Origin: Isoetes taiwanensis
Lineage: Eukaryota > Streptophyta > Lycopodiopsida > Isoetales > Isoetaceae
Direction: 5' to 3'
Assembly (NCBI GenBank): GCA_021234155.1
Contig: JAJEKV010000004.1
Span: 8,870,109-8,934,108, forward strand
Length of the DNA stretch: 64,000 nt
A model generated the notes under the pieces. It saw only the letters and a list, made by a program, of their open reading frames with translations. It did no database searches and had not been told where the DNA came from. Made by a program: the position numbers and the translations under genes. How positions within the stretch are numbered: position 1 is the stretch's first letter; the number at the start of each line of letters is the position of its first letter. Shown here one piece after another: positions 1-64,000 of the stretch.

Positions 1-94
1 ATTTTTTGTAGTTTATGCTAAGCTAGTAACAGTTAAGTGAATTGGAACTTAATAAGACTAAAAAGAATGAGCCAAAACCTCCTCAGGCAAGGTG

Positions 95-160
95 GTCTCA
101 CACGTCGCGCCTGGTCAAAGAACTGAATTTTAGTTTTTGAGCAGTATGCCACCGTGAGAC
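95..160. repeat. ~67-bp inverted-repeat module, copy 1
   Basis: An imperfect palindrome with outer arms GTCTCAC / GTGAGAC and an A/T-rich centre. It is the most diverged of four copies in the first 2.2 kb. It forms a pair with copy 2 upstream of the histone-like ORF. Confidence 0.75.
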
Positions 161-283
161 ATCGAGCCAAGAAACTGATAAACTTGATGAATTTGAGAAA
201 GGTAATATGGTAAGGCCAGTTCTAAGGTAAGAATTAGTTAGAATAGTATGTTTAAATCACTTAAATTACTTAAAGATGTGTAA

Positions 284-352
284 GATCTCACACGTAGCGC
301 CTGGTCTAAAAACTAAACTCTAGTTTTTGAAAGCAGGCGATACTGTGAGACC
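284..352. repeat. ~67-bp inverted-repeat module, copy 2
   Basis: This copy has the clearest three-tier palindrome: outer arms TCTCACA / TGTGAGA, middle arms CGCCTG / CAGGCG and inner arms AAAAACT / AGTTTTT. It lies about 170 bp upstream of a TATAAATAG box. It could act as a protein-binding site or as an RNA hairpin; the sequence does not decide. Confidence 0.8.
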
Positions 353-453
353 AATAAGTAGAAAAGGTCTGAAATAAGTGTAAGTTTTAAGTAAATAGGT
401 GCCTTGGCATGTTAAATAGAGCAACTTGAATTTTGACCTAAAATTGCCCAAGC

Positions 454-462
454 TATAAATAG
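454..462 (+). promoter_or_regulatory. TATA-like box upstream of the histone-like ORF
   Basis: TATAAATAG sits 109 bp before the ATG at 563. The flanking sequence (TTTTGACCT and ATTGCCCAA upstream; CCCTCATTT and a GCTCC..CCCTAAGGCG tract downstream) recurs around the second box at 2391. The two are therefore diverged duplicates of one promoter. Confidence 0.6.
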
Positions 463-562
463 ATGTAGACCCCCCTCATTTGTACGTTCCCGTCCTTGAA
501 ATCTGCTCCCGCTCCCTAAGGCGATCTTTGGCGCCCGATATCCGATTGTCGAACCGTCAAAC

Positions 563-1747
563 ATGGCACGGACCAAGCAGACTGCCAGGAAGGCCCGTCC
601 AGGCGAAACCCCCAGCGCCAGCGACGCCAATCTCATTCAACAGATGCTTCGGGAGAGGCTCGTTGCGAGAGGAGGTCGACTATCTTCGAGCGAGGAGAGC
701 ATCGCAGATGAGCAGAACGAGGAGATAGGCCAGCAGACCGACCGAGAAGAAGATGTGCACTCGGATGCCGGGACAGAGCTGCTCGACGAAGAAGACGAAG
801 AGGAAGAGGAAGCAGCAAAGCGAGAAAGGAGAACCAAGGCCCGAGGGGAGCAGAGGATGCCGACTCCAGAGCCGACCATTGAAGAACAAGTCGAGGCCTG
901 GATTCGCGAGAAAGAAGTAGAGGAGCAGCAAGAGCGGAGCGAGCCAAGGCTCGAGCCAAGTGAAGAGGAAGACCTCGCGGCCTGGATCGCAAAGCATGAA
1001 GCAAAACAACGTCGCAGGAAAAGCAGGAAGAGGAAGAGGGAAGAAGAGGAGGCGAAAGCGGCGGAGGAACTCAAGCAGAAGAAAGGGAAATTTGTCGGGA
1101 GCCCAAGGAAGCTCAAGAAAGTTCCGCAAGTAAAGAATCCTAACCCTAAGATCGTGATCACTGAGAGGCCACCTGATCAGCCACCGAACTCTTCTGGCGA
1201 CTCCTCCGACGAAGACCATGTCCCCAACACCGAAGGTGGAAGCTCTTCTAAGCCCCCAGATGATGAGCAGGCAATACCCCACCAAGAGCACCCCGACCTG
1301 GAGCAGCAGAACCAAGCGCAGAAGCCCCCTCCTTATCCGAAGTGGGACAGGAAGAAGCAACCACGGCCTGCCCGAGAGTCCTATGTCACGGACCCCGTGA
1401 AGATCTATGAGAGAAAGATGAGGGAGCACGAGGCATACATGAAGGAGTGGGAGGCTTACAACTCCTACTATCAGGAGAACAGAGTACGGACCATAGAGGG
1501 TGGACATCCGACAAAGCAGCAGACTCTAAGGCCGCCACCACTGAAGCCCAAGGTCCCTAAGAAGCCAGCCAAGAAAAAGCCCAGCAGGAAGGAGACCGAG
1601 AGAAGAGCGCTAAGAGAGATTAGGCACTTCCAAGCACGCAGTTATGGCCTCCTAATTCCCCGTGCCCCCTTTAATCGTCTAGTTAGAGAAGTCATGCAGG
1701 ACTTCAACACTCGCATGAGGGTCACAGATGAGATGTCTTGGCGGTAA
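563..1747 (+). CDS. Histone H3-like protein with a ~300-residue charged insertion (retroelement-borne)
   Basis: A 394-residue ORF. Residues 2-10 are ARTKQTARK, identical to the first nine residues of mature histone H3, including K4 and K9. S10 is replaced by Ala and the rest of the H3 tail is lost. Residues 40-345 are low-complexity and charged: acidic runs near 76-84, a basic NLS-like cluster at 149-159, two related EE..(A)AWI..E motifs near 108 and 136, then a Pro/Lys-rich stretch. From residue 349 the sequence matches the H3 alphaN-alpha1 region (ALREIR, LLIP, PF.RLVREV.QDF). The HFQ and LLIP.APF residues recall plant CenH3 variants. The ORF stops in WR at the alpha1/alpha2 border, and the next part of the fold continues one frame over. 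The start is set by the tail: ATG-GCA gives an N-terminal Ala after Met removal. The frame stays open although gag-pol is broken. Function is unknown; deposition in chromatin is inference. Confidence 0.85.
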   Translation: MARTKQTARKARPGETPSASDANLIQQMLRERLVARGGRLSSSEESIADEQNEEIGQQTDREEDVHSDAGTELLDEEDEEEEEAAKRERRTKARGEQRMPTPEPTIEEQVEAWIREKEVEEQQERSEPRLEPSEEEDLAAWIAKHEAKQRRRKSRKRKREEEEAKAAEELKQKKGKFVGSPRKLKKVPQVKNPNPKIVITERPPDQPPNSSGDSSDEDHVPNTEGGSSSKPPDDEQAIPHQEHPDLEQQNQAQKPPPYPKWDRKKQPRPARESYVTDPVKIYERKMREHEAYMKEWEAYNSYYQENRVRTIEGGHPTKQQTLRPPPLKPKVPKKPAKKKPSRKETERRALREIRHFQARSYGLLIPRAPFNRLVREVMQDFNTRMRVTDEMSWR

Positions 1748-1866
1748 TCAAGGAAGCGGCCGAAAGCGTAAAAATAGTGCAACATTTTGAAGACTCGACA
1801 GCTTGCACTCATTTTGTAATAATAATCAATTTTGAGTACTTTATGTGTCTGAACTTGTTTAATTAG
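1738..1866 (+). pseudogene. Frame-shifted remainder of the H3-like histone fold
   Basis: Read from the TTG at 1738, one frame away from the 563-1747 ORF, the sequence encodes LAVIKEAAES..., then HFEDSTACTH, then a hydrophobic run, ending at TAG 1864-1866. This resembles H3 alpha2 and loop 2 (ALQEASEA...LFEDTNLCAIHAKRVTIM) with roughly one extra residue. The last helix is not recognisable. The simplest reading is a single-base indel near 1736-1745 that cut the ancestral ORF. Programmed frameshifting is possible but no slippery site is evident. Confidence 0.65.
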
Positions 1867-1932
1867 GACAAGTTAGCAAGTAGTAGTTTTTGTTTTAGTA
1901 AAATAGGACATTTGCAGACCAAAAAGTGTGAT

Positions 1933-1999
1933 GTCTCACACGTCGCGCTTGGTCAAGAAACTAAAGTTTAGTTTTTGGACGAGGCGCTAGCTATGAGAC
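1933..1999. repeat. ~67-bp inverted-repeat module, copy 3
   Basis: Outer arms GTCTCA / TGAGAC. The middle arms GCGCTT / GAGGCGC still pair through a G-U. It lies 200 bp before copy 4 in the promoter region of the second accessory unit. Confidence 0.78.
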
Positions 2000-2132
2000 C
2001 TTGCCCAAATTTGCCCAAAACAGCTCCAAATTGACCAAGTAAGGGATCAATTCTGCCTAATTTGATGAGTCTGTCATGCTTCAACCCTTATTTTATCCAA
2101 ATTGGACATGTTCTGATCGAAATGGGACTGAT

Positions 2133-2199
2133 GTCTCACACGTCGCGCCTGGTCAAGAAACTAAAGTGTAGCTTTTGAACGAGGCGCTACCTGTGAGAC
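2133..2199. repeat. ~67-bp inverted-repeat module, copy 4
   Basis: Outer arms GTCTCACA / TGTGAGAC (8 bp, perfect) and middle arms GCGCCT / AGGCGC. The first 30 bases are nearly identical to copy 3. The second pair of modules has the same place before a TATA box as the first pair. Confidence 0.8.
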
Positions 2200-2390
2200 C
2201 TCCTACCAATTCTTCACCATAACTTGTCCAAATGATCTTCAACCTGTTGTATTAGCATCGTTAGGTAATCCAGTCATGCTCAAACCCTTAAATTAGTCTT
2301 CCAATTCCCATTTTGACCTCAATATAGGCTAGAATTGCCCAACCCCAAGAATTTTCCAAGTCACCCAAAAATTAGGGTTTTTCCCTTTTC

Positions 2391-2399
2391 TATAAATAG
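2391..2399 (+). promoter_or_regulatory. TATA-like box upstream of accessory ORF 2
   Basis: TATAAATAG, followed by CCCTCATTT and GCTCC..CCCTGAGGCG as at the first box. It is 122 bp before the candidate ATG at 2513. Confidence 0.6.
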
Positions 2400-2512
2400 G
2401 TCCCTCATTTCATATGTAGCACCCTACGAGTTTGCTCCTGCCCCCTTAGCCGATTTTCCAGCTCCCTGAGGCGCTCTTGCATCCGTTTGCTAGTCTCTTC
2501 CTCGCTAAACTC

Positions 2513-4040
2513 ATGGCAACCCTCGATTTGGGCGATGATGGTACAGCGCCAGCGCTCATGCTGCCGAGGCTGACATCGATGAGATTTTCCGGGTCTTCCG
2601 GAAAGAAATAGATGTTCAAGCAACCTTGCACGCAACCCCAGCATATAGCAGAGTCCTGTCTGAATTCCAAGCTAGTGTAGAGCCATCGTTAGTACAACTC
2701 CCACCTTGCATAGGCTACTTTGTTCCTAGGCAATCCCTTCAAGCAGCCTTAGGCAATGTTCCTAACATTGCCAAGTATCTCACAAACAAGGCCCAGCGCA
2801 TGCCCGAGCCAATGGTCCCCGACCGGTCAACAGACCAAGTACTTTCTTTCAACGCCAAGTTAGCAATTTTTCTTACCCACCGTGCCGAGAACCCCATGGG
2901 AGAAACTTCCATTCCCCCCATGGACGTGGACCCATTAGCTACCGCAGCAGCACAACAGCTCCTTTCGCAGTATGAACAGGAGCAAGAAGGAAAGGAAGAA
3001 GACGAGAAGTCAGAAGAAGAAGATGACGACTACGTCGAGCTCGATCCAGTAAGAGCACAATGGCTAGCGTAACAAGAGTTGCAAGAATTCAGAGAAGCGG
3101 CAAACTCTCGTGATAGCGCCACCCCTTGGGCTAGGCATCACAAGACTAGCCCCCATCATCGCCGAGGGCTTAAGAGTATTTGCTCCTAAGTTTACATCCA
3201 AAACCTCCTGGGAGTGTGGGAAAGAGAGTATCGACCTGGACGAAGTTGCTGCACCAACCGGAGAATGACACTGACGACTTCATCGTCCGAGGAACCTCCG
3301 ACTTCCCACTCCAAGTAAGGGAAGCCGACACTTATACGGGAGAGTCCACCTCCGACATTCAATCCTATAGCAACATAAGGCAGATTATGGAGGCGCGGGA
3401 ACTACCGACGGAGAAAGAGTTCCTTGCTCTACAGGAACAGATGGGGATCCGCCACAAGACCTCGAACATCTTAACGGCAAGTTCTTCAACAACACCTCCC
3501 CGAACGAGAAGAGGCGAGTTCGACCTCAGGAGAGCTTCAGCAACAGTCAGAGACTACAGGGAGCTCACCACGATGGAGGTCGATGACTATGCCGGCAGAC
3601 ACAGATTTGGAGGCCGAGGAGGCGAGGACCCGTCACACAACGACAGGTCGTTGCGGTATTACCTTCCCCTGCTGATGGATGGAAGAATAGCGGTAATTCA
3701 CCGCAAATTCACCCCCAGGGGCGAGGAAGGAGTATCGATGCTAATTGCGCTCTCAGGCTTTGGCCGGCATGCTCGGCTAGCTCCCAACACCGAGGATGCC
3801 ATCCTGGTGAAGAGAGCGGTAGCACTCGATGTTTTTGACTTTGCCATACCTTACAGACGGCAGGGAAGACTGGCAGTGACCGCCGCCTACACCTCCGAGC
3901 GCAGGATAGAAGATTTGGCGAGAGCTTTGCAGGGTGAATCTTTAGTCAACGTCCTTAGGAACTTGGGTCATTCAGTGGGAACAGCCCAAGTGAAGAAGTT
4001 CCTAGAGGATAATCCATCCTACCGGAGATATCAAGAATAG
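2513..4040 (+). pseudogene. Accessory ORF 2 of the chromovirus, unknown function, frameshifted
   Basis: A candidate start ATG at 2513 (MATLDLGDD) runs about 10 codons before coding potential moves to another frame (open 2539-3072). That frame encodes ADIDEIFRVFRKEI..., a segment with PPCIGYFVPRQSLQ, and an acidic stretch EEDEKSEEEDDD near 2995-3040. A TAA at 3070-3072 interrupts it. Coding-like sequence then continues in a third frame (about 3130-3268) and in the frame open from 3180 to 4040. The last part is about 280 residues, rich in Arg and Asp/Glu, and ends in NPSYRRYQE. At least three frame changes are needed. I do not recognise the family. It follows the same duplicated promoter as the H3-like ORF, so a linked role is plausible but unsupported. 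Confidence 0.55.
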
Positions 4041-4211
4041 TTAGGAATCTTGATCCCGGAAACCTTTTTGTATTAATATATTATATAATATGAATATTTA
4101 ACTTCTTTTGCACTTAATTGTTTTGTTGATGTATTTTTGTTCCGCAACTATACCAACAACACACATAATGCAAGAGAACAAATAAAACTAACATTACAGC
4201 CATGACCAATT
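4041..4211 (+). other. Short AT-rich spacer before gag
   Basis: AT-rich sequence ending in TTGTGTATGCAG directly before the open gag frame, which looks like a 3' splice site. Gag has no ATG at the start of its open frame, so this could be the end of an intron or leader. This is an inference from one motif. Confidence 0.35.
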
Positions 4212-5549
4212 GTGTATGCAGATAGGGAACAAAGAACGGTCGAGCAAAACAGGAGGCCCAATAGAGATGAAGAGACCCCTGACAGGCAACCCCTTCAAAG
4301 GAACCTTTTCGAAGGATATGGCCCCATGACCCCAGAAGAGGAGATGTCGCAAATGCGAACAGAGCTGGACCAGATAAAACCCCTACTAGCAGCACAAGCA
4401 TCAGCCGGGCCACAAACGACACCCCGAAAGTCGGAGAAAGACAAAAGGAGGAGCAAGAGAAGGAGGTTCCCCAGCACAGAGACCTTCGACTCAAGCTCGC
4501 TCTCGGACTCTGAGTCCGAGAAAGAGGCCGACCAGGTGCCGGACCATAGAGACGGCAGATAGAAAGACACTAAGGCCCTGGAGTACCAGAAGAAAGTGGA
4601 CTCAGCACTGGGCAATGTATGGAAAGCCCGGAAACTCGAACAGTTCTCGGGCGAGAACAGATCCGGCTTAGAGGCAGGGGCATGGCTCGACGAAATGAGC
4701 GAGTATGGAAATGCCTACGGCATGAAGGATAAGGACAAAGGCAGGGTGGCAACGGCCAACCTGAAAGGGGCCGCACGCATATGGTGGAAGGGCTATGCCA
4801 AGGCCCATGGTTTGAGCAGAGATGCATGCCGATTTAAGAAGTTCTCAAAAGCTTTCAAACACCACTATGTTCCTCGAGAACACAAGTCAAATATGATGCA
4901 GCAGTTCTACAGGTTGCAACAAGGTTACAAGACGATGCAGAAGTACACCGAAGAATTCATGAGGCTAAGACTGTATGTGCCTAAGCTGAGCGAGAAACAC
5001 GCAGTGGAAAGCTACATAGAAGGACTGAACGAGGAAATCCGGAAGCTCGTAAGGGCAATAGACCCTAAAACAGTATCTGAAGCATAATCCAAGGCAATTA
5101 GTTTGCAAGGATCCGGGCCCCAGAACAGCGCACAGAAGCAGCCTTACTATCAGGATAGAGGCAAAGCAACAGGGAGCTACAGTCCTAGGGCAGCCAGCCC
5201 AAGTCCAGCAAAGTCCCCATACAATAGCAACCAGGGAAAACAGCAGGAAAGAAAGCAGGTGTCCTTCAGGGACAAACAGGAAGGTTCCAACTACTCGAAA
5301 GCAGTACGGTCCTTTTTACAAGCGATGCCCAAGGAGAAAAGGCAGGAATGCATAGACAAGCAGCTCTGCTTTAGATGTTTCCAGCCGGGCCACCGAAGGG
5401 CGAACTGCCCATTTGTTATGAGCTCGGCGCTAGCGGAGTGGGGCGGATGGGACACTCCGTCAGATGAGGACGGCGAGGCAACACGCGATTACATTCAGGA
5501 TGAGTGCCACATCTTCGATGCTATAGATACAGAACAGGCAGAGACCTAG
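4212..5549 (+). pseudogene. Ty3/gypsy Gag with CCHC zinc knuckle, three in-frame stops
   Basis: One reading frame is kept throughout but broken by TAG at 4560-4562, TAA at 5085-5087 and TAG at 5547-5549. The order is a charged N-terminal region with a Ser/Arg patch, then a retrotransposon gag (capsid) domain from about 4610 to 5085 (motifs GAARIWWKGYAK and MQQFYRLQQGYKTMQKYTEEF). A basic linker follows, then a CCHC knuckle (C-X2-C-X4-H-X4-C) at 5367-5408. Gag would package element RNA. The open frame lacks an ATG at its start; the first in-frame ATG is near 4325. Confidence 0.85.
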
Positions 5550-5925
5550 TATAAGGTAATCTCAACAGTAGGGAAGGCAAAGGCTAAGTCTTTCATAGTC
5601 TTGATAGACTCCGGAAGTAGCCATAACTTCGCATCCCCGAGGATGGTTGAAATGTTGAAATTGAAACCCCTAAAGTCCAAGCCAAGACCCATAATCTTGG
5701 CAAGCGGAGCAGTAAGACATACAGCTGGAAAAAGGATCAACCGCCGACATCGATTGGCGAGGGGATTAATATCCGGATGGGGCGAAGTAATGGGCATTGG
5801 CAAGTATGACTTGATCGTTGGAATGGAGTACCTTGGACCAGCGGGGGGCCATCATTGATTGTGGAAAGCGGAAGGTGACCTTCCCAACACCCGGACAAGC
5901 AAAGCCATTGAGATCAAGGTAAAGA
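5550..5925 (+). pseudogene. Retropepsin-like protease of the chromovirus
   Basis: In frame with gag after the TAG at 5547. The aspartic protease signature IDSGSSHNF has its catalytic Asp at 5607-5609, followed by a flap/second-lobe region (KYDLIVGMEYL). The frame is lost in a run of six G near 5841-5846. Beyond it the sequence IIDCGKRKVTF, typical of the protease-RT junction, continues in another frame. Confidence 0.8.
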
Positions 5926-7640
5926 AGTTACTCCCATCATGCAGCGTATGTCTGTTAAGAAGCTGCTCAAGTCTATAAAGAGCGAGCAGGTAGCATACAT
6001 CTTCAAACTCGAGGTTGAGGAACCCGAGTCGGAGGGAAGCAAAGAAGAAAAAGTGCTCAGCAAGTTGCCCAAGCAAATCGCCAACTTGATCACGGAGTTC
6101 CACGATCTCTTTCCAGATGAGATCGAGAAGCTTCCTCCCCACTTGGGGAGTAGAGTGTGAGATAGCACTCGAACCAGGGACCAAGCCGACGAGCAAGGCC
6201 CCATATAGAATGACCACACATGAACTCACGGAGCTAAAGAAGCAGTTACAAGAATTGCTCGATCTACGCAGCGTCTCACCATTTGGGGCACCCATCCTCT
6301 TTGTCAAGAAAAAGGATGGAAGCTTGAGAATGTGCATAAATTATAGATAATTGAACAAGCACACCATCAAGAACAAGTACGCACTCCCCAGATCGGACGA
6401 CTTGATGGATCAGCTCCAAGGGGCAAAGGTCTTCTCCAAGATCGACCTAAGGTCAGGTTATCACCAGATCAGAATAAAGAAAGGGGACATCCACAAAACG
6501 GCTTTCATGGGCATTACGAGTTCACTGTAATGCCATTTGGGCTATCCAACGCCCCAGCTACGTTCATGAGACTCATGAACGACATCTTCAGAGAATTCTT
6601 AGACAACTTTGTCATAGTATTCTTCGACGATATTCTAGTGTACAGCAAAACCATTGAAGAGCATGCACAACACGTAAGAAAGGTGCTCGAGAAGTTAAGG
6701 AGGCATCAGTTGTATGCCAAGTTGTCGAAGTGCCACTTCACAACAGAGAAGGTGGAATACCTCGGTCATGTGATTTCAGCAGAAGGAATCTCGACAGACC
6801 CCGCTAAGATTGAAGCAGTAATCCAATGGCCGGCACCAAAGAACGTCCATGAGGTCAGAAGTTTCCTTGGCCTCGCAGGGTATTACAGAAAGTTCGTGAA
6901 GAACTTCGCAAAGATAGCAGCCCCACTGACAGACTTGACAAAGGCGGAGAAAGTGAAAAATTGGGCAGACCATTGGCTCAAGAAAGCCCAAGTAGGATTT
7001 GAATTGTTGAAGGAAGCTTTGACAACCGCCCCCGTCTTAACCCTGCCAGACCCAGAAAAGGACAAGTTAGTGGCGACGGACGTAAGCAAGATGGCCACAG
7101 GTGCAGTGCTCATGCAAGAGGAGCGGGTAATAGCGTACGACTCAAGGAAGATGAACGACGCCGAAACGCATTACCCGACGCACGACCAAGAGCTGCTAGC
7201 AGTTGGCAGGGCGTTGAGAATCTGGAGGCATTACCTCTTAGGGAGGAAGTTCCAGCTGGACACTGATCACCAGAGCCTCCAGTACGTATTCACGCAACCA
7301 CATCTCAATCTGAGGCAGAGAAGGTGGATGGAGTTTCTCGAGGAGTACGACTTTGATATAGTCTACAAGCCCGGGAAACTTAATGTGGTCGTAGATGCGC
7401 TTTCAAGGCATCCGCTGACAACCAGGGTGCATTGCAAGGCAATCTCAACACTCTTCAGCGATTTCGGGAAAAAGATAGAAGAAACCTTGCCAACAGATGT
7501 GGACTTCAAGGAAGTATGGGCAAGCTTGTGCAAGGAAGCGAAAACGGATAAGGAGAGGGAAACCTTCAAAAATTTTAAGAAGGAAGGTAACCTCCTATAC
7601 CACAAGAACAAGTTGTGCGTGCCGGAATCATCTGGAGTAA
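5926..7640 (+). pseudogene. Reverse transcriptase and RNase H of the chromovirus
   Basis: The RT starts in one frame ([14 protein letters not shown]), shifts near 6150 and is read to a stop at 6348 (INYR[18 protein letters not shown]). It shifts again near 6510, where a few codons before [11 protein letters not shown] are missing. It is then open without a break from 6530. The active site reads VFFDDIL (Asp-Asp at 6626-6631), with Phe before the DD pair. RNase H follows from about 7065 with its acidic residues in place ([26 protein letters not shown]). Frameshifts and stops are confined to the N-terminal third. Confidence 0.88.
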
Positions 7641-8963
7641 GAAAGTTGATCCTCCACGACACCCACAACAGCCCAATAGCTGGCCACGCAGGATTCATGA
7701 AGACATACTTTAAAGTGCGTAGCAGCTACTATTGGCCAGGAATGAAGAAGCAGATAGCTCGCCACATCAAGGAGCGCCAGCTATGCCAGCAAACGAAGGC
7801 AGAACAACTTCAAATTCCAGGGGCATTGGAACCACTAGCGGTGCCAAACGCTAAGTGGGAGGTTGTCATCATGGACTTTATAACAGGACTGCCAAGGACA
7901 GTAAGAGGTAAGGATGCCTTGATGGTCGTGGTCGACAAGTTGTCGAAGATGGCCCATTTTGTGCCTTGCAGGACCACGGACACAGCTATGGATACGGCAA
8001 AGCTCTTCACCAAAGAGATCTTCAGACTCCATGGCATGCCAAGGAAAATTATCTCCGACCGAGATCCGAAGTTCATCAGTGCCTTCTGGCAGGATCTCTT
8101 CACAACGATTGGAACGAAGCTATCCATGAGCACGGCTTATCATCCGCAGACGGATGGGCAAACGGAGCGTGTCAACAGAATATTGGAAGACATGCTCCGA
8201 AACTATGTCTGGAACAAGCAAGGTATGTGGGAGGAATTTATTCACTTGGTGGAGTTTGCATACAATAGCACCAAGCAGGAATCATCCCAAATGTCGTCGT
8301 TCATGATCAACTGCGGCTACCAATGCCTACTTGGCACAATCCCGTGTCAAAAGTGGAAGTTTCGCAGCAAATGTTGAGCGACATGCAGCAGCTTGTGGAA
8401 GAAGTTCGAGGGTACCTTCTAGCAAAAGAAGGAGTCGGCAGAAGAGCATTATTGACACAAACATCGGAAAATCGAGAGAATTCCAAGTCAGAGATGATGT
8501 ATGGCTCAAGATCAAGGTAAAGCAGGCGAAACTCCGCATCGGAAATTGCAAGAAGCTTGCTCCAAGATGGGCTGGACCCTTCAGAATAGTCCCGAGAGTG
8601 GGCAACCAATCCTACAAGTTAGACTTGCCAGCACACTTAAAGATCCACAAAGTCTTCCACGTGAGTCTGCTGAAGAAGCATACTCCTAATCTAGAGGAAG
8701 TTTTGGACACCCCAACGATGTTGGAAATGACAGAAGAGCAGATAGAAATAGTTCCAGAACTAATTCTTGATAAAGCATTCAAGAAAACAAGGAGATCGGA
8801 GTTTCTCCAATACTTGGTCAAGTGGAAACACTTGCCGGTGGAAGACGCGACATGGGCACTTAAAAGAGATCTGGAAAAACAGTACCCACAGTTTATGGAG
8901 CAATGGGACGGCAAGGTCATCTCCGAAGAAATCGGCTCAGGCATGTCGAATTGTGTAGATTAA
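7641..8963 (+). pseudogene. Integrase of the chromovirus, with GPY/F and chromodomain
   Basis: The N-terminal HHCC zinc region is present ([11 protein letters not shown]...), but its first Cys is Arg (CGC at 7775-7777, RQLCQ). The catalytic triad is complete: Asp 7874-7876, Asp 8057-8059 and Glu 8165-8167, with 35 residues between the second and third. The frame is lost near 8335-8380 and recovers in a third frame. It then runs through FQVRDDVWLKIK, a GPY/F-like motif (PRWAGPFRIV), VFHVSLLKKH and the chromodomain, to TAA at 8961-8963. Integrase inserts the element cDNA; the C-terminal chromodomain would bias target choice. Confidence 0.88.
8754..8900 (+). other. Integrase chromodomain
   Basis: PELILDKAFKK, FLQYLVKWK and ATWALKRDLEK match the chromodomain core. 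The central Trp of the methyl-lysine cage is present (LVKWK). The first and third cage positions are not aromatic, as in the group II chromodomains of plant chromoviruses. In this family the domain is thought to direct integration to particular chromatin. Confidence 0.8.
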
Positions 8964-9735
8964 TAGCTTGCCTACTTAAGTATAATCTACGCATGCAACC
9001 TATGAGGTAAGGGTTGCATGCGTTGTTACCGATGATGAGATTACTACGGTGATCTCTAGGACGTGGTGTAATGTCAATGTAGGCATGACCGCGGTGCCGC
9101 TTGGAAAGTCTACTTCTGTCCCACGGAAGTAGACGACCTCGAGAGAAAGGAGGTCATTGAGGAATGCATTGATAGGAAAAGCACCTCTAGCCCCATATAT
9201 GCTTTGATAGGAGGAATCTGGCCTTCACGCCCCATATACGGGAAGGACCTATCCTCCACGCTGGGCAACTAAAGGTGTAGGCATGAGCGCCATATAGGCA
9301 TTATAGGCACTGTCTCCTCGGCCACGATGGAAGAATATCATCCTCTTCCTACGCCGAGAGATTAGCCATGCATTCATGTAGATAGGTGGGGTGGTCATCA
9401 TATAACCAAAATTTTATTTAATATTAATGGTACTAACGTAGTATTGACCTGCAGGCCAATAGAGCGCTCCGGAGGTCGAACTACGAAGATTTGCAACACA
9501 ATTTTTTTGTAATGTGTTGCAAGGAATAAAGAGTACCTCAAAGAATAATTGTACATATAATAATAAAACCGAAACATTAGGAGTTATTGTTATAATGACA
9601 AAGTGATAACTATTGGATTGAATAATAGTATAATAATGTTCTATAAATATTACCTTGAGGTAATTCTATTAAATGTATAACTATAGTAATAAGTATGTCC
9701 TATGCATGAGGTTGATTGCAGGTTAAGAAGATCCC
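8964..9735 (+). other. 3' untranslated region of the chromovirus
   Basis: No ORF of interest. Several short imperfect repeats with CCCCATATA / CGCCATATAGGC motifs occur between about 9180 and 9320. The rest is AT-rich. Confidence 0.5.
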
Positions 9736-9748
9736 AAGGTGGGGAGAA
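9736..9748 (+). other. Upstream copy of the polypurine tract
   Basis: AAGGTGGGGAGAA, identical to the tract next to the 3' LTR and 40 bp before it. It may be an unused or decoy plus-strand primer. Confidence 0.6.
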
Positions 9749-9775
9749 CCACGATGCTGCGGACAGCATCAATTC

Positions 9776-9788
9776 AAGGTGGGGAGAA
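9776..9788 (+). other. Polypurine tract adjoining the 3' LTR
   Basis: AAGGTGGGGAGAA directly precedes the LTR 5' end (TGTGACG), the classical plant Ty3/gypsy arrangement that primes plus-strand DNA synthesis. Confidence 0.85.
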
Positions 9789-11276
9789 TGTGACGTTCCA
9801 GTACGATATACGGTCTCAAGACGTATACCGCATCTGCGCAAAAATCCACTGCATTACACGCCGCCCGGGCCGACGGTGTCACGCGCCCTAGGGGGCAACT
9901 TGCAATGGTGCGCACACTTAGCAATGCGCGCACCTTTAGAACTTTAACCCATTAAAGGTAGACCAAGGGTCATGGAAACCCTAAACCTAACTGATAGCCT
10001 ACATAAGGCACCAAACCCTAACATTCCCTTTTTTAGCCCACTGAGACCTCCCGAGCTCGATTACAAGACTTGAGGAGTCAATTCCAACTCCCACGATCTG
10101 CCCGTGTGCCCCAGCTTGTCAGATCATTCCTCCAACCGCATCCCGAAGCAGAACAGAGACATGGACACCTTCGGATCAAGAGGAGGAACCCAGGGGATCA
10201 GGTATTTGGTCGATTGAATAGCCTAAACCTTATTCCAGCCTTCGAACCAGTAGGTTTAGCCTATTAAACCGCCCTTAGTAGCCAAGCTGATCCTGAGATT
10301 GACTCTAACTAAAGAACCTAACTCTATGAGATAGATTAGTTCTTATTGCTTATGTTGATATGATGGACTTAATGCATTACGTGGACTCATTGTATTGGGA
10401 AGGGGGGTAGAGACTTAAAGCTTAGTAGATGATGCTCCTAGCTAGTCCCTCTTAGTGCATTACTAGAATTCGGCCTGTATATAGGAGCCCACCTGGTTGT
10501 GGGTGAAAGGGCCAGACTGGCTTAGAATGAGGTTCGTGTTCTGACCCTTGACCGATCCCTCTGGTGTGTAAGGCCTACCGGGGATCAGAGTGACTAGGTC
10601 TAATGGCTTGCCACTGAGTGTGGGTAAGGCATGGGCTCGACACCCGTGGGGTGGTGTACACCTTCCAGTGGGTTAAGTCGAATAAGGGCAGTGGCCCTCT
10701 AGTCATCTTGGGTCAGCATGTAGATCTCTGGAGGGAGCGATCCCTACCTGCCCCATCGGGACTGGGGAGATGTAACCCAGGAATAGCCCCTTTGGCTATG
10801 CACCCGGCGGGCTACAGTCAGGTCCCAACACTTTTCAACCTACTCTGCAAAGTGTACACAGGAGGGGCGGATGGAGTGGACAACCCTAAGCCATGTTCTT
10901 ATGCCAGCCCAACCCATTGTCATAATTCTGTCTGCAATGAACTCTGGAGACCCAAGCTTGTCAGTCATCCCCTGGAGTCTGAGCCTTGGGTAGGAACTTC
11001 CTTTGTATTGTGCTGATCTTTGTCTATGCAGATGTTGAGGTGCCACCCTTCGAGGTGGATATATGATGTTATGTTACTGACGTGTATGTTTACACTTCTG
11101 CAGCTAGGTAGGCCCTGAGGGAGACGGGGTAAAATGACCCCTTCACTCTTCCCACTGTGGACTCTAGAAGGTCACAGTGATATGTGGAGGGCCCTGTATC
11201 AGTGTGGAGCTGGTGCGGGGGATGAACTCCTGTTTGTATACGGTGCGGGCATCGTATACGAGTAGGGGACGTCACA
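9789..11276 (+). repeat. 3' LTR of the chromovirus (about 1488 bp)
   Basis: Starts TGTGACG straight after the polypurine tract and ends CGTCACA, a perfect 7-bp inverted terminus. ORFs inside it are short and unconvincing. The partner LTR is outside the window, so age by LTR divergence cannot be judged. The target duplication cannot be checked because the other flank is missing. Confidence 0.8.
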
Positions 11277-11655
11277 ATTAAGAGAGATATAGTAGCAATA
11301 ACAGCAAAGAAACAGAGTTCATGATGCTTTGAGTCTTGACTCTAGTGGATCGATTGGAGATTCAGATTTGTGCATTTTCTGGCTTTCCCTCTGAAGATGT
11401 GTGAAAGACACAGTAAATACACATGCAGGAGCCATGTTGTATCTGCCTTTGGCATCCTTGGCTGTGCAGATGAGTTCTCTTCTAATGTCGTAATTCTAGT
11501 CACAGCAGCAACCACAGGTGCAAATTGAGTCTGCGTGTGTCGATGTATCAACAGCTCCGAAAAATTTAACCCATTCCTGGTTGATCTCTGCTTTGTTTTT
11601 CTTCCATTCGAGCCTCCTGGTCAAAATAAAGAGGGTATCTGCAGCAGCAACCATA

Positions 11656-13746
11656 TCATCCATTAATATTCATAATCCAACTGATGTCATACAATACCTG
11701 CTTAATGATCCCTCCCGGTGGGATAATTTCACAATTAAAAATAAAGCTATTTCTTCCTTTCCAGATCCTCCATAGGAGTATATAAATTCTCCAATCAGAC
11801 GGGTTGGTAGGCATAAAGAAGTCTTTGTGGCTCAGGGCAACCAGGTTTTGGCCAAAGATATTAGAGGCGAGTTCCAAAATCCATTCCGACCATAGGCAAG
11901 TTTTGAATAGGTGCACTTCGTCTTCCTTATTAGCCAAGCATCTGTCACATAAATCCGAGTTAGTCATAGATAAACGAAATCTCTTACAGTTGGTAGCAAG
12001 GCCTTTGTGCCATAATTGCCACATGAAAGCCTTGATCTTTGGGTTGATTGGGCTATTCCACATAAAAACCAGGTTTTTCCTTGCTGTGTCCTGGGAGACA
12101 TCCCACTTTAAGTGAACTGTGATCTCCTGATGACTCATTAAGAATCTGTAAGCCAATTTGACAGTGTAGCCAGTTTTACCATTGTGATTCCAAGAGTCTG
12201 GAGAGTGAGACCATCTGCCCTGCAGGATAATATTAGTGATGGCATCATAGAGCAGCTTAGTCTGATTATCCTCTTCAGCAAGAATAGAATCTTGGAAGGG
12301 GATAATACCATTATCATCATAAAGGTGTCTGATGAGAGTGATCCCCTTTTGTTTCCAAAGTTTAGCTTGCTCAGGAAAGTGACAGGCCAGGCATAAATTG
12401 GGGTTATCAAGGATCAGGGCTGGATTCCAGAAGATAGACTGATCCATAGAGAGACCTTTTTCCCAATTGTACATATGTCTGACTTCTTCCCAAGCATAGA
12501 TCCATTTCTTGATAATACCTGGAGTAGAAGCAGGGATGGAGAAAGGGAAAAAGATAGAGTGGGGCAGTTCCATCTTGAGTATCCTCCATCCATACGGGTG
12601 GCATCTGCTAATATAGTGTTTGATCAGAATGGAGATAGAGTGCCTGATCTTGTCATAGCAAGCCCTGTGGAAGTACTTAGCAGCTAAAGCTAAACCCTGT
12701 TTTCTGATGTTCATGGTTCCCAGACCACCATTCTTTTTTAGCTTACAACATTCCTCCATCGAGACCGGATGCCAACATCTCCTATTTTGACCACATGCAA
12801 TAAACCTGCCAATAATACTTTGAAGCCTGTTAGTGATCTTCTTGGGGGCCAGAATGACCGAAGATTGATAAACCTGAGAGGAGGAAATCACGAAGTTTGC
12901 AATTATATCTCTCCCATTTTTAGAGAGATACTTAGAGTTTAGAGCGTCAACCTTTTTATAGAATTTCTCAACAATATCAAGCCATAAATCAGAGGCATTA
13001 CTCCTGATGGCAAAGGGGATCCCTAGAATTTTGGATTTGGTGCGGGGGGAATAATACTTACAACCAAAGAGTTCAGCTGCCCGAGTACCTTTGTCGATCT
13101 CCCTAGAGTGTATAGCAGATTTGAGAGGATTAATTCTGCATCCTGAAGCATGGCCAAAGTCCTGGAGGATACTCTGGATGTTGATGATGGAGCTCTGTTC
13201 CATGGAAGTCAAAATAAAAGTATCATCAGCAAAATGCCCATTTAGGATCTGATCCACTTGTGGATTATCCGGGAGCTTAAGGCCCTTGATGGAGTTATTG
13301 ATCTTGGCTTCTTCCAATCTGCTGTGCAAAGATTCCATGACAATTAAAAAGAGAAAGGGTGCAAGAGGACAACCTTGTTTTACCCCTCTTTGGATAGAGA
13401 AGAAGGGGATGGTCTCACCATTTATGAGGACTGCAGATCTGGAATTGCTGAGGATGGCATTAAACATACCAATACTCTTCTCATTGAAACCAAGAGCTCT
13501 GCAACATTTGTAAAGAAACTTCCAACTGACTGTGTCAGAGGCTTTTGTGATGTCAAGCTTAAGGAGGGCTATATCTTGGTTGGAGTCTTTAGCCCATTGC
13601 AAACCTAAAATAGCAGTCACCACATTGTCCAAGATGAATCCGTCTTTTAAATAGGCAGATTGGGTGCTGCTTATAACAGAATCCAAGATCTTTTTGAGTC
13701 TGGCAGCTATGGCACCTGCAATTATCTTATAAACAACATTAGTCAA
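11656..13746 (-). pseudogene. L1 reverse transcriptase with C-terminal zinc region
   Basis: A 696-residue open stretch beginning in RT motif 2 (TNVVYKIIAGAIAARLKK). RT motifs follow: LLKLDITKASDTVSW (Ser where Phe is usual in KAFD), IQRGVKQGCPLAP, and the active site FADD at about 13222-13233. A C-terminal Cys-rich motif (CDRC...EDEVHLFKTC) matches the zinc-binding end of plant L1 ORF2. It joins the upstream endonuclease-RT part (13743-15035) by a one-base frameshift at DYRP. This is the enzyme for target-primed reverse transcription. Confidence 0.88.
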
Positions 13747-15298
13747 GGTCTATAGTCGGCAAAAGAGATGGGGGAATCAATTTTGGGTATAAGAGTGATA
13801 AGGCTAGTATTGATTCGAGCATCCAGACGCTTGCAAATTCTGAACTCATTAGCCAGTCTGGTGATACCTACTCCAAGAATAGGCCAGGCTTTTTTAAAAA
13901 ATTCAGCTGGTAAACCATCTGGACCAGGGGTTTTACCATTTTCCATACCCATGATTACTTCCTTGAGCTCGATTTCCGAGAAGGGGGAAGAGATCAACTC
14001 ATTCTGATTGTCATTTACCTTATTCCCTATTTTAATAAAAGTATCCATCATCTCTTCAGGACAATCAGTATTTGTGCCCATGATATTAGTGAAATGCTCA
14101 ACTGCAGCTTTTTTAAGATCTTTATCATCAGAGATAAGAGCATCTCCAACTCTGATCTCATAGATCTGGTTTCTTTTGATCCTTGTTTTGGTTTTGACAA
14201 AAAAATACTTGGAGTTACACCTCTCGTCCTCTTTGAGCTCCTTGATTTTTGCTTTCGTTTTCCACCGTTTGGCAATCTCAAGCTCCTCTTTTTCTATCTG
14301 GATCTTAATGTCATTCTGTTGATCAGTGGGAGTGTTGATAAGCCTTTGCCTTAGGCTGGCTAGATTGGCTTGCTTGTTGTAGTGAATCTCCTTACCCCAT
14401 TCTTTCAGCCAGCTTTTTAAATGTTTAGCTAGATTGATCCACCACCACATCCAACCCTTGTCAGTAGCAGGAATGGGGTGGCAATTATAAATATCTTGGA
14501 GCTTGGGAAGAAAGTCTTCATGATCAAGAAGACTGACATTCAACTTGAAAAAAGATTTTCTTTTATTTTGGTCTGCACCACTTAAGATAATTAACTGAGG
14601 GTAGTGATCATAGAGGGTGTAGCCAGCCAAATTCTCAACCCTACTACTAATGGTCCAAAAATTTTCACTGAGGTAAAATCTGTCATGAAGACAGCAAATG
14701 GGGTCAACTCTATGATCAGACCAGCTGAAAGAATTCGGCTTGGTCCTGGCCAGCTTAAGATTATGAGCATAGAGAAGGCTGACCCAAGCATTCATCTCTT
14801 GAGGAAGAAGGGCCTTAAAATTCCTATTTTTCATAAAGCAATCAGTAACCATGTTGAAATCACCGCCAATAATCAAATCATCAACATCTAAACTAGCTAG
14901 ACTAGAGTTAATTTTATTCCAGACTAAAATTCTATCCAAAGGATTATGATAAGAGTAGACATTAACTAAAGCTATATTACCAGATCCGATCTTGCAGACC
15001 AAGATCTGCCATCTACCATTATTATCATTAATCATGTGATCAGTTGCAGATCAATTCTCTGATTCCAAGCTATAGCTATACCTGCAGAAGAGTCGTTAGC
15101 ACTTATAGACCACGTTTGAAAATTAGGAGGGAGAGCTCTGGAAATAATAGTATTATGATTAGGATCATGAATCTTATGTTCCTGGATGAATAAGATATCA
15201 GGGTTGAGGGAGGAGAGGCAGGCTTTTAAACGCTCCCTTTTAATAAGATTGTTAATCCCCTGGAGATTCCAGGTAATAATTCTAAGGGAATTAAACAT
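13743..15298 (-). pseudogene. L1 ORF2 N-terminal part: APE endonuclease and start of RT
   Basis: Two frames. 15298-15032 gives the endonuclease N-terminus (RIITWNLQGIN, LFIQEHK). 15035-13743 gives the rest (LIIGGDFNMV, DHYPQL) and then the linker and RT start (GKTPGPDGLPAEFF, LITLIPKI). The two frames overlap by four bases at ATGA near 15032, where the reading frame is lost by a small indel. The catalytic Asn, Glu, Asp and His motifs of APE endonucleases are recognisable. Confidence 0.85.
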
Positions 15299-15630
15299 TA
15301 ATATTTATAAAAGCCCTTGGCCATTATTATCATTAATCATGTGATCAGTTGCAGATCAATTCTCTGATTCCAAGCTATAGCTATACCTGCAGAAGAGTCG
15401 TTAGCACTTATAGACCACGTTTGAAAATTAGGAGGGAGAGCTCTGGAAATAATAGTATTATGATTAGGATCATGAATCTTATGTTCCTGGATGAATAAGA
15501 TATCAGGGTTGAGGGAGGAGAGGCAGACTTTTAAACGCTCCCTTTTAATAAGATTGTTAATCCCCTGGAGATTCCAGGTAATAATTCTAAGGGAATTAAA
15601 CATTAATATTTATAAAAGCCCTTGGCCATT
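15021..15630. repeat. 305-bp direct tandem duplication inside the L1
   Basis: Positions 15021-15325 and 15326-15630 are almost identical. I saw one base difference, which changes Ala to Val in the encoded endonuclease. Both copies end in CCATT, which also precedes the first copy. The second copy (15337-15603, minus strand) repeats the endonuclease N-terminus, including the same start codon. Confidence 0.9.
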
Positions 15631-15722
15631 CTAGATTGAATGGCAGAATTTCTGGGACTGATCCTGAGCGGCCCAACATAGGATTTTTTCTGTCCCCTAC
15701 CTCTTTTCTTTGTTATCTGCTT

Positions 15723-17564
15723 TCAACCTTCATCATCACAAGAGTGAAGAAAATCGTTCTCGGAACTATAGCTCTCGGTATCAGCCTCAGGATGTTTATC
15801 TTCTTTAAGGGGGAAGGAGAGAGTTACAAAACCTGTTTTAAATTTGACTGCCATATTAACATTTTTGAAGACAAAATTCCAATTACTGTCAAAATAGGGA
15901 TCATTCGGCTCATAATTGGGGATAAAGTCTTTTTTATCTTCCGTCTTGGCTCGGGGGATTATGTCAATGATTTTTCTGCCATTTTGCATCTCGCCCTCAA
16001 TTGCCTTTTTTTTAGGACGCCACTCTTGTCTGATGATGAGAGGGGGTTTAAGATTAAGCGGGCTTTTGTTATCAATAGGAGCCTTCTTTACTGAAATTTC
16101 GATGACAGGGAGCTTAGAATAAACAATGTCCAAATCCATAGTTCTGCCCTCTGAAAGTTTGATCTTAACATTCCTCAACCATCTGGAGTTGATATTCTTT
16201 GATATACAGACAGAGGGGAAGTTGGTTTGAGGAATATTTATGGAGATTATATCCCCGAGGTTCCCTGCAATTGCCTTAAGATGAGAAAGGGTCCACAGAG
16301 CAGGGGGCAAATTGGGGAAGGTGGTCTAAGTAGCAGTCGAAATATGATTACTATTACCTGGGGTAAATAAGGGGCTCCATCTCATAATATAGAAATCATT
16401 GTTGCTTATTTTGCCCAATTTCTTTTTTAGAATGTAGGAAACACTATAATTATCTTTGCACAAGATTTGAAAGGTCCTATCATCGATCTTGAGCAAAGAT
16501 AGAATAGGAATTCTCTGAATCTTGGTAATCCAAAATTTAACTTCTCCTAAGGAAGGGCAATTGATAGGAAAGTGGATGATCAGACCTCTTTCAGAATAAA
16601 GATTAACAGCAGAAGAATCTTGGATATCCGAGAGATCAATATAATCCGAATTAGCTTTCGGTGTGTCAGATGGATTATCACAAGAAACCACATTAAGCAA
16701 AGCATTTTTATAAGAAGGAAGAATTTGACCTTTAGCTTTGTCGCTTTTGCCCAGAATAGGAATCCGGTTGCTGACATTCTGATCACCAACAATGGTACTT
16801 GCCTTGCCGAACCCAGAAGTATTTGTACTTTTGCAGTTCTTGCATTCGCATTGGTTCGTCTCCAAAGGGTTGAAATAGCCATTTGAGTCTCTTATTTCGC
16901 ATGCATTGGTATCCTTCTTGAGTTTGGTCTGGAAAATCCCATACTCCTGAGAGACGTCCTCTAGAAACAAGTCCGCGCCGGATGGGAGCTTGCTTTTGGC
17001 CTGCTTTCGATGCCTTTCTATGACACTGTCATCAGCTTCTTCCCATCTCTTGATCAGTTTTATCGAAGCCTTGGAGTTCCACTTAAGGTTTTCCAAGTCC
17101 ATAAGCAGGGTTTTCGCTGAATTGAGGAGCTCATTCATTGATTTCTGAAAGATGTTATTTTTTAGGCTGCAACAATCCGACTCAGAGTGGCCTTGCTTAA
17201 CCATTATCCTTTTGCATAGGTTTTTGTCCATTTCTTGAAGTAGCTCAAGAAAATTCCAGGCCCAATCACGGTCGTTTGCTCTGCCAGAGGCATAATCCTT
17301 CTCTAAAGCTCTCATTTTGCCCAGGGTGTTGCAAAGCACTCCGTCCTCCCGAACATCCATGCAAACTGCAGCAGCTTTTTGCTGATCTTGAATAAGCGCG
17401 AAAGTGATGTACAAAGTTTTCATCTTTTCCCACACCTTATCTTTCTTATCTTCCAGGCAAAAGATGTTCGTCCATTCATCATCCTCTATGATTCTAAGGG
17501 CTTTTTCTTTGTCAATTTGGTTATTGGAAGGCCCTGAACCATTTTTCTCTTGTCTGTAAGACAT
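15723..17564 (-). pseudogene. L1 ORF1 (DUF4283-like RNA-binding protein), one stop
   Basis: One frame with a single TAG (16326-16328) between two open parts. The N-terminal half is helical and charged. Next comes a Cys-rich stretch (ECKNCKS), then a DUF4283-type region: RIPILSLLKIDDRTFQIL, then NDFYIMRWSPLFTPGN. After the stop comes FPNLPPALWTLSHLKAIAGNLGD, the conserved core of plant LINE ORF1. The product would coat LINE RNA. The start ATG at 17564 lies three bases after the stop of the upstream ORF. Confidence 0.75.
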
Positions 17565-17566
17565 TC

Positions 17567-18001
17567 TTAGTTTTCACCCGCAAATCTCCACACAAGAATC
17601 TGTAAATCCGTGAAGAACCAGGCCGGTCTGAGGTCGAAGAACTCTGTCCAGTGAAGAATGGGCTCGATTCCAAACCTTTCCAGTACCGAAATTTGAAAGA
17701 TATTTCTTGAAAATCTGCCTAAGGCTAGGTAGCCCGAGTTATGGGCCGAAACTCTTAAAGAACCTACTCTATCGAAATAAAGAATACTTAGATAATGACT
17801 GCTAAAAGCTGATCTGCTGAATCCAATCCTTGTTCTGGAATTGTACGACTGAATAATTAAGCTATCTAAGGCTGCTACTGTCACATCAAAGCCATTGGGG
17901 ATCTCTGGGAAGCCCAGACCCTGGAGAACAGCCTCCAAGAAGGCCTCATCCATTGGGTCCGGTATTCGCACGGAGTTCGAGGCGCCAAAGGGAGCGCCCA
18001 A
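17567..18001 (-). CDS. Small ORF at the 5' end of the L1, unknown
   Basis: 144 codons starting MGAPFGASNSVRIPDPMDEAF, intact, ending TAA just before the ORF1 start (TAAGAATG). It may be the original N-terminal part of ORF1 or a separate leader protein. I recognise no domain. Confidence 0.5.
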   Translation of the reverse strand: MGAPFGASNSVRIPDPMDEAFLEAVLQGLGFPEIPNGFDVTVAALDSLIIQSYNSRTRIGFSRSAFSSHYLSILYFDRVGSLRVSAHNSGYLALGRFSRNIFQISVLERFGIEPILHWTEFFDLRPAWFFTDLQILVWRFAGEN

Positions 18002-18600
18002 CGTTCATCTTCCCTTGACCTAATCCCCCCATCGGTAGGGGTGAATTATCTAAAGCACTTTGTGCCCTTCATGGTATGGCATCAAGAACAAGGAGGAAGA
18101 TAATCATTTCCTCTCAGCCTCCAAACAGAAGGCCCATCTCAAATGCTTAACTAGAATCAATGCATGAGACATTGGCTCATATGCATCTTCCATCATCTTC
18201 TCATCCTACCTATCTCAAAAAGTCAATCATCTTTACATAAAAAATAGAGGAATGTGGTCTAAGGCCAATTTATTGCCCTCTATTTAGCCTCATAGACTAT
18301 AAACAGTACCCCCATGCATATGCACCTCCTGTACTATGGCATCTACTGTCCAGAACTAACATAACGGGCCCAAGCCTCCAACAATGACCTCTATTAATCT
18401 GCACTGACATACCTTAGCAATATGTAATTTATAGGCTAATTTATCTATATCACAACAACCACACCAACTGCATTATACCCATATTTCCTATTGCAGTACA
18501 TTGAGCCTACTAGCACAGACCAAGCATGACAGCCAACATATTCCACTTTGTGCTCCTTGCAATTCCCCTATTAATCCTTACATAAATATTATCCCATACA
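18002..18600. other. Non-coding stretch
   Basis: AT-rich, no convincing ORF or repeat seen. Confidence 0.5.
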
Positions 18601-18905
18601 TCTCCATGCCTGTCTATACTATATCTTACATATTTCATTATATAACAACCTATCCTTGAAAATTACATCTGAACTACGATATTCTGGCCTGCAAAGAGTT
18701 CCTGCAATCCCCCTCCAGATTTTATTGTTGAGGAATTTATCATGGCAAATCAGGTAACTTCTTTTTAAAACTTTCTCTATTATACCTTTTTTGCTGCAGC
18801 CATGTCTTTTTGATCTTTTAGGCTTTATTGTATTGCCTCTCTGGAGATTTGAACCCACTGCATTGCAATCCAAAAGTTGTTGTTGTGGCTGGGTAACCGT
18901 ATTTC
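18601..18905 (-). mobile_element. Possible tRNA-derived SINE
   Basis: On the minus strand the segment starts with a tRNA-like head containing a good B box (GGGTTCAAATCTCC, 18843-18856). The A-box region is weaker. About 200 bp of unrelated body follow. Limits are approximate and no target duplication was found. Confidence 0.35.
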
Positions 18906-19564
18906 AACCTCATTTTTCAGTTAGATTACATAAGGCTGAGGAAATTTGTTTTGTGTGAAGGATAACACCTACTACAAGCTCTCTGAAAACCTATTAACAA
19001 AGAACTTGGATAGCTCTTTCTGTTTAATATTTATTCGAACTTGAATAGGTTCTACTATAATGCTGATACTTCAAAATCCAAACAAAGTGCTAAATCCTAT
19101 AGTGCTGCTACTGTGAAATCCAGACAAAAACCAAAATAATACTCACAAGAGCTATGAGTACTTGAATCGTGACATGGGTGTAGTCTGCTACCATTGTTTG
19201 CAGAGGAGGAATAATCTCCAGGCCTGAGAGTTTCTAGAATCTGCAAATCTGCAACAATGAACCAAAGCAATGAATATTTTACAACTAGGAAACCCTAAAC
19301 CAAGAACTCTTGAACGAACTCTTTACCACAAAACGTAGTTCGATTCTATTTTCTTGGTGATGCAAAAAAGTACAATCTTATTTTTCGTCCTTTTAGTAAA
19401 GCTCATCAACGTCTAGCAATTCAAAAATGAATCCTCCAAGTCTAGAGCCCTAGTCGTATGATACGAAGATCAAACTGGCATCCCCACAATGCTTGGCATA
19501 TCCGTACGACTTTCAAAACCAAATTCCTTATTTTTTTCGTTAAGTATGAGATATTACTAAACTA
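18906..19564. other. Non-coding stretch
   Basis: No supportable gene or repeat. Confidence 0.45.
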
Positions 19565-20104
19565 TTAAAAAAACCCATATCGTTCATGCATATGGTTCAT
19601 ATGACATACATTAGGCGCGCCCCCTTGCGACAAAGCCTCTGCGACAATTGTGAAAAGCAGTGGCGCTAAAGGGCATCCCTGGCGAATACCACGACCAAGT
19701 GAGAAGGCATCTGACGGCTCACCATAGAATATAACAGTCGCCCAAGCAGAGACATGTAGCTTCATAATATCTGATGTGAATTATTCTTCAAATCCCAGTC
19801 TTAGCATACATTGACGCATGAATTCCCCGCTAACACTGTAATAAGGCTTTGCAAAATCAAGCTTAAGGTATACAACTGGAAGGTTTTGCTTATGTGCCCA
19901 ATAAATTCCCTCGTAAACAGTAGCAACATTGTTCAGAATGCATCGTTTTAGAAGAAAACTTGATTGGGTTGTTGAGATGGACTCTATCAAGATGTCCTTC
20001 ACCCGTTCTGCAAAAGCTTTGGCGAATATCTTACATACAGATGATAATAAAGTGATGGGCCGCCAGTCTGAAATAGTCTGAGGACTTTGTTTGGCCCTAT
20101 ACAT
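19565..20104 (-). pseudogene. L1-like reverse transcriptase fragment
   Basis: Two adjoining frames carry RT motifs: DWRPITLLSSVCKIFAKAFAERVK, then TTQSSFLLKRCILNNV, VVYLKLDFAKPYYSVS, and GRGIRQGCPLAPLLFTIVAEAL. The catalytic YADD block is missing. The sequence is distinct from the L1 at 11-18 kb, so this is a separate, truncated and older insertion. Confidence 0.75.
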
Positions 20105-21113
20105 ATATCATTAATCCTATTAGATGCAAATTCCATAGACAGCATATAAAACCTAACCTTCTAACCAAGGCATACCATAATTTACTTTCCAGAGTAGAAG
20201 CCTCATCTTTTCCCTACATAGAGACCATGGAACAAAACAAAGATCTTTATTCCAAAGATTTCCATTCAGGCTTTGATGAAATTCTGGAGTACTTATGAAC
20301 CCAAGTCCTTCATAGAATATGTTAATCTGCAAATATCACAGTCTTTCTATAGCAAATTCTCAATGTAATAAATTAAGCAACTTTTAATAAATCATCTAGA
20401 TTGACCTAATGCCAAAAACTTCTGACAAGTCTATGTTTCATAAATAATGACAAGGCATGTTCTAATTATCAGCGCATGCTGATGTATCGTCTACTATCGC
20501 ATTGCTGAATGGAATCACTTATTTCATGTTAAAGCTGCATTCTCTTATTATGATGAGACAGAGCAGGTGGACATATCGAGAAAGAGCATAGTGGACGCAT
20601 CTACAACTCCAAATACTTCATTTAATAGGTCTGAGGCTCATAAGAAACTACCAACTCAAGCAGGATGTCAAAAAGGCTCAAACGATCCCGAAAAGCAAAG
20701 GCAAGAATGAAGAAACAAATTTATCAACCTAAATAAACTAGAGAATTATTAGAACACGCATTTGAGCAAGAGATTAAAGATCCATATGAAGACCCACAAG
20801 CCAAAAACCTGGGATCAAATGCAGCAGAAAGAAAAACTAAAAGATCTATTTCAAAGCAAGTTGCTCTGGACAAAAATGAAGAAGAAATGCACGACACAAA
20901 TAGTAAGAGTCCACTTTTTGCAAATGCGATGCTCTCCCTTGCTCACATTGCCTCTTGGCTAGTCAGATTAGGACCTACAAGGGCGGATGCATCGCAAGTA
21001 TGCATCAGGCTATGTTGGCAGATTCTAAAGACGCCCCACCTCACAAATCTACGGCTAAAAAGAACAAATGAATAACTCTTTGCAAGTAAAGCAAGCAACA
21101 GATCAGGTCGCCT
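20105..21113. other. Non-coding stretch
   Basis: Short ORFs only, none with recognisable motifs. Confidence 0.45.
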
Positions 21114-21694
21114 AAAAATTTAGGAAAAATTGTAAAACTACCCCTAAATTTATTCAAAATCGTGGAACTGCCTTTGTTCTTGAGGTAGTTTTGATCAAAA
21201 TGACACATTTTTGGGATGATTCAAATAGAAATGTGTCCTTCAGCAATGTAAAGTGGTGGGGGCAGGACCCATCTGGGTGTGTTGTAAAGTGTCACATGTC
21301 CGATAGGACGCTGCCTTGTGGCGTGACGTTAAAATCTCTTCTTCTTCTTCTTCTTCAAATTCATTACAAAAAATATGATATCTTTCCATCAGAGCTAAAG
21401 TCACCTGAATCGGAGTTCGGAATCACAAGTTATGTTACTTTTAATACACAAAAAACATTGTAAGGATTCAGGAGAACATAAGTCCATAACTTAAGAATTT
21501 CAAACTCCAATTCAAGGGATTTTAGCTTTGATAGAAAGGTATTATCATCAACTATGGTGTGTCTAAAGGACACATTCCATTTAGATCATTACAAAAGGTT
21601 ACAAGCATTTCCATCAAAACTAATTTAAAAAACAGGGGCATTTTCACAATTCTTCATAAATATGGGAATATTTCTATAGTTTTTCCAAAAATTT
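21114..21694. mobile_element. Foldback / MITE-like element with long inverted arms
   Basis: The left end (AAAATTTAGGAAAAATTGT...) and the reverse complement of the right end (AAATTTTTGGAAAAACTAT...) match imperfectly. The match continues through GTTTTGAT, AAATGTGTCCTT and GAGCTAAA...GAATTGGAGTT almost to the centre near 21450. The left arm carries about 100 bp of extra sequence, including a CTT run near 21340. The element would fold into one long hairpin. It encodes nothing. Confidence 0.7.
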
Positions 21695-21954
21695 AGCTGA
21701 TAAGTTGTACCAGAAAAAACAACGGGTACATGTCAAAATTTTGAGATGAGGCCTATAATGTTTATGTATGCTAAGATTAAGGTAAGATATACAAGAAATT
21801 TATCTTGGCTGTAACATTTCTTTTTATCGACTCGCTTACTATTTTGAATTGTATCTATTCGGAACAATGCAAAAGACATCCTTAGATACATAGAATCTCA
21901 ACATGCATTTGTGTCTTGTGTTTTGGTGGCATTTTATTGGCAAGAAGAATGTCT

Positions 21955-22440
21955 TAAGATTCCTCTAGATTCCATAAGATTCTTTCAACGTTCTCTGAGA
22001 TGGTCAATATCCTTGTTATATCCTCAAGTTTCCATCAAAATTCCTTAAGAATCTCAACGATTACCTTAGATTCTTTCAAGATTCTTGAATTCCTTCCCGA
22101 TTCTAGAAGATTCCATTGGATTCCATCAATATTCTCTTAGATTCTCAAAAATTGTCTTAGATACTATCATCGTTTTCAAGAAGCTACTGTCTCACTCTAC
22201 CGGTGTTGTTCAAAGTCCCTTAAGATTTTCATAGATTCCATCAATTTATTTGGATTCCTTAAAATTCCATTAGATTCTCCAATGTTTTTTGAAGATTCCT
22301 CAAGATCTCTAAAGATTCCCCACATTCTCTCAAATAATTCAAAAAACTCCTTAAGATTCCTTCGTCATATGAGAGATTCCCTTCAAATTCTCTAAAGTTC
22401 TCTTGAACTCGATGGCATGATGTTGCACTACGTCGAAGTA
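21955..22440. repeat. Degenerate minisatellite of AGATTCC-type units
   Basis: Dozens of imperfect copies of a roughly 10-12-base motif (variants of TTAGATTCCAT / AAGATTCC) run without a fixed period. No coding sense. Confidence 0.65.
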
Positions 22441-23452
22441 ATGCCAAATGACTAGCTCTCGATGAGTCGAGTTCAATGACATCAGTTCGGCTCAGTTTTG
22501 ACTTTTTTTTTTTGTTTGGGGGAGGTTGGATAATAAATACAATGTTTCAGACATATAAAGTATTGCTACATGAGTAATCTCAACATCTTCGTCCTTTACG
22601 TGCAGAAACATTCTCTGCTCTGTAAGCTAATATATATGAAGCCCATGATAATCTATTATATGGCAACCAGAGCTAACTAGAAAAAAGAGGCCCCCAAAAC
22701 CTTCTTTTACATATTGAAAAACCAAAGCAGATAATCTGGAAATATTGAACAGAGAAGGAAGTACCATGATATGAGATCAACTTAGTTGTTGTATTGTCGA
22801 GATTCAAACAGTTAGCCTAGATAGGTTAGAAATACATGTCCAGCTGCCAAGACTCGTCTCTAAAGTCCAGTTCATGATATACAAGCTTCTTCCTGCTCAC
22901 ATAATATCCCTAGCTTGGCCTTAATTGATCTCGTTTCTTGCGCTTCAAATCAATTCTAATAATTTTAAAAATTCCACAATATGCCCTCTGATAAAAGACG
23001 GGTTCTGTCTGATCTGATCATATCTGAATATTCTTAGTCTTTCTGCTAGTGAAAAAGAATGGAAGAAGGAACCAACAATCTGCTAGAGAATCCTGTATAA
23101 TAGAAAGTCTGATGCTAAAACTATAAGTCGCTATTTTACCAATCTTTGCGTTGATCTTCTCCACCTTATCGGCCAATTTTTGTGGCTTCAGCATGCCTCT
23201 GCATAGGAGAATAGGATCTCCTCCAAAACCGTTAGCGGTTGCTAGAAACGTTCTTTCTTAACCCAGCAGATAGCGTTATGCTTCATAAAGCAAAGAGCAG
23301 AGCGCTAGAGGCACCAAATGAAGAATGGAAAGATTCACCACAAGCCACTGCAAGAAAAGGCATCTCAAAAAGAACCGAAAATGACTGCTAAAAAATTGCT
23401 AGAAGTCACCGGACCTGTGGTATCCTCAGATTTATTGCAGTTAGTGAAAAAT
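22441..23452. other. Non-coding stretch
   Basis: No supportable feature. Confidence 0.45.
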
Positions 23453-23950
23453 GAGAGAGAAATGAAATGAATTTTTACGTCTATGAGACCATCAGGCCTA
23501 GAAGACGTTCATTTTGCATAATTAACATCATATATAATATCATCTAATATGTCTTCGGGTAAGAACATATTAGTGTTCTCCTCCTCATATTCAAACTCAC
23601 TAGCTCCCACCAAGGATTTTATGTTTTGAATATTGCTGTCTCTTGTCTGCATAACTTCTACTAGAAACCGTCCAATTGTAGCTGGAGATAGATCAAAGAA
23701 GCTCACTAAGTCCGTTACATGTATACCAAACTTCGTGCGTATGTACTGATATGCCGGGCATCTCAAAATTACATGTATCTCATCCTCCACTTCAGATGAT
23801 CCACACACTTTACAATGTCTCAGTGTATGTGGTATTCTTGCCCAACGTCCAATCACTACTCCCAAGTGATGTGAGCTGAGCCTCATCCTACTTATCATAT
23901 GTCTAAGCTTTACCGATAAGCCGGCTTTTAAATACTCAGAACCCGAGAAC

Positions 23951-23953
<3 letters not shown>
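23453..23953 (-). mobile_element. GA-associated LINE copy A, 5'-truncated
   Basis: Contains the LINE 3' end only. An ORF (23898-23509) encodes the C-terminal zinc region (CKVCGSSEVEDEIHVILRCPAY) and a family tail (PEDILDDIIYDVNY). The 3' UTR hairpin lies at 23477-23508. The sense 3' end is TTTCATTTCTCTCTC. The 5' cut end abuts (GA)n at 23954. Confidence 0.8.

Positions 23954-24022
<69 letters not shown>
23954..24022. repeat. (GA)n microsatellite between LINE copies A and B
   Basis: About 69 bp of uninterrupted GA. It is the 3' tail of copy B and the 5' boundary of copy A. Confidence 0.95.

Positions 24023-27289
<3,267 letters not shown>

Positions 27290-27339
<50 letters not shown>
27290..27339. 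repeat. (GA)n tail of LINE copy D
   Basis: About 50 bp of GA, then AATGAAATG, the family's sense-strand TTTCATTTCTC end. Confidence 0.95.
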
Positions 27340-32220
<4,881 letters not shown>

Positions 32221-32229
32221 CTCAAATAC

Positions 32230-33504
32230 CTATGCGTCCTCTTGGTTTTCTACTACAACTTTGCCGCGCTTCCAGAATGCTTTCTTCCCCATTTGTCTTG
32301 CGTCCTTGAGTACCTGTAATTGAGTTTTGTATTCTTCTAGCTGGGTTTTTGTAAGGTCGTCATTGATCCAAATTTTCTTCCCTTTGAGCATGGATTTCCA
32401 TTTCAATACATTAAATTTATCCTCCCGTGAGTGAAACTTAACAATAATGTGTCTGTCCCTGCCATTCTGCTTACCAATACGAAATGCATCTGTAATGCCT
32501 GTATCCATTAGCTCAAGATCATTCTCACAGAAAGCTTGTATAATTTCTTTGGTTCTTTCTTTAGTTTGCTCCGGTATTCCAACTACGCGAATATTCAAAG
32601 CTTTTTCTTTTCTTTCTTGCTCTTCCATAAAAGATGCTAGTTGGTTTTGAATGTCTGATACATTTTTGTTATTATGGTTTTCTGATTCTGTATCACTATC
32701 ATTATCTCCTCTCAGAACAACTTTATCTCCTTTCATAACCTCCTGCTTAAAAACTTCCAGTTCTATTCGAATACCCTGTTTAAATTGCTCCAGCTCTGCC
32801 ATTAGCCTGCTTTGACATTTCTCTATTTCAGATTGTACATGGGCAAGCAAGAATGATTTGAGATCATTGACCATGTTTTGAACAGAAGTTTCCATCGATA
32901 TTTTCATGGCCAAGGTCGAGACTTCCATTGCTGCCCGCATTTGCCCAACTACATCCAATAAGTCCTGTTTGGTGACCCCAGCATCTCCCAGAGTTTCAGT
33001 TTTGTTTTTGTTAGCCCTGATTACAGAGTTTACAGTCGAAATACTCCCTGTTTTGCCAATCACAGCAGAAGTTTCCATATGGGTTTTTGTTTGCCCTAGC
33101 CCTACTGCGTTATCATTTTCGAAATCCCCTGTTTCAGCAGAAGGCCCTAAATCCCCTGTTTCTGCAGTTTCGGCCAACAAATCTTCGGTTCGGTTCTTAC
33201 GCAAAGAAGCGAAATCCCTTGTTTTACGCGGTTTGACCAACAAATCTTCCAGTTCCGGCTTCTTCTACCCAGCAATAGCATCGACACCATCAATCTCGGG
33301 CCCCAAATCCCCTGATTCGGCTACTGTTGTTGTCAGTTTCGGCTTTTTTTGCCCAGCAGCGGCATCGACACCATTCTTCGACGACTTCTTCTTGTTTTTA
33401 TCATTGACATCAGCATCAACTGGCTCAGAGATCGTGGCCGAACTTGAATTGGAACTGGCCGTGTCATTTCTGGAGCATTTTTTAGTCGGCCTAGTTGCGC
33501 CCAT
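32230..33504 (-). pseudogene. LINE copy E, ORF1 (coiled coil plus RRM-like), one stop
   Basis: Start ATG at 33504-33502 (MGATRPTKKCS), one in-frame TAG near 33265, end TAG near 32230: about 424 codons. The N-terminal part is Ser/Lys-rich with repeats of (E)TGDLGP. The middle (about 32650-32930) is a long heptad-like coiled coil. The C-terminal part has IRVVGIPE, AFRIGKQNGRDRHIIVKF and WINDDLTKTQLEEYK, as in L1-type ORF1 RRM proteins that chaperone LINE RNA. It is the only ORF1 preserved in this LINE family here. It starts just inside the (GA)n boundary, so E kept its 5' end while losing the middle of the element. Confidence 0.8.
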
Positions 33505-33506
33505 TC

Positions 33507-33507
<1 letters not shown>

Positions 33508-33580
<73 letters not shown>
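33508..33580. repeat. (GA)n between LINE copies E and F
   Basis: About 73 bp of GA. It abuts the ORF1 start region of E on one side and the TGAAATGAAA end of F on the other. Confidence 0.95.
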
Positions 33581-33583
<3 letters not shown>

Positions 33584-35395
33584 AATGAAATTTGATTATT
33601 ACGTCTGTGAGACCGCCTTGTACGTTCAACTTGTACATTCAACATTATAAAACAAATCATCTAATGCATCCTCTGATAGTAATGCATTAGTCTCTCCTAT
33701 CTCTAACTCATCTACTTTTAAGGTTCTTAAAACATCATCCCTACGCTCTAAAATATCAATGATACATCTCCCAATACGTGATCCTAGAAAATCAAAGAAA
33801 GCCATCAATGATTATAGACATAATTAAGGAGTCTGCAAAGCGCCTCTGCTTCCAATGTAAGCATCCCACATTCTACTAACATCATATCATAGGGAGTTTG
33901 CATTTTTGTTCCAAGTTCAGACCGGAAGAATTTTTTTTGAACTTTCTCAACCTTTTTCCAAGTATCCAATGTCAATCCAGGACCCTATACTTCACATTCA
34001 TACAAAACTATAAATTGAACCAGTGTTATATAAAGAAAGCATTCTTTTCAAGCTAAAGTTCCATATCTCTGCTTTGGCACGTCTACGCTGCATTGCATAT
34101 AGTGCTTTGAGGCCATCGTTTACTTTTTGCTCCACTGCTTGGTTCCAATTTGGACTCTTATCCACCAATATCCCAAGGTACTTATAGCTATTGGTAATTT
34201 CTACAAGTTCACCTTGATAATAGAACTTTAAATGATCAGTCTTGTTTGCCCCAAACACAATCACTTTGGTCTTACCCATATTAACTTGCATGCCTTTTGC
34301 ATCACAAAATAATGAAAGTGCATTCAAATGCCGTTGCAACCCCTGTATGCTCCCAGATAGCAATACCACATCATCAGCATATAAAAATAGCATAAGAACA
34401 TACCCATTTATAGGCGTTCCATCTCCACTATGGTCTCGAATCCAGCATTCAAGTTGGTCTATAAAAAGACCAAATAATGTAGGCGATAGAGGACACCCCT
34501 ATTTTACTCCCACATTGCTCTCCAATAAATCATTACAAGAATTTACATATGGAAAGGACGTTTGAACCAGTACCTTTTCATATAGCTTTCTAACTGCTTG
34601 TCTGTATTGAACAGGAATGCTTAAATCATTCATTCTTTCCCATAGATTTTTTCTGTTCACCATATCAAAAGCCTTGGAGAAGTCCACGAAAGCAGCATAT
34701 AGGGGTTTTTTTTTTCCCAACAACAGAATCTATCATTGCACGCATAGTGACCAAATGGTCAATAGTGGACCTTCTGGGTCTGAACCCAGCTTGTCCCACT
34801 GCTCTAGCATTATTATCCTCAACCCACATGCTAATTTTTGAATCTAGAATGACTGCAAAAAGTTTAGCATATAAACTACTAACCATGAACATTCGATAAT
34901 TGGCTGGATCCAATTCATCGCCTGCTTTATGGAGTGGAACTACTCTGTTTATTTGCCATGCTTGTGGGAAGCCCTCTCGTAGCACTGCATTAAAGAATTT
35001 TAACAAGATAACAGCAACTCCATCACCCGCCCACTTGAACATTTTAGCTACTAGACCATCCGCATCAGCATCTTTATTATTAGACAACTTTTGTAAACCA
35101 CAATGTATATCATCCAAAGTGAATAAGAGATACTCTACATCATACCTGCCATCCATGCAAGATTCATTCTGATTTGGAATGTGGTACAATTTTTGTATTT
35201 GCTCAAAAAGAGCTGCAACATTCAATGTAGCCCCAACATTTTGATATGGTTTTAACCTGTCCCAAAATCTTTTTGGATGCTTAAGAAGGTCCATCACCAT
35301 TTTCTGATGCTTTTTATGCAGATGTGCCTTTTTTTTCCTCTTAATTAATTTGACATATTCTTTCCTTTCTTTGATTTTTGCATCCCCTTTTGCCC
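33581..35395 (-). mobile_element. GA-associated LINE copy F, 3' portion
   Basis: Fragments of ORF2 in several frames: tail (SEDALDDLFYNVEC, 33626-33808), an internal deletion of the zinc region, then RT (MLFLYADDVVLLSG, SKAFDMVNRKNLW, NRVVPLHKAGDELDPANYRM) and linker (KHPKRFWDRLKP). At about 35395 the sequence breaks at the motif (KR)AKG, and a + strand LINE begins. The missing upstream part resumes at 38665. The 3' hairpin at 33601-33625 is partly eroded. Confidence 0.82.
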
Positions 35396-38300
35396 CTTGG
35401 CACATTCGGTTACCCTCCAGAAGACAGACAGACACAACCGGTACTTGTGGGTTCGTGTGCATAATACCAGTGGCAACCCTCTTTTTCTGGCCGCCTGTTA
35501 TTTCCCTCATGCAGACAGCACCTTCTAACGCAGCCACCCCGATGCGGATAAGATGGACCCTTATGTCGATCTATATGATGACATACAGCAGCACCAGCAG
35601 TTGGGTAGGGTCGTCCTTCTTGGAGATTTCAATGCACGGACAGGAGTAGAGCAGCCCATGCGACTTGACCCCCTCGCTGACGATGTCCTGCAGCTACGCC
35701 CCGCAGAAGCAACCTGGCCACGAGGGTCGGATGACAGCCAGTTCACTCGCTTTGGCAGACAGTTGCTCCTGCTATGTGCCATTTTTTACTTGATAATTTG
35801 CAATGGCCTTTCACAGTGGCCCGATTCTCGCAAGTGCACATGCAGACAGGACAATCAGGGGGGAGGGTCTAGTGTGGTGGACTATGTGCTCGTAGTTGCG
35901 CAAGATATGCATCTCATCAGTCGTTTCCGGGTGGGGGCATGCATACGGGATGAGGAGGTCGACTTAGATCACCTCCCACTTTATTTGGACCTGGTTTGGC
36001 AAGCCGCCGGAACCCCCCACTATGCCAGCCCCTCGCCGTCCTCGGTTGAGACTAGATTATGAGTGTGCAGAGGACTACGCCGAGATGCTCATGGGCGCCC
36101 TCCCGTAATTCGCGGACCTCCACACTAGAGCGGCCAGATGGACTAACCGACTTTCGCTATTACGGGATCGGGGGATACCGCTTTTGGAGACCCCCCCCGT
36201 GCCGCCTTCGTGGTCAACAACATTCCGCAGAACCGATGGTTTGATGCGAGTGTAAAGAACGCAAGCGGCGGCTCCGTCACATTCGGATCGGTACCCGCTT
36301 GTAGGCCACCACGATTACGTGCAGCGCCCATCCGGCGGTACCTTTGCCGGCATCGAGGGAGATGTTCCTCTTTGGACACTCATCCTCGAACCTTTTGGCC
36401 TGAGTGCTTCAAAGGCCAGCCCGACCCTACGGGGGACATCACACCCGGCGGTGGGAGCGGTACTTGCGGCGGCTCTATGACCCGCCCGAGGGGGCAGCGT
36501 GCGCCCATACCCCCACAGGGATGGGCCCCCATTGGTTCGTGGGCCGAGATGTTGAGGAGGGCCCGCGAACTGCCGGCTAATGGGAAGGCGGTGACCTCGA
36601 TGGTATGCAGGCGAAGTTACTCAAATGGGCAGGGGCGGCCGCTTGTGCGGTCCTCACTACCCCTGTTTCAACGAGCATTGCGGGAAGGTCTCCCCGACAA
36701 TGGACCACAAGCGGGGTTGTTCCCATTCACAAGGCGGGCGACCCACCTTTGTCCGACCAATTACCGGACGATCATGGTCGATTCGATTATTTGCCAAACC
36801 GCTGTTCGGGCATTCTCGGCGGCGATTGACCGGGCGAGGGCGGCCGGATGTGCGAGCCCTCACACGAGGCGAGGCTTTAGACCCGCCACTCAGCGATTGA
36901 CCATATCTTTACACTGCGGGCGATTGAAGGCAGTAGGAATCATCGGCGGGACTTGTATTGCTGCTTTGTGGACTTCGCGAAGGCTTTTGATCTGATTCCC
37001 GGGAAAAGGCGTGGGCTAGATCTGCGTCAGCTGGGGCTCCCGGCTTTTGTGCGAGAATGCCATATACTGGGTTGTATGAGAGTTGTTTTGGCGGGATGCG
37101 GCCAGACGGGACCAAGCATTCACCGGTAGTATCGGGGTCCGGCGAGGGGTTGCCCCCTCTCGCCAACACTTTTGGCCTCTACATTGTCGGTTAGAGCCAC
37201 GGCTTCGAGCATGGGGGATGGCATACGGCTTTTGCACGGGTCATCCGCCGGCTCATCTATGCGGACGATGTTGGCCTCTTTGGCCCACACCCGAAGCTAT
37301 GCGGTCTCACGGATGCCCTAGACACATTTTTGTCGCTACTGAGACATGACATGGCGTCAATCGGCCAAGACCGTGGTGGTTCTCATATCCTCTTTCCGTC
37401 ACCCCATGCCTCCCCGCGACTCACATATCGGGGGATGGACTGTGGGCGCCACGCCCACCTACAAGTACCTAGGGGTGGAGTTCCCCTCCTCGCTCTCTTG
37501 GGAGGCGTCTATCCGCTGGTGTGTTAGGCCGGAAAGCGCTTTATGCCATCTGGAGAACAACGATCCGAGGCGAGCTCTATGATTGGGGCCATCGGTCCAC
37601 ATCCGTTCGCACCGGTCGAAACTGTCCTTCAGACGGGTCGAGGTTTGGGGCCCGGTCGTCTCTTTGGCGACACTGGAATGACTTGGAGCAGGTGCGTAAG
37701 GCATTTTGGCACGGGTACTTGGGGTGAAACCTTGGTCCCCTATCGGATTCTGGCTGCCAGAAACCGGATTCTTGCAGAAAAACGGCAGCCCTTGATAGAC
37801 ACATCGTCTATTTTTGGAAAGTGGTTACTATGGGTGATGCTCGGCTCCGCGACTGGCTTACACCGTGGCCATGGGTCCGAGCGGCTTAGGGCCTATTGGA
37901 GGGGTAAGAGAGATCGGTGGTTCGCCCGGATGGAACGGGAGGAGCAGATCGTGCGAGGTGGGGCACAATGGCCGCCCGTCGTGATAAACATGCGGGAGTA
38001 CCTAGGACGCTTGTTTCCTTGGCAAGCTCTCGGGACCCGGCTCTAGAACAGATCAAAATGGCCCATTACAAGGAGCACATCAACCCGTGTTAGCCCGGGC
38101 CCACGGCTCTACCTGCGTTCCCCTTTGCCCCTCAAAAGCGCAGACTGCGTTGCCTCCATTCGCCGCAGGTGCCCACCATCTTTGCATCGAGGAGGCGGGT
38201 GGATTGGGGAGCCCCGGGCCAGACTCTGTCGGTCTTTGTCAAGCGGGTGCCATTGAGGATGAGTCTCACACTTTCGAGTTGCCCGGCTCACGGTCGGATC

Positions 38301-38664
38301 CGGGCGGATCGCCCCTTAGTGCGGCGGACTTGCCCTTGCATTTGCTGATGAACACACCGTCCGTACGTGCCCTGGGGTCGTACATTCAGGAGGCGAGGTC
38401 ACCTTTGCCCCCGCCTGGCTGCCCGCTGATTAGGCACTACGGGTGCGGTGCATGATTGTATATATTTGGGTGTTTCTGCATTTTATATGTTAGGACAGTT
38501 TGTCAGCAGGCTGATTGCTGCCACGGTTTTTCCCTCGAAAACCCTTCGGGGCGGGGGTTTTTTAATCCGGGCAGTAATCCGCTTGCTGCGTTTTTGTATT
38601 GGGTCCCATAGACCGATTGGTCTCCGTGGACGATAAAAGTACCTTCCTTCCTTCCTTCCTTCCT
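35396..38664 (+). mobile_element. GC-rich LINE on the + strand, inserted in copy F
   Basis: The endonuclease is readable from about 35437 to 36062 (FLAACYFPHADSTF, then VVLLGDFNARTG, SSVVDYVLV, LDHLPLYLDL). The RT part is heavily frameshifted, but KLLKWAG, VVPIHKAGDP and RRGFRPATQRLTI, and a scattered CFVDFAKAFD-like stretch, are visible from 36600 to 37000. The 3' end carries a hairpin (38603-38631) and a (TTCC)n tail (38642-38664). It is clearly more GC-rich than its neighbours. It belongs to the same broad LINE group but with a different tail repeat. No target duplication could be fixed. Confidence 0.78.
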
Positions 38665-38830
38665 CTTAAACCTCAGCCTTTGTTCTCTATATTCTTGATC
38701 AGACCACCCATTGCATAGTAATCCCTTCCTTTGCCTATGTGAACTAAAGCACATGGCTGTTGTATCAATTACCAAGCGTGTCAAAATGTCACTGATCTCA
38801 GATGCTGCTCTTGGCAGCTACGGCGTCTCT
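38665..38830 (-). mobile_element. LINE copy F, 5' portion beyond the inserted + strand LINE
   Basis: Encodes SEISDILTRLVIDTTAM and QRKGLLCNGWSDQEYREQ, homologous to copy D's GLPCNSWFDASCKEKRE. Joined with 35395 it restores the linker order, so the + strand LINE interrupted F. The 5' end is not GA-flanked. Confidence 0.72.
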
Positions 38831-39959
38831 TGGTAGCTACGGCGTCCGTCTCAAAGTCCTGCATCATGGCATCCGTCTTCTTACTGGTGTGCGCATAGGG
38901 GTTTCAAAAAGCAGTGGATTTTAATGAATCGGGATTCAAAAACAGGGCACATCAAGCCATTATCCAGAGGTATTTTCTCGATGGGTCGTTACTGAGAACT
39001 GATATAAAGACATGCCTACCGGATTCTCTTAGAGGCCAATTCCAGCAGAACTCTAACCTTAGAGGTTGTTCCAGCATGATAGAGGGAAAATAATGGGTTT
39101 GCTCGGTTCTTTTAGAGTAATAAGATCCAAAAATAAGAAGATTGCGACTTAATCGACCCATTCAAGGTCTCCCCTGTATAGATTTATCTGCAAGAAGATT
39201 TGAATCAATCTGCAGGAAATTCGTTGAAGAAGCCCAATTCTTAAAAAAACCCTGCTTGCAGAAATCGTATATGCATAAGCTCTGTTGTTTGAAGAACTGT
39301 GTGTACAAACAGGACTTCTATTGTTGCATTGGGCTGCTCAATCCTCTGATTTCTTCCCTCTCTACTCCACCTGCATGCCCGATTCTACTCGATCACTTCA
39401 AATAGCATCACCAGAACTGCTCGATTCTACCCGATCACTTCAAATAGCATCACAGAGGCAAGCTTCACAACAAAATTAAGAACAGAACTAAGAACATCAC
39501 TTCACACCAGGAACAAAATCGAAAAAACATGCTCTGCTTAGACAAGGGGCGGAAATAAAGTAGCTTTAGATTCATGTGCAGTCTGCTTGGAGGATTTTTT
39601 GTAGACTGAGATTTTTTGCGGTCTGCTTGGAGGATTTTTTGCGGTCTGTTTGGGGGATTTTTTGATCCCGAGCTCAATTGAAGCATCTTGCTTTAGCGCA
39701 GGCGGCAGGCTTTAGCGATCAAGCTTCTTTAGCTTCTTTAGCGATCAAGCTTTAGCGCAGGCGGCAACCGTAAACAGGGGATCCCAAAAAAGAGAGATCC
39801 CGGAAAAACGTTAGCTAGGAAATCCGGCATGTTTTTTTTTTCGCCCTTAACGGGCCTTGTTAGACAACGAGAGATAATTGTCTCTCGTTGTCTCTCATGC
39901 TATACGGTATAAAAATTGCCGTATAGCACGAGAGATAAAAAAATTTGGAGCATGTGGCC

Positions 39960-39961
<2 letters not shown>
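38831..39961. other. Unique spacer with small repeats
   Basis: No gene recognised. It holds a 37-bp near-duplicate (about 39380-39455, CGATCACTTCAAATAGCATCA) and three ~30-bp repeats of GTCTGCTTGGAGGATTTTTTG (39580-39665). There are repeated AGCGATCAAGCTT pieces near 39715-39750, and two palindromes listed separately. Confidence 0.5.
39864..39928. repeat. Two adjacent palindromes
   Basis: 39864-39891 has 11-base arms (ACAACGAGAGA / TCTCTCGTTGT). 39898-39928 has arms TGCTATACGG / CCGTATAGCA. They lie 35 bp before a (GA)n that marks a LINE 3' end. Confidence 0.8.

Positions 39962-39999
<38 letters not shown>
39962..39999. repeat. (GA)n tail of LINE copy G
   Basis: About 38 bp of GA, then GGAGAAAAATTG and the G 3' end. 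Confidence 0.93.
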
Positions 40000-40003
<4 letters not shown>

Positions 40004-42534
40004 AAAATTGTTTTTTTTTTTCCATCTATGAGACCATCAGGTCTATTAGATGTTACAAGATACAATATAGATCATAAACTCTGTTAACAGTTTCACGTGA
40101 GCTCCTATTGGAGCATCATTGTCTCCTCAGCTCTCATATCCTCCTCATACTCTTGTAATAAATGTTTATAGCTTTTAATTGATGCCTCTCTAAGTTTTAG
40201 TGCCTCCATCAAAAAGCTCCCTACAAGCTGCCCCGGGTGCTCAAAAAATTCCCCAAGTGAAGCTGAATTCATCCCCAAACTATCCCTTAGGTTCTGGTAA
40301 GCAGGACAAAGTCTAATGAAATGTTCCTCGTCCTCAACTTCTCCTGAGTTGCAGACCTTGCATAGCCGTTTGTCCCTGTTGTAGTTCCCCCATCTTCCTA
40401 CCTCCACTCCCAGGTGATGTGAGCTAAGCCTTAGTCTGCATATATTATGTCCCTTATTTGTTGAGATCTCCTCGCTAAGATATGCCATCGGCCTTAGTTC
40501 GGGGTTCATGGTCTCCTGGTAATATTTCATTTTTGTACCACACCTTTGCCAAACTATGTATTGCACATTGGTCCTAACCCATTCTCTTATCATAATCTTA
40601 TCCTGTGGCATGGACTCCAGTGTCATTCCCCATCGGCTCAACCATTTCTTTATGTCTGCCAGCCACCCTTTATGTTCACTCTCTTTCATAGCTAGCACCG
40701 GAAATCTGCTTTCCTCCATTAGCTTAACCTTACTAAAATACCAAAGCAGTTGGCATAGTGCTTCACTCTCTACTGACATCATACCTGCCTCCTTCAATAG
40801 CATTTCATAGGGCGTTTGCATCTTCACCCCAAGTTCTGTCATCAGAAACTTCTTTTGTACCTTTTCAACTTTTTTCCGCATCTCTTGAGATAGGCCTGAC
40901 CCCCATACCTCGCAACCATATAATAGGACTGCTTGGACTAATGTCTTGTATAACATTTTTTTGAGACCAAAATTTACAATTTCAGCTTTTCTGCACCTCC
41001 TCTGCATGGAGAATAGAGCCTTTAGGCCACTATCCGCCCTTTGTTCAACTGATTTGTTCCATTTGTAATTTTGGTCTACAATCAGCCCCAAATATTTGTA
41101 TTGTGCAGCAAGCTCTACTTGGCTGCCCTTGTATGTGAATGTGAAATTGTCTGCCCGGCAAATACAATAATTTTGGTTTTTTGGAGATTTACCTTCATTT
41201 CCATAGTGTCACAGAAAGAAGCTAACGCGTCCAGATGTTTTTGCAAGTCTTGCTTATCCCTCGATAGTAGGACAATGTCATCAGCATAGAGAAGTAGAAG
41301 AAGCATGCATCCTCCTATTGTAGTGCCCTCACCTCCCCTTTGAGTTATCCAAGTCTCCAGCTCATCTATGAATATGCCAAACAGAGTGGGGGGCAATGGG
41401 CATCCTTCCTTGACCCCTATATTACTGCTCACCACTTCACTACACTTCTATATCAAAGGAGCAGACAACTGGACCACCACTTTTTCATACAAACAAGCCA
41501 CTGCATCTCTCATGCTAGCTGGTATTCCAACTCTTTCCATTCTATCCCACATATTTCCTCTTCTGACCATATCAAAGGCTTTTGTGAGATCCAAAATAAG
41601 GCAAACATGGGTTTTTTGGTTTTTTTAACTGCATCTATAGCTGCCCTGAGCATCACCAGATGATCTATGGTAGATCGTCCAGGCCGAAAACCTGCTTGTC
41701 CCCTTGCCCTCACCTCTGTTCGTTCTGCCCATGTACTTATTCTTTGTTCTACAATTGTAGCAAATAGCTTTGCAAACAGGTCACTCACCATTATGATGCG
41801 GTAATTTCCTGGGTCATTTTGGCAACCAGCTTTATGTATCGGTACTGCCCTGTTTGTTTGCCATTCAGCAGGAAAGCCATCCCTTAGTGCAGCATTTAGC
41901 ATTTTGGCTAGAATCTTCTGAACATTGTTTCCAGTCCATTTAAGCATTTCCGCCCCCAAGCCTGTTGCATCTAATGCTTTTCCTGTTGCGAGCTTCTGAA
42001 GTCCTTTCGGTACATCTATTTCTGTGATATGCATTGACTCGTGATCTCTCATCATTATATCTTCCACCCCTTCTATATGGTAGAGTTTGTCTAGGTGACC
42101 AACCAGAGCATGCGCGTCTAGTTTGTGAATTTGCCCTTTTGAATCTCTCAAGCGGTTCCAAAATTTTCTCGGATCCTTAACCAGCTCTTGCACCATTGCT
42201 GCTTGTTTCAATTTCAGGAAACCTCTCTTTTTGCATCTTAGCATCTTGAAATACACCTTCCTGGCCGCGTGCTTATCTGGCCCTTTTGCTTTTTTGTACA
42301 ACTCTCTTTGGCGCTTACACTCCTCATCAAACCAAGCATGACATGGCAGCCCCTTAGCCCTCCTAGCGGATGTGAAACATGCCTTTGCCTTATCAAGCAA
42401 GAATTCTGTCAGCATATGGCTGATTTCAGTAGCATTGTCTGGCCATTGTATCTCTCCTACTCCTTCCTCACACATCTTCTCATACATTTTTGCTTTTCTA
42501 AAATTTAGGCGCATGCCTAGATGGGGCTTGTTAC

Positions 42535-42535
<1 letters not shown>
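40000..42535 (-). mobile_element. GA-associated LINE copy G, 5'-truncated before the RT linker
   Basis: Three open pieces in different frames: 42514-41510 (linker GLPCHAWFDEECKRQRELYKKAKG, TGKALDATGLGAEM, NRAVPIHKAGCQNDPGNYRI), 41435-41115 (GVKEGCPLPPTLFG, LLLYADDIVLLSRD), and 41091-40105 (thumb and zinc end CKVCNSGEVEDEEHFIRLCPAY). The 3' hairpin at 40023-40052 has stem CATCT / AGATG, a paired change from the usual CGTCT / AGACG. The 5' cut end abuts (GA)n at 42537. Confidence 0.87.
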
Positions 42536-42579
<44 letters not shown>

Positions 42580-42617
42580 AGGGAGGGAGGGAGGGAGGGA
42601 GGGAGGGAGGGAGGGAG
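42536..42617. repeat. (GA)n-(GGGA)n compound microsatellite between copies G and H
   Basis: About 37 bp of GA followed by about ten GGGA units. The purine repeat has changed unit, but the strand bias is kept. Confidence 0.93.
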
Positions 42618-45609
<2,992 letters not shown>

Positions 45610-45639
45610 GTGAGAGGGAGGGAGGGAGGGAGAGAGAGA
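45610..45639. repeat. Short (GGGA)n/(GA)n at the 5' junction of copy I
   Basis: About 30 bp of purine repeat, then unique DNA. It closes the G-H-I chain on the right. Confidence 0.85.
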
Positions 45640-46374
45640 CATTTTCAGCCGATCAGTTCTGACATATTCGATGCAAGTTACAAGTGTTTGAAGTAGTTTA
45701 GGGCACATTTAATGAAATCTTAATTACTATATGACGTGCCATTCAAACATTAAGATGTGATATATTTTTAAATGTCTTTTCTTTATTTTTTCTTGACAGA
45801 TATCATAAAAATGGCCAAAGGCCAAGGCCAAGGAATCATCCAGATCGAGACCGAGAAGTTAGTGCCAAAGAAAGGGCGAGCTTTTTTCTACTTTATATAT
45901 GTCAGGATAAGATAAAGATATTTTGTATAGTTTCTAGAAATGGCATCTTTTGCAATGCATCCATGTGCAATACTCATTATAGATTGCACCAACTTGCCAC
46001 TCAAGATGTATTGGCTTAATAATTCTAATCATCCTCAAGCCCTACGAGACACATTTATAATATCTCAAAAAAAGCTGCATAGATAAGATAGTCGTATATA
46101 ACAATGATCATATACAGTGGCGGTTCGTATTGTCAAAACATATTGAAATATCAAATTCTTCTTAATGTCAACTCCTTAAAATCTATTATGTGGACTCCCT
46201 TATTAAAATCTTAGCATTCGCTTCCACAACTTCTTAGAGCACAATTTGTGCATGACTTGGCATCATATATACTTGAGGTTTTAGATGTGCGTCTTTAATT
46301 GCTGAGTCATTAGCAATCACAGTAATCTTTTTTGTACAACTTATTTATTCCCAAATGTCTAGTATAGCAAAGTT

Positions 46375-46495
46375 TTCTTCTTGAAAACCCTTCAGGGCAG
46401 GGGTTTTTTTATCCTAGTAATAGTAGTTGTACTAGCTTATTATATAAGTCTGCATTATATAGCCTTTTGATCTTCGTGGACATTAAAAATCTATT
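46375..46495 (+). mobile_element. 3'-end relic related to the GC-rich + strand LINE
   Basis: AAAACCCTTCAGGGCAGGGG, TTTTTTTATCC and CTTCGTGGACATTAAAA match, with gaps, the 3' UTR of the element ending at 38640 (AAAACCCTTCGGGGCGGGGG, CTCCGTGGACGATAAAA). Only the last ~120 bp is present. Confidence 0.55.
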
Positions 46496-46720
46496 CGATT
46501 CTTATGCCATACTACTTAAAATGCACAAGGATAAATATTTAATGACCAGTACATTTACCAATTAAGTGCGTTCACATAAAGAGTTAGATCATCACAACAT
46601 GATTCTAGACCATGACCTACTATTGGATCATATGACACTATGGATTTTGCAATTTTTTTTAGAAGGCCAATAATTTTTTCTAGGGAGTACACCTTCCTCT
46701 TTGTTTTCTAAATCTAAGCA

Positions 46721-46835
46721 TGCTCTTTGAAAAAAAACCATCTTTGATGATCCTTGCTCTTCCTTGCTCTTTCAAAAAAAAAAACCATCTTTGATGATCC
46801 TTGCTCCTTCGAAAAGACCATCTTTGATGATCCTA
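46721..46835. repeat. Three imperfect tandem copies of a ~40-bp unit
   Basis: Units contain ACCATCTTTGATGATCCTTGCTC preceded by an A run of varying length. Confidence 0.7.
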
Positions 46836-47645
46836 GTTCAACAGTAGATATAAGATCCAATATTATTGATTAAAAAACTTCCTAAGTTGACCTTGAGCAA
46901 CTGCAAAACTTTTTTCTAAAATAAGATGATCAACATGATCAATTCAAGAGCCCGAATAAATCATCCAACCATAAAGCTTATAATACCTTTGAGCTTATAA
47001 GTTCTTACTCCTTCCCAAATGCCATTAGGGTGAAGAATTCATAATAGTTCTAATCTATCTACTTGACCCCACTTAAGTCATATACTATGAATAATGAATC
47101 AAGAGAGCACTTTGACTAAATTCATGGGGTTATAAATTATTTCAAAATAGCCACAAGTTTAGAATAAAGCTCTAAGCTTTGATATGCTCATATACATTAC
47201 CCTGCCTTCCTTTTTCTTTTTACATGAGAATGCATCTAAATTTATCTCCTTATCCTTACACATGCCTGCATGATTGATTGTTTTGAAGAGTTCCACCATT
47301 TGGTGCCAATGGGCACATCTGGTCAGCCTTTTCCTTGCTGCACCAAGGGTAACATGTTCTATCCTCTCAAGGACGTGAAACACAAGCTCCTATTAGACAA
47401 GGGTGCATCCTTGGTACCCCACCCGACACACACACAGATAGATGGCCAGCACCCTCCTCGGACCTCCAACAATTACATGTTGACATCGTCTTCGTTATAT
47501 GTTGTAGTCTTCGTTTTGCAGCCCCCCCTCAGACGTGTGGCACTATCTCAGCCCTTGATTTGTTGTGTGGTCTGGATCTGTGCCACGTCTGATGGGGGCC
47601 GTAAAGCGAAGGTGTCCCTAATCTTTCCCAGAATGTACAAGTGCC

Positions 47646-50600
47646 TTAAAGAATCGTTAGCCTCAGAAAATCTTGAGCCAGAAGTACACGCCTATCTTTC
47701 AATTGTGCTGTTGCTGAACTGACAACCGTCTTTAGCATTTCTTTGTCCTGCATAAGGAATAAGGCAAACAGTGCGTAGAACATCATTGTAAGGGTAGGAT
47801 AAATACCCGAAATATAACATTGTAGAAAACTCCTTACCAAGTATCCACTAAAATGGGTAAGGACAAGACAATGAGCATTTATAGCCTTCGCAAAATTAAC
47901 AGCCATATCTAGTCTTGGAAAAAACAAGTGAGTGTAGGTCAGGAAATGTTCATAACCTTCTTTCTATATCACCTTATATAACTGACTAACACTGGCAATT
48001 AACACGGCTATGCTACTTTTAAGTGCATACGGGTATAGTAAGGCCCAAAAGGGCACAAGAAGCATAGAAAATAAAAATAATCAAAAAGTAACTTTCATAT
48101 CAGACAAGAACAAGAAACAAGGGGACAGAAACCAGTGCTGATTCAGATCTAACGGTTTTCTGGCAGAGGCAGTCCATGAATATCTTGCCATGCTGATTAA
48201 AGTGGTCTTCATGCATGCAATATCGTTAAAATCATAGAAGATCTAAGACCAGAAACATAAATTATGCACCTGGGCTTGAGTGATTTTGGTACATGGACTG
48301 TGGTGCACGACTGTCAATTGTAGTAGCTTCATGCACAAGAACATCGGCATTTTTAGCAGCAATAAGTAAAGACCGAGAATCCCCAGTATCTCCTAAAATT
48401 ACTGCATTAGAGCAATAAGAGAAGATGTTACCACTTTGCAATTGGTAGCCTAGAGATTAAATGATATTGATTGTCTTTTGAACGAAACTCATGCCAATCA
48501 AGTGGCAATAACATAAGGATGATGTGACTCTGAGCTTATGTGGGCAAACTCATTTTTCTCTAAGATGGAAGCTATTGATTGTAACCACCTTTCAAGAAAC
48601 TCTAAAAGCTACTATGCATATGTCTTATAGCCAACTCAAATACCTCTTAATCTTTTAAATGTCTCAAGAAAAAAAAGTATGAACACATACCAAATTTTCT
48701 CCGCCTTCGATTGACATTTAAGCTCAGATTTTCCAGCCTCTATAGTTAAACAGAGAACTTTAGAACTAAAATAAACATAAATAATTACGTCCTACAAACA
48801 AAGCATGTTAGGCTTTAAAAAGTTTCAACCATACCCAAATCGCAGGAGGCATATTTCTTTTCATTGTTTAGTCCATTAACAAGAATGTGATCAGCATATG
48901 AGGAAAAGTTAAATTTCATTTTATCAAGGTGTATGATGCTACAGTGAAATGGCACCACATTGCAACTGTGGCATCCGAATTTAACCTATTACATAAAATA
49001 TACATACTTTAAAAGACTATGTCTAACAGCTAAACTCCAATAATTATCAATGTCAATGTGAAGAAAAATCCAAAAGCATACTAACCTTTTTAAAAATGAT
49101 AGAGCGTCAACCACACATCTGTACAAAATCCTTGATACTGACCTTTGGGAGTATCTCTTCCAAAACGTAACCCCAACAAGGTACATTATGCCTTAAAAGG
49201 CCAGCTGTCACTGAATAGCAATCATTCTCCAACCTAGTTTATTTTTATGAACAAAATATAAGTCAAATGCGGCAAGAACTAATGCCAGAAATACAAATGT
49301 GATGCGTCCCTCATTATATTTGACAATGCTTCCTAACTTAATACAAAGAAGGTAATATCATTCATCAAACTAAATACTACGGAGTGCATTAGCCTTTCCC
49401 AAAGGATTACCACATGCCTACCCTAACTATTTCAGATGGAATTGCACAAAAAGGGCAGTAGATTGATTTCTTTAGGTGCAACTTCCAACAGAAATTGTAC
49501 TTAGCAAGTACCCATAAGGCTGCTACTCTAGATCTGGAATAGACCATATAATTAAAGAAATCCTGCTTAGAATATGAAGTTTGTGTTTTGCATTTTCTAA
49601 TTAGGCAGCCAGTTACATGGGCATATCCATAATGACCAGGATCCCATTTTGGAGACGGCCTTTCAGTGGAGCAGTTTCTGCTGAGTGCTATATCCAGCCA
49701 GTGCATGCTTCGTTTTTGACAAGGATCCAGGGCCAATGTAGGCTTACATCTCACCGCAGTACTTGGCTTGTACAAGCATGAACTCCAGGGTTTGATGCCC
49801 AACCAATCTATCCTTCCTACTGGTCAATGGCCCCAGTGGGGGCACAAGTGCATTTGGATAGATAAGGATGATAAGGACTGGGGGGTGCAAGCAAGGGGAA
49901 GTGTTGGAATATATAAAATGGCCAACAGCATGATAGTAAGGACCTAGATACAAAAAGGGTATCAATAACCTAGTGGTGGAGCACTTGGCTTGCACACTGG
50001 AAGTCTTGGGTTCAATAGCCAGCTGGGAAATCCTTAAGCTAAAAGCAAAACTCTTGCTGCTGCAAACACTGTTGCTGATAAAATTTGTAGACCTCTTGCA
50101 AGAATTCGGATTTGCAACACAATGCGTATATATCCTTGTAAAGAGCACAGTTTGCAGTGCAGGTGCCTCGTCTGGCATGAAGAGAAATATTCTGTAATAA
50201 TTCAAATAAATTCAATTTTCCTGGATTGAATCTTGTGTGTAATCAGAAATTCGTTTTCTTTCCAGCTACTGCTGCAGAAATGGATCTCTTAAGTTGACTT
50301 CAAGCCAAAAACATGCCTTCATGAAACTGAAAAAGCTTGGCTTCATCATGGAAGGCGGGCCAAAACCTTCTCATTTACCTTAATAAAGCAAGCGAGAGAA
50401 CTTGTACAATGCAAACACAATTTGATGCCAAAGCTGGAGATTTTAGGAACAAAAATCGTACACGTGCCAAACTCCATCCCCAGAGCAAGCAATATCTTCC
50501 CCAGGCAACTCATCTTCATGCAGGAACTGTGCTGAGGAACGAGAAGCTGCCCTAGTAAGAGTCCTTTCCTATAAGCACAAAGTTTACAACTTAAAAATAA

Positions 50601-51897
50601 TCAAAACCACGACTTTTGTTAGATCAATGCAACTTCTCATGAGACTACCTCCTTGAGAATAAGCTCGTTAACCACATATTTAGATGCCACTTTACCAGAG
50701 CATGTTCTCAAAGTTAACCTTAGCCACTCTCTCAGTCCCTGTGGTCCAAAAATTTCTACCGGTTTCTTTGAAAAGATTGTAAGTTCTCCTAAAGCACAAA
50801 GGAAGCCTGTAAAAATATTTCAAACAAACACTGATAAGGGAAAGATGCTTAATACTTGAACAGTAACCTATTTTCGTATACAGTCAATTCTTAACACATC
50901 ACAAGGATGTACTTTTGAAACTTATTAGATAAAATATCCTTCTCAAAGAGATCAAATAAGCGTTTTCTAAGAACTACTTTTCTGATCTAAGAAATTTAAA
51001 AATGATAAACAACTAGGTTTAAATCCTACAGTACAAAGCAAGGATTATATGTACAAGCACCCAAAAATGAGATATAATAAACCTGGAAGTCCGCTGACCT
51101 GTCATTAAATAACAAAAAAGCAAAGTTAAGGGCATTGTTTCAATGATAAACCTCGAATTTCTGCAGCTACTTTCTACTTGCAAACAGAAATCATGGCTCT
51201 GGATATTACATGATCTGCATGCATATGACTGATAAAAATATTCTCAACACCACATGTGCGAAGATAGGTTTTTTGAAGCTGGCGATATGCACCCTCCCCA
51301 CAATCGAACACGCTCAACACGTTGCCTGCAGATCCAAAAACTCAATAATAAACCAAGTAAACGAAGATGATAATCATTGTTGTCATCATTATCATTATCA
51401 GTATCTTGGGAGATAAGCAGAAGATGGCGTTGCATTGATAAAGCTCTTATAAGCATTGTATATACAAGTTATAAGGATACCAAGCTTCAAAGCCACGCAT
51501 GATGTATTTCTGCTTGCAGTAGCAAGAGCAGCTGATGTGCCGAGAAAAATTATCTCTGCTCTCTCTTCATCTGAGAAAAGTGTATCTTTCATCAAAAACT
51601 ACCACGAAAGCTAAAGCAACGAAAAGGAGTACAAGAAGTAAAGCAAAGCGAGAATTTGTCTCAAGGGAATAAAAATAATGAACAACTACATCAATTTCCC
51701 GATTGCTCTGGGATGGTCATAATGCTAGTTGCTAAAGATCAAGATATACAACAATTATGACTCTACAGCTTACCAGCGCCACATTTTTCGTTGTCGATAA
51801 CTTCTTGGGGCCAGCTTTGCTTGCGTGCTTTGCAAAACTGTTTATGCTTGACAAGTCCGCTGAGCATTGCTGCCGTTCTTTTGCCATGAATCATCAT
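47646..51897 (-). CDS. TRZ: tRNase Z, short (ELAC1/RBN-like) form, 12 exons
   Basis: The enzyme removes the 3' trailer of pre-tRNA. My exon model on the minus strand, 5' to 3': 51897-51774, 51570-51481, 51325-51210, 51098-51083, 50788-50649, 50526-50462, 49233-49143, 48985-48881, 48739-48691, 48401-48270, 47908-47838, 47747-47646. All introns are GT-AG, phases agree, and the total is 1101 nt (366 residues), the usual short-form length. Motifs: IIFLGTSAALATASRNTS, FDCGEGAYRQL, metal-binding HMHADH (Ala for the usual Gly), VEIFGPQGLREWL, RHNVPCWGYVLEE, VILGDTGDSRS, VLVHEATT, NHSSPDMA, LVLTHFS, LLAQDFLRL. The first exon is basic and Arg/Lys-rich, possibly an organelle transit peptide. Exon 8 and the donor of exon 6 are least certain. 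No stop or frameshift was found, so this is probably a functional host gene. Confidence 0.85.
49957..50215 (+). mobile_element. tRNA-Ala-like SINE in a tRNase Z intron
   Basis: The head (49957-50030) aligns with tRNA-Ala. It has an A box (TAACCTAGTGGTGGAGC), an anticodon-arm region with TTGCACAC (TGC anticodon) and a B-box region GGGTTCAATAGCC. About 180 bp of body follow. It lies antisense to the gene, between exons 6 and 7. The 3' limit is approximate. Confidence 0.6.
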
Positions 51898-53423
51898 CCA
51901 GGCTAGTACAACTTAAAGCTGATGCGATTTGAGGGTGCTAGGGTTTAAGGTTATATGTGGGTTCAAAATACCTGGATAAACCCTTTGTTTATCTGGTCCA
52001 TTGCTGGTCGAAATTTTTGGATTCTGGAAAAAATCCTTTTGAGAAAAACGTAGTTTAATGTAAAATCCGGTTCAAACGTAGTTTATGGGATTTGTTATTA
52101 ACGTCCAATATGAACCATTGATTTTCAGCATATCCTCAGCATCGTACTAAATCAATGGCTCACATCTTTTTCCCCAAAATTTACTTCGCCACTTTCTAAG
52201 GTCGATTTGCAACATGCACATATTTCATTCCACCATTGCCTAAATTCGGCCACATAAAAACCCAATGGTAGCCGCCGCAATGAACAGCCGCTTATGATTC
52301 CTGAACAGCATGTTGCCGGACTACTGTTGCATGGTCTGCAGATGGCCTGACATGGTCGCAAGATGGCGGCAAAGGAAATAGAAGCCGGAAACCATGCAGC
52401 ATCAGATCTACCGGAATAAAACTTACAGCTCCACCCTGCATGCAAACAACCAAGCAATCCACCACAGCGGCCTCTTCACCTCCAGAAACGAACCAGCGCA
52501 ACTCCAGAAGAAAAACCAGCGCAATGCCAGCTCACCTGCTGTTATGGTTGAGGACGACCAGACCCAACAAGTTTTGGCAAATCTGTAAACCACAAGGCCC
52601 CTGCTTCAAGGTTTGCGACTCAGGGCTCCGCTGTCGCAATCAACCAGTCCCCTATTTTGGGGCCTGCAAATAAGGCCCATCGGCCTTACAAATCATAGCA
52701 GGAAGACTATTAGCTATGTTCGAAGACACATCAAGAAATCTGATGCTGGATCAGATGTGAAGGCACCGGATAGCTAAGGTGCTTGCAAATAACTGAGCCC
52801 ATGATCATCTGGGAGCGGAAGATTCAAGCATAACATGATTTTTCAATGTGCCCATTAAGATAATCTTCACGATGCTTAAATGATAGAAAGAACAAGAGAA
52901 TCGATGTATTTCCTATTCAAAACTGAAGCATCAATATGGATAGCGTAACACAAGAACCATAGCTCCACCAGAGCTCCAAGACAGAAGCACAGGGGCTTAT
53001 GGCTGAAAACCTTGATCTGCTGCCTCAACGAAAATCCCTCACCTGCTCACCTGCCGAACCAAGAAAGCAGCGTGCACTCTTATCTCTATGCCCTAAAAAA
53101 CATTCTAAAAACGTATACAAAGAAAACATCACCACTAAATGCAAATAAGCTGCTCAAATCCCTCCAAATATACGATTTCTAATACGATACGGGCTAAAAT
53201 CTTAGCACAAACCATTGCCACAAGCACCACCACAAATACCAAACTAAAAACGTGGAAGTTTATCCGGTACGTATTTTATATGGGCAAAAAATTATCTGCT
53301 GAAGGCTGCGGAGTTTTTTGAACCTTGCAGTGAGCCCTTTGATGTTTTGGTCTATGGTTTTTGGGTTGTCCGTACGAGGCAATTTTTGTACTAGGTAATT
53401 TGAAGGAGGAGAGGCTTTACATG
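51898..53423. other. Upstream flank of tRNase Z
   Basis: The 5' leader of the gene likely lies in 51898-52000 (TAGGGTTTAAGG context). Beyond that no convincing ORF. A weak LINE-RT-like phrase (IRAKILAQTIAT) occurs on the + strand near 53190-53225. Confidence 0.4.
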
Positions 53424-53522
53424 TTGTAAAGGCCTTGGCGGCTCTGCTAAATGAGAAGGCGCAAGAGCGGCAAAGCCGCGAGTGTGCCGCCGAGTTTAGC
53501 GGCGCTGCCAAGGCCTTTACAA
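53424..53522. repeat. ~99-bp inverted repeat (foldback)
   Basis: Arms TTGTAAAGGCCTTGGC at both ends in opposite orientation. The match continues imperfectly (GCTAAA, GCGGC) towards a GC-rich centre, so the whole segment can fold on itself. Both strands happen to be open and encode similar VKALAA.LN / AAKAFT phrases because of the palindrome. Confidence 0.75.
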
Positions 53523-54659
53523 TCCTAAAGCTCGAGTTCTTCAAATTAGCAAGCGTAATGACAAGATGGTTTATATTACGAACCAGATGATGCCAAAATC
53601 CTTCAGATTTGCAAGCATCTTTGATGGTGTGATGCTATTGAAACACTGAATCGCTGGAATTGAATCAAAAGCTCTGGAAAATGAATACTAAAAAGAACAG
53701 ACTCAAAAGCCACAGGGCAGCGATAGCAAGAAAAAACAAATGGCATCTCCTTGGAAATGCGAGCTTTAAGACATCCAAAAAGAGCTAAAAATGTAGGGGA
53801 AAATTCCTTATCCAGCATCTAATGCCGGATTTAACCCTGTAAGGGCCCGTTTGGATAGCAAATCTTCTAATATGGGCAGTTGAAGCAATTTGAAGGGGCA
53901 GCAGAATCGTTAAGGAAAGTAAGACTATGTTAGCAGCTGGAATCCTCAAGAAAAAAATAAGGTTTTCAGGTTTCGACATGGCATTTTAAAATCCAACATC
54001 CACGACACCTTAGGCACAGGTATGGCAGCTCTAGTGATTCCAAGAGATTTCATTCTCATAGGCTCTTCTTGGCAAAAGAGCTCTCTGTGTTAGTTTTATA
54101 CTCTTTTTAATAATGGATTTATTCAAAATTTTCCATACTGGATTGGATTTGTTATTACTTGGATTTGTTAGTACATGCTTGTTTAGATGGAACCATTTTT
54201 TAGCAACCTCCCCTAAGTTATATTGTAAAAGAATTCCCATGTTCTTGGAATTTTGTGAATAGGACAGGCTGTTATATTTTGCTACGGTGTTTTATTTAAT
54301 CCCAAATGAATAGTTTTGTATGATTTTATTCCAATGGTTTGTGTGTTTTCCTTTTGCAGCTTGGTTTTGTATTTCCTTGTCGTTAATGATTTTAATTTAT
54401 AGATGCAAATTGATTCCAACTATTAAAAGTCATTAAAATTCTTTCAAAGAATGAAAGGAATAAAAAATAAAGATTACTTGATTTAATAAAGAACTTTATA
54501 GAAGAGCTCTTATAGATATTTTATAGAAAGCTGGAGAGGTTTCTATAGAATATTTATAAAAGAAATAGTAATTAATTTACGCAACCAATGAGGTGGATAG
54601 CTTTCTTGGATCGAGATGCACAGAGCGTGAATCTTAGTCTTCGTGCAAACGGTTTTTTT
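53523..54659. other. Non-coding stretch
   Basis: AT-rich, no supportable feature. Confidence 0.45.
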
Positions 54660-54930
54660 TTTTCCCTAAACGAAAACCTTCCCCGTTTTCCGTGGAAACC
54701 TCTCCTGTTTTCTTAATTGGAAACCTCTCCAAGTCATGCCTAGAAAATTGGGAAGATTTCCAGGGAAAGCTAGGGGAGGTTTCCAGGGAAAGCTAAAGGA
54801 GGTTTCTATGGAAACCTCCCTCATTTTCTAAAATGAAAACCTCCCAAGTCGTACATGGAAAGTTGGGGAAGTTTCCAGGAAGACTGGGGAGGTTTCCGTA
54901 GAAAGGTGGGGAGGTTTCCATGGAAATCAA
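54660..54930. repeat. Cluster of GGAGGTTTCC / GGAAACCTCC motifs
   Basis: About a dozen copies of GGGGAGGTTTCCA or its complement, in both orientations and at irregular spacing, so segments can pair with each other. Confidence 0.7.
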
Positions 54931-55141
54931 TTTCAGGACTTCTTTTTTCATGTGATTTCAGGGTTTCTTTTTTCAAGTGATTTCAGGGTCTAAGTTTCTG
55001 GCAACGATCTGGTGGTGCCGCCAGAGTTTTTCTTGAGGAGCAAAATTTGGGGTCTCCCTGCTCCTGTGAAGACATCTCTGTTCTAGGCACGAATCTATTA
55101 CAAAATGCATCTCTGTTTCAAATATATAAGCTGTGTAAAGG

Positions 55142-55225
55142 ATGCTCTGCTTCGGAGGCCATAACCGGTAGCTCTGATTTGAAAGCCATAGCTGAAAGCT
55201 CTGCTTTGTATGCCATAGCCAGAAG
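55142..55225 (+). repeat. 27-bp tandem repeat, three copies
   Basis: Units of the form GCTCTGCTTTG.A.GCCATAGCC.. at a 27-bp period. In one + frame they encode a 9-residue repeat (SSALYAIAR-type) within a short ORF (55047-55262) of doubtful reality. Confidence 0.6.
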
Positions 55226-56721
55226 TCCTGCAAGCTCTGTTCTTGCACAACAGCAACACTAACCTAGCGAAAGCATTCCTCCATTTTTTTCAGTTGAAAA
55301 TGTGCATTTCATTTCCTACTTCAGCTATGGCTGATCTTCCATAAAAAATCAAGAAACTACATAAATCAAGACAAGAAATAACAGATTAAAGTGGCTTTTG
55401 AGCTTTCTGACAAAAAAAAACAGAAAAACTTCCTTCTTTGGATTCGATCGAAGTTCAAGAAGTTAGGAAATTTTAGGGGCTAGCGCAGCTAGGGCAAGTT
55501 TCTCCCAGAAACTCCCTGCTCCCGGAATTAAGGCATCCATAGTGTGATACGAAGCAGACGAACAATTCCGACATGGCATCTTGTCTATTTTGATTTCTTC
55601 TTCTTTCGGTAGTGTGATTCCACCGGTAAAGATTTTCTTTTGGCAGATAAGGGAAGGTGGTATACAATCTATATTTTTCGGCGGTGACAGAGGCAGGGGC
55701 AAGGGCAGCAGCAGGGCGGAATCGGCACCGCATGCAACCTTCTCAAGGATTGTGTTTTTGCAATCGGTCACAGCGGTTGGTGAAGAAATTGGTGCCTGGA
55801 GCTTTGGTTATGTTGATCGGAAAAGGATGGCAGCTTGTGGGTTCCCAATTGCACAACGGTGATGGCTCTTCTGTGCATGAAGCTGCCATTTAACAATAGA
55901 ATCAAATTAACAGATGAATCAGAAATTCGCAAAGGAATTGGATTAGAGCAATAAAATTGGAATAGAATTCAGCAACAGAGTTGCTTCAGAATTCAACGCA
56001 CAGTTCGATTCATCAACAGAATTCACTTCCACTAAGCGGATACATTTGAAGCTTGTTTACCTTGATTTGTTCTTGCTGATACATTGTCCACTATTGAACA
56101 AGACACAGTGCAAGTACACTAGCATTGAATTCCCTTGTTTTCTCCCTGTTTCAGAATCAAATCAATCTCATAAAATTAAGTGGGAGGGAGGGGAGAAAGA
56201 AAAACTTCTTTGCCACAATAAAAATCCTTATTTCTTGAAGATCATGGAAATTGCAATAGGTGAAATCGCCAAAAGAATATGGTCTCACGTTGATCGAAGA
56301 ACCATTTTGTTCAAAATTCATACATATAGAGATTGATCAGTGTTTAAACAAGATGTTGAAATGCAAGAAATAAAAATCAAAACCTAATTTATATGCCTCC
56401 ATTTACTGTCAGAAGAAAACAGAACTTTATAAGCATGGAATCAGGCTTCTTTAGCTCCCGGAAGGCCAGATGATGTAGCTATATCTCCTCCGACAGAGAT
56501 ACAACCATGACGTTTGCAGTGGATTAAAAAAAAAAAAATACAAAAAATAGACTATGAAAGAGATAAACGCATTAGGGCCCATTAGTGGGAGCATTAGTGC
56601 CCCTTTTCTTTGTTTTGATGTTGTTTCTCAAATCAGTCTTGCTTTCTGCAAACACAAATCTAAACTTATCAAGCAACTAAACTAGGCACAAGGAAAAGAT
56701 TGAGCTAATTAACCTACTTTA
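55226..56721. other. Non-coding stretch
   Basis: Short overlapping ORFs on both strands without motifs. An A-run occurs near 56526. Nothing supportable. Confidence 0.4.
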
Positions 56722-57262
56722 TCAAGGAATGTTGAACTTTTCTATCACACGTGCTGGTCCCAATATCTTTTCAAATGCAAAGTGTTTATAGGATTTGGCA
56801 ATGGCATACCTGTAGTGATCTCTTTCAGCCAGGATGAGTATTGAACCTGTTGATTCCAAAAACCTCATAAGGTCCCTCCCAAAGGTTTTCAAACTTTCCA
56901 GCTGCATCATCTCTTGATTTATTCCATTTGAGTACAAGCTCTCCCTCTTTGAAAGCACCTTGAATGCAGCCAAATCCTTGGCTTTTTTTAGCAAGTTGGC
57001 ATTCTCAACTTCTACTCTATATTCATCTAAGTGTAACAAGCCATCCAACCTTTCTTGCAAAGCATGTTCAAATGGTAAGCGTAGTTTATGAGCTAACCTT
57101 AAAAATGGCAGCTCGAGTTCAATTGGTACAACTTCAATGCCATAGATTAAGTTGAATGGAGTATGATTTGTGGTTGCCTTGATAGTAATAATATAAGGCT
57201 AAAGTGCATCCACTATCTTAAGATGCCAATTCCTTTTATCTACTTCAACTGTCTTCGGCATC
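56722..57262 (-). pseudogene. Ty3/gypsy integrase C-terminal remnant
   Basis: In broken frames the minus strand encodes DKRNWHLKIVDAL, TTNHTPFNLIYGIEVVPIELELP, ERLDGLLHLDEYR and EGELVLKWNKSR, ending in a GPY-like LWEGPY. This is the end of a gypsy integrase of a different type from the chromovirus. It is joined at about 57260 to a copia gag fragment, so one element interrupted the other. Confidence 0.75.
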
Positions 57263-58468
57263 CGGGACATGTAAGGTTTCTGGAAGTACCGTATTTTCAC
57301 CATCCAATAGCGTGAAATGATATTGACCACTTCTTTGCACTTCAATTTCACTATGATCTCCCAATTGCACCAGACTTTTGTCATTTTGATAACTTGAGAA
57401 TAGATCCCTATCCTTCAACATTACTGATGTGCATGCAGAATCCACTGTAAGAACCTTCTTTCTAGCAGCAGTACATGCACTTGTTTCCACAACAGAAGCC
57501 TCCCCTTTAATTCTGAGACTCTGGTCTGATTGGATCACAAGAGAAGCCTCTCCTTTGACGACTTATGCCTCAACTAGGTGTGCTTTCTCTGATTTGTTAT
57601 TTTCCTCTGGACAATCGACTGCATAATGGCCATATTCAAAGCAGTTCCTGCATTGCCCATTCTTAGCATAAACTTTTTTAGGACGTGCTTCTTTTGATCC
57701 ATCCACCTTCCCATCCGATTGCTTTTTATAATGAGGCTTCTTATCTTGCCTCCCTCGTGCAAGCATGACTTGTGATAGCTTGGAATCCTCCACTTTGTCT
57801 TTCAAGCACACCTCTTTCTACAAAAGCTTAGAGACGGCGTCATCCCATGAAAGACTACTTTGAGCTGTCAAAAAATCAACAAAGTTTTCCCATGAATTCG
57901 GAAGAGAAGCATATAACTGGAGCTTTTGTTGCCCCTCTGGAACTGTATACTTGGAATCTGCTGCTGCCAACATATCAAATATCTCCTTCATTTGATTTAT
58001 GTGTGTATTCAGATCAGCTCCTTCCACATACTTGCAATTCCTAATCTATGTATACAAATGCATAACTTCACCTTCTGTTTTGGTGCCATACTTATCTTCA
58101 AGCCAAATCCAAAGAGAATAGCTGCCCTGATCCACATCTACTTGCATGACTATGGCTCTGGAGAGACACATACATATGCAAGCCATTGCTCTATTATCAC
58201 GGCGTTGCCAATCCTTTTGAAGCTTGATTTGAGCAGCTGTCCCAGCATTCTCTGGTTTAGTTTCAGACCCATCCACTATATCCCAGACATCCTCTGCCAT
58301 TAGATACAACTTCATGGATTTCTTCCAGCCTTGAAACCCTTTGCCATCAAACGTAGGTGGCTTCAGAATTGCTGATACAGATCTGGTCTCCATGACCTTC
58401 TCCTGCTCAGATAAGTATTCTTCCAAAATTATTCGTCCAAGTTTCTCTATTGTCGAACTTCCCTTCAC
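57245..58468 (-). pseudogene. Ty1/copia Gag and protease start, downstream unit
   Basis: Starts near 58468 after the LTR and primer binding site. Gag motifs are LKPPTFDGKGFQGWKKSMKLY and EGQQKLQLYASLPNSWENF. The CCHC knuckle CRNCFEYGHYAVDCP lies near 57615-57660, and the protease start is LTVDSACTS (Ala where Gly is usual). In-frame stops occur near 58046, 57818 and 57563. The unit ends at 57260 against the gypsy remnant. Confidence 0.85.
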
Positions 58469-58477
58469 ATGTCAATA

Positions 58478-58490
58478 GGCTCTGATACCA
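58478..58490 (-). other. Primer binding site of the copia element
   Basis: The minus strand reads TGGTATCAGAGCC directly after the LTR end, the usual complement of initiator tRNA-Met in plant copia elements. Confidence 0.85.
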
Positions 58491-58791
58491 TGTTGGAAAA
58501 CGTATCAGTTATGGACTGATACAAACCTCAGCACAGAGTGAGCCAAAGCGAAAGCAAGAATGGAAGAGACACGATAGGAATAGAATAGGAACAATCTGAA
58601 TGTTCTATGTATTGCATGTAATCTATAAATACATGGAATGAATGGCACTGAAAGGCCAACAGCCGGAAACAGAAGGCCAAAGGCCAGAGATGTACATGAT
58701 GTACTACTAATGTACTCTAATATACATCAATGTATCTAATGTACATCAATGTACTCTAAATGTACTCTAATGTACAGCTTGAATTCTAACA
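58491..58791 (-). repeat. Ty1/copia LTR (301 bp)
   Basis: Termini TGTTAGAA...TTCCAACA on the minus strand. It contains a run of ATGTAC-type repeats (about 58695-58775). A primer binding site follows on one side and a polypurine tract (GAAAGGGAAG, 58792-58801) precedes on the other. It is therefore shared by two internal regions. Confidence 0.85.
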
Positions 58792-58846
58792 CTTCCCTTT
58801 CAAGCTGGATAATCTGAAGCTACTGCAATGGTATAACACCAAGTGC

Positions 58847-59407
58847 TTATCTAAACTGTACAAACTTTTGTGTGCCCAGTGGCTTAGTAAAGATATCTGC
58901 AACCATTGCACCAGTGGGCGAATAGATTAATGAAATGATTGCTTTCTCCACTAGATCACGGACATAATGATAATGAATTGGAATGTGCTTTGTCCGAGGA
59001 TGATGTTCTGGTCGCTCTGCCATTTTCATGCAACTTTGGTTGTCCACATAAACATGATTAGATTGCTGCGCAGAAATACCAATATCATTAAGCAAGTGGT
59101 CATACCAAATAAGATCTGCAACTCCAGTAGATAAGGCAATGTATACTGCCTCTGCTGAAGATCGCACTACAACATATTGCTTTTTGCTTATCCAGCCTAC
59201 TGCACCTCCATAAAACATGCATGTGCTACCTGTAGTGGAATGAGAATCCATGTTGTTGCCCCAACTTGCATCAGTAAATGCACGAAGACTTGCTGATCCG
59301 TTATCACAATAACAGATTCCATACTCTTTTGTTCCTTGCAAATAACGAAGAACACTCTTTGCTAGCTGCCAATGCTTTAATTCATAACAGTGATTAAACT
59401 GACTCAA
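58847..59407 (-). pseudogene. Ty1/copia RNase H
   Basis: Motifs FTDASWG, SSAEAVYIALS (Val replaces the usual Glu in AEAEY), VDNQSCMKMAE, TKHIPIHYHYVRD and VADIFTKPLG, in family order. It is separated from RT by a stop near 59435. Confidence 0.87.
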
Positions 59408-59434
59408 TGCAATGACAACAAAACAAAGATCAGG

Positions 59435-60556
59435 TCATGTTATGGTCATGAGATACATAAAACTCCCAACAAGCTGCCTATATGGTAGAAAAGATGACTG
59501 CACATTATCACAAACAATTTCATCTTCAAACAATTTGATGCCAGCTTCCATTGGCGTGGAAACAGGCTTACAATCTGCCATGCGAAATTGCTCAAGCAAA
59601 AATTCAGCATACTGAGATTGGCTGATATGAATTAGCCTCTTCTTCCTATCACGATGTATCTGCATACCCAAGAAAGAGCTAGCTGCACCCAAATCTTTCA
59701 TCTTAAACCTGCTAGTTAGTTGAGATTTAAGTGCTTGAACATCAAGAAGATTGCTGTCCATTGCAAGCATATCATCTACATACAGCACTAAAATCAAATA
59801 CATATCTCCCATGCACTTGATGTAGACATTAGAATCTGTTGTAGCAATTTGAAATTGCATCATCAAACTTCTTGTACCAACCCCGAGACGCCTGCTTTAA
59901 GCCATAAATGGCCTTCCAGAGTTTACATACCTTGTTTTCTTGGCCGGATACTTCAAAACCTGGAGGTTGCAGCATATAGATGTCCTCAACCAAATGCCCT
60001 ATCCACATCCATTTGATGAATTTCCCAATCCAATTTGGCTCCTAAGGCAAGCAAAAGACGCAAGCTATTCATTCTCACGACCGGTGAAAATGTCTCATCA
60101 TAGTCAAGACCTTTGACTTGGCTGAAACTTTGAGCAACTAGCCTAGCCTTATACTTGTCAAGCTTGCTATCAGGCTTGTACTTCTTCTTGAATAGCCATT
60201 TGCAATCCACTGCTTTGCGTCCAACGGGCAAATCAACAAGTTCCCACACCCCATGGATGCGAGCTCTACCTCAGCTGCCCATTTCCAATGTGAAGCTTCA
60301 GAGGAAGCCCATGCTTCCTCAATGCTTGTTGGTTCACCTTGCACTGCCAAGCAATACCATTTAACCAAACTAAGTTCAGCATTTTCAAGAACTTTACGAG
60401 AAGGTGTTCTGCTACGTGGTGGCAACAGTTGATAGGAGGAGGGAGCATTTGAATGAGCCAAGGATCAGGAAGAACTTGATTATGAGGTGGATCATCATTG
60501 GTGGGTTGTTGCACATCCACTGGCAAAGGCACATCTTGCTGTTGGTCCAACGTCAA
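59435..60556 (-). pseudogene. Ty1/copia reverse transcriptase
   Basis: Starts with MWELVDLPVGRKAVDCKWLF, KARLVAQSFSQVKGLDYDETFSPV and IHQMDVDRAFG (60249-59986). Then comes a frameshift and damaged stretch (59867-59985). The open part with LILVLYVDDML (active-site Asp-Asp) and FKMKDLGAASSFLGMQI follows at 59866-59435. The upstream linker (60461-60266) is frameshifted. Confidence 0.87.
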
Positions 60557-60595
60557 ATCTTGAAGCTCAACGAGTGGAGGATCATCAAGAACAAG

Positions 60596-61725
60596 TTATT
60601 TGTCTTGAATGAAGTTTCCATCTGCAAGTGGATCAATAGACATAGAATTTGACTCATCAAAAACTACTTCTGAGCTGGTGTATACCTTTCTCTGCTCTTG
60701 ATCCCGCAACAAGTATGCTTTATGATTAGGTGCATAGCCAATAAAAGTGCATTTGGTGCTACGGGCATCAAATTTTCTGCGTAAATGCTCAGATACATGT
60801 ACATAGGCGATACATCCAAAGGTGCACAAATGAGAAACATCTGGTTTCTCTCCAGACCAAGCTTCTTCTGGAGTCATCTCATTATCCAAGGCAATTGTGG
60901 TCAATCTGTTTTGCACATGAACTGCTGCAGCAATTGCATCAGCCCAAAAATACTTTGGCAAATGACTTTCAGCAAGCATACTTCTTGCCGCATTGCACAA
61001 AGTGTGATTCTTCCTCTTCGCAACACCATTTTGTTGAGGAGTAGCCCTCGTTGTGCATTGACACTGAATCCCTGCCTGATCACATGTATCATGAAAGAGA
61101 TCACTAAGATACTCTCCACCACCATCAGTGCGCAATTGCTTAATCTTCTTCCCTGTCTGATTTTCTACACATGCTTTATACAATTTAAAAGCCTCAAGAG
61201 CATCACTTTTCTTGGTTAGAAAATAGACAATTGTTTTCCGACTAAAATCATCAATAAACATGATGAAATATACTGCCTTGCCAAGGCGCGCAGACACCTC
61301 TGTTGGTCCACAAAGATCTGAGTGGACAAGCTCCAGCACTTGCTTAGCTCTGCTGCCTACACTTGCAAATGATCTGCGAGGGTGCTTACCAAGGATGCAT
61401 GCTTCACAAAGATCCGGGTCTGCCTTCATAGTTATCTTCATGCCATGAACCATGTTCTTCCGCTGCATTATTTTTAACGCTTGAACATTAGCGTGACCGT
61501 ACCTTTTGTGCCAAAGTAGCACTTCTCCTTTTCTTTGGCTGATACTACTAGGACCTGATTTGGATCAGACACCTCCAGCTCATACAAATTGCCATGTCTT
61601 GAGCCCTTGGCCACTATATCCCCTTCAATCCGTGCATTCTTCAAAAAAAGAACTTCCTTATCATCAAAGAAAACTTGCAGACCAGCATCTGCTGCACATG
61701 CAACTGACAAAAGGTTTTTTCGCAA
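60596..61725 (-). pseudogene. Ty1/copia integrase
   Basis: The pre-integrase region (KNLLSVACAADAGLQVFF) runs from 61725 to 61474. The integrase proper follows: the HHCC zinc region (LLWHKRYGHAN...CEACILGK), VHSDLCGPTEV (first Asp), QLRTDGGGEYLSDLF (second Asp) and PQQNGVAKRKNH. The catalytic Glu is Lys (AAG, 61016-61018), which should abolish integration. Confidence 0.88.
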
Positions 61726-61743
61726 TTTCCGGACATGTAAGGT

Positions 61744-62558
61744 TTATGGAAGTACCGTATTTTCACCATTCAATAGCGTGAAATGATATTGACCATTTCC
61801 TTGCACTTCAATTTCACTATGATCTCCCAATTGCACCAGACTTTTGTCATTTTGATAACTTGAGAATAGATCCCTATCCTTCAACATCCTTGATGTGCAT
61901 GCAGAATCCACTGTAAGAACCTTCCTTCCAGCAGCAGTACATGCACTTGTTTCCACAACAGAAGCCTTCCCTTTAATTCTGAGACTCCGTTTTGATTGGA
62001 TCACAAGAGAAGCCTCTCCTTTGACGACTTGTGCCTCAACTAGGTGTGCTTTCTCTGGTTTGTTCTTTTCCTCTGGACAATCGACTGCATAATGGCCATA
62101 TTCAAAGCAGTTCCTGCATTGCCCTCTCTTAGCATAAGCTTTCTTAGGACGTGCTCCTTTTGATCCGTCCACCTTCCCATCCGATTGTTTTTTGTAATGA
62201 GGCTTCTTATCTTGCCTCCCTCGTGCAAGCATGGCTTGTGATGGCTTGGAATCCTCCACTTTGTCTTTCAAGCGCATCTCTTTCTGCAAAAGCTTAGAGA
62301 CGACGTCATCCCATGAAATACTACTTTGAGCTGTCAAAAAATCAACAAAGTTTTCCCATGAATTCGGAAGAGAAGCATATAACTGGAGCTTTTGTTGCCC
62401 CTCTGGAACTGCATACTTGGAATCTGCTGCTGCCAACATATCAAACATCTCCTTCATTTGATTTATGTGTGTATTCAGATCAGCTCCTTCCACATACTTG
62501 CAATTCCTAATCTGTGTATACAAATGCATAACTTCACCTTCTGTTTTGGTGCCATACT
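61744..62558 (-). pseudogene. Ty1/copia Gag and protease start, upstream unit, truncated
   Basis: Nearly identical to the gag of the downstream unit from YGTKTEGEVMHLYT onward, with the same CCHC knuckle and LTVDSACTS protease start but without its three stops. The gag N-terminus is missing: homology stops at 62558, and unrelated sequence with a TIR element follows. Codons upstream of this point in the open frame come from that insertion. Confidence 0.85.
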
Positions 62559-62632
62559 TCATACCCGGGGGGTTCACCTCTATGTAAAGGGGATATGGCA
62601 TGTGCGTTCCAGGGGTCGGGAGAAACCCCTCC

Positions 62633-62953
62633 GGGTGAAAGCATGCTAGGGTGTACCATCTAAAGTTCTTTTTAGGGAGTGCAAAACTACCCAAAAAATT
62701 ACCCAGCACTGGGTACTGGGAACTTGCATAAGTGTCTCAATAAACAATAAGTTTGAGAGTTGATTCATTAATTTTAGTCTTTAGTAATATTGTTATCCTC
62801 TAATACTATAGATTGACATGTTATTGACCTTTAATTCAAAAGTTTTAAATCGATTTTAATGGAAAGAAAAAATAGAAAGTACTAGTTTTAAAAGTACCCA
62901 GTGAAGGTACTTTTGAGGGTTTCAAAAGTGGTACACCGTAGCATGCTTTCACC
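62633..62953. mobile_element. MITE-like TIR element (~320 bp)
   Basis: The left end GGGTGAAAGCATGCTAGGGT and the reverse complement of the right end GGGTGAAAGCATGCTACGGT differ by one base. Both continue to GTACCA. Flanks CCCCTCCG (left) and CCTCCG (right) suggest a short target duplication. It is non-coding. Confidence 0.7.
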
Positions 62954-64000
62954 CCTCCGTATACGGCTCGCCCCCCATAGAAACCCCTATGTATACAGTC
63001 TGGTGTTGGTGAAAAATAATACCTGATTCCATACTTTTACGCCTAGTCCAATCCCCATTGACCCTACCCTTAACCGTATTTTTACGTCAAGTATATCACT
63101 AATGTAGCCTACCCTCTACCTTACATTTACATTCAACCTCCAAATTTTGCAAGCTCCACAAGGTTGGTTGCATACCAATGCTAAATTCATATTAGTTGAA
63201 CTTGATTTCAGCCAAATTGCACATCTGGGATTTCTTTTGTGCCTGTAGAGTGGTTGCATAGGACTAGAGGACTGTAGAGCTCCTTGACATGAAGGCTAAG
63301 AACTATAGGCATATGTTCCATAAGACCAATATTTTTATATTATCTACTCCCAATTAACTTCTAAGTATTCTATGCTTGACCCAAACATGCTTAAAATTCA
63401 AGGAAATAGTTTAAAAGTGACTGTGTTCAGAACAATATTCATCGCCACAGGAACTAAAGCAATAACCAATCACAATACCCAATAATTTGGCTAAACCATC
63501 AGAACAAACGAGCCTGCCTAAATCTGCCTTCTCCATTGCAAATAGCCTGACTTAAGTCACTGGTCTATGTTAAACAAAATAACAGAGGTAAAGTCCCTCA
63601 TATTTCTAACACGTATAAACCATGCATTCTAACAATAAATATAAACACTACCACCAACACATGGGTGCCAAAGCCTTCATATAATGCATGACCATAGGAT
63701 AAGTTTCAATTTGATCTCAAACCCTGGATAAGTTACAAAGAACGTATGTTCGCCCATGTAGTAATTTCACCAGCAAGATTGTATAATATGTATGACAATT
63801 ATTCAATTTTTTGAGTTAGAGATCTAAATGCTTTTTATAGCCGAATACCAGTTTGTAAATTCTAAATCATCACCTTAAGCAACGTACAAATAAGGTTCAA
63901 AATATCGCAAAATATGTACGCCCTAGCAGCAACCTTCCTTGGGCTCTTCCAACTAGCAAACACCACAAGGATGATGCCACATCCCCAGACTATTCCCCTG
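62954..64000. other. Non-coding end of the window
   Basis: No gene, RNA or repeat that I can support. Confidence 0.45.

Follow-up and report, generated by a model that had tools for sequence, protein, structure and literature searches.

A histone H3-derived gene carried and maintained by a chromovirus lineage of Isoetes taiwanensis

Results

An H3-like open reading frame is the first gene of a chromovirus

The window, by which we mean the whole 64,000-nucleotide stretch of Isoetes taiwanensis DNA that was analyzed (assembly GCA_021234155.1, contig JAJEKV010000004.1, positions 8,870,109 to 8,934,108, forward strand), opens within an LTR retrotransposon. The H3-like open reading frame (ORF) is the first gene of this approximately 12.9-kb chromovirus (Ty3/gypsy), in which the order is LTR, primer-binding site (PBS), H3-like ORF, ORF2, gag, pol, chromodomain, polypurine tract and LTR. 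The features are as follows; coordinates are those of the window except for the first line, which lies in the adjoining upstream sequence (L031).

L031:8418-9888: 5' LTR, just left of the window
91..163, + strand: 73-nt hairpin-like repeat, copy 1
281..353, + strand: 73-nt hairpin-like repeat, copy 2
454..461, + strand: TATAAATA, candidate internal promoter, 109 bp before the ATG of the H3-like ORF
563..1747, + strand: H3-like ORF of the window copy, 394 aa, 3' end broken
563..592, + strand: exact H3 N-terminus MARTKQTARK with K4 and K9 present (ORF translation)
593..1606, + strand: charged stretch from tail to fold (dN/dS 0.21 in unbroken copies)
1607..1744, + strand: H3 alphaN-alpha1-L1 and start of alpha2 (Pfam Histone, solved H3 chains)
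1741..1866, + strand: alpha2-like continuation in another frame, without the L2-alpha3 part
1929..2001, + strand: 73-nt hairpin-like repeat, copy 3
2129..2201, + strand: 73-nt hairpin-like repeat, copy 4
2391..2398, + strand: second TATAAATA, before ORF2
2513..4040, + strand: ORF2, no assigned function, frame broken in the window
4212..5549, + strand: gag region with capsid domain (PF03732, 2.4e-17), frame broken
5601..8377, + strand: pol region with reverse transcriptase (RT), RNase H and integrase (Pfam), frame broken
8331..8963, + strand: integrase C-terminus with chromodomain (PF00385, 1.4e-10)
9776..9788, + strand: polypurine tract (by eye)
9789..11276, + strand: 3' LTR (TGTGACG...CGTCACA)

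An earlier note, made from the letters alone, had proposed that this ORF starts with the exact N-terminus of H3, that an H3 alphaN-alpha1 segment follows in the same frame 338 residues later, and that an alpha2-like part lies just beyond. The translation opens MARTKQTARKARPG, and the N-terminal similarity to H3 forms a separate, correctly ordered stretch which is weak when taken alone (5.1 bits). The C-terminal part, for which the note had suggested a Pfam search, gave a significant match to Pfam Histone (PF00125) over residues 321-388, at 6.6e-9 and above the curated cut-off; solved H3 chains aligned to residues 313-387, the best at 8.4e-9. The frame of the window copy breaks near 1741, and the shifted tail at 1741-1866, searched alone, was without a histone match. 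This alpha2-like tail is nevertheless genuine, judging from unbroken relatives, which run in one frame through alpha2, L2 and alpha3. Relative to another copy, about 95 bp around position 1810 are absent from the window copy, which therefore lacks L2-alpha3. The note's description therefore holds, and the window copy is a broken member of its family; the complete alphaN-alpha1-alpha2-alpha3 fold is found in the unbroken relatives. The spacing from tail to fold is 338 residues in the window copy and 320-345 in eight unbroken copies, as against 37 in H3.

The note's placement of the ORF inside the internal region of a chromovirus was borne out by the location of LTRs, a tRNA PBS, gag, pol with integrase after RNase H, and a chromodomain. 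The LTRs start with TGTGACG and finish with CGTCACA, and the 5' and 3' LTRs disagree at 52 of 1467 aligned positions. One base after the 5' LTR end (L031:9888) lies TGGTATCAGAGC, which we take to be the usual tRNA-Met PBS; a candidate PBS at about window position 529 was discarded on these grounds. The gag region contains a zinc-knuckle-like match below the curated Pfam cut-off. ORF2 matched no Pfam family above cut-off; it is open for 481 aa in a near-identical neighbouring copy (L031:1141-2586), and its product is a possible partner of the H3-like protein. That neighbour lies directly upstream (L031:1-10000 against window 1-11276, 97.1% identity over 9956 aligned columns) and shares one LTR with the window copy, in the arrangement internal-LTR-internal-LTR. 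In another copy, a 5-bp target-site duplication, TACAT, was seen by eye around a compound insertion.

Unbroken copies of the window's family encode a complete H3 fold

The genome (1,658,258,908 bp in 1110 contigs) was searched with the window ORF. From 17,794 first-look candidates, 105 were scored; at least 113 matches were obtained at E<=0.001, the window's own included, the full-length ones being 62-90% identical. A chance or low-complexity match, which the note had considered unlikely, is excluded by these genome-wide copies together with the Pfam and PDB scores. Many of the matches contain internal stops.

Thirty loci of this family, termed family A, were fetched, the window's own (L001) among them. 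In 12 of the 30, L001 included, the ORF is covered by an open frame exceeding 400 aa, and 8 of the 30 have a MARTK-type start from which the frame stays open to the end of the fold (419-444 aa), so that the ORF is present in other copies of the element, whose lack would have told against the note's reading. The start is exactly MARTKQTARK in six of these eight, the others having MAQTK and MARTKQIARK, and one of the eight has a 4-residue gap in alpha2. At 24 of the 30 loci, an LTR end plus PBS with zero mismatch lies 654-722 bp upstream of the match, whereas the remaining six have 4-6 mismatches at best, which we count as no match; ORF2 lies downstream at 28 of 30. A host gene beside an unrelated insertion was ruled out by this constant arrangement of PBS, ORF and ORF2. 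The exact LTR-end/PBS junction occurs 1318 times in the genome (634 forward, 684 reverse), a count of junctions and not of H3-like ORFs; a reversed-pattern control gave 0.

Three unbroken copies scanned against Pfam Histone scored from 2.8e-23 to 3.8e-29, and one family A fold aligned to an H3.3 chain without gaps over 108 residues (E=2e-30). By this H3.3 alignment, and in H3 numbering, family A keeps R49, R52, R69, R72, R83, C110, H113 and A114, and also K115, R116, T118, D123 and L126, residues which we take to serve in DNA contact and in the H3-H3' bundle. It departs from host H3 at positions 86-89, presumably those used by histone chaperones. In the tail, K4 and K9 are kept, S10, K14 and the K27 context are lost, and a KKP stretch aligns with K36-K37. 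An AlphaFold model of the protein (mean pLDDT 51; means per 10 residues of about 39-69 in the fold region) was too weak to be used as structural support; long helices are predicted in the charged stretches of the models of both families described here.

A first search of a protein database of 5.8 billion entries returned 8 proteins from 7999 candidates scored, all of them long models with canonical H3 stretches, and the C-terminal region, searched against the same database, yielded 29 candidates, none of them a match. The unbroken family A fold gave 1280 matches from 1292 candidates. The best 120 of these are 50-61% identical and mostly nameless, and the named histones among them are labelled histone H3 or histone-domain protein. 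Viral contigs scanned for relatives of family A yielded 215 pattern matches, none of which was confirmed.

A second, more H3-like family replaces the tail with a globular domain

A second family in the same genome, which was invisible from the window, extends the note's proposal. With canonical H3 as query, 8983 first-look candidates were obtained, of which 150 were scored and all 150 matched: 15 at 96-97% identity and the other 135 at 70-85% over the fold, in open frames of about 110 to 567 aa. One element of this second family, family B, was traced through two adjoining loci.

L055:8319-9545: family B H3 fusion, with the N-domain at residues 1-230
L056:3-1157: family B ORF2

It has LTRs 92.8% identical to each other, a PBS, the H3 fusion as a 409-aa ORF (Pfam Histone 8.1e-41) and ORF2, followed by gag-PR-RT-RH, integrase, chromodomain and LTR; the protease was matched by Pfam in family B. 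Homology between the ORF2 products of the two families was significant (E=4e-12), so that at least two families carry an H3-derived gene and a shared ORF2 ahead of gag and after the 5' LTR and PBS; in all five loci L050-L054 an ORF2 match lies downstream, 22-34% identical to that of A. L050-L053 are broken copies, with a histone-fold frame only 124-190 aa long. Fourteen further B-type copies were chosen for their long open frames, and in every one a long ORF terminates in a complete H3 fold; three of them (L066, L068 and L070), with a more divergent N-terminal part, were set apart as type C.

The ORFs of B and related types are 408-451 aa long. In B the tail is replaced by a globular N-domain, about 230 residues long, and a linker, similarity to H3 beginning at about residue 37. 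Neither A nor B has the approximately 135-residue form of the H3 family, with the tail joined directly to the fold. The proteins start with MA[N/I/T]TK, MPRFK or MEEVK, and ARTKQTARK was not encountered; MA[N/I/T]TK resembles the H3 start and may be a relic of it. An AlphaFold model of a B protein (L057) gave the N-domain high confidence and the fold region mean pLDDT values of 40-52 per 10 residues; the whole model, compared with solved and viral structures, had no match at E<=0.001. Viral contigs scanned for relatives of B gave two distant matches (38-39%). An internal ARKSG motif, similar to the K9/K27 context of H3, was observed in the linkers of three of the 14 further copies (L057, L059 and L064).

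The H3 parts are amplified and under purifying selection

Histone H4 served as a control. All 69 of its first-look candidates were scored, yielding 43 matches; 16 were full-length, at 99-100% identity, and none lay in a frame of more than 176 aa. It is H3, and not H4, that has been amplified, with 8983 against 69 first-look candidates, which are not the same as confirmed matches, and the H3-derived gene has dispersed along with its elements across very many sites.

Among the eight unbroken family A ORFs (28 pairs), dN/dS was lowest in the first 15 aa (0.034), followed by the fold (0.078) and the insert (0.21), with a mean pairwise dS of 0.66 over the whole ORF. Among 12 family B ORFs (66 pairs), the fold had a value of 0.030, the N-domain 0.097 and the linker 0.223, and the mean pairwise dS was 1.03; 15 pairs of N-domains and 1 pair of linkers had no defined dS. 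Both samples consist of unbroken ORFs, the B copies having been picked for long frames, and thereby favour constrained copies. The H3 parts of A and B are under purifying selection, and preservation by chance is implausible at mean dS values this high. We regard it as almost certain that the gene is an H3-derived element gene kept by selection.

Candidate signals upstream of the two first genes

All 30 family A loci carry the TATA-like site TATAAATA 84-110 bp ahead of the aligned start, and 28 of the 30 have a second one before ORF2. When 24 leaders were aligned (mean identity 93.4%), TATAAATA fell among the 31 8-base windows, out of 687, that were fully invariant, as did the ends of the 73-nt repeat; with the TATA site as the anchor of the alignment and 31 windows invariant, this is a weak test of conservation. 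Six loci of types B and C were devoid of TATA[AT]A over 400 bp, apart from a single occurrence at -242. The 73-nt repeats are imperfect palindromes, GTCTCACA...TGTGAGAC, and two of them stand before each internal TATA site.

One capture or two

Whether H3 was captured once or twice is a question of origin, and either answer is compatible with any mechanism. A tree of the fold (38 rows, 31 of them different, and 89 columns, with CENH3 rows included) grouped B and C beside canonical H3 (84/70) and set A apart with a long branch of its own (100/99). Identity to host H3 is 84-90% for the fold of B (45 pairs) and only 55-59% for that of A (50 pairs), and A shares EIRHFQ and LLIP with plant CENH3s. 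Two independent captures, of a divergent H3 or CENH3 by A and of canonical H3 by B, would account for these observations and for a tree which does not join A with B. We nevertheless consider them unlikely, and a single capture before the split of A and B probable, because the ORF2 products are homologous and the gene order is the same in both families. A single clade of A, B and C was not rejected by the AU test (p=0.167, log-likelihood 8.86 lower).

A may derive from a CENH3, but several features speak against this. CENH3s are recognized by a lengthened loop 1 with a tryptophan and by a divergent tail; in A, loop 1 has the length of that in H3 and contains no tryptophan, and the start of the tail is canonical. 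No CENH3-named protein was present among the best 120 of the 1280 database matches to the A fold. In both families synonymous sites have diverged from host H3 almost to saturation (pS 0.92 and 0.90), so that neither capture is recent.

Discussion

Relation to known systems

The machinery of the element is ordinary; the novelty is the captured H3 gene and its radiation. Additional ORFs (aORFs) in the internal region of plant LTR retrotransposons, present in many copies per family, have been described (Vicient and Casacuberta 2020, PMC7264820); according to the sections of that paper available to us, the most frequent lie between pol and the 3' LTR, antisense aORFs have no known similar sequence outside elements, and elements which capture host genes, such as maize Bs1, carry them in one or few copies. 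The H3-like ORF resembles these aORFs in being an extra internal ORF conserved across many copies of a family, and differs in lying upstream of gag, in sense orientation, in deriving from a core histone and in its very large number of copies. Plant chromoviruses, in the portion of PMC3350952 at hand, share with our element gag-pol with a chromodomain, and LTRs; no H3-like gene is mentioned there, whereas our element has two genes before gag.

Viral histones offer a second comparison. In the available text of PMC5423620 and PMC9145170, a bracovirus H4 joins host nucleosomes and alters gene expression via its extended tail, and giant viruses carry single H3s (PMC9145170). These too are captured core histones with extended or altered tails, but they belong to DNA viruses, whereas the carrier here is an LTR retrotransposon with an RT and very many chromosomal copies. 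The bracovirus H4 is a working precedent for the mechanism preferred below. The main text of the viral histone review (PMC9145170) contains 'retrotransposon' and 'retroelement' 0 times and 'transposable' once. In a search of the open-licence literature by titles and the starts of abstracts, with preprints outside its scope, no retroelement-encoded core histone was found. CENH3 and other long-tailed H3 variants (long cenH3 tails are named in the same review, as available) share with A an H3 fold and a long, divergent N-terminal extension, as well as LLIP and HFQ; A differs in its canonical H3 N-terminus, in having neither the loop-1 extension nor the tryptophan, and in residing on a mobile element.

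A selected H3 with a proposed role in the chromatin of the element

The explanation we prefer, and to which we give about even credence, is that an ancient capture gave the lineage an H3 which it retains, nucleosome-competent and with an altered tail, to shape the chromatin of its own DNA. The H3-like protein would be made alongside the other proteins of the element, in A perhaps from the internal TATA site, and would pair with host H4; a nucleosome with host H4 would be the simplest use of such a protein. It would then enter nucleosomes on newly made element DNA or on integrated copies, a step that we consider somewhat more probable than not. There it would display an altered tail, which in A is part-canonical, with K4 and K9 kept, and in B is replaced altogether. 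Nucleosomes of this kind might answer host silencing differently, either by blunting it or by setting a chromatin state for transcription or integration; that the protein serves in anti-silencing or chromatin control is a reading to which we give slightly less than even weight. Against the preferred explanation count the departure of A from host H3 at positions 86-89, the low confidence of the AlphaFold models in the fold region of both families, and a chromodomain by which direct reading of H3K9me is doubtful. A bolder version, which we put forward tentatively and think unlikely as it stands, is that the lineage makes its own nucleosomes, the retroelement-encoded H3 replacing host H3 on element DNA and an epigenetic state of its own being written there; the set of H3 variants in the lineage (A with an exact tail, B and C with a globular domain) is more diverse than the 15 canonical host H3 loci found.

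An architectural or nucleocapsid-like protein, which would pack the RNA or cDNA of the element in the particle and never exchange into host nucleosomes, is the strongest competing explanation, though improbable. The gene sits in the block upstream of gag, and the long charged stretches with their predicted helices would suit a structural role. Yet a mere binder of nucleic acid needs neither an exact H3 tail (dN/dS 0.034) nor a whole H3 fold (0.03-0.08), and gag already has a zinc-knuckle-like stretch of its own, albeit below the curated cut-off.

Somewhat less probable again is a tether, in which the H3-like protein would link the integrase, via the chromodomain or ORF2, to chromatin and so direct insertion. 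The element is a chromovirus with a chromodomain, and A keeps the ARTKQTARK peptide, which is read by HP1-type chromodomains. When inspected by eye, however, the chromodomain of the window element has I, W and L at cage positions Y24, W45 and Y48, and B is without an H3 tail at its start. In the available part of PMC3350952, Y24, W45 and Y48 are the cage aromatics of group I chromodomains, and the role of group II chromodomains is described as little understood. With two of the three aromatics absent, the window chromodomain does not have the group I, H3K9me-reading cage and is assigned by these residues to group II, which makes direct reading of H3K9me by the integrase doubtful.

The protein could also act as a decoy, a histone mimic which sequesters silencing enzymes, readers or chaperones of the host without entering nucleosomes. 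In favour of this are the tail peptide with K4 and K9, which is under the strongest constraint in A, and the ARKSG motif in 3 of the 14 further B-type copies; a tail mimic, however, needs no conserved fold, and in B the fold is the most constrained part (0.030), so that we rate a decoy slightly below a tether. That the H3 fragment is a functionless passenger, amplified passively, is very improbable in spite of the broken window copy and the many matches with internal stops, since purifying selection has been strong over mean pairwise dS values of 0.66 in A and 1.03 in B.

The marks by which retrotransposons are silenced sit on H3; an element with its own selected H3, as the preferred explanation would have it, would attack or bypass silencing at its substrate and not at its enzymes. 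Between them, the two families also supply, ready-made by nature, a library of H3 folds whose tails have been replaced, which could be used to test what the tail is required for. H3 gene counts, repeat masking and H3-based annotation may mislead in such genomes. The Isoetes repeat library was filtered to drop repeats resembling plant proteins, according to the portion of PMC8566536 available; this filter could have removed the H3 elements, and may be why they have gone unnoticed.

Other elements in the window

A Ty1/copia-like element occupies 58479-62709 (- strand); past its 3' side, at 58479 (- strand), is an exact tRNA-Met PBS-like 12-mer which may belong to another element. Several non-LTR RT copies, approximately 64-70% alike, lie at 24097-45427 (- strand) beside (GA)n repeats, and the two that were scanned both match RVT_1. 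At 15016-15630, at the edge of a LINE-like ORF, there is a tandem duplication with 300 identical nt at a spacing of 305.
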